Of a stretch of DNA of 64,000 bases, positions 1 through 64,000 are shown one piece after another. A program made the translations under genes and the position numbers. Each line of letters begins with the position of its first letter. The stretch's first letter is position 1. This DNA is from Glycomyces arizonensis DSM 44726. GTDB lineage: Bacteria; Actinomycetota; Actinomycetes; Mycobacteriales; Micromonosporaceae. The notes beneath the pieces were generated by a model, which had not been told where the DNA came from, made no database searches, and saw only the letters and a list, made by a program, of their open reading frames with translations. The DNA lies in contig NZ_AXWO01000002.1 in NCBI RefSeq assembly GCF_000482705.1, forward strand, positions 186,001 through 250,000. Direction: 5' to 3'.

Positions 1-35
1 AGGGGCGGGGCCCGCAAGCGCACCACCTCTCGAAG

Positions 36-65
36 GGGCGCCCCGCCCACCCGGGGCGCCCCCGA
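36..65 (+). terminator. GC-rich hairpin upstream of the sugar transporter genes
   Basis: Two arms of about 11 bp (GGGGCGCCCCG and its complement) flank a short loop, about 45 bp before the ABC ATPase start. No T-tract follows. Such a hairpin often sits between a strongly expressed solute-binding-protein gene and its transporter genes as a partial terminator or 3'-end stabiliser, but the upstream gene lies outside the window. The rest of 1-109 shows no gene. Confidence 0.5.
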
Positions 66-109
66 AACCTCTCCCCAGAGCAGCATCGTGAATCCATATA
101 GGACCAGTC

Positions 110-1663
110 ATGTCTGAAGACATCCTCCGCATGAGGGGGATCACCAAGCGGTTCCCGGGCGTCCTCGCGCTCGACGGCGTCGACATGCGGGTCAAGCGGG
201 CCTCCATCCACGCCCTCGTGGGCGAGAACGGGGCCGGCAAGTCGACCCTCATGAAGATCCTGTCCGGCGTGTACGCCCACGGCGACTTCGAGGGCGAGAT
301 CGAACTCGAGGGCCGGCCCGCCCGCTTCCGCAACATCCGCGACTCCGAGGAATCGGGCGTCGTCATCATCCACCAAGAACTCGCGCTCGTCTCCGAGCTG
401 TCGATCGCCGAGAACATCTACCTCGGCAACGAGCAGACCAAGCGCGGCGTCATCTCCTGGGACCGCACCAACGCCGAGGCCGCCCGCCTCATGGAGCAGG
501 TCGGCCTCCACGAGCACCCGCAGACGCTCGTCGAGAAGATCGGCGTCGGCAAGCAGCAGCTCGTCGAGATCGCCAAGGCCCTCTCCAAGCAGGTCAAGCT
601 CCTCATCCTCGACGAGCCCACCGCCGCGCTCAACGACTCCGACTCCGAGAACCTCCTCGAACTGCTCAAGCAGCTCCGTGAGAACGGCGTCACCTGCATC
701 ATCATCTCCCACAAGCTCGGCGAGGTCCTCGCCGTCGCCGACGAGATCACGGTGCTGCGCGACGGCCAGACCATCGAGACGCTCCACACCGTCGACGACG
801 CGGTCACCGAGGACCGCCTCATCAAGTCGATGGTCGGCCGCGACCTCGCCCACCTCTACCCGCCGCACACGCCCGACATCGGCGAGACCTTCTTCGAGGT
901 CAGCGACTGGACCGTCCACCACCCCGAGCACCGCGAGCGCGTCGTCGTCAACAACGCCGCGCTCACCGTCGCGCGCGGGGAGATCGTCGGCCTCGCCGGC
1001 CTCATGGGCGCCGGGCGCACCGAGTTCGCCATGAGCGTCTTCGGCCGCTCCTGGGGCGGCAACATCTCCGGCGAGGTCACCCTCGACGGCCGCCGGCTGC
1101 GGCTGAACAGCGTCGCCGACGCCATCAGGGCCGGCATCGCCTACGCCACCGAGGACCGCAAGCAGTACGGCCTGCACCTCGACTACGACCTGCGCGAGAA
1201 CTTCACCCTGCCCGGGCTGGACAAGGTCTCCAAGAACGGCGTGATCGACCTGCACAAGGTGACCTCGGTCGCCGAGCGCCTGCGCGGGGACTTCGGGGTC
1301 AAGGCCCCCTCGGTGTACCAGCTCGCCGGGAACCTCTCGGGCGGCAACCAGCAGAAGATCGTGCTCGGCAAGTGGGTCTTCACCGAGCCCGAACTGCTCA
1401 TCCTCGACGAGCCGACCCGAGGCATCGACGTCGGCGCCAAGTACGAGATCTACGAGCTGATCCAGGAACTGGTCGACCAGGGCAAGGGTGTCCTGATGAT
1501 CTCGTCCGAACTGCCCGAGCTGCTCGGCATGTGCGACCGCATCTACGCGATGAGCGCCGGGCACATCACCGGGCAGGTCGACCGCGAGAACGCCACACAG
1601 GAAGAGCTGATGCGTCTCATGACCCTTGAGACCGCCAGCGGGGGAGAAGAGCAACGCCAATGA
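110..1663 (+). CDS. mmsA: Sugar ABC transporter ATP-binding protein (MmsA/XylG/GguA type)
   Basis: This is a cytoplasmic ATPase with two fused nucleotide-binding domains that powers a carbohydrate importer of the CUT2 class. The first domain has Walker [10 protein letters not shown] (residues 38-46), a variant signature [14 protein letters not shown] and Walker [12 protein letters not shown]. The second domain has a degenerate Walker A ([10 protein letters not shown]), a full LSGGNQQK signature and [14 protein letters not shown]. This asymmetry and the 517-residue length are usual for CUT2 ATPases. The stop overlaps the permease start by 4 bp (ATGA), so the two are co-translated. The substrate-binding protein is probably encoded just upstream, outside the window. 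The sugar cannot be told from the ATPase. Confidence 0.9.
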
Positions 1664-2982
1664 CCATCAAGACCACCGCGGCCCGTCCGAGCCTGTGGAC
1701 GGCCGTGCGCAACATCAACCTGCGCGCCTACGGCATGATCATCGCCCTGGTGTCGATCATGGTGCTGTTCCAGATCCTCGACGTGGTGCTGCAGGACTCG
1801 AACTTCATCACGCCGCGGAACCTCACCAACGTGATCCTGCAGAACTCGTACATCCTGATCCTCGCGATCGGGATGATGCTGGTGATCGTCAACGGGCACA
1901 TCGACCTGTCGGTCGGCTCCGTGCTCGCCTTCTGCGGCGCCGTGTCGGCGATCGCGCTCTCCGACTGGGGCCTGCCGTGGTACCTCGCGGTCCTCGTCGC
2001 CGTCGGCGCGGGCGCCCTCATCGGCGTCTGGCAGGGGTTCTGGATCGCGTTCGTGCGAATACCGGCGTTCATCGTGACCCTGGCCGGCATGCTGCTGTTC
2101 CGCGGCCTGACGCTCAAGGTCCTCGACGCCGAGACCATCGGCACCGACGGCACGTACAACATGCTCGCCTCCGGCTACACCATCGCCGGCTTCGACCTGC
2201 GCGTGCCCACGCTCGTCATCGGCATCCTCGGGGCGGCGCTCTACATCGCCCTGGCGGTGCGCGCCCGCTCCCGCCAGGCCAAGGCCGGCATCGCCGGGTC
2301 CTCGCAGCTCGCTTGGGCGGCTAAGACCCTCATCCTCGCCGCCGTCATCGTCGTCGCCGCGTACACGTTCTACTCCTACAAGGGCCTGCCGCTCATCGGC
2401 TGGATCCTCCTGCTGCTGGTGGTCGTCTACACGTTCGTCGCCAACCGCACCGTGTTCGGCCGCCACATCTACGCCGGCGGCGGCAACGAGAAGGCCGCGA
2501 TGCTCTCGGGCGTCAAGACCAAGCAGACGTCCTTCTGGGTGTTCGTCAACATGGGCGCCCTCTCGGGCCTGGCCGGCGTCATCGTGACCGCCCGCCTCCA
2601 GGCGGCGACGCCGGACGCGGGCAACATGTTCGAGCTGCACGCCATCGCCTCGTCGTTCATCGGCGGCGCCTCGATGACCGGCGGCGTCGGCACCATCATC
2701 GGCGCCGTCATCGGCGGTCTGGTCATGGGCGTGATGAACCAGGGCATGCGCGTCCTGGGCGTCGCGACCGACACCGTCCAGGTCATCCTCGGCCTGGTCG
2801 TGCTCGCCGCGGTGTTCTTCGACGTGTGGAACAAGAAGCGCGCCTCCGGGCCGATCGTGGGCACCACCCCGGGCGGCTCCGGCGAGGCCAAGCGCAAGGG
2901 CGGCGGGCCGGACGGCTCGGGACCCTCCGGCGACGACTCCAAGGACAAGGACAAGGAGCCCGAACCGGCCGGTGTCAAGTAG
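1660..2982 (+). CDS. mmsB: Sugar ABC transporter permease (MmsB/GguB type)
   Basis: This is a polytopic inner-membrane permease of 440 residues, the size of the MmsB/GguB branch, which is longer than RbsC. Hydrophobic segments fill residues 20-390. The family loop [20 protein letters not shown] is present near residue 70, as is the late [16 protein letters not shown] segment. A hydrophilic Gly/Lys/Asp-rich tail of about 45 residues is probably cytosolic. It is translationally coupled to the preceding ATPase and followed by a strong terminator. Together they form the membrane part of a multiple-sugar (xylose, arabinose, galactose or similar) importer. Confidence 0.9.
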
Positions 2983-3031
2983 CACCGGTGCCAAATAGCT
3001 CAGCCGCCGAATTGAGCTGACGCGATACGAA

Positions 3032-3063
3032 AGGGGCCCCGCGGCGATCGCCGCGGGGCCCCT
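3032..3063. terminator. Perfect palindromic bidirectional terminator
   Basis: A perfect palindrome (GGGGCCCCGCGGCGA plus its complement, 15-16 bp arms) is centred on CGATCG. It lies between the convergent permease gene and the coiled-coil gene and can serve both strands. Confidence 0.85.
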
Positions 3064-3075
3064 CGCACGTCCTCG

Positions 3076-4971
3076 CTACGAGGAGACCCTGGCGGTCTCG
3101 CTCTCGGCGTCGCTGGACTGCCCGTCCTGGCCCGCGCTCTTGCCGCGGCCCGCGTTCGGGCGGTTCTGCGGACGCGAGCGGTTCTCGGACTCGCCGTCCT
3201 TGGTGCCGCTCTTCTTGGCGGCGCTCTTGGACGCCGTGCCCTTGGCGGCACCGCCGTCCTGACCGCCGCCCCGGGCCTCCTCCAAGAGCCGCTTGGCCTG
3301 CGCCCTGGCCGTGGCCAGGATCGCCTCGGAGTCGCGCCGAGCGGTCTGCTTGGCGGCCCTGGACAGCTCCTCGGCCCGCCGCTTCGCCGTCTCGGCGCGC
3401 TTCTCGGCCGAGGCGATGATCTCCGCCTGGCGTCCCTCGATCTCCTCGGCCCGCAGCTCGGCCTCTTCGAGCAGCCGGGCCGCCTGGGCCTTCGCGTCGG
3501 CGAGCAGGCGCTCGCGCTCGCTCTCGATCTGCTCCAGCTCGGCGCGGGCCCGCTCGGCGGCCGCCTGCGCCTCCCGCCGGTCGTTCTCGGCCTCGGTCCG
3601 CAGCCGCCCGGCCTCGGCGCTCGCGGCCTCGGTCAGCTCCTTCGCCTGCGTGTTCGCCTCGGCGGTGATCCGCTCGGCCTCGCCCGCCGCCCGCTCGCGC
3701 ATCTCGGCGATCCGGACCTCGGTCTCCTCGGTGAGCCTGCGCGCCGCCTCAGCGGCCCGCTCGCGCTCGGCGCCGGTGGAGGCCTCCGTCTCCGCCCGCA
3801 GCCGCTGCGCCTCGGTCTCGGCCTCCTCAGACAGCCGCAGCGCGGCCCGCTCGGACTCCTCGGTGACCTGACGCGCCCGCTCGTCCGCCTCGGCGGTGAG
3901 CCGCTCGGCCCGCTCTCCGGCGTCCTTGATGAGCGCCTCGGCCTCCGCGGCGGCCTCCTCGACGCGCCGCTGCGCCTCCTGACGCAGCCGCTTGGCCTCG
4001 TCGGCCGCCTCGGTGCGCGTCAGCGTCGCCTGATCGGCCGCCTCGGCGCGCAGGCGCGTCGCCTCGTTCTCGGCCTCGACGCGGACGGTCTGCGCGAACG
4101 TCTCGGTCTCCTGCTTGAACCGGTCGAGGTTCTCCACCGTCTCGGTGCGCAGGCGCCCCATCTCGGCCTCGTGCTCGGCCCGCTGGCGCTCGGCCTCGGC
4201 CACGGCTTCGGCCACGATCCGGTCGGCCTTCTCGCGCGCCTCGGCGACGGACTGCTCGGCGGCGACGCCCGCCTCGTCCTTGATCTGCTGCGCCTCGGCC
4301 CGCAGCCGCTCCACGTGGGCGACCAGCTGGCGGGTCTGCTCGTCGGCGGCGGCCCGCTTGCTCTCGGCGTCCTGCTCGGCCTCCGAGACCAGCGCGGCGG
4401 CCCGCTCCTTCGCCTGGTCGACCATCGCCTGCGCCTCGCGGGCGCGCTTGTTGATCTCGGCGTCGATGATCGCCCGCCGGTCGGCCTCGGCCTTCTCGGC
4501 CGCGGCCCGCCGCGCCTTGAGGGTCGTCTCGAAGTCCTTGCGGGCCTCCTCGATCTGCGCCTCGGCCTCGCGCAGCTTGTTCGCGGCGTGCCGGTGTATC
4601 TCCTCAGTCTCGGTGTGGGCCCCGGCCTTGATCTCCGCCGCCTGCTCCTCGGCCAGGGTCAGCATGTGCTCGATACGGATGCCCAAGTGGCGGTACGAGG
4701 CCTTGTCGCCGGCCGCGCTCCGCCTGCGCAGCTCCTGGATCTGGCCCTGCAACTGCTGGACCTGGACCACGAGCCGGTCGATCTGCGCCAACGCCTCGGC
4801 CCGCTCGCCGGCGAGCGTGTCGATCTGCAGCTGCATGCTGGTGAGGGTCCGGTTGACCTGCCGCTTGTCGTATCCGCGCAGCGCGGTCTCGAACCCGTAG
4901 TCGATGGACTGACCCTCATCGAAACCGGTCAGCAGTTCCGAGTCATCGCTGAGTCTGTTGTCACGCGCCAT
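3076..4971 (-). CDS. Long coiled-coil polarity protein, DivIVA-like N-terminus (FilP/Scy-like)
   Basis: The protein has 631 residues. The N-terminus carries the DivIVA-family signature LRGYDKRQV (31-39). After it, roughly residues 45-570 are an almost uninterrupted Ala/Glu/Arg-rich coiled coil without prolines. The end is a flexible basic and polar tail. In Streptomyces, FilP and Scy have this build and organise polar growth with DivIVA; annotations often call them cellulose-binding proteins. The start ATG has GTGAGGATGAG upstream. A second protein of the same build lies immediately upstream on the same strand, so they probably form one unit. The exact orthology to FilP or Scy is inferred from architecture only. 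Confidence 0.75.
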   Translation of the reverse strand: MARDNRLSDDSELLTGFDEGQSIDYGFETALRGYDKRQVNRTLTSMQLQIDTLAGERAEALAQIDRLVVQVQQLQGQIQELRRRSAAGDKASYRHLGIRIEHMLTLAEEQAAEIKAGAHTETEEIHRHAANKLREAEAQIEEARKDFETTLKARRAAAEKAEADRRAIIDAEINKRAREAQAMVDQAKERAAALVSEAEQDAESKRAAADEQTRQLVAHVERLRAEAQQIKDEAGVAAEQSVAEAREKADRIVAEAVAEAERQRAEHEAEMGRLRTETVENLDRFKQETETFAQTVRVEAENEATRLRAEAADQATLTRTEAADEAKRLRQEAQRRVEEAAAEAEALIKDAGERAERLTAEADERARQVTEESERAALRLSEEAETEAQRLRAETEASTGAERERAAEAARRLTEETEVRIAEMRERAAGEAERITAEANTQAKELTEAASAEAGRLRTEAENDRREAQAAAERARAELEQIESERERLLADAKAQAARLLEEAELRAEEIEGRQAEIIASAEKRAETAKRRAEELSRAAKQTARRDSEAILATARAQAKRLLEEARGGGQDGGAAKGTASKSAAKKSGTKDGESENRSRPQNRPNAGRGKSAGQDGQSSDAESETARVSS

Positions 4972-5068
4972 ACGCTCATCCTCACATGAGCCGCGTCCCG
5001 TCCACCCCGGCTAAGGGACCAGGGGCGGCGGGACGCGGCCGAAGCTGTGGTTCCTCCACCGTCGACCT

Positions 5069-5096
5069 AACGTCCAGATGGTTCTTATCTGACGTT
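5069..5096. repeat. Inverted repeat between the two coiled-coil genes
   Basis: AACGTCCAGAT and ATCTGACGTT flank a 7-nt loop; they are complementary apart from one extra C. It lies 100 bp upstream of the first coiled-coil start and could be an operator or an mRNA hairpin between the two genes. There is no T-tract, so a terminator is less likely. Confidence 0.4.
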
Positions 5097-5130
5097 GTTG
5101 ATGTACGACGGTAACGCGGATTCGCCAGGT

Positions 5131-6342
5131 TTACTTGTCGTCGGACTTATCTCCGAAGTCCGCACCCGGGAAATTGCCCATCATGCCCGACAGGGTCTGG
5201 GTCATGTTGCGCAGCGTCGCCTGCACCTCGTCGCGCTTCGCGGTGAGGTCGGTGACCTTGTCCTCGGCCTCCTTGGTGATGCGCTCGGCATCGGACTTCG
5301 CGTCCGACAGGAGCCGCTCGGCCTCGGCCTTGGCGTCGGCGACGGCCTTCGTGGCGTCCCGCTTGGCCTTGGTCGTGGTCTCCTCGGCGTAGGAGTCGGC
5401 CTCGCTGCGCTTCTCCTCGGCGCGGGTCTCGGCGGACTTGGCGCGCTCCTCGGCGTCGCGGGCGCGGTTCTCGGCGTCGGAGACGAGCTTCTGCGTCTCG
5501 GAGACGGCGCGGGCGTGGCGCTCGGACTCCTCGCGCTCGGACTTCTCCTTGCGCTCGGCCAGCTCCAAGTCGAGGGCCTGGAGGTCCTTGTCGCGCTTCT
5601 CCTTGGCCTCGGCGAACAGCTTCGCGGCCTCGGCGCGCTTCTCCTCGGCCTCGCGGGCGGCCTTGGCGCGCAGCTGGGTGATCTCGCGGTCGGCGGTGGC
5701 GCGCATCGTGGCGACCTCGCGCTCGACGGAGGCCTTCAGCTCGGCCACCTCGTGGCCGGTGGCGGTGCGCAGCTGCTTGGTCTCGCGCTCGGCGTCGCTG
5801 CGGAGCGTCTCGCATTCGCGGCGGGCGTTGGTCCGCAGCTCGGCGACCTCGCGCTCGACGTTGGTGCGCAGGGTGGTCGCCTCGCGCTCGGCGCTCTGCT
5901 TGTGGCCCTGGGCCTCGGCGCGGGCGGCGTCGGTGATCTCGCGGGACTCCAGGCGGGCCGCCGACAGGATGCCCTCGGTCTCGCGCTTGGCCTCGGCGCG
6001 GTGCTCGTTGGCCTGCTCCTCGGCGAGGCGCAGGATCTGCTCGACGCGGGTGCCGAGCCCGGAGAGCGTGGGACGGGAGTTCTCCTCGAGCTGCTTGGTC
6101 TGCTCCTGCAGACGCTGCTCGAGGCCCTGGATGCGCTGCTCGGCCTGGCGGAGACGACGCTGGGAGTCGGTCATCCGCTGCTCGGCCTCGGTGCGCTGCT
6201 GCTCGGTCTGCGTCAGCTTCGCCAGGTTCTTCTGGATGAAATCATCCACTTGGTGCCTGTCGTAACCCCGCAACTGCACGGGGAATTCCGGCACGGATTG
6301 GTCGTTGTCGAAAAAAGTACTGCTGGAGGGCTGCTGCGACAT
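5131..6342 (-). CDS. Coiled-coil protein with DivIVA-like N-terminus (FilP-like)
   Basis: The protein has 403 residues. After a short polar leader, the DivIVA-type motif LRGYDRHQVDDF sits at 24-35, followed by about 330 residues of Glu/Ala/Arg-rich coiled coil. The end (MGNFPGADFGDKSDDK) is short and acidic. The build matches FilP, an intermediate-filament-like protein that interacts with DivIVA at hyphal tips. It differs from its downstream neighbour in length and tail but shares the motif, so the two are probably old paralogues. The upstream region has AACTAT six bases before the ATG, a possible weak -10 for leaderless transcription. Confidence 0.75.
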   Translation of the reverse strand: MSQQPSSSTFFDNDQSVPEFPVQLRGYDRHQVDDFIQKNLAKLTQTEQQRTEAEQRMTDSQRRLRQAEQRIQGLEQRLQEQTKQLEENSRPTLSGLGTRVEQILRLAEEQANEHRAEAKRETEGILSAARLESREITDAARAEAQGHKQSAEREATTLRTNVEREVAELRTNARRECETLRSDAERETKQLRTATGHEVAELKASVEREVATMRATADREITQLRAKAAREAEEKRAEAAKLFAEAKEKRDKDLQALDLELAERKEKSEREESERHARAVSETQKLVSDAENRARDAEERAKSAETRAEEKRSEADSYAEETTTKAKRDATKAVADAKAEAERLLSDAKSDAERITKEAEDKVTDLTAKRDEVQATLRNMTQTLSGMMGNFPGADFGDKSDDK

Positions 6343-6483
6343 GGCCTAATAGTTGCAGATGCACCGCGATCTGTCGACAGCAAGGTCAGGGGTTTGTGGA
6401 GCCCTCATCATCTGTCACTCCAGTTGCAAATCGGGCGAATTCATTGAAATGGAACAGGACTCGACCGGCGTCCCGAACGGCCC

Positions 6484-6505
6484 CCGGCGCGGCGGTCCGC
6501 GCCGG
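6484..6505 (-). terminator. Hairpin terminator of the epimerase gene
   Basis: CCGGCGCGG and CCGCGCCGG, a perfect 9-bp stem with a CGGT loop, lie just beyond the stop of the minus-strand epimerase gene. Confidence 0.6.
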
Positions 6506-6527
6506 CGTCGGAAACCCGACAGCGCCC

Positions 6528-6980
6528 CTATTGCGCCGCTTCGCGTGCGGGCTCCACCAGCTCCACCAGGACCCCGCCCGCGTCCCTCGGATGGACGAAA
6601 TTGATCCGGCTGCCCGCCGTGCCCGGCCGGGCCGACTCGTACAGCAGCGCCGCGCCCCTGCCGCGCAGCGCCGCGGCCGCGGCCTCGACGTCGTCGACGG
6701 TGAACGCGAGCTGCTGGAGCCCCGGGCCCCGCTTGTCGAGGAACTTCGCGATCGGCGAATCCTCCCCGGTGGGCGCGAGCAGCTGCACCTGGGCGCCCCC
6801 GTCCGGCCAGGCGACCATCACCTCGACCACGCCCTGCGCCTCGTTGACCTCCCGGTGGACGGCCTCGCCGCCCAGCGTCCCCGTGTACAAGTCGAGTGCT
6901 CTGTCGAGGTCCGGCACCGCCACGCCGACGTGGTCGATGCGCCGCAATCCGATTCCGTCCGCAAATGTCATCGCCTTCAT
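6528..6980 (-). CDS. mce: Methylmalonyl-CoA epimerase (VOC fold)
   Basis: This cytosolic enzyme of 150 residues interconverts (S)- and (R)-methylmalonyl-CoA, linking propionyl-CoA carboxylation to the mutase. Motifs seen are IDHVGVAVPDLD (metal ligand His17), GAQVQLLAP (Gln ligand), GTAGSRINFVHP and VLVELVEP (Glu ligand). The usual LHH pair, which supplies another His ligand, is LQQ here (GPGLQQLAF); I recall the same in mycobacterial homologues, so it may be a subfamily trait. ATG codons at 6980 and 6971 are both possible starts. The thiolase and MeaB genes on the far side of the tnpB element belong to the same metabolism. Confidence 0.85.
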   Translation of the reverse strand: MKAMTFADGIGLRRIDHVGVAVPDLDRALDLYTGTLGGEAVHREVNEAQGVVEVMVAWPDGGAQVQLLAPTGEDSPIAKFLDKRGPGLQQLAFTVDDVEAAAAALRGRGAALLYESARPGTAGSRINFVHPRDAGGVLVELVEPAREAAQ

Positions 6981-7034
6981 CTCCCGGATTCCCTCGGATG
7001 AGTTACTTACACACTGAAAGTGTAGTATTTAAGC

Positions 7035-8183
7035 GTGGCGGTACTTTCCAGGCATCGAACGTTTCGGTTTCGGTGCTATCCGACGCCCGAGCAGGAGGAC
7101 AACCTGGTCCGCACCTTGGGCTGCGTCCGCCTGGTCTACAACAAGGGCCTCGAATCCCGGCACAAGGCATGGTTCCGGCGCAGGGAGCGGATCAACTACG
7201 CTCAGACTTCCGCTCTGCTGACGAAATGGAAGCACCGGCAGGACTTGGCCTTCCTCAACGATGTCTCCAGCGTGCCCCTGCAGCAATCGCTCCGCCACCT
7301 GCAGAAGGCATTCGTCAATTTCTGGGAGAAACGCGCTTCCTACCCGGTGTTCAAGAAAAAACGCCTGACAGGGGCGGCCGAGTACACGAAGTCCGCGTTC
7401 ACCTGGACTAATGGTGAACTCAAACTCGCCAAGCACACGGCTCCACTCGAAGTGAGGTGGTCGCGCCGGCTCCCGAAGGGGAGCGAGCCGTCGACGGTGA
7501 CCGTCTCCCGTGACAGAGCGGGCCGTTGGTTCGTCTCCATGCTCGTCGAGCAGGACATACCCACGCTTCCCGAGCGTAGGGAATCGGTAGGTGTCGATGC
7601 GGGATTGACCTCGCTGTTCACGCTGTCGACCGGCGAGACGATCACCAATCCCCGCCATGAACGCCGTGACAGGGAAAGGATTCGGAAGCTGCGGCGAGAC
7701 CTGTCGCGAAAGCAGGCGGGTTCATCCAACCGGCGCAAGGCCGGGCTCCGTCTCGCTCGGGCCCACGCCCGTGTCGCCGATCGCCGACACGACATCCTGC
7801 ACAAGCTCACCACTCGACTGGTTCGCGAAAACCAAGTGATCTGCGTCGAGGATCTGGGCGTGCGAGGGATGCTCGGCAACGGGCGGCTCGCCCGCGCGAT
7901 CGCCGATGCGGCTTGGGCGGCTTTCCGCGCGCAGTTGGAGTACAAGGCGGAATGGTACGGACGTACCCTGATCGCGGTCGACCGGTTCCTGCCTTCATCG
8001 AAGACCTGCTCGGCTTGTGGGACGCTGAAGGAGGACATGCCGCTTCGCCAACGGGTCTTCACATGCCCCGAACGGGAATGCGGACACACCGAGGACCGCG
8101 ATGTGAACGCGGCGAAGAACATTCTGGCCGCCGGGCTGGCGGTTGCAGCCTGTGGAGACGGTGTGAGACCGAAGCGCGCTTAG
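7035..8183 (+). CDS. tnpB: RNA-guided endonuclease TnpB
   Basis: This 382-residue TnpB looks intact. An N-terminal helix-turn-helix-like region is followed by a RuvC nuclease domain with Asp188 (VGVDAGL), Glu272 (CVEDLG) and the late Asp in HTEDRDVNAAKNIL (354/356). The zinc finger cysteines are C325/C328 and C344/C349. TnpB proteins cut DNA next to a short transposon-adjacent motif using an RNA made from the element's right end, which helps keep the element at its locus. The GTG start is chosen because TAGTAT ends exactly 6 nt before it, suggesting a leaderless transcript. Codon use is less GC-extreme than in neighbouring genes, consistent with transfer. Confidence 0.9.
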   Translation: MAVLSRHRTFRFRCYPTPEQEDNLVRTLGCVRLVYNKGLESRHKAWFRRRERINYAQTSALLTKWKHRQDLAFLNDVSSVPLQQSLRHLQKAFVNFWEKRASYPVFKKKRLTGAAEYTKSAFTWTNGELKLAKHTAPLEVRWSRRLPKGSEPSTVTVSRDRAGRWFVSMLVEQDIPTLPERRESVGVDAGLTSLFTLSTGETITNPRHERRDRERIRKLRRDLSRKQAGSSNRRKAGLRLARAHARVADRRHDILHKLTTRLVRENQVICVEDLGVRGMLGNGRLARAIADAAWAAFRAQLEYKAEWYGRTLIAVDRFLPSSKTCSACGTLKEDMPLRQRVFTCPERECGHTEDRDVNAAKNILAAGLAVAACGDGVRPKRA

Positions 8184-8265
8184 CGTGGAGGCGGCCGTCG
8201 CCGAAGCAGGAAATCCGTCTGGGCGACCGGACGGTCCCATCCCTTCGGGGACGGGGAGGCCAAAC
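8184..8265 (+). ncRNA. Putative omega-RNA 3' end / right end of the tnpB element
   Basis: This is sequence between the tnpB stop and the end of the element. It contains the stem CCC-A-UCCC / GGGA-C-GGG closed by a cUUCGg tetraloop (8235-8257). In characterised IS605 elements the scaffold RNA ends here and the guide is the DNA just outside. The guide would then begin near 8260, which is host sequence upstream of the thiolase gene. The assignment is by analogy. Confidence 0.5.
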
Positions 8266-8297
8266 GATCGAGGGTAGTCAGACCAACGGAGGTCCGC

Positions 8298-9455
8298 ATG
8301 AACGACAGCACTGTCATCCTCGCCGCCGCCCGCACACCCATCGGGCGGCTGGGCGGGGCCCTGGCCGAGGTACCCGCCACCGATCTGGCCGGGACCGCGA
8401 TCAGGGCGGCGATCGAACGGGCTGGCATCGGCCCCGACCTCGTCGACCAGGTCATCCTCGGGCAGGTCCTGTCCGCAGGGTGCGGCCAGAACCCGGCCCG
8501 CCAGGCCGCCGTCGCCGCGGGACTGCCGATGCGCGTCCCGTCCCTGTCGGTCAACAAGGTCTGCCTCTCGGGCATGAGCGCGATCGGCCTGGCCGACCAG
8601 CTCCTGCGCGGGGGCGCCGCCGACGTCGTCGTCGCCGGGGGCATGGAGTCGATGACCCGCGCCCCGCACCTGCTGCCCGGCTCGCGCCGCGGCTTCAAGT
8701 ACGGCGACGCGGTCCTGGTCGACCACCTCGCCCACGACGGCCTCACCGACGCCTACGACGGCATCTCCATGGGCGAGTCGACCGAGCGCCACCTGGCCGG
8801 CAGGGACATCACCCGCGCCGCCCAGGACGCCTTCGCCGCCGACAGCCACCAGCGGGCCGCCAAGGCCGCCGAACGCCTCGCCGAGGAGATCACGCCCGTC
8901 GAGACCCGGCGCGGCCTGGTCGACGCCGACGAGGGCGTCCGGCCCGAGTCCACGCCCGAGACGCTCGCGCAGCTGCGCCCGGCGTTCACCGAGAACGGCA
9001 CCATCACCGCCGCCACCGCCTCGCAGATCTCCGACGGCGCCTCCGCGCTCGTCCTCGCCCGCAAGTCCGTCGCCGAGGCGAACGGCTGGGCCTACACCGC
9101 CGAGATCCTCGGCTACGGCACCGTCGCCGGGCCCGACAACTCCCTGCTCGACCAGCCCGCGAACGCCATCGACGCCGCGCTCGCCCCCTTGGGGCACACG
9201 GTCGCCGACCTCGACGTCGTGGAGATCAACGAGGCGTTCGCCGCCGTCGTCCTGTCCTCGGCGGCGACTCTCGGGATCGATCTCGACCGGGTCAACCCCG
9301 ACGGCGGCGCTATCGCCCTCGGCCACCCGATCGGCGCCTCCGGCGCCCGCCTGGTCCAGTCCCTCGCCCGCCAGCTCGCGCCCGGGCGGCTCGGCGCCGC
9401 CGGGCTGTGCGGCGGCGGCGGCCAAGGCGACGCGATCGTCCTCAAGGGAGCCTGA
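8298..9455 (+). CDS. Acetyl-CoA C-acyltransferase (thiolase)
   Basis: This 385-residue thiolase condenses or cleaves acyl-CoAs (acetoacetyl-CoA or 3-ketoacyl-CoA). Conserved elements seen are the nucleophile Cys89 in NKVCLSGMSAI, NEAFAAV, GGAIALGHPIGASGAR with the catalytic His, and the C-terminal CGGGGQG with the second Cys. The start has ACGGAGGTCC upstream. Its stop overlaps the MeaB start (TGATG), so the two are coupled. Whether it is biosynthetic (AtoB/PhaA) or degradative (FadA) cannot be read from sequence alone; pairing with meaB and mce suggests acyl-CoA catabolism. Confidence 0.9.
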   Translation: MNDSTVILAAARTPIGRLGGALAEVPATDLAGTAIRAAIERAGIGPDLVDQVILGQVLSAGCGQNPARQAAVAAGLPMRVPSLSVNKVCLSGMSAIGLADQLLRGGAADVVVAGGMESMTRAPHLLPGSRRGFKYGDAVLVDHLAHDGLTDAYDGISMGESTERHLAGRDITRAAQDAFAADSHQRAAKAAERLAEEITPVETRRGLVDADEGVRPESTPETLAQLRPAFTENGTITAATASQISDGASALVLARKSVAEANGWAYTAEILGYGTVAGPDNSLLDQPANAIDAALAPLGHTVADLDVVEINEAFAAVVLSSAATLGIDLDRVNPDGGAIALGHPIGASGARLVQSLARQLAPGRLGAAGLCGGGGQGDAIVLKGA

Positions 9456-10414
9456 TGGGCATCGCCGCTCTGACGGCCGCGGCCCGCGCGGGCGACCGCC
9501 GGGCCGTGGCCCGCCTCCTCACCGCCGTCGAGAACCACACCGAGGACGCCCCGGCGATCGCCGCCGCCGTCGCCGGAGGGGACGCCATCGTCGTCGGCGT
9601 CACCGGCTCGCCCGGCGTCGGCAAGTCCACCCTCGTCTCCTCGCTCATCGGCGCCTGGCGCAAGGCCGGCCTGCGCGTCGCCGTCCTCGCCATCGACCCG
9701 TCCAGCCCGTTCTCGGGCGGCGCGATCCTCGGCGACCGCGTCCGCATGGCCGACCACGCCCTCGACGACGGCGTCTACATCCGCTCGGTGGCCACGCGCG
9801 GGCACCTCGGCGGACTCACCGCCACCACCGGCGGGGCCGTGCGGCTGCTCGAAGGGCTCGGCTTCGACGCCGTCATCGTCGAGACCGTCGGCGTCGGCCA
9901 GGCCGAGGTCGAGATCGCCGGGCTCGCCGACACCACGCTGCTGCTGCTCGCCCCCGGCATGGGCGACGCCATCCAGGCCGTCAAGGCCGGGGTCGTCGAG
10001 ATCGCCGACGTCTACGTCGTCAACAAGGCCGACCGGCCCGGCGCCGACGCGACCGTGCGCGACCTGCGCGCCATGATGTCCCTGGTCAAGCGCGAACCGG
10101 GCGAGTGGCGCCAGCCGATCTGCAAGACCGTCGCCCAGGATGGCGAGGGCATCGACGAGCTCGTCGATGCGATCGCGGGGCACCGCGACTGGCTCTCGGG
10201 CGCCGACCATCTCGCGGCCAAGCGCCGCGACCGGGCCGCCGCCGAGATCCGCGCCCTGGTCGACGCCGAGCTCAGGCGCCGCTACGCCGTGACCGAGGCG
10301 CTCGCGGCCGACGTCGCCGAGGGCCGCACCGACGTCGCCGCCGCGGCCCGCCGAGTGCTGGACGACACCCCCGAAACCGCGTCGACCCCGTCGCGGCGGC
10401 CTACTTACACTTGA
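9455..10414 (+). CDS. meaB: Methylmalonyl-CoA mutase-associated GTPase MeaB
   Basis: This 319-residue G3E-family GTPase protects and reloads the B12-dependent methylmalonyl-CoA mutase. It shows Walker A GSPGVGKST (51-59), DPSSPFSGGAILGDR, the switch segment VETVGVGQ and the base-recognition motif NKAD. The ATG overlaps the thiolase stop; an in-frame upstream extension runs antisense-like through the thiolase and is not real. The mutase genes are not in the window. Only 3 nt separate its stop from valS. Confidence 0.9.
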   Translation: MGIAALTAAARAGDRRAVARLLTAVENHTEDAPAIAAAVAGGDAIVVGVTGSPGVGKSTLVSSLIGAWRKAGLRVAVLAIDPSSPFSGGAILGDRVRMADHALDDGVYIRSVATRGHLGGLTATTGGAVRLLEGLGFDAVIVETVGVGQAEVEIAGLADTTLLLLAPGMGDAIQAVKAGVVEIADVYVVNKADRPGADATVRDLRAMMSLVKREPGEWRQPICKTVAQDGEGIDELVDAIAGHRDWLSGADHLAAKRRDRAAAEIRALVDAELRRRYAVTEALAADVAEGRTDVAAAARRVLDDTPETASTPSRRPTYT

Positions 10415-10417
10415 GGG
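10406..10417 (+). promoter_or_regulatory. Possible leaderless promoter of valS inside the end of meaB
   Basis: TACACT (10406-10411) ends exactly 6 nt before the GTG of valS. TCGACC at 10382-10387 is a possible -35 with an 18-bp spacer. This would let valS be transcribed independently of meaB. Confidence 0.5.
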
Positions 10418-13036
10418 GTGACAGACGCAGCGAAGCAGCCAACGATCCGTGAAACCCACCTGTCGAAGACGTACGCGCCCGTAGACGTAGAGGCGCGACG
10501 CTACGCCGAGTGGGTAGCGGACGGCCGCTTCAAGGCCTCCGACGACTCGGGCCGCGACCCGTACTGCGTCGTGATCCCGCCGCCGAACGTGACCGGCCAG
10601 CTCCACCTCGGCCACGCCCTGAACCACACGCTCATCGACGCGATGGTGCGCCGCGAGCGCATGCGGGGCTCCGAGGCCCTGTTCCTGCCCGGCACCGACC
10701 ACGCGGGGATCTCCACCCAGAACGTGGTGGAGCGCCAGCTCGCCGACGCCGAGGGCGTCTCCCGCCACGACCTGGGCCGCGAGGCCTTCGTCGAGCGCGT
10801 GTGGGAGTGGAAGGACACCTACCACGAGCGCATCTCCAACCAGATGAAGAAGATCGGCGACGGCGTCGACTGGTCCCGCGAGCGGTTCACGCTCGACGAG
10901 GGCCTGTCCCAGGCCGTGCAGACGATCTTCAAGCGCCTCTACGACGACGGGATGATCTACCGCGCCGAGCGCATCATCAACTGGTGCCCGCGGTGCATGA
11001 CCGCCCTGTCGGACATCGAGGTGGAGCACGCCGACGACGCGGGCGAGCTCGTGTCGATGCGCTACGGCGACGGCGAGGATTCGATCGTGGTCGCCACGAC
11101 CCGGCTGGAGACGATGCTCGGCGACACCGCCGTGGCCGTCCACCCCGACGACGAGCGCTACGCCCACCTGCTCGGGAAGACCGTGGAGCTGCCGTTCACC
11201 GGGCGGCGCATCCCGATCGTCGCCGACGAGCACGTCGACCCCGAGTTCGGGACCGGCGCGGTCAAGGTGACCCCGGCGCACGACCCGAACGACTTCGCGA
11301 TCGGGCAGCGGCACGACCTCGAGTCGATCCTCATCATGGACGAGCGCGGCGTCATCACCGCGCACGGCCCGTTCGAAGGCCTCGACCGCTTCGAGGCCCG
11401 CAGCGCCATCGCCGCCGCCTTGCGGGCCGAAGGCCGCATCACGGCCGAGAAGCGCCCGTACATGCACGCCGTCGGCCACTGCGAGCGCTGCGACACCGTC
11501 GTGGAGCCGCGGCTGTCGAAGCAGTGGTTCGTGAGGGTCGAGCGGCTCGCGAAGCTCGCGGCCGACGCCGTCCGGAACGGCGAGACGAAGATCTACCCGC
11601 CGGAGATGGAGAAGCGCTACTTCTCGTGGGTGGACAACCTGCTCGACTGGTGCATCTCGCGTCAGCTGTGGTGGGGCCACCGCATCCCGATCTGGTACGG
11701 ACCCGAAGGCGAGCAGGTGTGCGTGGGCCCCGGCGAGGAGGCCCCCGAAGGCTACGTCCAGGACCCGGACGTGCTCGACACGTGGTTCTCCTCGGCGCTG
11801 TGGCCGTTCTCAACGCTCGGCTGGCCCGAGGACACGCCCGCGCTGGAGAAGTTCTACCCGACCGCGACGCTCATCACCGGCCAGGACATCATCTTCTTCT
11901 GGGTGGTGCGGATGATGATGTTCGGCACCTACGCGATGGGGCAGGCCCCGTTCAAGGAGGTCTACCTCCACGGGCTCATCCGCGACAAAGAGGGCAAGAA
12001 GATGTCGAAGTCCTCGGGCAACGGCATCGACCCGCTCGAGGTCGTCGACACCTACGGGGCCGACGCGCTGCGGTTCATGCTCGCGCGCGACGCCCAGCCC
12101 GGCAGCGACAACACCGCGTCGATCGAACTGGCCGAGATCAGCCGGAACTTCTGCAACAAGCTGTGGAACGGCACCCGCTTCGCGCTCATGAGCGGCGCCA
12201 CCGTCGAAGGCGAGCTGCCCGCCGAGCCGTCGCTGATCGACCGGTGGATCCTCTCGCGCCTGTCGCGCACCGTCGAGGCCGTGGACGCCTTCCTGGAGGA
12301 GTACGAGTTCGCCAAGGCCATGGACGCGCTGTACCACTTCGCGTGGGACGACGTGTTCGACTGGTACCTCGAACTCACCAAGCCCGTCCTCGCCGAAGGC
12401 GGCCCTGCCGCCGAGGCGACGCGCCGCGTCCTCGGGCACGTGTTCGACCAGCTGCTGCGCCTGCTGCACCCGGTCATCCCGTTCGTCACCGAGGAACTCT
12501 GGCTCTCCCTGACCGGAGGTGAAGCGCGCGGCGAATCGCTCACCGTGGCCGCCTGGCCGGTCCCGGCCGGAGGCGACGACGAGGCCGAGCGCCGCGTGGG
12601 CGCCCTCCAGCACCTCGTGGTCGAGGTCCGCCGCTTCCGCGACGGGCAGGGCGTCAAGCCCAGCCGGCCCGTGGCCGCGACCCTGACCGGCCTGGACGCG
12701 GCCGGGCTCGCCGACGCCGAGCCGCTCATCCGCGCCCTGGTCCGCCTCGAGGAGCCCGGCGAGGACTTCACGCCGACCGCCGAGCTCGCCGTGTCCGACC
12801 AGGTGACGGTCGCGCTCGACACCTCCGGCGCGATCGACGTCGCCGCCGAGCGGGCCCGCCTCGCCAAGGCCCTGGGGGCCGCCGAGAAGGAACTGGACGG
12901 GACGACCAAGAAGCTCGGCAACGAGGCGTTCCTCGCCAAGGCCCCCGACGCCGTGGTCGACAAGATCCGCGCCCGCAAGGCCACCGCCGAGGCCGACATC
13001 GCGCGCCTGGCCGCGCAGCTCGAACGGCTCGCCTAA
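10418..13036 (+). CDS. valS: Valyl-tRNA synthetase
   Basis: This class I synthetase of 872 residues charges tRNA-Val. The ATP-binding HIGH motif is in [14 protein letters not shown] (about 50-63), an editing domain follows, and the KMSKS loop ([12 protein letters not shown]) is near residue 527. [10 protein letters not shown] and the C-terminal arginine-binding and tRNA-binding coiled coil are also present ([22 protein letters not shown]). Length is normal. The GTG start is 3 nt after the meaB stop. A strong hairpin follows the stop. Confidence 0.97.
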
Positions 13037-13047
13037 CACCGTCAGCG

Positions 13048-13073
13048 AGGGCGGCCGCCCACGCGGCCGCCCT
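13048..13073 (+). terminator. Terminator between valS and folC
   Basis: AGGGCGGCCGC and GCGGCCGCCCT form a perfect 11-bp stem with a CCAC loop, 11 bp after the valS stop and 15 bp before folC. Confidence 0.75.
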
Positions 13074-13088
13074 GTCAAAAGGGGGACA

Positions 13089-14426
13089 ATGAACGCCGAA
13101 CTGGCGCAGGTCGAGGCCGCGCTCGAAGCCCGCGGGTTCTCCCGCTGGGACTTCACGCTCGACCGCATCAAGGCGCTGCTCGACCTCATGGGCGACCCGC
13201 AGCGCGCCTTCAGGTCCGTGCACATCACCGGCACCAACGGCAAGACCTCGACCACCAGGATGATCGAGCGGCTCCTGCGCGGCCACAACCTGCGCACCGG
13301 CATGTTCACCTCGCCGCACCTCAACGACGTCACCGAGCGGATCTGCATCGACGGCGAGCCGATCGCCGCCGACCGGCTCGCCGCCGCCTACTACGAGGTC
13401 GCGCCGCTGGCCGACCTCGTCGACGCCCGGTCCGAGGAGTCCCTGACGTACTTCGAGATGACCGTCGCGATCGCCATGAGCGCGTTCGCCGACACGCCGA
13501 TCGACGTCGGCGTCGTCGAGGTCGGGCTCGGCGGCGAGACCGACTCGACGAACATCCTCGGCGCCGAGGTCGCCGTCATCAGCCCGATCGCGATCGACCA
13601 CACCAAGTGGCTCGGGAACACCATCGCCGAGATCGCGACCATGAAGGCCGGGATCGTCCACGAGGGATCGACGCTGGTGACCTCGACGCAGGACCGCTCG
13701 GCGATGGAGCCGCTGCTGCGCCGCGCCAAGGCGGTCGGCGCGAAGCTCGTCGCCGAGGGCCGCGGCTTCGAGGTGACCTCCCGCGACGTGGCCGTCGGCG
13801 GCCAACTGGTCACCGTCGAGACCAGGGCGGCGCGCTACGAGGACCTGTTCCTGCCCCTCCACGGCGAATACCAGGCCCACAACGCCGCGCTCGCACTCGC
13901 CGCGGTCGAGGTCCTCCTCGGCGCGGGCGAGCCGAAGGCCCTCGACGCCGGGGTCGTCGGCGAGGCCTTCGCCGACTTCACCTCGCCGGGGCGGCTCGAA
14001 GTGGTGCGCACCGCGCCGACGGTCGTCCTCGACGCCGCCCACAACCCGGCGGGCGTGGAGGCCATGACGAAGGCCGTCGAAGAGGAGTTCAACTTCCGCA
14101 AGCTCGTGGCCGTGGTCGGCATGCTCGCCGACAAGGAGGTCGACCACATGCTCGAACTGCTCGAGCCGATCGTCGACGAGATCGTCATCACGCGGTCGAG
14201 CTCCGACCGGGCCATGCCCGCGGCGACGCTCGCGAAGACCGCCGCGGAGGTCTTCGGCGAGGAGCGCGTCGTCGTCGTGCCGCACATGGCCGACGCGATC
14301 GCGCGCGGCATCGAGTTGGCCGAAGAGGCCGACGACGTCTACGAGAGCGGCGGCGGCGTCCTCATCACCGGCTCGGTGTTCACCGTCGCCGACGCCAGGA
14401 GGCTGCTGGTGGGGCGCCGTGGCTGA
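13089..14426 (+). CDS. folC: Folylpolyglutamate synthase / dihydrofolate synthase
   Basis: This 445-residue Mur-ligase-like enzyme adds glutamate to dihydropteroate or folates. It shows the P-loop HITGTNGKTSTT (46-57), the family segment MFTSPHLNDVTERI, GLGGETDSTN and the C-terminal-domain motif VLDAAHNPAGVEAM. A GGGGGAC ribosome-binding site precedes the ATG. The stop overlaps the next gene by 8 bp. The downstream DUF4233 gene and ndk slightly further on form an arrangement common in actinobacteria. Confidence 0.95.
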   Translation: MNAELAQVEAALEARGFSRWDFTLDRIKALLDLMGDPQRAFRSVHITGTNGKTSTTRMIERLLRGHNLRTGMFTSPHLNDVTERICIDGEPIAADRLAAAYYEVAPLADLVDARSEESLTYFEMTVAIAMSAFADTPIDVGVVEVGLGGETDSTNILGAEVAVISPIAIDHTKWLGNTIAEIATMKAGIVHEGSTLVTSTQDRSAMEPLLRRAKAVGAKLVAEGRGFEVTSRDVAVGGQLVTVETRAARYEDLFLPLHGEYQAHNAALALAAVEVLLGAGEPKALDAGVVGEAFADFTSPGRLEVVRTAPTVVLDAAHNPAGVEAMTKAVEEEFNFRKLVAVVGMLADKEVDHMLELLEPIVDEIVITRSSSDRAMPAATLAKTAAEVFGEERVVVVPHMADAIARGIELAEEADDVYESGGGVLITGSVFTVADARRLLVGRRG

Positions 14427-14781
14427 CCAGTCAGGACAGTCGGGCCTGCGCAACCCGCAGCGGGCCGCGCGCGGCCTGGCCGCGATCGCGCTGGTCTTCG
14501 AGGCGCTGGCGCTGCTGCTCGCCATCGTCCCGATGCGGATCCTCCTCGACGACGCGACCACCGCCACGTGGGTGATCCTCGTGCTCACCGTCGCCTGCGT
14601 CGTCCTCGCGGGGATGGCGGGGCGACCGTGGGTGTGGCCCGCCGGGGCCGTCGTCCAGGCCGCGCTGATCGCCTGCTGGGCGATCCACTGGGCGCTCGGC
14701 GTCGCGGGCCTCGTATTCGCCCTGGTGTGGCTGTACTGCTGGTACGTCAAGCACCAGCTCGGCAAGCCCCCGAAGCGATGA
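14419..14781 (+). CDS. DUF4233 membrane protein
   Basis: This small protein of 120 residues has four predicted membrane helices (about 18-38, 46-64, 70-90, 92-110) and a basic end (KHQLGKPPKR). It starts at a GTG inside the end of folC. DUF4233 proteins are found beside folC throughout actinobacteria and have no known function. Its stop overlaps the next start (ATGA). Confidence 0.85.
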   Translation: MADQSGQSGLRNPQRAARGLAAIALVFEALALLLAIVPMRILLDDATTATWVILVLTVACVVLAGMAGRPWVWPAGAVVQAALIACWAIHWALGVAGLVFALVWLYCWYVKHQLGKPPKR

Positions 14782-15299
14782 CGCGCCTGCGGACCGAACG
14801 CCTCGTCCTGCGGCCCTTCACCGAGGACGACGTCGAACCCTTCGCGGCGATCAACGCCGACCCCGAGGTCATGCGCTACATCGGCGACGGCAGTCCCCGC
14901 ACGCTCGAGCACACCCGCGAGGCCGTCGCGACGATGACGCGCCGCTGGGAGGAGCAGGACTGGGGCACGCTCGCCGTCTGCCTCGCAGGCACGGGGGAGC
15001 TCATCGGCCTCACCGCGCTCGCCGTGCCGGAGTTCCTGCCGGAGATCCTGCCCGCCGTCGAGGTGGGCTGGCGCATCGGCCGCGCCCACTGGGGCAAGGG
15101 ATACGCGCCCGAGGCGGCCCGCGAGGCGATCCGCTTCGCGTTCGCCGATCGCGGCATGGACCGCCTCGTCTCGTGCATACACGTCGACAACGCCGCCTCG
15201 GTCCGCGTCGCCGAGAAGCTCGGCATGACCCTGGAGCGCACCACGACCGTCCCCCGCCTCGAGGTCCCCTGCCGCGTCTACGAGATTCACGGCACTTGA
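14778..15299 (+). CDS. GNAT acetyltransferase (RimJ/RimL-like)
   Basis: This 173-residue protein acetylates an unknown amine using acetyl-CoA. It opens with the typical TERLVLRPFTEDDVEPF, then has VGWRIGRAHWGKGYAPEAAREAIRFAF, the acetyl-CoA pyrophosphate loop, and HVDNAASVRVAEKLGM. The start is the ATG overlapping the stop of the preceding gene; an in-frame extension further upstream lies over that gene and is not needed. It is the last gene of the folC unit and ends at a bidirectional hairpin. Confidence 0.85.
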   Translation: MTRLRTERLVLRPFTEDDVEPFAAINADPEVMRYIGDGSPRTLEHTREAVATMTRRWEEQDWGTLAVCLAGTGELIGLTALAVPEFLPEILPAVEVGWRIGRAHWGKGYAPEAAREAIRFAFADRGMDRLVSCIHVDNAASVRVAEKLGMTLERTTTVPRLEVPCRVYEIHGT

Positions 15300-15301
15300 C
15301 C

Positions 15302-15322
15302 GCGGCCCTTTCGGCGGGCCGC
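15302..15322. terminator. Bidirectional terminator between convergent genes
   Basis: GCGGCCC and GGGCCGC with a 7-nt loop lie between the acetyltransferase stop and the convergent VOC-protein stop. Confidence 0.6.
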
Positions 15323-16605
15323 TACCGCTCGCGGTGCTCGGTGATGGCCAGGCCGTGGCCGTCGGGGTCGCGGAACGAGGCGGCGCGCAGCTCGTAGTTC
15401 TGCCCCAGCAGCGCGGTGCGCGGCAGGTGCAGGAACTCGACGCCGGCCTCGTTCATCTGCGCGAACGTGGCGTCGAGGTCGCCGACCTCGAAGGTCAGGT
15501 GCATGACGCCGGTCTCGCCGGGCGGCGCGTCGTGCCGCTCCCACAGCAGGATCTTCCCGAACCCGGCCTCCAGCACCGCGGCCTCGCCGGTGCGGTCGAC
15601 GATGTGGAGCCCCAGGGCCTCGGTGTAGAACTCGACCGAGCGCTGGAGGTCGGCGACGACCAGCGTGGCGGCGACGTCGGTGACGTCCGTGTCGTCCAGG
15701 CCCTTGTCGGAGAGCAGCAGTTCGCCGATGTCGTCGGGGATCGTCGTCCGCTCGGGGGAGGTGCGCGGCCGCGGCGGCACCGGCGCCGGTGGGGCGGGAA
15801 CCTCCGTCACCGCGACGGTGGGCGCCGGGCCGGGCTCGGCCGGTTCGGGCGCGGCGGCCTCCGGTTCGGGGGCCGCCGGTGCCGGAGGCGCCGCCGGAGC
15901 GGGCAGGGACTCTTCGAACAGGTCGTCAAGCGCCTCCATCGTGGACGGCGCGGTGTCGTTCGGGGCCTTCGGCTTCGGCGGGTCGTCCTCGACGATGAGG
16001 TCCTCCAGCCGGTGCTCGCCGATGATCGGCGGCACCGGGACCGGCCGCGGGAAGCGCCGCGCCGAGTGCTCGACGGTGATGAACGCGATGCAGCCCGCGA
16101 GGCACAGGAACGCCAGCACGCCGACGCCGATGCTCTGGGCCCCAAGGGCCATGGACGCGAAGAAGGCGGCGAGGACCAGTAAAGTGATCGCGCCGACCGC
16201 GTGCGAGGTGCGCCAGCGCATCCGCCGGTCGCCGTTGAGGACCGTCCCGATCGCCTCGCCGCCCGCGGAGTGGTGCTGGCTCGAGTGGAGCCTGTCCATC
16301 GCCGCCTGGTTGATCGCCCACCACCGCGCCTCGCGTTCGCGGCGCTGCTGGTCGAGCATGATGCGCTGCTGGCGTTGCTGTTCGGCGGAGGCGGGTCTGC
16401 CGAGCGGCTGCCTGCCCTTCGGTGTGCCCTTGGGCGGCGGCGCGACCTTGCGCGCGGTCCCGGCCCGGGATTTGGCGCCGCCTTTCGCGCCGCCCTTGGC
16501 TCCACCTCTCGACGCGCCCTTGCCGCCGCCGCTCTTCGGCGCCTTCGCGGCTTTGGGGGCGGGGCGGGGTGGTTGTCTCGCAGGCATCGCCGACACCTCA
16601 TCCAC
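15322..16605 (-). CDS. Membrane-anchored protein with C-terminal VOC (glyoxalase-like) domain
   Basis: The architecture is unusual. Residues 1-85 are low-complexity and basic (Lys/Ala/Gly/Pro-rich). A region with many Gln and Arg follows, then two close membrane helices at about 138-155 and 157-175. About 120 residues of Pro/Ala/Glu-rich linker come next. The last 115 residues form one VOC domain (DVAATLVVADLQRSVEFYTEALG to SFRDPDGHGLAITEHRE). Single VOC domains usually pair, so the active form may be a dimer; its substrate is unknown. Starts at 16605 and 16587 (MPARQ) are both possible. It is transcribed away from ndk. Confidence 0.75.
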   Translation of the reverse strand: MDEVSAMPARQPPRPAPKAAKAPKSGGGKGASRGGAKGGAKGGAKSRAGTARKVAPPPKGTPKGRQPLGRPASAEQQRQQRIMLDQQRREREARWWAINQAAMDRLHSSQHHSAGGEAIGTVLNGDRRMRWRTSHAVGAITLLVLAAFFASMALGAQSIGVGVLAFLCLAGCIAFITVEHSARRFPRPVPVPPIIGEHRLEDLIVEDDPPKPKAPNDTAPSTMEALDDLFEESLPAPAAPPAPAAPEPEAAAPEPAEPGPAPTVAVTEVPAPPAPVPPRPRTSPERTTIPDDIGELLLSDKGLDDTDVTDVAATLVVADLQRSVEFYTEALGLHIVDRTGEAAVLEAGFGKILLWERHDAPPGETGVMHLTFEVGDLDATFAQMNEAGVEFLHLPRTALLGQNYELRAASFRDPDGHGLAITEHRER

Positions 16606-16779
16606 AACTTGGGAAACCGGGTTTCACCGTGAATGCTACGTGCCTGCGGCAAACCGCACAACATCGCTTAGGATGGCTCCCACGGCGCCACGGGCGGCCC
16701 CGTGCCCTCGCACCTGCGGCGACAAAGCCCCGGAGCCGTGCATTCCGACTGCAATCCGACAGAACCCGAAGGAGCGACC

Positions 16780-17187
16780 GTGGCCGAACAGCGCACGCTC
16801 GTGTTGATCAAACCCGACGCCGTCGAGCGCGGACTCATCGGCGAGGTCCTCGCCCGCCTGGAGCGCAAGGGGCTGCGCGTCGAGCGGATGGAGCTGCGCA
16901 CCATGGACGCCGAGCTGTCCGACGCGCACTACGCCGAGCACGTCGGCCGGCCGTACTACGAGGGGCTCAAGGACTTCATGACCTCGGGGCCGCTGGTCGC
17001 GCTGATCGCGGTCGGCGACGAGGCGATCCCGGCGGTGCGCGCGCTCGCGGGCGCGACCGACGGACGCAAGGCCGAGGCGGGCACGATCCGCGGCGACCTG
17101 TCGCTGTCGAACCAGCGGAACCTCATCCACGCCTCGGACTCCGAGGACTCGGCCAAGCGCGAGATCGACCTCTGGTTCAACGCCTGA
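16780..17187 (+). CDS. ndk: Nucleoside diphosphate kinase
   Basis: This 135-residue enzyme balances NTP pools by moving the gamma phosphate through a phospho-His intermediate. LVLIKPDAVERGLIGEV opens the protein, and the active-site His117 lies in RNLIHASDS; GTIRGDLSLS is also present. The GTG start at 16780 has GAAGGAGCGACC upstream and gives the normal length. TAGGAT at 16671-16676 is a possible -10. Confidence 0.97.
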   Translation: MAEQRTLVLIKPDAVERGLIGEVLARLERKGLRVERMELRTMDAELSDAHYAEHVGRPYYEGLKDFMTSGPLVALIAVGDEAIPAVRALAGATDGRKAEAGTIRGDLSLSNQRNLIHASDSEDSAKREIDLWFNA

Positions 17188-17344
17188 CAGCGAACACCGA
17201 CCACGGCGCCGCTCGGGGCTTGTCTCGTCGCCCGACCGACGCTCCCGGGAGCGTGCCGCAGGGCGCCTTCGCCGTCACACTCATCACGGAGGACGTGCCG
17301 AGAGCATGCCGCAGGGCGAATCTCCTCACTGTCCAATTCACGTC

Positions 17345-17413
17345 TATAGGTTATATCCTATAATCTCATATCGGGATATAGCCTATAGCCTTAAGTCAAG
17401 ATTATAGGCTATA
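17345..17413. promoter_or_regulatory. AT-rich cluster of four TATAGGNTATA elements (putative operator)
   Basis: Four 11-bp copies were read: TATAGGTTATA forward at 17345-17355, its near-inverse TATATCCTATA at 17352-17362, TATAGCCTATA (reverse) at 17377-17387 and TATAGGCTATA forward at 17403-17413. Copies 3 and 4 are perfect inverted repeats and copies 1 and 2 overlap. The island stands out sharply in DNA of about 70% GC. Its position about 90 bp before csaA suggests binding by a dimeric repressor or nucleoid protein. No regulator gene lies beside it. Confidence 0.55.
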
Positions 17414-17496
17414 GACTCGTGTGGTCCGCTCTCCCGAAACGCGAACGCACTGCGGCCCTGACCGAAATGCGCGCGCCCTGGGGCCCGGGGCGGCGG

Positions 17497-17508
17497 TATC
17501 TTGTGGCG
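17497..17508 (+). promoter_or_regulatory. Leaderless -10 element of csaA
   Basis: TATCTT (17497-17502) ends 6 nt before the ATG at 17509, placing the expected transcription start at or next to the start codon. No ribosome-binding site is present. Confidence 0.5.
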
Positions 17509-17874
17509 ATGGCATCGATCCCCGAAACGGCGGCCACCGAGCCGACCACCGCAGAGGACTTCTTCCGCACCGACATCCGCGCCGGGCGGATCGTGCGCGC
17601 CGAGGTCTTCGCCAAGGCCCGCAAGCCCGCCTACAAGCTCTGGGTCGACTTCGGACCGTTGGGCGTCAAGCGCTCCAGCGCCCAGATCACCGCCCGCTAC
17701 ACCGCGGACGAGCTGGTCGGCCGCGCCGTCGTCGCCGTCGTGAACTTCCCGCCCCGCCAGATCGCCGACTTCATGTCCGAGATCCTCGTCCTCGGCGTCC
17801 CCGTCCCGGGCACCGACGAGGTCGTGCTCCTCGCGCCCGACGCCGACGTCCCGCTCGGCGCGCGCGTCTCCTGA
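17509..17874 (+). CDS. csaA: CsaA-like tRNA-binding-domain protein
   Basis: This 121-residue protein consists almost entirely of one tRNA-binding (EMAP-II/CsaA) OB fold: EDFFRTDIRAGRIVRAEVF, KLWVDFGPLGVKRSSAQIT and VVAVVNFPPRQIADFMSEILVLG. Bacillus CsaA has been described as an export-related chaperone; similar domains bind tRNA in synthetases. The ATG at 17509 is chosen over GTG 17503 and earlier codons because a -10 hexamer lies 6 nt upstream. It may be controlled by the palindrome cluster just upstream. Confidence 0.85.
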   Translation: MASIPETAATEPTTAEDFFRTDIRAGRIVRAEVFAKARKPAYKLWVDFGPLGVKRSSAQITARYTADELVGRAVVAVVNFPPRQIADFMSEILVLGVPVPGTDEVVLLAPDADVPLGARVS

Positions 17875-17880
17875 GGCGGC

Positions 17881-18729
17881 CTACGGCAGGTACGTGTTGT
17901 GCCGGAAGGTCGTCTGCATGAGCGCGTCGACGGCCCCCGCGTAGTGGGCCGTGCCCGACTCGGGCACCGCCGCCACCCCGAGGAAGATTCCCTCCTCGCC
18001 GGGATCGACCAGCAGCAGCGCGACGTCCTCGTACATGTCGGGGGAGGCGTCGAGCGTGTCCCAGGTGACGCGCGTCTCCAGCAGCACCGCCGGGTGGGAG
18101 TCGACGCGGGTGTCGGTCAGGACCGGCTCCGACCGCTCCAGCCCCGTCGTGCCGCTGTAGGGGTAGTCGAACACCCACGTGTCGACGATCTCGGCGGCGG
18201 CCTCGCGCAGGTTCTCCGGATCGGCCACGAGCCCGAACTCCCCGAGGCGCCCCACCATGAGGTACGAGATCCACGTCGCCGTGTGCTGGATCTCCAGCGC
18301 GTGCGCGTCCTCGGCGAGCAGTTCGTCGGCGCCGGGCCCGGCGTACGGCGCCCACGGCGGCCCCGGCGCGGGCGTGAGCGCCCCGAGCGAGGCGACCCCG
18401 AGGTAGCCGTCGGGGATCTCCATCGTCTGCGGGCCGGGGCTCGTCGCCGTCTCGGGCCCGCAGTCGGCGCCCTCGCAGCCTTCGGCGGCCGGTCCCTCCG
18501 GCGAGCCGCCGTCGCCGAGCACGGCGACCAGTCCGGCGACCGCCAGCGCCAGCACCGCGACGACCGCGATGGCGACCAGCGCGCCGCGCCCCGGTGTCCC
18601 GCCCGGCTTCGCCTCCACCGGCTCGGGCGCCGCCCGCTCAGACATCGTCTGCGGCGCGTGCCACTCCCACTGCCGGTCGCGCGCCGCGTCCGGCGGCACG
18701 TCGTGCGGCGATGCCGTGGGGAAGCTCAT
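17881..18729 (-). CDS. Single-pass membrane protein of unknown function
   Basis: This protein has 282 residues. Residues 1-45 are polar and Pro-rich, one membrane helix spans about 49-71 (GALVAIAVVAVLALAVAGLVAVL), and about 210 residues should lie outside the cell. Two Cys in EGCEGADCGPE follow the helix. The distal part resembles no family I recognise; it has several Trp/Tyr and acidic stretches. TACCAT ends 7 nt before the ATG, indicating leaderless transcription. It converges on csaA with a 6-bp gap. Confidence 0.65.
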   Translation of the reverse strand: MSFPTASPHDVPPDAARDRQWEWHAPQTMSERAAPEPVEAKPGGTPGRGALVAIAVVAVLALAVAGLVAVLGDGGSPEGPAAEGCEGADCGPETATSPGPQTMEIPDGYLGVASLGALTPAPGPPWAPYAGPGADELLAEDAHALEIQHTATWISYLMVGRLGEFGLVADPENLREAAAEIVDTWVFDYPYSGTTGLERSEPVLTDTRVDSHPAVLLETRVTWDTLDASPDMYEDVALLLVDPGEEGIFLGVAAVPESGTAHYAGAVDALMQTTFRHNTYLP

Positions 18730-18768
18730 GCCCTCGATGGTAGCCGCGGCGCGCCCGCCCGACCCGGG

Positions 18769-19674
18769 TCAGTAGCCGTGCTCGACCACGTTCGCGAGCG
18801 GCTCCCCGGCCGCCAGACGCCGGATCTGGTCGCCCACCGGCGGATAGCACCGCTCCAGGAGCCCTTCGACCGCGCCGCCGGCGTGCGGGGTGATGAGCGC
18901 GCCCTCAAGGCCCCACAGCGGATGCTCGGCGGGCAGCGGTTCGGGCTCGGTGACGTCCAGCGCGCAGCGCAGCCGCCCCGAGGCGACCTCGGCGGTGAGG
19001 GCGCCGGTATCGACGACCTTGCCGCGGGCGGCGTTGACCAGCAGCGCCCCGTCCTTCATGCGCGTCAGGAAGCCCGCGTCCACCATGCCCTCGGTCTCGG
19101 GCGTGAGCGGCACGATGATGACCACGACGTCGGCCGCTGGGAGCAGCTCGGGCAGGTCGGCGAGCGTCCCGACGCCGGGCCGGGCCGTGCGCGCGATCTT
19201 CGCGACGGTCACGTTGCAGGCCTCGAAACGCCGCGCGACGGACTCGCCGATCGAACCGGCGCCGACGATGAGCGCCGTCCGGCCCGACAGCGTCCCGGTC
19301 AGCCTCGGGGACCACTCGTGCTCGGCCTGCTTGCGCGCGAAGAAGTCCAGCTCGCGCACCGACGCCAGGGTCGCGGCGGCGACCCATTCGGCGGTGACCT
19401 CGGTGTGCGCGCCCCGGTTGTCGCACAGCGCCACGCCGTCCGGCACGTGCGGCACCCACACCTCGGCGCCCGCGCTGAGCAGCTGCACCACCCGCAGCGC
19501 GGGCATGGCTCTGACCACCTCGACCGGGTCCTGCCTGAGCGAGGGCGGCACCCAGAACTCGACGTCGGCCGGGTCGGAGGGGTACTCGCCGCCGTCCCAG
19601 ACCTCGACATCGACGCCATCGGGGAGGGCGCCGAGGAACGGCAGGGCGTCCGCGTGGGAAATCCAGACTTTCAC
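18769..19674 (-). CDS. D-isomer-specific 2-hydroxyacid dehydrogenase
   Basis: This 301-residue NAD-dependent oxidoreductase reduces 2-oxo acids or the reverse. The Rossmann motif is VGAGSIGESVARR. Catalytic elements are Arg in VNAARGKVVDTGAL, Glu in DVTEPEPLPAEHPLW and His in LITPHAGGAVEG. The GTG at 19674 is chosen over the ATG at 19713: TACGAT ends exactly 6 nt before it and the resulting start VKVWISH fits the family. The substrate (glyoxylate, hydroxypyruvate, phosphoglycerate or another) is not decided by the sequence. Confidence 0.85.
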   Translation of the reverse strand: MKVWISHADALPFLGALPDGVDVEVWDGGEYPSDPADVEFWVPPSLRQDPVEVVRAMPALRVVQLLSAGAEVWVPHVPDGVALCDNRGAHTEVTAEWVAAATLASVRELDFFARKQAEHEWSPRLTGTLSGRTALIVGAGSIGESVARRFEACNVTVAKIARTARPGVGTLADLPELLPAADVVVIIVPLTPETEGMVDAGFLTRMKDGALLVNAARGKVVDTGALTAEVASGRLRCALDVTEPEPLPAEHPLWGLEGALITPHAGGAVEGLLERCYPPVGDQIRRLAAGEPLANVVEHGY

Positions 19675-19741
19675 GGGCTCATCGTAGGATTCCCGGGCTC
19701 CGCCGCCGTCCATGGTCCGCGCGCGGGTGACGGCCCCCGCC

Positions 19742-20320
19742 TCAGGCCTGCCGCACCCGGTAGGTGAGCGAGGCGAACTGCCCCGCGGCCCTGGCCTCGA
19801 CCAGTTCGAGCCGGTCGGACAGGATCCGCCTGGGCAGCAGCGGCGCGCCGCCGCCGAGGAAGACCGGCGCCGCGCTCAGCACGATCCGGTCGAGGAGCCC
19901 GGCGTCGAAGAACTGCCCGACGAGCTCGCCGCCGCCGACGATCCACCGGTCCTTCCCGCCCGCCGCCTCGGCCATCTCGGCGTGGACCGGCGCGACGTCG
20001 CCGGAGACGAAGCGGAGGTCGGCGCCGGGGACGAGCGGCAGCTCGCGGTGCGTGAACACCCACGTCGGCTGCTCGTACGGCCACTTGCCCGGCTCGTCGA
20101 CCAATCGCTCGTGGTCGACGATCCACTCGTAGGTGGTCGCGCCCATGCAGACCGCGCCGACGCCCGCCATGAAATCGCCGAACTCGTCCAGCGGGCCCTC
20201 CTCCGCCGCGGGATCGTCCGGATGGCCGCCCTCGACGCCGAAGAGCCACTCGAGCGAGTTGCCGGAGTCGGCGATGTAGCCGTCGAGGCTCGTCGCGGTG
20301 TTGTAGATCGTGTTCGCCAT
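19742..20320 (-). CDS. Dihydrofolate reductase / RibD C-terminal family protein
   Basis: This 192-residue protein has the fold of RibD-C/DHFR-like reductases. It begins NTIYNTATSLDGYIAD and contains GAVCMGATTYEWI, KDRWIVGGGELVGQFFDAGLLDRIVLSAAPVFLGGG. Such stand-alone proteins are common in actinobacteria and their substrates are mostly unknown. The start MANTIYN is chosen; an in-frame extension of 26 residues over a tandem repeat looks artefactual. It is not the housekeeping FolA. Confidence 0.8.
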   Translation of the reverse strand: MANTIYNTATSLDGYIADSGNSLEWLFGVEGGHPDDPAAEEGPLDEFGDFMAGVGAVCMGATTYEWIVDHERLVDEPGKWPYEQPTWVFTHRELPLVPGADLRFVSGDVAPVHAEMAEAAGGKDRWIVGGGELVGQFFDAGLLDRIVLSAAPVFLGGGAPLLPRRILSDRLELVEARAAGQFASLTYRVRQA

Positions 20321-20338
20321 CGGCCCACCCAACCACAG

Positions 20339-20380
20339 GGCACCGACAACACGAGGCACCGACAACACGAGGCACCGACA
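20339..20380. repeat. Short tandem repeat, 16-bp unit
   Basis: The unit GGCACCGACAACACGA is present twice in full and once in part (10 bp), just upstream of the DHFR-like start. It could vary in copy number. Confidence 0.7.
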
Positions 20381-20413
20381 GCGCGGGGCGGGACGCACGC
20401 GCCCCGCCCCGCG

Positions 20414-21286
20414 TCAGGACGCGGGCGCCACCGTCGTCGGCGCCTTGACGCCCCGCACGCCGAGGACGCGCGCGATCAGGCGCTCCCGCAGCCCGGCGGG
20501 CAGCTTCGCCACGAGCGTGACCATCGTGCGCGCGTCGGACCCGCCGAAGTAGCGCGCCTTGACGCGCCGGGCGGTCACCGCCTCCACGATGGCCTCGGCG
20601 GCGCGGTCCGGCGGTGCGGCCCGCTGCCCCGACTCCGCCCGCTTCACCGCGGCGAGCTGCTCGCGGTAGAGCGCGGCCCGGTCCGGGTCGATCGCGACCG
20701 CCCGCCGCGCCTCCGCGGCCTTCTTGAACAGGGGGGTGTCGACCAGGCCCGGCACGACGGCCGTGACCGGGAGGTCCCAGGCGGCCAGTTCGGTGCGCAG
20801 CGCCGTGGTCATCGCGTGCAGCGCGGCCTTGCTCGCCGCGATGGGCGCGTGGAACGGGACCGGGACGTAGGCGGTCGGGGCGCCGACGTTGACGATTCGG
20901 CCCCGGCCTGCGCGCAGCAGCGGCAGCGCGGCCCGGATGACGCGGACCGGGCCGAAGACGTTGACGTCGAACTGGCGGTGCAGCTCGGCGTCGGGGACGA
21001 GTTCGAGCGGCCCTTGGACGATGACGCCCGCGTTGTTGACCACGGCCTGGAGCCCGGCCTCGCCCCGCTCGGCGGCGATGCGGCCGAGCGCCTCGGCGAC
21101 CGAGGCGGGGTCGGTGACGTCGAGGGGCAGCGGCCGGATCCGCTCGACGCCGTCGAACGCGCCGTGCCGGTCGGTGCCGCGCATCCCGGCGTAGACGATG
21201 CGGCCCGCCTCGGCCAGCCGCAGCGCCGCCGGGGTGCCGATGCCGCCGTTCGCTCCGGTGAGGAGGACGGCTGGAGTGGTGTTCAT
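20414..21286 (-). CDS. SDR-family protein lacking catalytic Ser and Tyr
   Basis: This 290-residue short-chain dehydrogenase/reductase fold has the cofactor motif TGANGGIG (10-17), LDVTDP and NNAG (84-87). The active site is altered: where YxxxK should stand, the sequence is PIAASK, so the Tyr position is Ile149 (Lys153 is kept), and the Ser 13 residues earlier is Ala136. The translation was checked against the bases. It may bind cofactor without the usual chemistry. The ATG at 21286 has GGAGG just upstream. It is divergent from padR with a PadR-type operator at the promoter. Confidence 0.8.
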   Translation of the reverse strand: MNTTPAVLLTGANGGIGTPAALRLAEAGRIVYAGMRGTDRHGAFDGVERIRPLPLDVTDPASVAEALGRIAAERGEAGLQAVVNNAGVIVQGPLELVPDAELHRQFDVNVFGPVRVIRAALPLLRAGRGRIVNVGAPTAYVPVPFHAPIAASKAALHAMTTALRTELAAWDLPVTAVVPGLVDTPLFKKAAEARRAVAIDPDRAALYREQLAAVKRAESGQRAAPPDRAAEAIVEAVTARRVKARYFGGSDARTMVTLVAKLPAGLRERLIARVLGVRGVKAPTTVAPAS

Positions 21287-21309
21287 GATGCCTCCAACAG
21301 TAGGACCCA

Positions 21310-21329
21310 ACATGTAAGTAGTGACATGT
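21310..21329. promoter_or_regulatory. PadR-type operator
   Basis: ACATGTAAGTAGTGACATGT contains ATGT and ACAT with an 8-bp spacer, matching the known PadR consensus ATGT(n)ACAT. It lies 24 bp upstream of the SDR start, between the SDR gene and the divergent padR gene, so PadR probably represses the SDR gene and perhaps itself. Confidence 0.7.
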
Positions 21330-21423
21330 CGAACGATACATTCAAGCGTGGAGCTCGTCAACGCGCCCTTCCACCCGCCGACGGATACACTCGCCGAGCA
21401 GCCCGAACCTCGAAGGAGAAGCG

Positions 21424-22032
21424 ATGTCGTTGCGGTACGCCCTGCTGGGACTCCTGGCCGAGCAACCGGCCAGCGGATACGACCTCACGCAGCGGTTCGA
21501 GCAGCAGCTCGCCACGATCTGGCCCGCCAAGCACCCGCAGATCTACGGCGAGCTGTCCCGACTCGCCGACGCCGGATCCATCGAGATCGACAGCGAAGGG
21601 CCGCGCGGCCGCAAGGTCTACCGCATCACCGACGCCGGCCGCGCCGAGATGCGCCGCTGGCTCACCGAGGAGCCGGTCGACCACACCATGCGGATCGAGC
21701 CGATACTCCGCTCGCTGTTCTACTGGCTGATGGAACCCGACGACCTCGAAAGGCACCTGGAGCGCGAGGCCGCCTACTACCGCGAGCAGGCCGAGGTCTT
21801 CAAGCAGGTCGCCGCCGCCAAAGACCGCGGCGACTACGGCGACGCCCCCCACGTCAAATCCATGCGGATCACCGTCGAGGCGGGCATCCGGCTCTACGAA
21901 GCCCTCGCCGACTGGGCCGAATGGGCCGAGACCGCCTCGTCCGGCCGTTCCTGCGAGATGCCCCGCGTCGACGCGGGAGAGCCGTTCGCATCGCGAACCG
22001 ATGAACTCCTCAAGGGGTTCGGAACCGATTGA
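21424..22032 (+). CDS. PadR-family transcriptional regulator
   Basis: This 202-residue protein has an N-terminal winged helix (SLRYALLGLLAEQPASGYDLTQRFEQQL, then IYGELSRLADAGSIEIDSEGPRGRKVYRIT) and a C-terminal helical dimerisation domain (about 95-175) of the Vir_act_alpha_C type. The ATG has GAAGGAGAAGCG upstream. It is divergent from the SDR gene and has its own-type operator between them. The inducer is unknown; the PadR prototype responds to phenolic acids. Confidence 0.9.
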   Translation: MSLRYALLGLLAEQPASGYDLTQRFEQQLATIWPAKHPQIYGELSRLADAGSIEIDSEGPRGRKVYRITDAGRAEMRRWLTEEPVDHTMRIEPILRSLFYWLMEPDDLERHLEREAAYYREQAEVFKQVAAAKDRGDYGDAPHVKSMRITVEAGIRLYEALADWAEWAETASSGRSCEMPRVDAGEPFASRTDELLKGFGTD

Positions 22033-22049
22033 ACGCGGCCGCGAATCGC

Positions 22050-22403
22050 CTACTCGGTCGCTTTGGGATGACCGGTCCCCGCGTAGACGAGCCAGACCGT
22101 CCTGCGCTCGTCATCGACGAGGTACCAGATCCGGCCGCCGCCGGTGACCTCGCACTGCCAGCGCTCGAACACGGCACCCTTCCACTCCGCCTGCCCCAGC
22201 GTCCCCTTGAGCCGGTGCTGCCGACCGGGGTGCTTCTTGGAACGCGGGTCCGAGCGCAGATCCTCCCATGCGCGGCGAAGATTCCCCGCCGCCTGCCGCT
22301 CCAACTCCTCCCAGCCCTTGATCGCCGCGGTGTCGGAGAAACGGAGGTCGAACTCGTCGGCGGTCGGCGGCGGCGCGACACGGTCGCCGCGTTTCGGGCT
22401 CAA
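22050..22403 (-). CDS. RelE/HigB-like toxin
   Basis: This protein of 117 residues starts at a TTG. It has the compact beta-rich RelE-like ending (GAVFERWQCEVTGGGRIWYLVDDERRTVWLVYAGTGHPKA) and a basic middle (RSDPRSKKHPGRQHRLKG). Members usually cleave mRNA at the ribosome. The TTG is chosen because GGAGGAG lies 5 nt upstream and the TTGA overlaps the stop of the antitoxin gene. A longer in-frame ATG start would lie over the antitoxin and is unlikely. Codon use is normal for the region. Confidence 0.7.
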   Translation of the reverse strand: MSPKRGDRVAPPPTADEFDLRFSDTAAIKGWEELERQAAGNLRRAWEDLRSDPRSKKHPGRQHRLKGTLGQAEWKGAVFERWQCEVTGGGRIWYLVDDERRTVWLVYAGTGHPKATE

Positions 22404-22873
22404 GTCCGCTCCTCCGGCGCCCGAACGGAGCCGAGGTCGCCTTCCGGCTCGGCGGTCAACCGGGCGTGCAGGTCGGCGTCCGCGTAGATCTCGGCCGAAT
22501 GCCTCCACTGTTCGAGCAAGGTCGCCATCGGCGCGAGATTGCGCAGCGACGCGGCTCCCTGCGCCACCTCGATGAGCTCGGCGAGCATCCGGTCGATGTC
22601 CTCTTCGGGCAGGAACGTCGACCATGGGAGCGCCTCGGGGACGACCTCGCGGATGGCGTCCGTCGCCCCCGACCGTGCCAGTCCGGCCAGCAACCGGGAG
22701 GTGAAGTCGATGACGGTCGCATCGCGCTCGGCCTGATCGGCCCGCGACAGCGTCAAGTCGTCACTGCCCCGGCGGCGAAGCCTGATCGCACCGAGCGTGC
22801 TCAGGCGCTCGGCGGTGGCCGCCGGCTTGTGGAGGAACTCCGAGAACGGCATCTCGGCATACTGCGCGGACAT
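22400..22873 (-). CDS. Antitoxin partner of the RelE-like toxin
   Basis: This 157-residue protein starts with MPFSEFLHKPAATAERLSTLGAIRLRRRGSDDLTLSRADQ, which resembles a Phd/YefM-type DNA-binding half. An acidic and hydrophobic C-terminal half follows and should hold the toxin. It precedes the toxin gene and overlaps it by 4 bp, the usual antitoxin-first order. TAGTGT ends 6 nt before the ATG, and GGAGGT sits directly at the ATG. The family assignment is tentative; the pairing is firm. Confidence 0.6.
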   Translation of the reverse strand: MSAQYAEMPFSEFLHKPAATAERLSTLGAIRLRRRGSDDLTLSRADQAERDATVIDFTSRLLAGLARSGATDAIREVVPEALPWSTFLPEEDIDRMLAELIEVAQGAASLRNLAPMATLLEQWRHSAEIYADADLHARLTAEPEGDLGSVRAPEERT

Positions 22874-22919
22874 ACCTCCACACTACCGTGGAAGTACGCC
22901 CGCGCGCCAGGGATGCCGC

Positions 22920-25046
22920 TCAGGCCGTCAAGCGCAGCACGTTGCCGATGATCCGGTGGCCGTGCGCCCCGGCCGCCGTCAGGATCGACTCCGGGTGGAA
23001 CTGGACGCCGAACCAGCGCTTCCCCGGCGCCTCGATCGACATCACCACCTCGCCGATCGCCGACGTCGGCGCGAAATCGCCCCGCACCTGGTCGGCCGTG
23101 GCGTACAGCGAGTGGTACCGCGCCGCCGTCACCTCATCGGGCAGCCCCGCGAACAGGCCGCCTCCGCCGACCTTCACCCGTCCCGGCTTCCCGTGGCTCG
23201 GCTCCGGCAGCAGCGACAGCTCGCCCCCCGCGTGCTCGACCATCGCCTGGAGCCCCAGGCACACCCCGAACGCCGCCAGGCCCCGCCGCTCGACCTCGTC
23301 GAGCAGCCCGGCCGTCCCGAAATCGCCCGGCCGCCCCGGCCCCGGCGACAGCACCACCAGGTCGGGCGCGAGCTCGTCGAGCACCTCGCCGACGTCGAAC
23401 CCGAACCGCAGCGTCGTCACCTCGCAGCCGTGCTGCCGGAAGTAGTCCCCGAGCGTGTTCACGAACGAGTCCTCGTGGTCCACCAGCAGCACCTTCCGGC
23501 CGACCCCCGCCGGACCGCCCGCCACCTCGATCGGCTCCGGGACCGGCGCCGCCGCCCCCAGACCGCCCTCGGCCGTCTCCAGCAGCGCCCGCGCCTTCAG
23601 ATGCGTCTCGGCCTCCTCCGCGTCCGGGTCGGAGTCGTACAGCAGCGTCGCCCCCGCCCGCACGCACGCCACCCCGTCGCGGATCTGCGCCGTGCGCAGC
23701 GTCAGCCCCGTGTTCATCGAACCGTCGAACCCGACGAACCCGACCGCCCCCCCGTACCAGCGCCGCGGCGTCGTCTCCTGCTCCTCGATGAACCGCATCG
23801 CCCACGTCTTGGGCGCCCCGGTCACCGTCACCGACCACATGTGCGTCAAGAACGCGTCCAGGGCGTCCATGTCCTCGCGCAGCCGCCCCTCCACGTGGTC
23901 CACCGTGTGGATCAGCCGCGAGTACATCTCGATCTGCCGCCGCCCCAGCACCTTCACCGAACCCGGCACGCACACCCGCGCCTTGTCGTTCCGGTCCACG
24001 TCGGTGCACATCGTCAGCTCCGACTCCTCCTTCGGCGAGCCGATCAACTCCGCGATCTGCGACGCGTCGTGCAGCGGATCGTCCCCGCGCGCGACCGTCC
24101 CCGAGATCGGGCACGTCTCCACCCGGTCCCCCCGCACCCGCACGAACATCTCCGGCGACGCCCCCACCAGGTACTCGCCCTCGCCGAGATTGAAGATGAA
24201 CTCGTACGGCGCCGGATTCGCCGCCCGCAGCCGCTCGTAGAACGCCGTCGGCGAATCGCACGCCGCGTACATCTCGTGGCCCGGCACCACCTCGAACAGG
24301 TTCCCCGCCTTGAACTCCCGCTTCGCGCGCCGCACCGTGTCCGCGTACACGCCCGGCACCGGCCCCGCGGGGACCTCCCCGGCCGCCACATACGCGCGCT
24401 TCTCGGTCTCCCTGCCCAGCTCGTCGGTGGACCTGCCCCCGAAGTCGAACTCGTACCGGTACACCTGCGCGGTCTCGCGCTTCCGGTCGACGACGTACAC
24501 CTCGTCGGCCAGATGCAACACCAGGTCCCGCTGGTCGGCCGGGCGGTCCTTCGCCGGCTCGACCGGCTCGAACTGGTAGGCCAGGTCGTAGCCGAACGCG
24601 CCCCACAGCCCGAGGTACGGGTCGTCGCAGGCCAGCGCCCGCAGTAGCACCCGCAGCGCGGTGAACGCCGTCGGCTGCTTCGACCGCCGCTCCTCCGGCA
24701 CCCGCCCGACGGGCTCGGGTACCCGGACGCGCACGGCGTCGCCCCCGCCGGACACGTCCCCGATCTCGGCCTCGCGCAGCGCCCGCCCCAGCGCCTCCAC
24801 CAGCACCGAGCCGCGCTCGTTCAGCGAGCGCACCTCCACGTCGCGCCCGCGCGCGACGACCTCGACCGGCGGGTCGACATAGGCCAGGTGGAACCGCGAA
24901 TACCGGCCCGGGTACTCCATGCCCGAGGACAGGACCCCGCCGCGGCGGGTCTCGACCCGCTCCACGACCTCGGTCAGGTCCCCGTCGGCCAGATCCTCCA
25001 CGGACCGCCGGATCGCCACCCCGCAAGGGGTCTCAAAGGTGTTCAT
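22920..25046 (-). CDS. trpEG: Anthranilate synthase, fused components I and II (TrpEG)
   Basis: This 708-residue enzyme makes anthranilate from chorismate and glutamine, the first step of tryptophan synthesis. The TrpE part (about 1-500) carries VLSSGMEYPGRYSRF, AFGYDLAYQFEP, CPISGTVARG, ELTMCTDVDRNDKARVC and SVTVTGAPK. The amidotransferase part (about 515-708) has LLVDHEDSFVNTLGDYFRQ, LSPGPGRPGDF, the nucleophile Cys in GVCLGLQAM (about 593) and QFHPESI. This fusion also occurs in Streptomyces and rhizobia. PhzE has a similar layout, but the upstream trp leader peptide supports a tryptophan role. No other trp genes are in the window. Confidence 0.92.
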   Translation of the reverse strand: MNTFETPCGVAIRRSVEDLADGDLTEVVERVETRRGGVLSSGMEYPGRYSRFHLAYVDPPVEVVARGRDVEVRSLNERGSVLVEALGRALREAEIGDVSGGGDAVRVRVPEPVGRVPEERRSKQPTAFTALRVLLRALACDDPYLGLWGAFGYDLAYQFEPVEPAKDRPADQRDLVLHLADEVYVVDRKRETAQVYRYEFDFGGRSTDELGRETEKRAYVAAGEVPAGPVPGVYADTVRRAKREFKAGNLFEVVPGHEMYAACDSPTAFYERLRAANPAPYEFIFNLGEGEYLVGASPEMFVRVRGDRVETCPISGTVARGDDPLHDASQIAELIGSPKEESELTMCTDVDRNDKARVCVPGSVKVLGRRQIEMYSRLIHTVDHVEGRLREDMDALDAFLTHMWSVTVTGAPKTWAMRFIEEQETTPRRWYGGAVGFVGFDGSMNTGLTLRTAQIRDGVACVRAGATLLYDSDPDAEEAETHLKARALLETAEGGLGAAAPVPEPIEVAGGPAGVGRKVLLVDHEDSFVNTLGDYFRQHGCEVTTLRFGFDVGEVLDELAPDLVVLSPGPGRPGDFGTAGLLDEVERRGLAAFGVCLGLQAMVEHAGGELSLLPEPSHGKPGRVKVGGGGLFAGLPDEVTAARYHSLYATADQVRGDFAPTSAIGEVVMSIEAPGKRWFGVQFHPESILTAAGAHGHRIIGNVLRLTA

Positions 25047-25096
25047 TCGGCCTCGATCTCATTCGGGCCCCGCGGCGGCCGACCCCGGATACGACG

Positions 25097-25123
25097 AAGC
25101 GACCGCCATCGAGGCGGTCGCTT
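25097..25123 (-). terminator. trp attenuator terminator hairpin
   Basis: AAGCGACCGCC and GGCGGTCGCTT form a perfect 11-bp stem with a 5-nt loop in the trpEG leader RNA. Its left arm CCGCCTC can instead pair with GAGGCGG at 25156-25150, just after the leader-peptide Trp codons, forming an antiterminator. No T-tract follows, as is common in high-GC genomes. Confidence 0.8.
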
Positions 25124-25154
25124 GCTTACTGCACGCAGGAGCACCGACGCCGCC

Positions 25155-25193
25155 TCAGCGACGCCACCACCAGCTACGCACGTGAATATTCAC
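25155..25193 (-). CDS. trpL: trp operon leader peptide
   Basis: This 12-codon reading frame, GTG to TGA, encodes MNIHVRSWWWRR with three consecutive Trp codons. Stalling there when Trp-tRNA is scarce would leave GAGGCGG, directly after the stop codon, free to pair with CCGCCTC and prevent the attenuator hairpin. TAAGAT ends 7 nt before the GTG, so the mRNA probably starts at the start codon (leaderless). Streptomyces trp leader peptides also carry three Trp codons in a row. Confidence 0.85.
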   Translation of the reverse strand: MNIHVRSWWWRR

Positions 25194-25200
25194 GTGGCCG

Positions 25201-25206
25201 ATCTTA
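25201..25206 (-). promoter_or_regulatory. trp promoter -10 element
   Basis: TAAGAT on the minus strand lies 7 nt upstream of the trpL GTG. I see no good -35 at 16-19 bp. The ileS leader starts in the opposite direction about 65 bp away. Confidence 0.55.
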
Positions 25207-25270
25207 CATGCCCCCAGGGCGGGGCGAAAACCGGTGGGAGCCTCCTTTCGAGCGGCGTTACACTTGGACG

Positions 25271-25513
25271 CAAAGCACCGACCCGGCCATCACCGGCGAG
25301 CTTCCGGAAGAACAGGCCCACCACGGCGGAGCACGCGAAGCCGTACATTGGCGGAGCCCCACTAGACCCGGACGGACGCGGCCCGTCACCGCCGCCGAAT
25401 CGAGCGGGCGCGCCCCTGCGGCGCGCCAAGCGAGGTGGTACCGCGGACCACTGCCCTCACCGGGCACGGCGTTCGTCCTCGCACACCGCATAACCATCAG
25501 GTGTGACGAGGAG
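25271..25513 (+). promoter_or_regulatory. T-box riboswitch controlling ileS (translational type)
   Basis: The conserved T-box TGGTACCGCGG is at 25436-25446, where uncharged tRNA-Ile would pair by its acceptor end. CGAGG (25431-25435) pairs with CCTCG (25477-25481) in the antisequestrator. The same CCTCG plus CACACC pairs with GGTGTGACGAGG (25500-25511), an 11-bp helix with one bulged A that covers the GAGGAG tract before ileS. This switch of partners indicates control of translation, as described for actinobacterial ileS T-boxes. A candidate Ile specifier ATC is at 25289-25291. TACACT at 25259-25264 may be the -10. Confidence 0.85.
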
Positions 25514-25530
25514 ACGGAGACACCGAGCCC

Positions 25531-28500
25531 ATGGCCTATCCACTCGACGACCCCCGACGGGGCGTGCCGGCGAGCCCGAACCTGCCCGAGGTCGAACGCC
25601 GCGTCCTCGACTTCTGGGCCAAAGACGACACCTTCAACGCCTCCATCGAGCGCCGCGAGGCCGGCGACAAAGGAGCGGGCGAGTTCGTCTTCTACGACGG
25701 CCCGCCGTTCGCCAACGGCCTGCCCCACTACGGGCACCTCCTCACCGGCTACGTCAAGGACATCGTGCCGCGCTACCAGACCATGCGCGGGCGCCGCGTC
25801 GAACGCCGCTTCGGCTGGGACACCCACGGCATGCCCGTCGAGGTCACCACCGAGCGCGAGCTCGGCCTCAAGTCCAAGGCCGACATCGAGGAGTACGGCG
25901 TCGACCGCTTCAACGCCGCCGCGCGCGCCTCGGTGCTCCAGTTCACCGGCGAGTGGGAGGACTACGTCACCCGCCAGGCCCGCTGGGTCGACTTCGGCAA
26001 CGACTACAAGACCCTCGACCTCCCCTACATGGAGAGCGTCATGTGGGCCTTCAAGTCCCTGTACGACAAGGGCCTGGTCTACGAGGGCTACCGCGTCCTG
26101 TGGTACTGCTGGCGCTGCGAGACGCCGCTGGCCGCCACCGAGACCAAGATGGACGACACCTACAAGGACCGGCAGGACCCGGCCGTCACCGTCGGCATCG
26201 ACGTCGCAGACGACGGCCCGCTGGGCGGCGTCAAGCTCCTGGTGTGGACCACCACGCCCTGGACGCTGCCCTCGAACCTCGCCGCCGCCGTCCACCCCGA
26301 GGTGGACTACGTCGTGGTCGAGGCCGAAGGCGCCCGCTACCTCCTCGCCGAGGCGCGCCTCGCCGCCTACGCCCGCGAACTCGGCGACGAGCCGCAGGTC
26401 CTCAGCCGCCACAAGGGCGCCGACCTCGTCGGCCTGCGCTACCACCCGCCGTTCGACTTCTTCACCGGCCGCGAAGGCGCCCACCGCGTCCTCGCCGCCG
26501 ACTACGTCACCACCGAGGACGGCACCGGCGTCGTCCACATCGCCCCCGCCTTCGGCGAGGAGGACAAGCTCGTCACCGACGCCGCCGGGATCGAACCGGT
26601 CGTGCCCGTCGACGAATCCGGCCGTTTCACCGAGGAGGTCCCGCCCTACGCCGGCATGCACGTCTTCGACGCCAACAAGGCGATCATCAAGGACCTCAAG
26701 GCCACCGAGCGCCTGCTGCGCCACGACACCTACAACCACAACTACCCGCACTGCTGGCGCTGCGGCTCGCCGCTGATCCAGCGCGCCCTCTCGGCGTGGT
26801 TCGTGGCCGTCACGCAGTTCCGCGACCGCATGGTCGAGCTCAACCAGGAGATCGACTGGACCCCCTCGCACATCAAGGACGGCCAGTTCGGCAAGTGGCT
26901 CGCCAATGCCCGCGACTGGAACATCAGCCGCAACCGCTTCTGGGGCGCGCCGATCCCGGTGTGGGTCTCCGACGACCCCGCCCATCCGCGCGTCGACGTC
27001 TACGGGTCCCTCGCCGAACTCGAACGCGACTTCGGAGTCGAGGTCACCGACCTGCACCGGCCCGCGATCGACGAGCTGACCCGGCCGAACCCGGACGACC
27101 CGACCGGGAAGTCGACCATGCGCCGCGTCCCCGAGGTCCTCGACTGCTGGTTCGAGTCCGGCTCCATGCCGTTCGCGCAGGTCCACTACCCGTTCGAGAA
27201 CGCCGACTGGTTCGAGGACCACTACCCGGGCGACTTCATCGTCGAGTACACCGCCCAGACCCGCGGCTGGTTCTACCTGCTGCACGTCCTGGCGACCGCC
27301 CTGTTCGACCGGCCCGCGTTCCGCACCGCCCTGGTCCACGGGACGCTGCTCGGCGCCGACGGCCAGAAGATGTCCAAGTCGCTGCGGAACTACCCGGACG
27401 TGCGCGAGTCGTTCGAGGAGTACGGCTCCGACGCGATGCGCTGGTTCCTCGTGGCCTCGCCGGTGCTGCGCGGCGGCGACATGCCCGTCACCGAGTCCGG
27501 CTTCCGCGACGCGGTGCGCCAGGTCGTCCTGCCGCTGTGGAACGTGTGGTACTTCTACACGCTCTACGCCGGCGCCGCCGGCTACGAGGCCACGCCCGAC
27601 CAGGCCCGCGCCGCCGCGCTCGCCAGCGAGCACCGGCTCGACAAGTACCTGCTCGCGAAGACCCGCGAGCTCGTCGAGACCGCCACCGAGGCCATGGACG
27701 CCTACGACCTCGCCGGTGCGACGGCCGCGTTCCGCGCCTACCTGGAGTCGCTCACGAACTGGTACGTGCGCCGCTCCCGCGACCGCTTCTGGGAGGGCGA
27801 CACCGACGGCTTCGCCACCCTCGCCACGGCCCTCAAGACCGCGTGCGAGGTGGCCGCGCCGCTGCTGCCGCTCATCACCGAGGACATCTGGCGCGGCCTG
27901 ACCGGCGGGCGCTCGGTGCACCTGGTCGACTGGCCCTCGGCCGACGACCTGCCCTCCGACCGCGCCCTTGTCGAGGGCATGGACGCGGTGCGCGAGATCG
28001 CCTCGGTCGGTCTGTTCATGCGCAAGGCCCGCAAACTGCGCGTGCGCCTGCCGCTGGCCAAGGTCACCGTCGCCACCGGCCACGCCGAACGCCTCGAACC
28101 GTTCGCGGGGCTGCTGCGGGACGAGCTGAACGTCAAGGCCGTCGAGTTCGACTCGGACGTCGACGCCTACTGCAAGGCGGACCTCAAGCTCGTGCCCAGG
28201 GTCCTCGGGCCCCGGCTCGGCAAGGACGTGCAGCGGGTCATCAAGGCCGTCAAGACCGGCGACTGGACCGCCGAGGACGGCGTCGTCACCGCCGGAGGCG
28301 TGGTCCTGGAGGACGGCGAGTACGAGCTGACCCTGGTGGCGGTCGACGCCGAGCACACCGAGGCGCTGCCGAACGACACCGGCGTCCTGGTGCTCGACAC
28401 CGAGGTCACCCCGGAGCTGGCCGCCGAAGGCCTGGCCCGCGACGTGGTCCGCGTCGTCCAGCAGGCCCGCAAGGACGCCGACCTGGACGTCAGCGACCGC

Positions 28501-28677
28501 GTCGCGGTCACCGTCGACGCCGACGCCGACGTGCGCGCCGCCGTGGAGACCCACGCCGACTTCGTGAAGGGCGAGACGCTCGCCCTGGAGCTGTCCTTCG
28601 CGGACCTCCCGCCCGAGGCCACCACCGGCGACGCCGGAGACGGCCGAACGGTCAAGGCCGCCGTCCGCAAACGGTAG
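25531..28677 (+). CDS. ileS: Isoleucyl-tRNA synthetase
   Basis: This class I synthetase of 1048 residues charges tRNA-Ile. The HIGH motif is in [16 protein letters not shown] (about residues 54-70), [10 protein letters not shown] follows, the editing domain is in the middle, and KMSKS is in [13 protein letters not shown] (about 610). Sequence style ([24 protein letters not shown]) is that of the type 2, eukaryote-like IleS, a group generally less sensitive to mupirocin. It is controlled by the T-box upstream. GGAG at 25516-25519 is 11 nt before the ATG. A perfect terminator follows. Confidence 0.97.
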
Positions 28678-28684
28678 GACCGAC

Positions 28685-28726
28685 ACAGCGAGGGCCCGGC
28701 GGCGCCAGCCGCCGGGCCCTCGCTGT
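28685..28726 (+). terminator. ileS terminator
   Basis: A perfect 19-bp stem (arms 28685-28703 and 28708-28726) with a GCCA loop starts 7 bp after the ileS stop. Its 27-bp core recurs exactly at 29399-29425. Confidence 0.9.
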
Positions 28727-28735
28727 GGGTTCGTG

Positions 28736-29122
28736 CTATTCGAGCGGAGCGGTCCAACCCGCGAGCACCTTGGCGATCTCGGGGACCTCGTGGTCGCCTT
28801 GAGCCACGGCACGTATGAAGTCATCGCCTTCTTCGGGCGAGGGGACCTTGAGGTGGAGCCCGTTCATGCCGAACATCAGCTTGGTCCCCAGATACGCGAG
28901 ACGCTTGTTGCCGTCCACCATCGCGTGGTTCCGCGCGAGCGAATGCAGCAGTGCGGCGGCCTTCTCGTGCAGTTCCGTGTACGCCTCCACACCGAACGCT
29001 GCGGCCCGGGGCCGGGCGAGAGCCGACTCGAGCAGACCCCAGTCGCGCACTGGGGGCCGTTCGGTTCCGGTGACCACTTTGGCGATCTTGATCAGGTCAT
29101 CGAGATCGAGGTAGTAGATCAC
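28736..29122 (-). CDS. doc: Doc toxin (death-on-curing, Fic fold)
   Basis: This 128-residue protein has the Fic/Doc motif HAMVDGNKR (66-74), where the Doc-type sequence makes the enzyme a kinase that phosphorylates and inactivates EF-Tu. The N-terminus IYYLDLDDLIKIA and length are typical. The GTG start overlaps the antitoxin stop (GTGA). It is the second gene of a toxin-antitoxin pair. Confidence 0.9.
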   Translation of the reverse strand: MIYYLDLDDLIKIAKVVTGTERPPVRDWGLLESALARPRAAAFGVEAYTELHEKAAALLHSLARNHAMVDGNKRLAYLGTKLMFGMNGLHLKVPSPEEGDDFIRAVAQGDHEVPEIAKVLAGWTAPLE

Positions 29123-29316
29123 TTGGCGAGCCGATCCAGCAGCTCGCTGTCTTCTTCCAAGCTGCGCGCGAGCAGGTCGTCGAACCGGCGCTGCCGCTCG
29201 GTCAGGAAGCCGTGGATGGCCTCCACCGCGAGCTCGTGCTTGGAGCGGTGCTCCTTGGCGGCCCGCTCGGTGAGCATGCGGTCGTCTTCTTCTGAGAGTC
29301 TCAACGTCATGGCCAT
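29119..29316 (-). CDS. Ribbon-helix-helix antitoxin of the Doc pair
   Basis: This 65-residue protein begins MTLRLSEEDDRMLTERAAKEHRSKHELAVEAIHGFL, a ribbon-helix-helix DNA-binding fold, followed by an acidic tail that should bind Doc. Phd is the usual Doc partner, so an RHH partner is a variant pairing. The ATG at 29316 lies 7 nt after TATCAT (leaderless), within the CGGTAATGATACCG palindrome. Confidence 0.8.
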   Translation of the reverse strand: MAMTLRLSEEDDRMLTERAAKEHRSKHELAVEAIHGFLTERQRRFDDLLARSLEEDSELLDRLAK

Positions 29317-29317
29317 A

Positions 29318-29331
29318 CGGTAATGATACCG
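29318..29331. promoter_or_regulatory. Autoregulatory operator and -10 of the Doc pair
   Basis: The palindrome CGGTA-ATGA-TACCG overlaps the minus-strand -10 TATCAT and ends directly before the antitoxin start codon, an ideal position for repression by the antitoxin. Confidence 0.6.
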
Positions 29332-29398
29332 CGTGATATTCCTTGGTATTGACTTATTTCGCCTGTTCGCTGGCGTGCCGTTTCAGGCGTAGTGCCGA

Positions 29399-29425
29399 GG
29401 CCCGGCGGCGCCAGCCGCCGGGCCC
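29399..29425 (-). terminator. Terminator of the lipoprotein gene, identical core to the ileS terminator
   Basis: GGCCCGGCGGC and GCCGCCGGGCC flank a GCCA loop. The 27 bp are identical to 28693-28719. Confidence 0.7.
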
Positions 29426-29448
29426 CTTGTGTCAGATGGTGTTGCGGG

Positions 29449-29943
29449 TCAGGAGAGGAAGTCGCCGCCGCAGATCTTCCATTCGTCTTCTTCCTTGACC
29501 AGGTTCATCGTCGAGGTCTCGGTCGACTCCTCGCCGGTCGCGAAGTCCGGGCCGGTCACCTCGACCTCGACGGTGGCGGTGTCGCCGTCCTCGGTGGTCT
29601 CGAGGATGTCGTACTCGAAGTCGACCTCGCTGAAGTCGGGCATCGAGCCCATCATCGCGTCGATCTCCTCGTCCGACATCGACTTCATCTCGTCGGCGGT
29701 CGACTGGATGTCCGTGACGTCCTCCTCGCAGAAGTAGTCGGCGCCGACCTCGGCGACCTTGTCGAAGTCCCCCTCGGCGAAGGCGCCCAGGAAGTCCTCG
29801 GCGCCGTTGTCGTAGAAGTTCTCCACCGCCGCTTCGGGGGTGTCCGCGCCGCCGCCGCAGGCGGCGAGTACCAGCGCGGTGGCGAGGGCGCCGCCGGCCA
29901 CGGCCGCCGCCCGGCGGACAGGGGTCAGCTTGCTGTGCATCAT
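29449..29943 (-). CDS. Secreted lipoprotein, unknown function
   Basis: This protein of 164 residues has a lipoprotein signal peptide: basic KLTPVRRAA, a hydrophobic core, and the lipobox LAAC followed by GGG. The mature part is small and acidic, with TPEAAVENFYDNGAEDFLGAF early and EEDEWKICGGDFLS at the end, the layout of NTF2-like/DUF4878 lipoproteins that often accompany envelope systems. ATG at 29943 or 29940 starts it; an in-frame extension of 64 codons has no signal features. A near-palindrome, TTCCAAT-CGA-ATTGGGAA, sits just upstream (29947-29964). Confidence 0.75.
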   Translation of the reverse strand: MMHSKLTPVRRAAAVAGGALATALVLAACGGGADTPEAAVENFYDNGAEDFLGAFAEGDFDKVAEVGADYFCEEDVTDIQSTADEMKSMSDEEIDAMMGSMPDFSEVDFEYDILETTEDGDTATVEVEVTGPDFATGEESTETSTMNLVKEEDEWKICGGDFLS

Positions 29944-30174
29944 GAGTTCCAATCGAATTGGGAAGCATCGGATCGGGCCCGTCGGGTAGAAGCGGACCGG
30001 CAGTCGTTCTCGGCCGGCTTCAAGGCCCGCCGTGACATTAGCACCACAGGACCACACTCTTGTTTGCTCGGGACCCGCTCCGCCGCTGGTCGGGATGCTT
30101 GTGGCGGTGGCGTCGTCCGGCGCGCACGGCCCCACTCGGGCGCGAGCCGGGCGCGGCGGGCGGCGGGGGGCTGC

Positions 30175-33100
30175 TCAGTCCAGGTCGGGCCACCACGTGC
30201 GGTCGGCGCCCACGTAGTAGAACGCGGCCCGCACCCGCGATTCGGGGACGCCCCGCAGCTTCGCCCACGCCTTGCGGTAGACGCGCAGCTGCAGCGCGGC
30301 GTTCTGGGCCGCCTCGCCTTCGGGCGGGCGGCCGGTCTTCCAGTCGACGAGGTCGAAGCCGCCGTCCTCGGCGGCGAACACCGCGTCGATCCGGCCCCGC
30401 ACCAGCGTGCCCTCGTACTCGATCACGAACGGCACCTCCTGGGCGACGACGGCGCGCCCCGCCCACTCCGAGCGCTTGAAGGCGTCCTTGAGCCGGTCCA
30501 GCTCCTCGTCGCCGACCGCCTCGTCGGCCGCGCCCGGCAGGTCGTCCGGGTCGAACAGGGTCCCGCCGCCGAAGAACTCCTCGACCCACGCGTGGAACTC
30601 GGTGCCCCGCCGCGTCGCCTGATGCGGCGGCCGCGGCATCGGGCGCCGCCGCTCGGCGGCGAACGCCGCCTCGTCCGCCCGCATCGCCATCAGCTGGGAC
30701 GTCGAGAGGCGACGCGGGCGCGGCAGCTTGACCACGCCGGATTCGCGCTCGTCCCGCTCGGCCAGCAGCAGCGCGGCCTCCTCGGCCCAGCGCCTGGCCG
30801 CCGGGGCGTCGCTCAGCTCGCCCGAGGCGGCGACGAGCTCGGCCGCCTCGGCGAACGAGTCCTGCCGCGACCCCAGCGGCGCGGCCTTCGGCCACTGGGC
30901 CGTGCGCCCCTGCTCCTCGAGCGGGTTGGACGGCCCCGACTCGGTCCAGACGGCGGCCTCGGCTCCGGCGAGGCGCGCCTCCTCCAGGTACGGGGCGGGC
31001 TTCCTGGCCCGGCTGGAGTCGGCGTCCCACCAGTAGCCGCCCGCCAGCAGCAGGTGCTTCGCCCGCGTCAACGCCACATAGGCCAGTCGCCGCTCCTCGT
31101 CGAGCCGGGCCTCCTTGTCGTCCGCCTTGAAGGCGGTCAGGGCCTTTTTGACCTCGGCGGGCGTGCGGGCCTCGTCCAGGTACAGCACGGGCAGGTTCGC
31201 GGCGTCGCCCCGCAGCGGGTACGGCAGCCGGGACGGATCGGTCACCCACGTCGAGGCCGCGCCGCCGCTCGGCAGGATGCCCTCGCACAGCCCCGGCACG
31301 GCCACCGTGTCCCATTCCAGGCCCTTCGCGGCGTGCACCGTCATCAGCTGCACCACCCCGCCGGCGGCCTTCGCGCCCTCGATGACCAGGCCCCGTTCGC
31401 GTTCGGCCGCCGACTCCAGGTAGGACAGGAACCCGGGGACGCTCGCGCCGCTCGTGTCGTTCTCGTACGAGGCGGCGATGTCGGTGAACTCGTCCAGGTT
31501 CGCCAGGTCCCCGCGGTGGAGCATGACCTCCACGTCCAGGCCGGTGTAGCCGATGACGTCGCCGACGATGTCGGGCAGGCTCTGGCCCAGGCGGCTCCTG
31601 ATCCACGTGAGCTCCTCGTGCAGCTGGGCGAAGCGCAGCAGCCCCAGCGCCGAGTACTGCTCGGCGTCGCCCGGGTCGGCCAGCGCGTCGGCCAGGGACG
31701 CCTCGGCCTCGACGCCCGCGTCGGGCTCGAAACCGCGCACGCCCGGGGCCATCTCCTTGGCCCGGTTCCACAGCGCCCCGATGTCCCTGGGGCCGATGCG
31801 CCACCGCGTGCCGGTGAGCAGCCGCATGAGCGCCGGGCCGTTCGTCGGGTCGGCGGCGGCCCGCAGCATCGCCACGACCTCGGCGACCTCCGGGTAGTAC
31901 AGCAGCCCGAGCGAGCCGACGACCTGCACCGGCAGCCCGGCGGCCGTCAAGGCCCGGTGGAGGGCGGGGATCTGGCGCCGCTTGCGCACGAGCACCGCCG
32001 CGGTCGCCTCGCCCTCGGGGTCCCACGTCTCGACCAGGCGAGAGGCGATCCACTCGGCCTCGTCGTCGGCGGTCAGGTGCATGGCCGCCTCGACGCGGCC
32101 GCCGCCGTCGACGCCCGCGGTCAAGGGCGGCACGGTCCCGGCGCGCAGCGGCGCCGAGACCGCGTTGGCGACGTCGAGGATCCGGGTCCGGTTGCGCCAC
32201 GACGTGGTGAGGTACACCGTGGACGCCGCCTCGCCGCCGGGGCCGGGGAAGTCGGCGGGGAAGCGCTGCAAGGTGCCCGCCGAGGCCCCGCGCCAGGAGT
32301 AGATCGACTGGTTCGGGTCGCCCACGGCCGTCACGGGGTGTCCGGCGCCGAACAGGTCGCGCAGCAGCGTCACCTGCGAATGCGAGGTGTCCTGGTATTC
32401 GTCGAGCAGGACGGCCCGCCACCGGTCGCGCTCGGTGCGCACGATCTCGGGCGAGGCGGCGACGAGGTCGGCCGCGAGCGAGAGCTGGTCGGCGAAGTCC
32501 ATGACGCCGAGCTCGCGCTTGCGCCGCTCCCACGCCTCGACCAGCGGCAGCAGCTGCCGGTGCTTGCGCAGCAGGCCGACGAACGAGCGGTAGTCCTCGT
32601 TGTCCTTCGCCGCCTGCCGTTCGGCGAGCTCGGCGGCCAGGCCGCGGCCGAAGCCGCGCAGGTCCTCGCCGCCGCGCAGGTGCTCGGCCAGTTCGCCGGC
32701 GAGGCGCAGGACCAGCTCGGTGACCTTGTCGATGCCGACGTCGAACTCGGTCATCTCCCCGTCCCAGGCCGTCACCACGTCGCGGGCGAGCTGCCAGCGG
32801 CCGGTCTCGGTGACCACGCGCGTGCTCGGCTCGACGCCGATGCGGATGCCGTGCTCGGTGACCAGGCTCGCGGCGTACGCGTTGTAGGTGGACACGGTCG
32901 GCTCGCCGTGCATCTTGGACAGTTCGGGGATGCTCTCGGCGAGCTTGCGGAGCTTCTCGCGCACCCGCGCGGCCAGTTCGGCGGCGGCCTTGCGGGTGAA
33001 GGTGAGCCCGAGGATGCGCTCGGGCCGCACGACGCGGTTGGCGATGAGCCACACCACCCGGTCGGCCATCGTGGTGGTCTTGCCCGACCCGGCCCCGGCC

Positions 33101-33213
33101 ACGACGAGGAGCGGCGCCGTCCCCGCCTCGATGACGGCCCGCTGCTCCTCGGTGGGGGTGTGCTCGCCGAGCCGGTTCGCGAGGCCGACCGCGCTGTAGA
33201 CGCCCTCACTCAT
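30175..33213 (-). CDS. adnB: Helicase-nuclease subunit AdnB
   Basis: This protein of about 1012 residues pairs a UvrD-like DNA helicase with a C-terminal RecB-like nuclease and with AdnA resects DNA double-strand ends. Seen are Walker A VVAGAGSGKTTTMADRV, motif II LLDEYQDTSHSQ, GDPNQSIYSWRGA, LMTVHAAKGLEWD, and nuclease residues in RRGTEFHAWVEEFF, RGRIDAVFA and LVDWKTGRP. ATG 33213 is chosen because it overlaps the adnA stop; an ATG at 33234 is possible. AdnAB replaces RecBCD/AddAB in many actinobacteria. Confidence 0.93.
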   Translation of the reverse strand: MSEGVYSAVGLANRLGEHTPTEEQRAVIEAGTAPLLVVAGAGSGKTTTMADRVVWLIANRVVRPERILGLTFTRKAAAELAARVREKLRKLAESIPELSKMHGEPTVSTYNAYAASLVTEHGIRIGVEPSTRVVTETGRWQLARDVVTAWDGEMTEFDVGIDKVTELVLRLAGELAEHLRGGEDLRGFGRGLAAELAERQAAKDNEDYRSFVGLLRKHRQLLPLVEAWERRKRELGVMDFADQLSLAADLVAASPEIVRTERDRWRAVLLDEYQDTSHSQVTLLRDLFGAGHPVTAVGDPNQSIYSWRGASAGTLQRFPADFPGPGGEAASTVYLTTSWRNRTRILDVANAVSAPLRAGTVPPLTAGVDGGGRVEAAMHLTADDEAEWIASRLVETWDPEGEATAAVLVRKRRQIPALHRALTAAGLPVQVVGSLGLLYYPEVAEVVAMLRAAADPTNGPALMRLLTGTRWRIGPRDIGALWNRAKEMAPGVRGFEPDAGVEAEASLADALADPGDAEQYSALGLLRFAQLHEELTWIRSRLGQSLPDIVGDVIGYTGLDVEVMLHRGDLANLDEFTDIAASYENDTSGASVPGFLSYLESAAERERGLVIEGAKAAGGVVQLMTVHAAKGLEWDTVAVPGLCEGILPSGGAASTWVTDPSRLPYPLRGDAANLPVLYLDEARTPAEVKKALTAFKADDKEARLDEERRLAYVALTRAKHLLLAGGYWWDADSSRARKPAPYLEEARLAGAEAAVWTESGPSNPLEEQGRTAQWPKAAPLGSRQDSFAEAAELVAASGELSDAPAARRWAEEAALLLAERDERESGVVKLPRPRRLSTSQLMAMRADEAAFAAERRRPMPRPPHQATRRGTEFHAWVEEFFGGGTLFDPDDLPGAADEAVGDEELDRLKDAFKRSEWAGRAVVAQEVPFVIEYEGTLVRGRIDAVFAAEDGGFDLVDWKTGRPPEGEAAQNAALQLRVYRKAWAKLRGVPESRVRAAFYYVGADRTWWPDLD

Positions 33214-36200
33214 CGGTGACCTGCCGTCCCTCATCGGCGATGGGACAGCAGTTCCTGACCGAGCAGGTGGCGCACTTGCCCGAGTGCCTGGCCTCGAACG
33301 CGGCCGCGCCCATCTGGCGGGCGGTGTCGTCGACCAGGTCGGCGGCCCACTCGGGGTTCGCGGCGTCGCCGAGCGGCCCCTGCGTGAGCGCCTTCGTCTT
33401 CGTCTTGTTCTCCACGCTCGGGTAGACCAGTTCGGCCCCGCCCGCCTCGGTGCCCTCCTCGAAGGCGCCCTGGGTGACGGCGAGCTGGTAGGCGCCCATC
33501 TGCGAGTGCTGCTCGGCGTCTCTCTGGCTGGGCGTGTGCTTGCCGGTCTTGAGGTCGACGACGTAGAGGCGGCCGTCCTCGTCGCGTTCGAGCCGGTCGA
33601 CCTGCCCGGACATGACGACCTCGACGCCGGGCGGGCCGAGTTCGAGCTTGACGCGGAAGGAGCGCTCGGCGCCGAGCAGTTCGCGCTTGTTGGCCCGCAG
33701 CCAGGCGGCGAACCGCTCCACCGCCCCGGCGATGCGCCGCCGCTCCTGCTCGGCCTGCCAGGGCGCCTCGAACGGGAGGCGGTCGAAGTGCTGGTCGACG
33801 ACGTGGCGCATGACCTCGGCGGGGTCGGCGTCGGGCGTCTCGGCGACGGCCTCGGCGGCGGCGTGCAGCAGCGTGCCCATGTGGCGGGGGAGCGGCTCGC
33901 TCGAGTCGCCGCCGTGGGATTCGAGGACCCACCGCAGGCCGCACTGCTGGGTCTTCTCCACTTGCGAGGGCGAGATCTTCACGGTCTCGCCCGCGAGCGC
34001 GAGGGCGCGCTCGTCGGACAGCTCGGCCAGGCCCCACCACGCGGCCGGGCTCGCGCCGGGCACGACGGCCGAGGCGAGCCGCTGCAACTGCGCCGCGGCG
34101 GCGGCCCGGCCCGGATGCCCGGCGTCGACGACGATCTCCCGCAGCCGGGCCACCAGCGCCGCCAGGCTCAGGGGCCGCACGCCGCGCGGCGGGCTGCTCG
34201 CCTCGATGCCGAGTTCGGCGCAGAACCGGCTGGGCTGCAGGTCGTCGGAGTCGACGGTGGTGACCAGCAGGCGCGTGCGGGCCCTGGTGCAGGCGACGTA
34301 GAACAGGCGGCGGTCCTCGTCGAGCAGCTGCGCGACGGCGTCGACGTCGGCGCGGCCTTCGAGGAGGTCGACCAGGGCCTCGGCGCCCATGACCGAACCG
34401 CGCGGGCGCAGGTTCGGCCACAGGCCCTCCTGCGCCCCGGCGACGACGACGAAGTCCCACTGCCGGCCGTGGGCGGCGTGGGCGGTGGTGAGGGTGACCG
34501 CGTCGCCGACGTCGGCCGCCTGCGACCGGTAGGCGCCGGGCAGCTGCTGGTGGAGGACGTGCTCGGCGAACACGTCGACCAGGGCGCCCGGCTGCTTGCG
34601 CTCGTAGTCGGCGGCGACGTCGAACAGGGCGATGACGGCGTCGAGCTCGGCGTCGGCCCGCTGCGCGCGCCGGTCGGCCGACAGGGCGCGGCGCTTGAGG
34701 CGCTCGCCCATGCCGGAGGTCTCCCACACCCGCCACAGGACGTCGCCGATGCCGCCGGGGCCCCTGGCCGCCTCGAACAGGGCCGAGAGCCGCCGCGCGG
34801 GCGCGGCCCACTCCTCGTCTGGCAGGGAGGCGATCTCGCCGGGGTCGGCGAGGGCCTGGACGAGGAGGTCGGCGGTGGGGGAGAAGTCGTCGGCGGCGAT
34901 GGCGATGCGGCGCAGCTCCTGGCGCAGCCGCCGTTCGGCGAACGGGTCGGCGCCGCCGAACGCGGAGTGCAGGAGACCGGCGGCGGTGGTCTCGTCGAGC
35001 CGGTCCATGTGCCGTCCGATCAGGACGATGCGGAGCAGGTCGCGGACGGTCGGGTGGGCCGGGAGCGGCACGTCGTCGGAGGCCTGATGCGTCGGGACGC
35101 CCGCGTGCTGCATGGCGCGGCGCAGCTGCGGGATGGCCGAGGCGGACTTGACGACGACGGCCATGTCGGCGTAGGGGGTGCCCTCGAGCAGGTGGGCGCG
35201 GCGGAGCGTGTCGGCGATGTGGACGGCCTCGCGGGTGGGCGAGGGCAGGTGCACGACCGCGGCCGAACCGTCCGCTTCGGAGTCGGTGCCCCTCCTACGG
35301 TCCCGGTCGGGGCCCCGCAGCCGCCCCGAGAGCCGAATGGTGGCCGACAGCGGCGCGAGGGCGACGGTGTGCGTGTTCGAAAGCCGCACGGTCGGCGCGT
35401 CCTCGCCGCCCGTCGCGGCGAACCGGTCGGGGAAGTCGCGCACGGACTCCGGATCGCCGCCCCGGTAGGCGAACACGGCCTCGTCGGGGCACCCGGCGGC
35501 GACGAGGTTCCCGCCCTCGCCCGCCAGGAGCTCGAGCAGTTCGACGTGGGCGGGCGTGGCGTCCTGGAGGTCGTCGACGAACACCCACGCCGGGCGCGGC
35601 ACCAGATCGGGCCAGGCGCGCAGTTCGGCCGAGGCGGCGCGGATGAGCTCGGCCGCGTCGTACAGGCCACTGGCCATGGACTGGACGGCGAGGGTGGTGA
35701 CGTAGCGGTCGTAGAACCGCGCCGCGGCTATCCACTCGGGACGGTCGTGCTCGCGGCCGAGCCGCGCCAGGTCCCTCTCGGTGATCCCGCGCTCACCGCA
35801 GCGCATGATGAGGTCCTGGAGCTGCTGCGTGAACGCGTAGGTGCCCAACGCCTCCGACAGGCCCTCGGGCCACGAGAAGTCCTCGGCGGCGAGCATGGAC
35901 CGGATGAGCGCGTCCGCCTCGGGGCCGGTGAGCAGCCGCGGCTCGTCGCGGCCGTCGGCCACCGCCGCGGCGCGCAGCACCGCGAACGCGAGCGCCGCGA
36001 AGGTGAACACGCCGACCTCGGCAGCGGAGTGCGGAGCCGTGAGCGCGTTGATCCGGTCGCGCAGATACGCGGTGTCGGGGCGGCGCAGCCCCAGCACCAG
36101 GATCGAGGCCGGGTCGGCGCCGTCCTCGACTTTCGCTGCGGCGCTGCGGATGAGGGCCTCGGTCTTGCCGGTGCCGGGCCCGCCGCGGACCAGCAGCGGC

Positions 36201-36307
36201 CCGGCGGTGTGAGCGACGACCGCCCGCTGCGCCTCGTCGAGCACCGGCTCGGCGAGCGCAGCGGGCGGATCGATCAGTTCGTATCGAAGCTCGGCTGCTC
36301 CCCTCAT
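33206..36307 (-). CDS. adnA: Helicase-nuclease subunit AdnA
   Basis: This protein of 1033 residues is the partner of AdnB. It has Walker A VRGGPGTGKTEALI, a motif II that departs from the usual DExx (FVDDLQDATPAH), ALTTAHAAHGRQWDFVVV-like motif V, and a C-terminal nuclease with GQVDRLERD and VVDLKTGKH. Cys residues in QQCGLRW and KCATCSVRNCCP should bind an iron-sulphur cluster, as in other AddB/AdnA-type nucleases. It overlaps adnB by 8 bp and is the first gene of the pair. Confidence 0.92.
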   Translation of the reverse strand: MRGAAELRYELIDPPAALAEPVLDEAQRAVVAHTAGPLLVRGGPGTGKTEALIRSAAAKVEDGADPASILVLGLRRPDTAYLRDRINALTAPHSAAEVGVFTFAALAFAVLRAAAVADGRDEPRLLTGPEADALIRSMLAAEDFSWPEGLSEALGTYAFTQQLQDLIMRCGERGITERDLARLGREHDRPEWIAAARFYDRYVTTLAVQSMASGLYDAAELIRAASAELRAWPDLVPRPAWVFVDDLQDATPAHVELLELLAGEGGNLVAAGCPDEAVFAYRGGDPESVRDFPDRFAATGGEDAPTVRLSNTHTVALAPLSATIRLSGRLRGPDRDRRRGTDSEADGSAAVVHLPSPTREAVHIADTLRRAHLLEGTPYADMAVVVKSASAIPQLRRAMQHAGVPTHQASDDVPLPAHPTVRDLLRIVLIGRHMDRLDETTAAGLLHSAFGGADPFAERRLRQELRRIAIAADDFSPTADLLVQALADPGEIASLPDEEWAAPARRLSALFEAARGPGGIGDVLWRVWETSGMGERLKRRALSADRRAQRADAELDAVIALFDVAADYERKQPGALVDVFAEHVLHQQLPGAYRSQAADVGDAVTLTTAHAAHGRQWDFVVVAGAQEGLWPNLRPRGSVMGAEALVDLLEGRADVDAVAQLLDEDRRLFYVACTRARTRLLVTTVDSDDLQPSRFCAELGIEASSPPRGVRPLSLAALVARLREIVVDAGHPGRAAAAAQLQRLASAVVPGASPAAWWGLAELSDERALALAGETVKISPSQVEKTQQCGLRWVLESHGGDSSEPLPRHMGTLLHAAAEAVAETPDADPAEVMRHVVDQHFDRLPFEAPWQAEQERRRIAGAVERFAAWLRANKRELLGAERSFRVKLELGPPGVEVVMSGQVDRLERDEDGRLYVVDLKTGKHTPSQRDAEQHSQMGAYQLAVTQGAFEEGTEAGGAELVYPSVENKTKTKALTQGPLGDAANPEWAADLVDDTARQMGAAAFEARHSGKCATCSVRNCCPIADEGRQVTDE

Positions 36308-36353
36308 GGGTCCCTACCCAATCACAGGGGCCTGACAGACCGCTAGCAGGCCG

Positions 36354-38000
36354 CTAGGCGAATTGGAGATTCCTGCGCCGCACCCCCAGGTAGCCGAGGG
36401 CGCAGAGCGCGGCGGCTATGGCGGTCAACACGATCAGCGGCAGCCAGTCCAGGTCGGCGACCGGATAGGACGGTACGTGCTCGTACGGCGAGAGGTTCAC
36501 CATCACGTCCGGAAGCTCCAGGATGGGCCCGAAGTACCCCGCGATGAACACGTACGCCCACGGCAGCCAGCGCAGCCACCCGGCCCGCGGCAGCCAGCCG
36601 AAGCAGGCGAACGCGAGCGCCACCATGATCCAGATCGCGGGCAGGTGGACCAGCCCGCCGACGAGCATGTCGTCGAAGAACGACCAGTCGCCGACCGAGC
36701 CAGCCCCCGTCAGCGCCAGGAAGACCGCGCCGCAGACGGTGGCGACGGTGGCCGAGGCGAGCGCCATCGGCAGGTACGAGCCGGGCCATCCCGACCGCGG
36801 GATGGGCGCGGCGGCGAGCAGCTCGCCGCGCCCCCCGGTTTCCTCCTTCCGGGCCCGCCCGATCACGAGCAGCCCGAAGATGGTGGCGGTGAACGCGTCG
36901 ATCAGCGAGATGGTCACCACGAAGCCCTCGGTGATGGAGGCGCCCTGCTGCGTGAAGATCTCGCGCTGCGTGTCCGAGAGCGTGTCGAATATGTCGTCGG
37001 CGCCGCCGACGACCGAGCCGTACGCGGCGCCGAGCAGGACCATGGTGACGATCCCGGCCCACAGCAGGCCGCGGCTGAGGCGGAAGGTCAGCGAGCCGAT
37101 CGAGCGCAGCCCGGCCCCCGCACTCGAAGGCCCCGGGCGGGCGGCCATGAGCCCCTGCCCGAAGTCCCGGCGGGCGACCAAGGCGAACGCCAGCCAGATC
37201 AACAGCGCCGAGACGATGGCGGCGACGCCGATCGGGACCCAGTTCTGCTCGGGCGTGAACACGAAGGTCGCCTGAGCCCAGCCGAACGGGGAGAGCCAGA
37301 GCGCGGCGTTCTCCTGCGCGTTGCCGACCATGCTCATCAGCACCCCGAAGGCCAGGACGCCGAAGGCGAACGCGTTCGCAGTCGAGCTGTAGCCGGCGAT
37401 CTGGGCGGTCACCGCGGTGATCGCGGCGAAGGCGACGGCGACGGCGGTGTGCAGCAGGCCGTAGAGCATCGCGCCGGCGACGTCGGCGTCCCCCATGACC
37501 AGGGTGCTCAGCCCGATGAGCACACCGAGCGCCACGGCCGAGAGGCACGCCAGCAGCAGCGCGGCGGCCAGGTCGGCGCGCCGCCCCACCGGCTCGGACC
37601 TGATCACCTCGAGCCGCGAGGTCTCCTCGTCGGCCCGCGTCAGGCGCGTGATGAGCAGGATGTACATGACGGCGACGACGAGGGTCGACCACAGGATCAT
37701 CTGGTGGGCGAACATCGCCGAGCCGCTGCCGGCGTAGGCGTCGATGTACTCGCCGGGACCGGTCATGGACCGCATCGCCGGAGTGTCCATCGTGGTGGCG
37801 AACTGGGCGCGCTCGTCGGGGGTCGCGTACAGCTCGGGGAACGAGGCGGCGATCGCCAGCGTCCCGCCCACCATGCCGGCGAACCAGCCGATCAGGTAGA
37901 CGCGGGTGCGCCTGGCGTGGAAGCGCAGGAGCTTCCCGGTCCCGGCGAGCGTGCCGAGGCCGTCCTCCCGCACTGCCGGGGCGGCGGTTGCGGTTGCCAT
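36354..38000 (-). CDS. ABC-2 type exporter permease, two-domain
   Basis: This membrane protein of 548 residues has about 12 helices in two similar halves. The first half begins FHARRTRVYLIGWFAGMVGG, and the second begins SIGSLTFRLSRGLLWAGIVTMVLLGAAYGSVVG, each followed by an extracellular loop. This is the full-length exporter-permease type found with antibiotic/multidrug ABC ATPases in actinobacteria. The ATG at 38000 has GAGGAG upstream and lies 2 nt after the ATPase stop. Its substrate is unknown. Confidence 0.87.
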   Translation of the reverse strand: MATATAAPAVREDGLGTLAGTGKLLRFHARRTRVYLIGWFAGMVGGTLAIAASFPELYATPDERAQFATTMDTPAMRSMTGPGEYIDAYAGSGSAMFAHQMILWSTLVVAVMYILLITRLTRADEETSRLEVIRSEPVGRRADLAAALLLACLSAVALGVLIGLSTLVMGDADVAGAMLYGLLHTAVAVAFAAITAVTAQIAGYSSTANAFAFGVLAFGVLMSMVGNAQENAALWLSPFGWAQATFVFTPEQNWVPIGVAAIVSALLIWLAFALVARRDFGQGLMAARPGPSSAGAGLRSIGSLTFRLSRGLLWAGIVTMVLLGAAYGSVVGGADDIFDTLSDTQREIFTQQGASITEGFVVTISLIDAFTATIFGLLVIGRARKEETGGRGELLAAAPIPRSGWPGSYLPMALASATVATVCGAVFLALTGAGSVGDWSFFDDMLVGGLVHLPAIWIMVALAFACFGWLPRAGWLRWLPWAYVFIAGYFGPILELPDVMVNLSPYEHVPSYPVADLDWLPLIVLTAIAAALCALGYLGVRRRNLQFA

Positions 38001-38002
38001 GG

Positions 38003-38923
38003 CTACTCCTCGCCGCCGTTGTCGACGCCCTTGGCGGCCAGCTCGTCGCCGTAGTAGCGCAGGAACATCTGCTCCAGCGACGGCGGCTCGCACGTCAGGC
38101 TGGCGATCCCGGCGACGGCCAGCTGCGCGAGCACGTCGTCGAGCGCGGTGCCGTCGACCTGGAAGCGGACCTCCAGGCCGTCGGTCTTGAGGTCGTGGAC
38201 GCCCTCGTGGTCGCCCAGGCCCCTGACGGGGTTCTTGAGGACCGCGTGGACCTGCGAGCGGGTGAAGTGGCGCATCTCGGCGAGCGTCCCGGTCTCGGCG
38301 ATGACGCCCTTGCGGATGATGCTGACGCGGTCGCACAGCTGCTCGACCTCGCTCATGACGTGGCTGGACAGCAGCACGGTCCTGCCCTGGGCGGCGACCT
38401 CGCGGACGCACTCGTTGAACACGGCGGCCATGAGCGGGTCGAGCCCGGAGGTGGGCTCGTCGAGCAGGAGCAGGTCGACGTCGGCGGCGAAGGCGGCCAC
38501 GAGGGCGACCTTCTGGCGGTTGCCCTTGGAGTAGGAGCGGCCCTTCTTGCGCGGGTCGAGGTCGAAGCGCTCGAGCAGCTCGTCGCGTTTGCGCTTGTCG
38601 ATCCCGCCCCGCAGGCGCCCGAGGACGTCGATGGTCTCCCCGCCGGTCAGGCCGGGCCAGAGGGCGACGTCGCCGGGCACGTAGGCGAGGCGCCGGTGGA
38701 GCTCGGCGGCCTCGCTCCAGGGGTCGGCGCCGAAGAGTCGGGCGGTGCCGCCGTCGGCGCGGAGCATCCCGAGCAGGACGCGGATGGTGGTGGACTTGCC
38801 GGCCCCGTTCGGGCCGAGGAAGCCGTGCGTCTGGCCTTCGACGACCTCGAGGTCGAGTTCGTCGAGCGCGGTCACGTGACCGAAGCGCTTGACCAGTTTC
38901 TCGGTTCGGATGACAGCGGTCAT
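38003..38923 (-). CDS. ABC exporter ATP-binding protein
   Basis: This 306-residue ATPase drives the adjacent permease. It has Walker A GPNGAGKSTT (37-46), a signature variant YSKGNRQKVALV, Walker B LLLLDEPTSGLDP and the H-loop LSSHVMSEVEQL. A C-terminal extension is typical of DrrA-like exporters. It lies 2 nt before the permease gene and is divergent from the HTH regulator. Confidence 0.92.
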   Translation of the reverse strand: MTAVIRTEKLVKRFGHVTALDELDLEVVEGQTHGFLGPNGAGKSTTIRVLLGMLRADGGTARLFGADPWSEAAELHRRLAYVPGDVALWPGLTGGETIDVLGRLRGGIDKRKRDELLERFDLDPRKKGRSYSKGNRQKVALVAAFAADVDLLLLDEPTSGLDPLMAAVFNECVREVAAQGRTVLLSSHVMSEVEQLCDRVSIIRKGVIAETGTLAEMRHFTRSQVHAVLKNPVRGLGDHEGVHDLKTDGLEVRFQVDGTALDDVLAQLAVAGIASLTCEPPSLEQMFLRYYGDELAAKGVDNGGEE

Positions 38924-38929
38924 GGCATA

Positions 38930-38969
38930 AAAACTATCACAGTTTTCATAAATTTGTAAAATGTATGAT
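38930..38969. promoter_or_regulatory. Divergent promoter-operator of the ABC exporter and its regulator
   Basis: This AT-rich stretch contains the perfect inverted repeat AAAACT-ATCAC-AGTTTT (38930-38946), overlapping a possible minus-strand -10 (ATAGTT) with TTTACA 17 bp upstream as -35. On the plus strand TATGAT at 38964-38969 may serve the regulator. The regulator encoded on the right probably binds here. Confidence 0.6.
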
Positions 38970-39010
38970 CGGTTGGCATACCATTGAGGCCGCTAACGAG
39001 GGGGAACACG

Positions 39011-39550
39011 ATGCCGGACCGCCTGAGAGACCGCGCCGATCTGCGGGATTACGTCGAGCGGTTCGCCGAGATCCTCGTCGCCAGCGGCATGCAGCGGATG
39101 TCCGCCCGCGTCTTCAGCTACATCCTCATCGACGACGCCGTCACCTACACCGCCGCCGAACTCGCCGACGGCCTCGACGTCAGCCTCGCCGCCATCTCCG
39201 GCGCCGTCCGGGAGCTCACCGGCATCGGCCTGCTGTTCAAGGGCCGCCGCCCCGGCACCCGCGCCGACGTCTACCAGCTCAACGACGACGACATCTGGGG
39301 CTCGATCATGCTCGATCGCAGCCCGATCCTCGACCGCTACCGAGACGTGGCCCTCGACGGCGTCCGCGCCCTCCCCGCGGGCGCGGGCCGCGAGCGCCTC
39401 CGGCAGACCGCCGACTACATGGAGTTCATCAAGACCGAGCTGGCGGCCTCGCGCGAGCGCTGGAACGAGCACCGTCGGCGACTGCGCGAAGAGCGCGGCG
39501 CCGCGGACGCGTCGGATAACGCCCGGTCTGGCCCGCGGGACACCTTCTAG
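39011..39550 (+). CDS. GbsR/MarR-like transcriptional regulator
   Basis: This 179-residue protein has a winged helix at about 20-90 (RFAEILVASGMQRMSARVFSYIL, then TAAELADGLDVSLAAISGAVRELTGIGLLFKGRRPGTRADVY), a pattern typical of GbsR-type MarR relatives, and a helical C-terminal part. The ATG at 39011 is chosen for the strong GAGGGGGA upstream; an ATG at 38984 is less well placed. It probably regulates the divergent exporter. Confidence 0.8.
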   Translation: MPDRLRDRADLRDYVERFAEILVASGMQRMSARVFSYILIDDAVTYTAAELADGLDVSLAAISGAVRELTGIGLLFKGRRPGTRADVYQLNDDDIWGSIMLDRSPILDRYRDVALDGVRALPAGAGRERLRQTADYMEFIKTELAASRERWNEHRRRLREERGAADASDNARSGPRDTF

Positions 39551-39626
39551 GTATGCTGCAGGTCTGAGCCCCCCGTTCAGAAACCGCTGGAATTCACTCA
39601 GCTGACGAACCCTGGAGGAAGCCGAC

Positions 39627-39911
39627 GTGGCCGACGACACCAGCCGCTCCGACACGACCGCGGGCAAAGGTCGTCCCACGCCCAAGCGCGGCGAGGGTAA
39701 GTCCGAGCGCAACCCCTTCAAGAAACTCGGCCGCTTCCTGCGCGAGGTCGTCGAGCAGCTCCGCAAGGTCGTCTACCCCACGCGCCGCCAGCTGATCACC
39801 TACAGCATCGTGGTGATGGTCTTCGTGGCCATCATGATGGCCTTCATCGGCGGGCTCGACCTGCTCTTCGGCGACCTGGTCCGCCGCGCCTTCGGCGCCG
39901 ACGGCGCCTAG
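39627..39911 (+). CDS. secE: Preprotein translocase subunit SecE
   Basis: This 94-residue protein is the small clamp subunit of the Sec translocase. A basic, polar N-terminus of about 35 residues is followed by the conserved amphipathic helix FLREVVEQLRKVVYPTRRQLITYS and one membrane helix (about 53-75). The GTG has CTGGAGGAAG upstream. It heads the nusG/ribosomal cluster in the usual order. Confidence 0.96.
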   Translation: MADDTSRSDTTAGKGRPTPKRGEGKSERNPFKKLGRFLREVVEQLRKVVYPTRRQLITYSIVVMVFVAIMMAFIGGLDLLFGDLVRRAFGADGA

Positions 39912-39976
39912 GGGCGGCCCGCGCCGCACCGCACACGTGACCTGCGCCTGTTCCGAGGTGCCTGAGGTGTCTCCAC

Positions 39977-40027
39977 CGGACAACCGGTTACCCTAGGGGT
40001 ATAACGCGCGCCGGTCCTGCCGGCGCG
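39977..40027 (+). promoter_or_regulatory. Possible nusG promoter and hairpin
   Basis: CGGACA (39977-39982) and TATAAC (40000-40005) have a 17-bp spacer. Just downstream, GCGCCGG and CCGGCGC form a hairpin, possibly a 5' mRNA structure or partial secE terminator. Confidence 0.45.
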
Positions 40028-40148
40028 TGCCTGTTACGGGCCCGCGGCGACGCCGCCCGAGTCGTACCATCTGCGGAGAGTTCCACCGCAGCCAAGAGAG
40101 AAATGTGGATCCCCGCCGTGCGGGGACGAGCCGGAATGTGAGCTAAGC

Positions 40149-40922
40149 GTGTCTGAGTTCGACGAAGCCTTCAAGAACGACGCCGAGGCCCGGGCGGCCG
40201 CGGCGAAGGGCGCGGGTGCCGACGAGGAGACCGACCTCGAGGCCGTCGAGACCATGACCGCCGAGGTCGAGGCCGCGGACCCCGAGAACGAGGAGCCCGA
40301 GGAGCCCGAGGTCGACCCGGCCGAGGCGCTGCGCGCCAAGCTGCGCTTCGCGCCCGGCGAATGGTACGTGCTGCACTCCTACGCCGGCTTCGAGAACCGG
40401 GTGCGCTCGAACCTGGAGAACCGGATCCAGTCCTTCGACCAGGAGGACTACATCTACCAGATCGAGGTCCCCACCCACACCGAAGTCGAGATCAAGAACG
40501 GCAAGCGGTCCAAGGTCGAGGCGAAGGTCTTCCCCAGCTACGTGCTGGTCCGCATGGAGATGACCCCCGAGTCCTACTCGGTCGTGCGCAACACGCCCGG
40601 CGTGACCGGCTTCGTGGGCGTGGTCGACCGCACCGACCGGCCCAGCCCGCTCCCGCTCGACGAGGTCATCCAGTGGCTGCTGCCGCCCGAGCAGAAGTCC
40701 GCCACCGAGGCCGCCGCCGAGGAGTCCGCCGCGGCCGAGCCCGAGATCAAGGTCGACTTCGCCGAAGGCGAGTCCGTGACCGTCGTCGACGGCGCCTTCG
40801 CCTCGATGCCCGCCACGATCGCCGAGATCAACGCCGAGCAGCAGAAGCTCAAGGTCCTCGTCTCCATCTTCGGACGCGAGACCCCGGTGGAGTTGAACTT
40901 CAACCAGGTCTCGAAGCTGTAG
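40149..40922 (+). CDS. nusG: Transcription elongation/termination factor NusG
   Basis: This 257-residue factor binds RNA polymerase and links it to Rho or ribosomes. An acidic N-terminal extension of about 70 residues, typical of actinobacteria, precedes the NGN domain ([20 protein letters not shown] to [10 protein letters not shown]) and the C-terminal KOW domain ([24 protein letters not shown]). A long Ala/Glu-rich linker lies between them. The start is a GTG. Confidence 0.96.
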
Positions 40923-41335
40923 TGAGGCTCCGGGCCGGCGGGGCCGCCTGAAGGAGCGTCACCGGACTCACGACTCGGCCCGCTCGTCGCGGGCACCGCT
41001 CCGCAGCGGCTCTTCGCGAACACGGCCCCCAGGCGACGCACGCGCAGGCCCGGACCGATCGGCACGGCTCCGCGGACGGCGCGAAGCGCCGCCGGTGCGG
41101 GTACCTCCGATGGTCCGGCGACTTGGCCCAGCTCACACACCTCGCTTGCAGTGCTCGCTTCGCCGACGAGTATCGTGGAGAAGTTGCGTGCCCGCTCCCG
41201 AGCCGCTCGGCGGCTCACCGGCGCTGCCGGGAACGCGGGCGCGGACCATGTAAGGAACGGGGCGGTCCGCCCCGTCGCAAGCCAGCCGCAGCGAAGCCTG
41301 CGAGCTGCGAATCAGCCCAGGAAGAGAAGGACACG
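40923..41335 (+). other. Intergenic region, nusG to rplK
   Basis: This gap of 413 bp shows no credible gene. A possible promoter has TTGCAG (41146-41151) and TATCGT (41171-41176), with a long 19-bp spacer. A copy of the ribosomal-cluster repeat (GAAGCCTGCGAGCTGCGA, 41293-41310) lies in the rplK leader just before the ribosome-binding site GGAAGAGAAGG. Confidence 0.5.
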
Positions 41336-41764
41336 ATGGCTCCTAACAAGAAGGCCGTTGTGACGTTCAAGCTGGAACTCGCGGGTGGCCAGGCCACCCC
41401 GGCTCCGCCGGTGGGTCCCGCCCTCGGCCAGCACGGCGTCAACATCATGGAGTTCTGCAAGGCCTACAACGCGGCCACCGAGTCGCAGCGCGGCGAGATC
41501 CTCCCCGCTGAGATCACGGTGTACGAGGACCGTTCGTTCACGTTCGTCCTCAAGACCCCGCCCGCGGCCAAGCTGCTGCTCAAGGCCGCCGGTGTCGCCA
41601 AGGGCTCCGGTGAGCCGCACCGCGACAAGGTCGGCAAGGTCACCGAGGCCCAGGTGCGCGAGATCGCGGAGAAGAAGCTCCCCGACCTCAACGCCAACGA
41701 CCTCGACGCCGCCGCGAAGATCGTCGCCGGCACCGCCCGCTCCATGGGCATCACTGTCGAGTAG
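41336..41764 (+). CDS. rplK: 50S ribosomal protein L11
   Basis: This 142-residue protein of the GTPase-associated centre has the N-terminal [41 protein letters not shown] and C-terminal rRNA-binding domain ending [10 protein letters not shown]. The ATG follows GGAAGAGAAGG. Pro residues bound by thiopeptides (PPVGPALG) are intact. It is co-transcribed with rplA. Confidence 0.98.
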
Positions 41765-41853
41765 CGGGACAGCCGAGTAGCGGCACAGCAGAACCGACCA
41801 ACCCTGTGGAAGGGCGAGCGCTCGTCCTCACCACGACATCCGAAGGATGGACC

Positions 41854-42552
41854 ATGAAGCGCAGCAAGAAATACTCCGACCTTCAGAAGAAGGTCGACCG
41901 GACGCAGCTGTACGGGCCGCTGCAGGCGGCCGAGCTCGCCAAGGAGACCTCGCCGGCGAAGTTCGACGCCACCGTTGAGGTCGCCATGCGCCTCGGCGTC
42001 GACCCGCGCCAGGCCGACCAGCTCGTCCGCGGCACCGTCTCGCTCCCCAACGGCACCGGCAAGACCGTCCGCGTCATCGCCTTCGCCGAGGGCGACAAGG
42101 CCGAGGCCGCCATCGCGGCCGGCGCCGACGAGGTCGGCTCCGACGAGCTCGTGAAGCGGATCTCCGAAGGCTGGCTCGACTTCGACGCCGCCGTCGCCAC
42201 GCCCGACCAGATGGCCAAGATCGGCCGGATCGCGCGGATTCTGGGCCCGCGCGGCCTGATGCCGAACCCGAAGACGGGCACGGTCACCCCGGACGTCGCC
42301 AAGGCCGTCACGGAGATCAAGGGCGGCAAGATCGCCTTCCGCGTCGACAAGCACGCCAACCTGCACCTGGTGATCGGCAAGACGAGCTTCTCGGCCGAGC
42401 AGCTCGCCGAGAACTACGCCGCCGCCCTCGACGAGGTGCAGCGGCTCAAGCCGTCCAGCTCCAAGGGCATCTACATCAAGAAGATCACGCTGACCACGAC
42501 GATGGGCCCGGGCATCCCGGTCGACCCCTCGGCCGTGAAGGCCGCCAAGTAG
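41854..42552 (+). CDS. rplA: 50S ribosomal protein L1
   Basis: This 232-residue protein of the L1 stalk begins [21 protein letters not shown] and contains [17 protein letters not shown]1 is typically a translational repressor of its own operon. The ATG at 41854 is chosen over an in-frame upstream ATG because of the standard L1 start and the CGAAGGATGG before it. Confidence 0.97.
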
Positions 42553-42566
42553 GACACGTGTGACGT

Positions 42567-42596
42567 AGCCCCGACGCAGGCTCCTGCGCCGGGGCT
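42567..42596 (+). terminator. rplKA terminator
   Basis: AGCCCCG-A-CGCAGG and CCTGCG-C-CGGGGCT flank a 2-nt loop and are followed by CGTCCTTTT. It starts 15 bp after the rplA stop. Confidence 0.8.
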
Positions 42597-42613
42597 CGTC
42601 CTTTTCCACCTGC

Positions 42614-42803
42614 TAGAATTCATTCGTTTTCCACAACCCGAAGACCGTCGGTCACCGCCTTGAGCGGTTGTAAACCATCCGGGACCAACGTAGGGCGACT
42701 CGAAACGACCATGGTGTCGAATTTCCTTTGAGGCGTCCGCGAGGGCGCCTTTTCTGTCGCCTCCAGACGGTTGAGGATGCATCAGCCGAGAAAGGAGGGA
42801 AAC
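42614..42803 (+). promoter_or_regulatory. rplJ leader (L10 leader) with attenuator hairpin
   Basis: TAGAAT (42614-42619) is a likely -10; the -35 is weak. The leader resembles L10 leaders, which bind the L10-L12 complex. At 42731-42750 AGGCGTCC-GCGA-GGGCGCCT is a complete 8-bp hairpin followed by TTTCTGT, an intrinsic terminator placed 54 bp before rplJ. It could attenuate rplJL transcription when free L10 is abundant. AAAGGAGGG is the ribosome-binding site. Confidence 0.65.
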
Positions 42804-43343
42804 ATGGCTGAACGAACGGAATTCCCGGCGGACAAGCAGTCCGCCATCGCCGAGCTGACCGAGAGCTTCTCGAACTCGTCGGCCGCCGTGCTCACCGAGT
42901 ACCGCGGTCTGACCGTCGAGGAGCTGCGTGAGCTCCGGCGTTCCCTCGGCGAGGGGGCGCGCTACCGCGTCGCCAAGAACACCCTCGCCAAGCGCGCCGC
43001 GAGCCAGGCCGGTGTCACCGGTCTGGACGACCTGTTCACCGGCCCCACCGCGATCACCTTCATCGAAGGCGACCCGGTGGAAGCCGCCAAGGGCCTGCGC
43101 AACTTCGCCAAGGACCACGAAGCCCTGGTGATCAAGGGCGGATTCATGGAGGGCAAGTCCCTCTCCGTCGAAGAGATCACCAGGCTCGCCGACCTCGAGT
43201 CGCGCGAAGTGCTCCTCGCGAAGCTGGCCGGTGCGCTCAAGGCCAACGCGCAGAAGACCGCCGCCGTCCTCGCCGCCCCTGCCGCGCAGGTGGCCCGGCT
43301 CGGCGCGGCACTGCAGGACAAGAAGGCGGCCAGTGGGGAGTAG
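42804..43343 (+). CDS. rplJ: 50S ribosomal protein L10
   Basis: This 179-residue stalk base protein carries L7/L12 dimers on its C-terminal helix. It has [32 protein letters not shown] and [11 protein letters not shown]. The ATG is chosen for the AAAGGAGGG upstream; an in-frame ATG 33 bp earlier has no such site. L10 usually represses its own mRNA. Confidence 0.97.
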
Positions 43344-43377
43344 CCCCGCGGCCCGAAGACTTTAGAAAGGAAACACC

Positions 43378-43761
43378 ATGGCTAAGCTGTCCACTGCCGA
43401 GCTGCTCGACGCTTTCAAGGAGATGACCCTCCTCGAGGTCTCCGAGTTCGTGAAGGCGTTCGAGGAAGAGTTCGACGTCACCGCCGCCGCCCCGGTCGCC
43501 GTCGCCGCTGCCGGTGCTCCGGCCGCCGGTGGCGAGGCCGAGGCCGAGAAGGACACCTTCGACGTGGTCATCGAGTCCGCCGGTGACTCGAAGATCAAGG
43601 TCATCAAGGAAGTCCGCGGCATCACCAGCCTCGGTCTGAAGGAAGCCAAGGAGCTCGTCGAAGGCGCGCCCAAGGCCGTCCTCGAAGGCGTGAACAAGGA
43701 TGACGCCGAGAAGGCCAAGGAGGCCCTCGAAGGCGCCGGCGCCACCGTCTCCCTGAAGTAA
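43378..43761 (+). CDS. rplL: 50S ribosomal protein L7/L12
   Basis: This 127-residue stalk protein has the N-terminal dimer domain ([28 protein letters not shown]), an Ala/Gly/Pro hinge ([16 protein letters not shown]) and the factor-binding C-terminal domain ([38 protein letters not shown]). It recruits EF-G and EF-Tu. TTAGAAAGGAAAC precedes the ATG. Confidence 0.98.
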
Positions 43762-43819
43762 GGGACCGCTCAGCGACACGAGGCGCGCTCCGCGGGCCTC
43801 GGATGAGCGACAACAGGAC

Positions 43820-43870
43820 GAAGCTTGCGAGTCCTGCATGAGCACGGGTGAAGCCTGCGAGTCCTGCATG
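43820..43870 (+). repeat. Two tandem copies of the ribosomal-cluster repeat
   Basis: GAAGCYTGCGAGTCCTGCAT occurs at 43820 and 43850, a 30-bp period, between rplL and its terminator. Related copies are at 41293 (rplK leader), 59626 (tuf terminator loop) and, more degenerate, 59817 (rpsJ leader). Confidence 0.75.
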
Positions 43871-43900
43871 AAGCACAGTGGGGACTCCCAGCCCTGTACG

Positions 43901-43938
43901 ACCGGGGCCGCGCCGCCGAAAGGCGGTGCGGCCCCGGT
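43901..43938 (+). terminator. rplJL terminator
   Basis: ACCGGGGCCGC..CCGCC and GGCGG..GCGGCCCCGGT close on a GAAA tetraloop and are followed by TT. The stem is about 17 bp including one G-T pair. Confidence 0.9.
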
Positions 43939-44595
43939 TTCGCCGTATCCGCCCTAGGGATAAAACCGCCGCGCGCGGGCAACCGTTCCGAACGCCCGCA
44001 GCGTCTTTGGGTAGGAGACTCGCGCGAGGAGATCCACGTCGACGCCCGCGCCGCGCTCGAAGCGCGCGCCCGGCCGGAGCGTGCCTCGCCCCCGAACGGC
44101 GTCTGAGACTTGACCGCATGGGGAAACCGCCCGGGCCGCGCAGATGGGGCGCGGCCCGGGCACTTCATCACCCGACCGGCGCTCCACAGCGGCGGGCACC
44201 CGCCGCAGGCGATGGCGGCAGCACCGCTAAACCGCCGAGGCCGCGTGAAAAAGTCGCCTGAGCCCGCGTCACCTTCATCGCGCGGACTCGTTGTACTCGG
44301 TGAGGCGGCCATCCCGGTGGTCGCCGGAGGTGCGGAGCGATCCGGTCCGCGGCGCAGGCCGCGGCCGCAGGTCGGCCCGATGCGCGGAAGGCGCGGCGCC
44401 GCAAGGCAACTTGGCGACGCAACGGCGCCCGTCCCCGCGTTCGGAGTCGGCCCGGGTGCACTGCGCCCGCGAGCAGCCCAGGCTCGCGAGCGCCTCCGGG
44501 ACACGCACGTGTCCCGGAGGCCTCAACGACTTTCAGGCCGCGGCCGTGCCACAAGCCCACCGCACCGGCCACGCCGGCGCGCGGTTTCCCAGCGC

Positions 44596-44644
44596 TGCCG
44601 CGGCGCGGCGAGCCGAGGAGGGGACGGCTCGCCGCGCCGCGGCA
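44596..44644. repeat. Perfect 20-bp inverted repeat
   Basis: Arms 44596-44615 (TGCCGCGGCGCGGCGAGCCG) and 44625-44644 are exactly complementary, with loop AGGAGGGGA. This is one of the longest stems in the window and no gene lies next to it. Confidence 0.8.
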
Positions 44645-45197
44645 CCGCAGCCCTGTACGGCGATGTTTGGCGCTTCACCGCCCGGGATACCCATCGGCCG
44701 ACCCAGCGCATGGAGCCCGCGCCGTTTCGAGGGCGACGGCGCACGGCCCCCGTCCGCAAATGCCAAGCCATCGGTATCAGCGCGGGCGGTTCGGGACGCG
44801 CACGAGTCCGGCGACGCCGGTCCGGCGCGATCCCGACGCGCTGGGCCTTTCCACGCACAACTCCATGAACGGCCGCGCACCGCCGCAGGCGGCGATGACG
44901 GGCCGACACGGCGCCGAACGAGCGGGACGGCAGGTGCGGGCCCGGCGCTCGCCCACGGTGGTCGCGGTCGGTCCCGGCCTCGCTGTGCGGACCGGGGGAG
45001 TCCACCCGCCGGATCGTCGGAAGCGGGGGTCTCGACCATGGCACCCGGCACGCCCGCGGCGGTCCGCCGGTCAGCCGCCACGACCGGCCCGGCGATCGCC
45101 GCTTCGCCTCGACCGCGAACCCGCCGTGCGGGGCCGTTCCGCCCACCGCGGGAATGGCGGTGCGAAGGTTCGCACCCCACCGCATGCGTCGGTTGAC

Positions 45198-45227
45198 TTG
45201 ACGAAGTGTGACTTCATCCTGCAAACT
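45198..45227 (+). promoter_or_regulatory. Possible upstream rpoB promoter
   Basis: TTGACG (45198-45203) and CAAACT (45222-45227) with an 18-bp spacer lie about 430 bp before rpoB. Confidence 0.4.
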
Positions 45228-45415
45228 AGGGGCTCAAGCGCCACAACGTGGCGCGCGCAACGTTCATCGGCGGGGTGACGGCACACCGCCGGTGCGACGC
45301 GGCGCAAGGCAGGCCCGGGCCTCGGCGGCCCGGTGAGATTCGACCCTGAGTTGGGAGGGGCTTCGGCAGCCAAGGAGATCGTCGTCACCACTTACCCCGC
45401 TGACCCGGCGGGGGG

Positions 45416-45444
45416 TTGACAGTTGCCGAAGCTTACACTAAGCT
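45416..45444 (+). promoter_or_regulatory. rpoBC promoter
   Basis: The consensus -35 TTGACA (45416-45421) and TAAGCT (45439-45444) have a 17-bp spacer. This is the best sigma-A-like promoter in the window. The transcript leader would be about 200 nt. Confidence 0.8.
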
Positions 45445-45524
45445 ATTAATTTGCGCTGCCTCCTTCACGCCTTCTTGACGCGGTGAGGGGCGTGGACGGT
45501 GGGGATTCAAGGCTATCAACGCTC

Positions 45525-45554
45525 GAACATCTCGTGCTCGGCACGAACATGTTC
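45525..45554 (+). promoter_or_regulatory. Hairpin in the rpoB leader
   Basis: GAACAT-C-TCGTGC and GCACGA-AC-ATGTTC close on TCG. This two-part stem lies between the promoter and rpoB and may affect leader stability or RNA-polymerase autoregulation. Confidence 0.45.
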
Positions 45555-45652
45555 TCCGAAGCCTGCCTCCGGCCGCCCTCGCCGATCCGCTCGGGTCGTG
45601 ACCCTGGCATGCGCCGGCCGTCGTAACACTCAGGTCCTCGGAAGGACGAATC

Positions 45653-49084
<3,432 letters not shown>

Positions 49085-49219
49085 CGTCGAGCGAGGGCGG
49101 GCATCATATCGTGCATTCGCACGGCCGCCCGCCCTCCCCAACGTCTCAACCCACGACGGCGACGCCTGCGGAGCCGTACATGAGCCAAAGCTTAAAGAAA
49201 ATCCAAGGGGAAGAGTTCA

Positions 49220-53104
<3,885 letters not shown>

Positions 53105-53140
53105 AAGCTGAACACCAAGCCGATTCCCGACGGCTGTACG

Positions 53141-53179
53141 AGAAGAGGGGCCGGGCGCGCAGCGCCCGGCCCCTCTTCT
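53141..53179 (+). terminator. rpoBC terminator
   Basis: A perfect 18-bp stem (arms 53141-53158 and 53162-53179, AGAAGAGGGGCCGGGCGC and its complement) with a 3-nt loop, 37 bp after rpoC. Confidence 0.9.
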
Positions 53180-53225
53180 GCGTGTCGCATCGGCTATGCG
53201 GCGGCCCGCACAGTAGAACACAGTC

Positions 53226-53414
53226 ATGTCGACCATTCATATTTGCGATGTTCCGCAGGAAACCTGGGCCGAGCTCGTCGCCGCCGCGAGGGAGCGCGGC
53301 GAATCCATGCACTCCTCCCTGCTGGCACTGCTGAAGGAAGCGGCGCAGCGGGGAAGGAACTCGGAACCGCGGAAGCGGCTCGATTCGGCGGACGAGGAGA
53401 ACGGAGCAGGGTGA
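53226..53414 (+). CDS. FitA/VapB-like ribbon-helix-helix antitoxin, orphan
   Basis: This 62-residue protein starts STIHICDVPQETWAELVAAARERGESMHSSLLALLKEAA, a ribbon-helix-helix fold as in FitA antitoxins that partner PIN-domain VapC toxins. No PIN toxin follows; the next gene is another antitoxin 40 bp on. TAGAAC ends 6 nt before the ATG (leaderless). It may be a leftover of a lost pair. Confidence 0.75.
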   Translation: MSTIHICDVPQETWAELVAAARERGESMHSSLLALLKEAAQRGRNSEPRKRLDSADEENGAG

Positions 53415-53453
53415 GAATCATCGTCTATTATAAATATGGTACAATCATAAAGT

Positions 53454-53804
53454 ATGAAAATCCTGGGAAGGGTGTCCATGGTCGAAGATCACGATGAGGA
53501 GCGGAAGGTGATCGCTTCCTACACGGCTCGAATCCGCCAGAAGGGGCAGATCACGCTCCCGAAGGAAGTTCAAGAAGCGTTGCATGTCAAAGAAGGTGAT
53601 CAGATCCAGTTCAACGTCTACAAGGACGGCCGAGTCACCATGGAAGGACTCATGGTGGTTCCAACCGACCAGCGATGGTTCTGGACTCCCGAGTGGCAGG
53701 CCGGTGAACGAGAGGCGTCTGAAGACATCGCCGCCGGAAGAGTCAAGCGCTACCACGACATCGACGAGATGTTCGATGACCTGGACCGTGAGAACTCTGC
53801 CTGA
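53454..53804 (+). CDS. AbrB/MazE-like antitoxin
   Basis: This 116-residue protein has a SpoVT-AbrB swapped-hairpin domain (TARIRQKGQITLPKEVQEALHVKEGDQIQFNV, about 23-55) and an acidic C-terminal tail (YHDIDEMFDDLDREN) expected to bind the toxin. Two starts are possible: ATG 53454, 8 nt after TACAAT in an AT-rich promoter, or ATG 53478 after GGGAAGGG. Its stop overlaps the toxin start (TGATG). Codon use is less GC-rich than in rpoC, suggesting acquisition. Confidence 0.82.
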   Translation: MKILGRVSMVEDHDEERKVIASYTARIRQKGQITLPKEVQEALHVKEGDQIQFNVYKDGRVTMEGLMVVPTDQRWFWTPEWQAGEREASEDIAAGRVKRYHDIDEMFDDLDRENSA

Positions 53805-54100
53805 TGTCACCGACCTACGACCGAACCGACAAGTTCAAACGCGACTTTGCAAAGCTCGATGAAGACCAGAATGCCCGCTTTCGGAGCGCGGTCAAGGACT
53901 TCATCGAGGACTTGCGGGAAAAACGGCAGCCGCGCCCGGGTCTCCGTGTCAAAGGAGTCCAGGGAATCGATGGCGTCTACGAGATGACCTGGGCTCCCGA
54001 TGGGCGCGCGACATGGGAGTACGGTGATGAACGACGCGATGGCGAACCGCACGTGATATGGCGCCGGGTCGGCACGCACGGCATCTTCAAGAACCCGTGA
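53804..54100 (+). CDS. RelE/ParE-family toxin
   Basis: This 98-residue protein has a small basic RelE-like fold: YDRTDKFKRDFAKLDEDQNARFRSAVKDFIEDL, RPGLRVKGVQGIDGVYEMTWAPDGRATWEY and the end EPHVIWRRVGTHGIFKNP, close to the YoeB/YafQ-type ending. It probably cleaves mRNA or interferes with growth. It directly overlaps its antitoxin gene by one base. Confidence 0.82.
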   Translation: MSPTYDRTDKFKRDFAKLDEDQNARFRSAVKDFIEDLREKRQPRPGLRVKGVQGIDGVYEMTWAPDGRATWEYGDERRDGEPHVIWRRVGTHGIFKNP

Positions 54101-54169
54101 CCGCCACAAGTCGCTGAGCATGGCGTGTCGAATCGGTCGGTAGTCCTGTCCGGCTCATAAGATGAGCGG

Positions 54170-54337
54170 ATGGCGGAAAATGAGCAGGCAGAGCGGCAGC
54201 GTTCATCGGACGGCGTCACGCATGAGATCGCAGGTCTTGAACCGAGGCGGATCTTCTACAGCACCGATGAGTTCCTCGCGTACCTGAACCGTGAACGTCC
54301 GGTTGCCGGGGAGGAGCCGTCGGCACCGGATGAATAG
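54170..54337 (+). CDS. Small protein, 55 residues, unknown function
   Basis: The frame ATG 54170 to TAG 54337 encodes a 55-residue acidic protein (MAENEQAERQ at the start, RRIFYSTDEFLAYLNRERP in the middle, GEEPSAPDE at the end). TAAGAT at 54158-54163 ends 6 nt before the ATG, the same leaderless arrangement as other accessory genes here, which supports it as a real gene. It lies directly after the toxin gene. I do not recognise a family. Confidence 0.6.
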   Translation: MAENEQAERQRSSDGVTHEIAGLEPRRIFYSTDEFLAYLNRERPVAGEEPSAPDE

Positions 54338-54346
54338 GATGGGCCC

Positions 54347-54718
54347 GTGATCGAGGCGCAGCAGGGGGGCGGGGTGCGGCATCCCGATGATCCGGATCCG
54401 GTCGAGTCGACCAAGGTGGTGGCCGCGCTGACCCTCGCGGTCCTCGCCGTCGTGTTCTCGCCCTTCGTCGGCGGCGCCATCCCCGCGCTCGTCGCGCTCA
54501 TGCTCGCCCGCCAGGCCGAGGCCGACATCCGCGCCTCCGAGGGCTTCCTCCTCGGCGCCGGGAAGCTGCCCCGGATCAGGCGCCTGTCCTGGATCGCCAT
54601 CGGGATCGCCGCCGCGGTCGTCGTCGCGCTCCTGCTGGTGTGGGTCGTCTCCATGGCCCGCTCGGCAGGAGAGCCGAGCTACGACGGCGACGTCGCCCTC
54701 GCCCTGCTCGGGACGTGA
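54347..54718 (+). CDS. Small two-helix membrane protein (DUF4190-like)
   Basis: This 123-residue protein has a polar N-terminus, a helix pair at about 24-53 (KVVAALTLAVLAVVFSPFVGGAIPALVALMLARQA) and a second membrane helix at about 82-104. The motif order, helix then ARQA.ADI then helix, resembles DUF4190-type proteins. A GTG start is used, 9 bp after the previous stop, so it may be co-transcribed with the 55-residue gene. Function unknown. Confidence 0.65.
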   Translation: MIEAQQGGGVRHPDDPDPVESTKVVAALTLAVLAVVFSPFVGGAIPALVALMLARQAEADIRASEGFLLGAGKLPRIRRLSWIAIGIAAAVVVALLLVWVVSMARSAGEPSYDGDVALALLGT

Positions 54719-55310
54719 GGCGGGATACGCCCGCCAATCGGCGGCCCGCCCGTGCGACCTGCGTTCGGCGAGATAAGATAGGCCACGGTGTGTCTACCGC
54801 ACCGCGCGAACAACGCCAATGCCCTTCGCCCCGCCCGTCTTCCCGTGATTCCGAACACGGGCGCCTTGCGGGCCGAATACGGCTTTGACGCCGTTCGTTA
54901 GGCTAGGTAGGCTTTTCCCTTGCGCCTGGACACCGCTTTGAGCGGCATGGTGGCCCTGTCTACTCCGGCAGCTCGGTCCCCGTGAGAGCCAGGCCAGGTT
55001 GCGTGCCTGCAAGGCGGCGAGGCCCTCATTAGGCCGAGTCTCCGGGCGTCATCGGCACGCACACCCTCGTACTGGGGGCTTCGTGAATATTGACTCGCAT
55101 AGTCAGTCTCGCTTGAGATCACTCACGAACGCGTCTGAACCAGCCTGAGCGGCGCACTTCGCGCCGCGCGCATGGCTGGCATGGGTCCGGAGAGGCGCGA
55201 CACGCCCGAACGCGGGGGACGGGATCCGGCTCTTTTGAGCAGGACTTTCAGATGACGCCGCCAAGACAGGAATACGCAACCAGCCATCGTGTTGAGAGGG
55301 GTTCGGCTCA
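54719..55310 (+). other. Intergenic region before rpsL, with promoter(s)
   Basis: This gap of about 590 bp has no convincing gene. CCCGTG-N8-CACGGG (54842-54861) may terminate the membrane-protein gene. Promoter 1: TTGACG (54885-54890), 17 bp, TAGGCT (54908-54913). Possible promoter 2: TTGACT (55090-55095), 17 bp, TTGAGA, overlapped by the palindrome TGACT-CGCAT-AGTCA (55091-55105). The leader from promoter 1 would be about 390 nt. Confidence 0.55.
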
Positions 55311-55682
55311 GTGCCAACCATCCAGCAGCTGGTCCGCAAAGGCCGCAAGGCCAGGACCAACAAGAACAAGACGCCCGCGCTGAAGGGCAGCCCGCAGGCC
55401 CGCGGCGTCTGCACGCGCGTGTACACCACGACGCCCAAGAAGCCGAACTCGGCCATGCGCAAGGTCGCCCGCGTCCGGCTCATGAACGGCACCGAGGTCA
55501 CCGCCTACATCCCTGGTGTGGGCCACAACCTGCAGGAGCACTCCATCGTGCTGGTCCGCGGCGGTCGTGTCCGCGACCTGCCCGGCGTCCGTTACAAGAT
55601 CATCCGCGGCGCGCTCGACACCCAGGGTGTCCGCGACCGCAAGCAGGCCCGCAGCCGCTACGGCGCGAAGAAGGAGAAGTAG
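55311..55682 (+). CDS. rpsL: 30S ribosomal protein S12, with Arg88
   Basis: This 123-residue decoding-centre protein has [19 protein letters not shown] (Lys43 intact) and [20 protein letters not shown]. Position 88 is Arg (codon CGC, checked); in most bacteria it is Lys, and Lys88-to-Arg is a known streptomycin-resistance substitution in M. tuberculosis and Streptomyces. Resistance to streptomycin is therefore predicted. The start is a GTG. It heads rpsL-rpsG-fusA-tuf. Confidence 0.98.
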
Positions 55683-55684
55683 AC

Positions 55685-56155
55685 ATGCCGCGTAAAGGTC
55701 CCGCACCGCGCCGGCCGCTGACTGCCGATCCGGTCTACAACTCGGTGCTCGTCACCCAGCTGATCAACAAGGTCCTCAAGGACGGCAAGCGCCGCCTCGC
55801 CGAGCGCATCGTCTACGAGGCCCTCGAGAACTGCCGCCAGAAGGCCGACCAGGACCCGGTGGTCGTCCTCAAGCGCGCCCTGGACAACGTCAAGCCCACC
55901 CTCGAGGTCCGCTCCCGCCGCGTCGGCGGCGCGACCTACCAGGTGCCGGTCGACGTCCGTCCGCAGCGGGCCACCACGCTGGGTCTGCGCTGGCTGGTCG
56001 GCTTCGCGCGCGACCGCCGCGAGAAGACCATGGTCGAGCGGCTCACCAACGAGATCCTCGACGCCTCCAACGGCCTCGGCGCCGCGGTCAAGAAGCGCGA
56101 GGACACTCACAAGATGGCCGATTCCAACAAGGCATTCGCCCACTACCGCTGGTAG
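55685..56155 (+). CDS. rpsG: 30S ribosomal protein S7
   Basis: This 156-residue primary 16S-binding protein begins [31 protein letters not shown] and contains [26 protein letters not shown] and the end [14 protein letters not shown]. It starts 2 nt after rpsL, so it is translationally coupled. Confidence 0.98.
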
Positions 56156-56176
56156 TGACCTCAAGAGAAGGCAAAC

Positions 56177-58282
56177 GTGGCTAACAAAGCGAACGAGGCC
56201 CTGGCCAAGCTCCGCAACATCGGCATCATGGCCCACATCGACGCTGGCAAGACCACCACCACCGAGCGCATCCTGTACTACACGGGCGTGTCGCACAAGA
56301 TCGGTGAGGTCCACGACGGCGCCGCGACCATGGACTGGATGGAGCAGGAGCAGGAGCGGGGCATCACCATCACCTCCGCCGCCACCAAGTGCGAGTGGGA
56401 CGGCCACGTCATCCAGATCATCGACACGCCCGGCCACGTCGACTTCACCGTCGAGGTCGAGCGGTCCCTGCGTGTTCTGGACTCGGCGATCGCCGTCTAC
56501 GACGGTGTCGCGGGCGTGGAGCCCCAGACCGAGAACGTCTGGCGCCAGGCCGACAAGTACAGCGTTCCGCGCATGTGCTTCGTCAACAAGCTCGACCGCA
56601 CCGGCGCGAACTTCTTCCGCTGCGTGGACATGATGCAGGATCGCCTCAACTCCAACACCGCGGTGCTGCAGCTCCCGATCGGGGCCGAATCCGACTTCAT
56701 CGGCGTCGTCGACCTGGTCGAGATGAACGCCAAGGTATGGCGCGGCGAGACCGGCCTCGGCGAGGAGTACGAGACCGAGGAGATCCCCGCGGACCTGGCC
56801 GACCAGGCCGGGGAGTACCGCGAGAAGCTCCTGGAGACCCTCGCGGACGTCGACGACGACTTCGCCGAGAAGTACCTCGAGGGCGAGGAGATCACCGCCG
56901 CCGAGGTCAAGGCCGCGATCCGCAAGGGCACCATCGCGAACCAGATCAACCCGGTGCTGTGCGGCACGGCCTTCAAGAACAAGGGCGTGCAGCCGCTGCT
57001 CGACGCGGTGGTCGACTACCTGCCTTCTCCGCTGGACATCCAGGCGATTCAGGGGACGCTGCTCGACAACGAGACCCACGCCGAGCGCCACGCGGACGTC
57101 GAAGAGCCCTTCAGCGCCCTGGCGTTCAAGATCCAGACCGACAAGCACCTCGGACGTCTCACCTACGCCCGCATCTACTCGGGCACCATCGAGACCGGCA
57201 CTCAGGTCATGAACTCGACCAAGAGCCGCAAGGAGCGCATCGGCAAGATCTACCAGATGCACGCCAACAAGCGCGAGGAGCGCAAGGACGCCCAGGCCGG
57301 CGACATCATCGCGATCCAGGGTCTGAAGCAGACCACCACGGGTGACACGCTGACCGACTCGAACAACCAGGTGATCCTGGAGTCGATGATCTTCCCCGAG
57401 CCGGTCATCGACGTGGCCATCGAGCCCAAGTCGAAGGCCGACCAGGACAAGCTGGCCACCGCGATCCAGCGCCTCGCCGAGGAGGACCCGACCTTCCGGG
57501 TCCAGACCGACGAGGACTCCGGCCAGACGATCATCTCCGGCATGGGCGAATTGCACCTCGACATCCTGGTCGACCGCATGAAGCGGGAGTTCAACGTCGA
57601 GGCCAACATCGGCAAGCCGCAGGTGGCGTTCCGCGAGACCATCACCCAGCGGGTCGAGAAGATCGAGTACCTGCACAAGAAGCAGACCGGTGGTTCCGGT
57701 CAGTTCGCGCGGGTCATCGTCAACGTCGAGCCGCTCCCGATGGAGTCGAACGAGAGCCCGATCTTCGAGTTCGACGACCAGATCACCGGTGGCCGCATCC
57801 CGCGCGAGTACATCCCGTCGGTCAAGGCCGGCGCGGAGGACGCGATGCCGGACGGCGTCCTGGCGGGCTACCCGCTGGTGGGCGTCAAGCTGGAGCTGAC
57901 CGACGGTCAGTACCACGAGGTCGACTCCTCGGAGATGGCCTTCAAGATCGCAGGCAAGATGGTGCTGAAGGAGGCCGCGAAGCGGGCGAAGCCAGTGCTG
58001 CTCGAGCCGATGATGGCCGTCGAGGTCATCTGCCCTGAAGAGAACATGGGCGATGTCATCGGCGACATCAACTCTCGGCGCGGTCTCGTCCAGGAGATGG
58101 GCGAGCGGGGCAACGACCGGACGGTCAAGGCCCAGGTGCCGCTGTCGGAGATGTTCGGCTACGTCGGCGACCTCAGGTCGAAGACGGCCGGCCGCGCGAA
58201 CTACTCAATGCAGTTCGACACCTACGCCGAAGTCCCGGCGAACGTCGCCAAGGAGATCATCGCCAAGGCGACAGGCGAGTAA
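56177..58282 (+). CDS. fusA: Elongation factor G
   Basis: This 701-residue GTPase moves tRNAs after peptide transfer. It shows G1 [12 protein letters not shown] (19-30), [13 protein letters not shown]3 [21 protein letters not shown]4 NKLDRTGA and domains II-V to [26 protein letters not shown] start follows AAGAGAAGG. This is the housekeeping copy by its location. Confidence 0.98.
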
Positions 58283-58286
58283 TCGG

Positions 58287-58315
58287 ACCGGGAGGGCAAG
58301 CCTGCCCTCCCGCCC
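58287..58315 (+). terminator. Hairpin between fusA and tuf
   Basis: GGGAGGGCA and TGCCCTCCC with an AGCC loop (core 58290-58311), no T-tract. It could partly uncouple tuf from the str operon. Confidence 0.6.
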
Positions 58316-58401
58316 GTGAACCCACCTGTTGCCGCGGGGTCTCCGCGACGCAATGGGTCAGTTAAGTCAAACCAGATTTATTCAGTCCACAGGAGGACGA
58401 A

Positions 58402-59595
<1,194 letters not shown>

Positions 59596-59603
59596 GACCG
59601 CAC

Positions 59604-59675
59604 ACCGGGGCGATCCTTCCAAGGTGAAGCTTGCGAGCCTTGCATTGGCACAGCCGAGGGATCGCCCCGGTTTTT
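59604..59675 (+). terminator. tuf terminator with repeat-bearing loop
   Basis: ACCGGGGCGATCC (59604-59616) pairs with GGATCGCCCCGGT (59659-59671), followed by TTTT. The large loop of about 42 nt contains the ribosomal-cluster repeat GAAGCTTGCGAGCCTTGCAT (59626-59645), which itself can form CAAGG...CCTTG. Confidence 0.9.
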
Positions 59676-60043
59676 CTGCCGCCCGCGCCGCGGACGGTAC
59701 GACAGCTCCATACGCGTAACCTGCCCCACTGCCGCCCGGCCCCCGCTTGCTGGCGAAACATGGGGTCCGGCATAATATGCAGGTTGCGTTCGCATCAGCG
59801 CGCCTTCGCCCCAGGTGAAGCCCGCGAGCCGCCCGGCGGCTCGGCGCCGCCGATGCTCACGCCCGGCCCGCGGGCCCAAGTAGGCACCACCAGGCGCCGA
59901 GAGGGACCGTTCACGGCGGGCAGGCGGGCGAGCCAAAAGACATCGAGGCACGGTCACGACTGTGTCCACATGTACCTGAAGCTCGCGACACGCCCGACCG
60001 CGTGGAGCGGTCTGAACAGCCAATTTACGTAAGGTAAGGAAAC
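59676..60043 (+). other. S10-operon leader and promoter region
   Basis: This gap of 368 bp has no gene. A good promoter has TTGCTG (59747-59752), 18 bp, CATAAT (59771-59776). A degenerate copy of the cluster repeat (GAAGCCCGCGAGCC, 59817-59830) lies in the leader. AAGGTAAGGAAAC is the rpsJ ribosome-binding region. Confidence 0.6.
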
Positions 60044-60352
60044 ATGGCGGGACAGAAGATCCGCATTAGGCTGAAAGCCTACGACCACGAGGTCGTGGAC
60101 TCCTCGGCCCGCAAGATCGTGGAGACGGTCACCCGTACCGGTGCTGCCATCTCCGGGCCGGTGCCGCTGCCGACCGAGATCAACCGTTTCTGTGTTATCC
60201 GGTCGCCGCACAAGTACAAGGACTCGCGCGAGCACTTCGAGATGCGCACGCACAAGCGACTCATCGACATCCTCGACCCGACCCCGAAGACGGTCGACTC
60301 GCTGATGCGCCTCGACCTGCCGGCCGGCGTCGACATCGAGATCAAGCTGTAG
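60044..60352 (+). CDS. rpsJ: 30S ribosomal protein S10
   Basis: This 102-residue protein of the 30S head, also NusE in antitermination, begins [34 protein letters not shown]. It contains [39 protein letters not shown] and is of normal length. It is the first gene of the S10 operon. Confidence 0.98.
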
Positions 60353-60360
60353 GGGCACCA

Positions 60361-61014
60361 ATGGACAGGCAGATCAAGGGAATCCTGGGCACCAAGCTCG
60401 GCATGACCCAGGTTTGGGACGAGAACGGCCGCGCCGTGCCCGTCACCGTGGTGCAGGCCGGCCCGTGCGTCGTCTCCCAGATTCGTAAACCGGACGTCGA
60501 CGGCTACTCGGCCGTGCAGCTGGGCTTCGGCGACGTCAAACTCAAGAACGTCACCAAGCCGATTCAGGGCCACTTCGAGAAGGCCGGCGTCGCTCCGCGT
60601 CGCCACCTGGTCGAACTGCGCACTTCCGACGCCGCCGACTACGAGCTCGGCCAGACCGTGGAGGCCACGGCCTTCGAGGCCGGCGACATCGTCGACGTCA
60701 CCGGCACGACCAAGGGCAAGGGCTTCGCCGGCGTCATGAAGCGCCACGGCTTCGGCGGCCTCGGCGCCAGCCACGGTGCGCACAAGGTCCACCGCGCCCC
60801 CGGTTCGATCGGCGGCTGCGCCACGCCGGGCCGCGTCTTCAAGGGCATGCGCATGGCCGGCCGCATGGGCGGCAACCGCCACACGACGCAGAACCTGCGC
60901 ATCCAGGCGGTCGACGCCGAGCGCGGGCTCCTGCTCATCGTCGGCGCCATCCCCGGCCCCAAGAACGGCCTGGTGCTCGTCCGCAGCGCAGTGAAGCAGG
61001 TGGCTACCAAATGA
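60361..61014 (+). CDS. rplC: 50S ribosomal protein L3
   Basis: This 217-residue protein carries [19 protein letters not shown] and the extension loop [41 protein letters not shown] that reaches the peptidyl-transferase centre. It starts 8 bp after rpsJ and overlaps rplD by 4 bp. Confidence 0.98.
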
Positions 61015-61661
61015 GCCTTGAGATCAAAGTCAAAGACGCCGCTGGCAAGGAGACCGGGAAGACCATCGAGCTCCCGGCGTCGATCTTCGACGTCGAGCCG
61101 AACATCCCGCTCATGCACCAGGTCGTGACCGCGCAGCTCGCCGCCGCGCGCAGCGGCACGGCGAGCACCAAGACCCGCGGCGAGGTCCGCGGCGGCGGCA
61201 AGAAGCCGTACCGCCAGAAGGGCACCGGCCGCGCCCGCCAGGGCTCGATCCGCGCGCCGCAGTTCAACGGCGGCGGCGTCGTCCACGGCCCCAAGCCGCG
61301 GTCGTTCGCCGAGCGCACCCCCCGGAAGATGAAGGCCGCGGCCCTGGCCGGCGCCCTCACCGACCGGGTGCGGGGCGGCAACCTGCACGTCGTCAGCGCC
61401 ATCGTCGACGGGGAGACCCCGAAGACGAAGGACGCCAAGACCGCCCTCGCGGCCACCACCGAGTCCGCCAAGGTCCTCGTGGTGCTGTCCCGCGAGGAGG
61501 AGACCGCGAAGCTCAGCCTCCGCAACCTCCCCCAGGTCCACATCCTCGACTGGGGCCAGGTCAACACCTACGACGTGCTCAACAACGAGGACATCGTGTT
61601 CAGCGAGGCCGCCCTCGAGGCGTTCATCGCCGACCGGACGGAGCAGGAGGTCGCGGCATGA
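61011..61661 (+). CDS. rplD: 50S ribosomal protein L4
   Basis: This 216-residue protein lines the exit tunnel through its loop ([44 protein letters not shown]). ATGA overlaps occur at both ends (with rplC and rplW). In E. coli L4 represses the S10 operon; whether it does here is not shown. Confidence 0.98.
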
Positions 61662-61972
61662 GCGAAGTGACCGTCGCCGACCCGCGCGACATCATCATCA
61701 AGCCGGTCATCTCGGAGAAGACCTACACCCTCCTCGGCGAGGGCAAGTACACCTTCGAGGTCGACCCGCGCGCCAACAAGAGCCACATCAAGATCGCCGT
61801 CAAGCAGATCTTCGGTGTGGACGTCAAGAGCGTCAACACCCTCAACCGGGACGGCAAGCGCAAGCGCACCCGTGACGGCTGGGGACAGCGCAAGAGCGTC
61901 AAGCACGCGATCGTCACCGTCGAGGGCGACCCCGGTCGTCTCGGTGAGATCTTCGGCGGACAGATCTCGTAG
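61658..61972 (+). CDS. rplW: 50S ribosomal protein L23
   Basis: This 104-residue protein at the tunnel exit, the docking site for trigger factor and SRP, has [47 protein letters not shown]. It overlaps rplD by 4 bp. Confidence 0.98.
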
Positions 61973-61989
61973 GGACGCAGGGAGTAACA

Positions 61990-62832
61990 ATGGCCATTCG
62001 CAAATACAAGCCGACGACGCCCGGGCGTCGCGGTTCCAGCGTCTCCGATTTCTCCGAGATCACGCGCTCCACGCCAGAGAAGTCGCTGGTCCGCCCGATC
62101 ACCAAGACCGGCGGCCGCAACAACTCGGGCAAGATCTCGACCCGTCACCGCGGCGGCGGCCACAAGCGCCGTTACCGCGTGATCGACTTCCGCCGCCACG
62201 ACAAGGACGGCGTGCCGGCGAAGGTCGCGGAGATCGAGTACGACCCGAACCGCACCGCGAACATCGCGCTGCTGCACTACGCCGATGGCGAGAAGCGCTA
62301 CATCCTCGCGCCGAAGGGCGTCAAGCAGGGCGACCGGATCGAGAACGGCCCCGAGGCCGACATCAAGCCGGGCAACTCGCTGGAGCTGCGCCACATCCCG
62401 GTCGGTACCACCGTCCACGCCGTGGAGCTCAAGCCCGGCGGCGGCGCGGCCCTCGGCCGCAGTGCCGGCGCCTCGATCCAGCTGCTCGCCCGCGAAGGCA
62501 AGTACGCGCACCTGCGCATGCCCTCCGGTGAGATCCGCCTGGTCCAGGTGACCTGCCGCGCCACCGTCGGCGAGGTCGGCAACGCCGAGCAGGGCAACAT
62601 CAACTGGGGCAAGGCCGGCCGCATGCGCTGGAAGGGCTGGCGCCCGACCGTCCGCGGTGTCGTCATGAACCCGGTCGACCACCCGCACGGCGGCGGCGAG
62701 GGCCGGACCTCCGGTGGTCGCCACCCGGTGAACCCGCAGGGCAAGCCCGAGGGTCGCACCCGGAAGAAGAACCACCCGAACGACAGGCTCATCGTCCGTC
62801 GTCGCAAGGCCAGCCGGAAGCGGGGTAAGTAA
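61990..62832 (+). CDS. rplB: 50S ribosomal protein L2
   Basis: This 280-residue 23S-binding protein begins [18 protein letters not shown] and ends in the conserved [27 protein letters not shown] segment, whose His is important in the peptidyl-transferase region. Length is normal. Confidence 0.98.
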
Positions 62833-62835
62833 GCC

Positions 62836-63117
62836 ATGGGTCGCAGCCTGAAGAAGGGGCCCTTCGTCGACGACCACCTCCAGAAGAAGGTGGACGCCTC
62901 GATCGAGTCCAAGTCCAAGACCGTCATCAAGACCTGGTCGCGTCGCTCCACGATCACGCCCGACTTCATCGGGCTGACCTTCGGGGTCCACGACGGGCGG
63001 AAGCACGTTCCGGTGTACGTCACCGAGAACATGGTGGGGCACAAACTCGGCGAGTTCGCGCCCACCCGCACGTTCCGCGGCCACGAGAAGGACGACCGCA
63101 AGAGCCGTCGCCGCTAG
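62836..63117 (+). CDS. rpsS: 30S ribosomal protein S19
   Basis: This 93-residue protein of the 30S head begins [20 protein letters not shown] and contains [51 protein letters not shown]. It starts 3 bp after rplB. Confidence 0.98.
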
Positions 63118-63153
63118 GCCACGGGCTTCAAGAACGAACGAAGGAATAGAACG

Positions 63154-63639
63154 ATGGCAACACTGGAGCAGGAGGCTCCGCAGGCGCGCGCGGTGGCGCG
63201 GTACGTCCGCGTCGCTCCGCGCAAGGCGCGCCGCGTCGTCGACCTCGTGCGTGGCCTGCCCGTGGACGAGGCCCTGACGACCCTCGAGTTCGCGCCCTAC
63301 AGCGCGGCCGAGGTCGTGTACAAGGTCATCGCGTCGGCCTCGGCCAACGCGGAGAACAACCTGGGTCTGGACCCCGAGTCGCTCTTGATCGCCGAGATCA
63401 AGGTCGACGAAGGCCCGACGATGCGCCGCTACCGCCCTCGGGCTCACGGCCGCGCCTACCGGATCAACAAGCGCACCAGCCACATCACCGTGGTGGTGGA
63501 GTCCGTGCAGGCCGCCCCGGTCGACGCGGGTTCGATCCGCCGGCCCAAGGCCGCCGCCCCCAAGGCGGAGCCCAAGACCGAGCAGCCGGCCCAGACCGAC
63601 GAGAAGTCCGAGTCCGCTGAAAAGGAGGAGACCGAGTAA
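63154..63639 (+). CDS. rplV: 50S ribosomal protein L22, with C-terminal extension
   Basis: This protein of 161 residues has a normal L22 core (about 1-115) with [24 protein letters not shown] and [28 protein letters not shown]. It then has a tail of about 45 residues rich in Ala, Lys, Glu and Pro, as in several actinobacterial L22 proteins. The stop overlaps the rpsC start (TAATG). Confidence 0.97.
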
Positions 63640-64000
63640 TGGGTCAAAAGGTTCACCCGCACGGGTACCGCCTCGGCATCAGCAGTGACTGGACGTCGCG
63701 CTGGTACGCCGACAAGGAATACGCCGACTACGTCGGTGAGGACGTGAAGATCCGCAAGCTCATGACCGAGGGTCTCGAGCGCGCCGGCATCAGCAAGGTC
63801 GACATCGAGCGCACCCGCGAGCGGGTCCGCGTCGACATCCACACCGCCCGCCCGGGCATCGTCATCGGCCGCAAGGGCGCCGAGGCGGACCGGCTTCGCG
63901 GACGCCTGGAGAAGCTGACCGGCAAGCAGGTCCAGCTGAACATCATCGAGGTCAAGAACCCCGACGTCGACGCCCAGCTCGTCGCCCAGGGCGTGGCCGA
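63639..64000 (+). CDS. rpsC: 30S ribosomal protein S3, cut by the window end
   Basis: Only the first 120 codons are present. It begins [31 protein letters not shown] and the KH domain carries [30 protein letters not shown]. The ATG overlaps the rplV stop. Confidence 0.95.

Follow-up and report, generated by a model that had tools for sequence, protein, structure and literature searches.

What controls the fused trpEG gene of Glycomyces arizonensis DSM 44726, and is the gene one of tryptophan synthesis? The question arose from a first-pass annotation of 64,000 nucleotides of this genome (contig NZ_AXWO01000002.1, positions 186,001 to 250,000; hereafter the window), which placed a complete trp attenuator with a leaderless leader mRNA ahead of the gene and assigned the gene to tryptophan rather than phenazine synthesis. 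Our analysis points to a classical ribosome-mediated transcription attenuator on a leaderless mRNA as the control of trpEG, a reading to which we give a probability of about 0.93.

trpEG and its genomic neighbourhood

The TrpEG protein passes the anthranilate synthase equivalog models TIGR01815 (905.8 bits, cutoff 739) and NF010081 (1022 bits, cutoff 645), both scores being well above cutoff, and no phenazine family appears among the 25 listed of its 42 family matches, so that an identity as the phenazine enzyme PhzE is not supported. The genome, estimated to be 100% complete, holds only one other chorismate-binding enzyme, for which PabB models are the best matches, below their cutoffs. Because this sole other enzyme is PabB-like, trpEG stands as the genome's one evident anthranilate synthase gene, and the assignment to tryptophan is supported. 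Other contigs carry two members of the glycosyltransferase-3 family, to which trpD belongs, and these may be either trpD or thymidine phosphorylase genes. Among named sequences, the TrpEG of G. tenuis is the nearest (94% identical), and strong matches occur in 15 further genomes that carry the same genus label.

The next ORF lies 46 nt downstream of trpEG and has an inverted repeat and a TAGTGT box, which, judged by eye, could be its own promoter; since the downstream ORF has this possible promoter, trpEG may be monocistronic. Streptomyces lividans trpE is reported to be monocistronic (PMC8079986). Directly downstream of trpEG, two overlapping ORFs of 157 and 191 aa occupy 22050-22873 (minus strand), with the inverted repeat CTTCCAC..GTGGAGG ahead of them. 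The 157-aa ORF has a weak DUF6247 match below cutoff and the 191-aa ORF no Pfam match; by eye, they may be a toxin-antitoxin-like pair under a promoter of its own.

On the other side of the leader, ileS (25531-28677, plus strand; TIGR00392) is preceded by a T-box-like element, GCGAGGTGGTACCGCGG, at 25430-25446 (plus strand). The string AGGTGGTACCGCG has one exact occurrence, and a second, which lies inside trpEG at 24886, has one mismatch. A search of 25040-25560 matched no T-box family of Rfam even with E relaxed to 5. The element is probably a translational ileS T-box of the kind described for Actinobacteria in PMC1262725. If so, a trpEG attenuator and an ileS T-box, both amino-acid-sensing RNA leaders, would stand divergently in one intergenic region. 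Directly downstream of ileS, on the opposite strand, 28736-29122 (minus) encodes a Fic/DOC family protein (PF02661, 51.9 bits; TIGR01550, 40.9 bits, cutoff 38.65), a candidate Doc-type toxin.

Anatomy of the leader

Read directly on the minus strand, a TAAGAT box is followed after 7 nt by a GTG at 25193, which opens a 12-codon ORF for the peptide MNIHVRSWWWRR that ends in a TGA at 25157-25155 (Table 1). The sequence GAGGCGG (25156-25150), which begins inside this stop codon, is the first member of a GAGGCGG / CCGCC / GGCGG triad; the triad and a terminator-like hairpin stand before trpEG, which starts at 25046. The hairpin, AAGCGACCGCC-TCGAT-GGCGGTCGCTT (25123-25097), has an 11-bp stem and is separated from GAGGCGG by a 26-nt spacer, and the competing antiterminator is possible as 10 bp with one bulged A. 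The three-Trp peptide with its TGA running into GAGGCGG, the distance from TAAGAT to GTG and the terminator stem had all been described in the first-pass annotation with the right coordinates and pairings. Beyond the segments 2, 3 and 4 that it had described, we recognised a 1:2 hairpin built from the Arg codons.

Table 1. Features of the trpEG leader in the window (positions of the window; segments numbered in the order of transcription).
Feature	Position	Strand	Basis or remark
-10 box TAAGAT	25201..25206	-	read directly; 7 nt 5' of the leader start codon
Leader ORF MNIHVRSWWWRR, GTG start, TGA stop, presumed leaderless	25155..25193	-	read directly, and relatives
Three consecutive Trp codons (regulatory codons)	25164..25172	-	read directly
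Segment 1, GTCGC within two Arg codons, able to pair with 25149-25153	25158..25162	-	
Segment 2, GAGGCGG plus CGT, starting inside the stop codon; partner segment 1 or 3	25147..25156	-	
Spacer motif TGCGTG, candidate RNA polymerase pause site	25132..25137	-	
Segment 3, 5' arm of the terminator	25113..25123	-	
Partner of segment 2: 3' part of segment 3 plus two loop bases	25111-25121	-	
Segment 4, 3' arm of the terminator	25097..25107	-	
Fused trpEG, anthranilate synthase, 708 aa, regulated gene	22920..25046	-	
Perfect palindrome CACGTGAATATTCACGTG over the start codon, probably incidental	25179..25196	-	not conserved

The 24-nt core occurs once in the window at up to 3 mismatches and in 0 of 100 shuffles, and the leader RNA (25200-25085) folds better than 200 of 200 shuffles (z -3.5); the observation is confirmed as real and beyond chance. 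None of 4227 Rfam families matched the window at its gathering score, the best match below threshold on 25040-25560 being the Caulobacter sRNA CC2171 (16.5 bits against a gathering score of 75, E 0.29). A promoter scanner found no sigma-70 promoter of the E. coli type in 25000-25600, and a -35 region is not recognisable.

Conservation among relatives

We compared the regions upstream of the gene in the 80 best of 443 relatives and in the 28 of 150 family genomes whose match was strong, the source genome of the window among them, a total of 108 regions that reduced to 94 non-redundant ones. A strict rule, which called for tandem Trp codons in a leader ORF and for TAnnnT at a distance of 4-9 nt before it, returned 89 leaders, whose sequences are related and in some cases near-identical, such that the counts given here are not independent trials. 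Model R1, built from 47 of the 89, added two more (L031 and L053, with TAnnnT 10 nt upstream), which brings the leader to 91 of 94 regions; it is absent from L115, L116 and L117, whose TrpEG is 51-55% identical. Judged by the genera named among the relatives, the leaders come from several families, which we take to be Glycomycetaceae, Thermomonosporaceae, Streptosporangiaceae and Nocardiopsidaceae.

The distance from TAnnnT to the start codon is 7 nt in 46 leaders, 6 nt in 38, 8 nt in two and 9 nt in three. A box at 6-7 nt thus precedes 84 of 89 leaders, in comparison to 130 of 22,889 ATG or GTG triplets (0.6%) in the same loci. A Shine-Dalgarno-like tetramer at -15 to -4 was found in a single leader. 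Start codons are ATG (62) or GTG (27), the Trp run is WWW in 62 leaders and only WW in 27, most ORFs have 12 codons, and the peptide ends in WWRR plus at most one residue in 87 of 89, the two exceptions ending in WWWRC. The strict triad GGCGG-CCGYC-GGCGG is present in 79 of 89, and conservation is far lower in the rest of the alignment, outside the named elements (mean column identity 53%).

Between segments 2 and 3, the spacer carries TTCG in 55 of 89 leaders, in strings that include TTCGTGCATG and TTCGCAT, and TGCGTGC, the Glycomyces form, in 21, at a similar distance from the stop codon. Part of the element in the window's spacer is able to form an inner stem of the antiterminator. The motif resembles the RNA polymerase pause sites of enterobacterial attenuators and is a candidate for such a site.

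Codon choice and covariation in the four segments

Segment 1 consists of the last two sense codons (CGT CGC in the window, CGC CGC in most leaders) and faces a GCGGC just past the stop codon; all 5 bp of the 1:2 helix are possible in 87 of 89 leaders. The first codon of the pair is CGC in 65 and CGT in 24, and the second is CGC in 87 and TGC in two. CGG never occurs in these two positions, in comparison to 39% of the Arg codons in the same trpEG genes. In the two WWWRC leaders (L022, 1342-1448; L039, 1245-1350), TGC replaces the Arg codon and the 1:2 pair is kept as G-U. Because CGG is avoided and TGC preserves the pair by wobble, the conserved Arg-Arg is best read as conservation of the RNA and not of the peptide. 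Among the 47 sequences aligned, 99.1% of the cells of the 1:2 helix are paired, with no two-sided changes and no covariation; the predicted helix rests on codon choice rather than on covariation.

The terminator stem (3:4), examined in 47 of the 89 leaders, does covary: 32 cells changed on both sides against 8.2 in shuffles, and none of 500 shuffles scored as high. The antiterminator core is nearly invariant and covaries weakly (8 to 86 of 500 shuffles as high, depending on the measure).

The hallmarks of attenuation seen here are a trp gene preceded by a short ORF that contains tandem Trp codons, a terminator and an antiterminator that exclude each other because they share one segment, and a 1:2 protector over the end of the ORF; of an intrinsic terminator with a U-tract, the stem is there and the U-tract is absent, with 3 U in the 10 nt past the window's stem. 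The attenuator described at first pass as complete is therefore upheld in its geometry, its conservation and the covariation of its terminator, but not in its terminator tail. Since poor U-tracts are usual among the 89 leaders (at most 4 U of 10 in 69, 6-8 U of 10 in 13), we treat the U-poor hairpin as a variant terminator and not as a disproof of attenuation.

The computed switch

In the model, the ribosome covers 12 nt beyond the first base of the triplet in its A-site, and the RNA was folded before segment 4 exists. With the first Trp codon in the A-site, at least 5 nt of segment 3 paired with segment 2 in 89 of 89 leaders (mean 8.2 nt), compared with 645 of 1780 controls (36%, mean 3.7 nt) in which the sequence from the footprint to segment 3 had been shuffled. 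With the stop codon in the A-site, 2:3 pairing of at least 5 nt was left in 2 of 89, and the probability of the terminator exceeded 0.9 in 83 of 89. The folding that had been proposed as a check thus gave, by computation, the antiterminator for a ribosome at the Trp codons and the terminator for one at the stop. In the window, the exact 10-bp antiterminator has a probability of 0.92 at Trp codons 1 and 2 and of 0.02 at the third; there, 8 nt remain paired in a different register.

In the absence of a ribosome, the early fold of the window is mostly 2:3 (0.85), which outcompetes 1:2 before segment 4 is made, and segment 3 pairs with segment 2 by the 5-nt measure in 20 of 89 leaders. Because 2:3 is favoured under this setting, the 1:2 protector is predicted to be weak, both in the window and in the smaller part of its relatives. 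As soon as segment 4 has been made, the terminator prevails at each of the footprints modelled; because it is the more stable structure in all these cases, the modelled switch must be kinetic, with the choice made during transcription.

In the mechanism that we infer, transcription would start at or beside the GTG and the ribosome would initiate on this 5'-terminal start codon. When charged tRNA-Trp is scarce, the ribosome would stall on the Trp codons and cover segment 1, leaving segment 2 to pair with segment 3, and RNA polymerase would read into trpEG. When tryptophan is plentiful, a ribosome at the stop codon would cover segment 2, and segments 3 and 4 would form the terminator, at which transcription would end.

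Alternative readings

The leader mRNA is very likely leaderless, as the first-pass annotation had held; the TAnnnT spacing, the near-absence of Shine-Dalgarno sequences and the precedent of S. lividans trpL1, reported as leaderless in PMC8079986, all argue for it. Transcription could instead start further upstream, the GTG being ordinarily initiated or untranslated and the hairpins a plain terminator, and the -35 region is indeed unrecognisable. The nearly fixed box-to-start distance, the one Shine-Dalgarno-like tetramer in 89 leaders and the S. lividans report make such an arrangement very improbable. Much the same holds for a DNA-binding repressor acting additionally at the leader start on the 18-bp palindrome CACGTGAATATTCACGTG, which is perfect (9 of 9 pairs) and spans the presumed start site. 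The only other exact CACGTG-N6-CACGTG match in the genome has a different centre, and the 20 closest relatives compared keep no more than 3-6 of the 9 pairs; on these two grounds, the lack of a second copy with the same centre and the decay of the palindrome among those relatives, we dropped it as an operator, and we regard the added repressor as highly unlikely.

A further reading keeps the same leader and hairpins and makes termination dependent on Rho or NusG. It is considered because the hairpin has no U-tract, and the U-poor tails of 69 of 89 leaders favour it, as does the terminator scanner, which gave the window's hairpin no score. Yet the 3:4 stem shows covariation and persists in different families, and in 13 of 89 leaders the 10 nt that follow the equivalent stem do contain 6-8 U. 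Termination aided by Rho or NusG is therefore a possible but less likely variant of the scheme, and the classical attenuator with a U-poor terminator is our preferred reading.

Comparison with known attenuators

The trpL leader of E. coli works with Trp codons and the same 1:2 / 2:3 / 3:4 logic as that proposed here; it differs from the presumably leaderless Glycomyces leader in its 5' UTR, which provides a ribosome-binding site for trpL itself. For the trpE attenuator of S. venezuelae, the source cited is reportedly Lin, Paradkar and Vining (1998). Lopatovskaya et al. (2010), in a comparative study, and Korolev et al. (2015) are said to have dealt with Trp attenuators in Actinobacteria and may include relatives of the present one. 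We recognised no published account of this element in Glycomyces among the best 8-20 papers listed by each search of the literature, most subscription papers being outside these searches.

According to PMC8079986, S. lividans has two leaders that are leaderless by RNA-seq, trpL1 (MFAHSTRNWWWTAHPAAH followed by the stop codon, upstream of trpE) and trpL2 (upstream of trpS). The Glycomyces leader resembles trpL1-trpE in its very likely leaderless transcript, in its three consecutive Trp codons before anthranilate synthase and in its competing hairpins. By contrast, 7 codons separate Trp from the stop in MFAHSTRNWWWTAHPAAH and only 2 in the Glycomyces WWWRR-stop, where the stop overlaps segment 2, and TrpE proteins with S. 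lividans-like leaders (L159, L163, L166) are about 31-32% identical to the window's TrpEG. Seliverstov et al. predicted Trp attenuators in Streptomyces and Corynebacterium with the conserved complementary triples gGCC-rGCy-GGCC and cite experiments in C. glutamicum and S. venezuelae (PMC1262725). Closer in its gene is Sinorhizobium meliloti, whose trpE(G) is likewise fused and about 51% identical, with a leader alike at the stop codon too. PMC7298713 places the 5' end of its trpLE(G) RNA at the trpL start codon, an ATG, and roles in trans are reported for the rhizobial leader RNA and peptide. The S. meliloti leader differs from that of Glycomyces in the ATG start, WWWAR and a U-rich terminator tail. 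Leaderless three-Trp leaders are thus already reported, for S. lividans trpE and S. meliloti trpE(G), and Glycomyces adds a clear, conserved new case.

Distribution of the leader and the question of common descent

In the source genome, R1 gave one strong match of 86 bits, followed by one of 19.5 bits. Across 296 genomes of the class, 138 matched at E of at most 0.01, many of the weak matches being due to chance. Of 40 weaker matches that were chosen and fetched, 13 look spurious; the other 27 show a leader ORF with Trp, although L192 has one Trp only and L169 was judged by eye. Below the 27 lie TrpE-like genes in 16 cases (by tblastn) and trpS in 8, the remaining three being L167, L177 and L183; a TAnnnT box stands 6-8 nt before the start in 25 of the 27 (L169 again by eye). 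L177 and L183 carry leaderless-looking WW leaders (MTRLQQQWWRRL, MTRTQQQWWCRL). Downstream of both, tblastn gave no match to TrpEG, and the longest frame below L177, which may be the wrong frame, matched no NCBIfam model at 1e-60.

R1 also found the leader in all five Rhizobiaceae records fetched of the seven listed (24.8-27.7 bits), and in an 8-kb stretch with E. coli trpL it gave no match to trpL. A single unit of common descent in Actinomycetes and Rhizobiaceae, made up of the leaderless WWW-x-R-stop attenuator and the fused trpEG together with the pause-site spacer motif, would mean that this unit passed from one phylum to another or was retained from a shared source, and that a normally fast-evolving RNA switch stayed recognisable across phyla. 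We consider such descent rather improbable. The rhizobial likeness may instead be convergence under shared constraints. Against common descent, many leaders in the class that precede trpS or distant TrpE genes outscore the rhizobial ones (about 34-47 bits, others 25-30), although these genes are not close relatives of the window's trpEG. The TrpEG tree, made by a quick method and with several long branches, points the same way: between its actinobacterial and rhizobial clades that bear the leader stand genes with no detected leader, from Legionella (L203), Methylobacterium (L204), Streptomyces plasmids (L202, L208) and the window's family (L115-L117). Inside the two clades, the leader is absent from L200 (Microvirga) and L201 (a Streptomyces plasmid).

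Implications

The 89 leaders, with their near-fixed distance from -10 box to start codon and almost no Shine-Dalgarno-like sequence, form an unusually clean natural set for leaderless attenuation. No Rfam family matches the window's element at its gathering score, and the element could be added as one. The switch itself includes the stop codon and the last two codons before it, a case in which RNA pairing explains the choice of codons and, in two of the leaders, a changed amino acid. For the cell that carries it, the leader very probably provides a means to sense tryptophan shortage.
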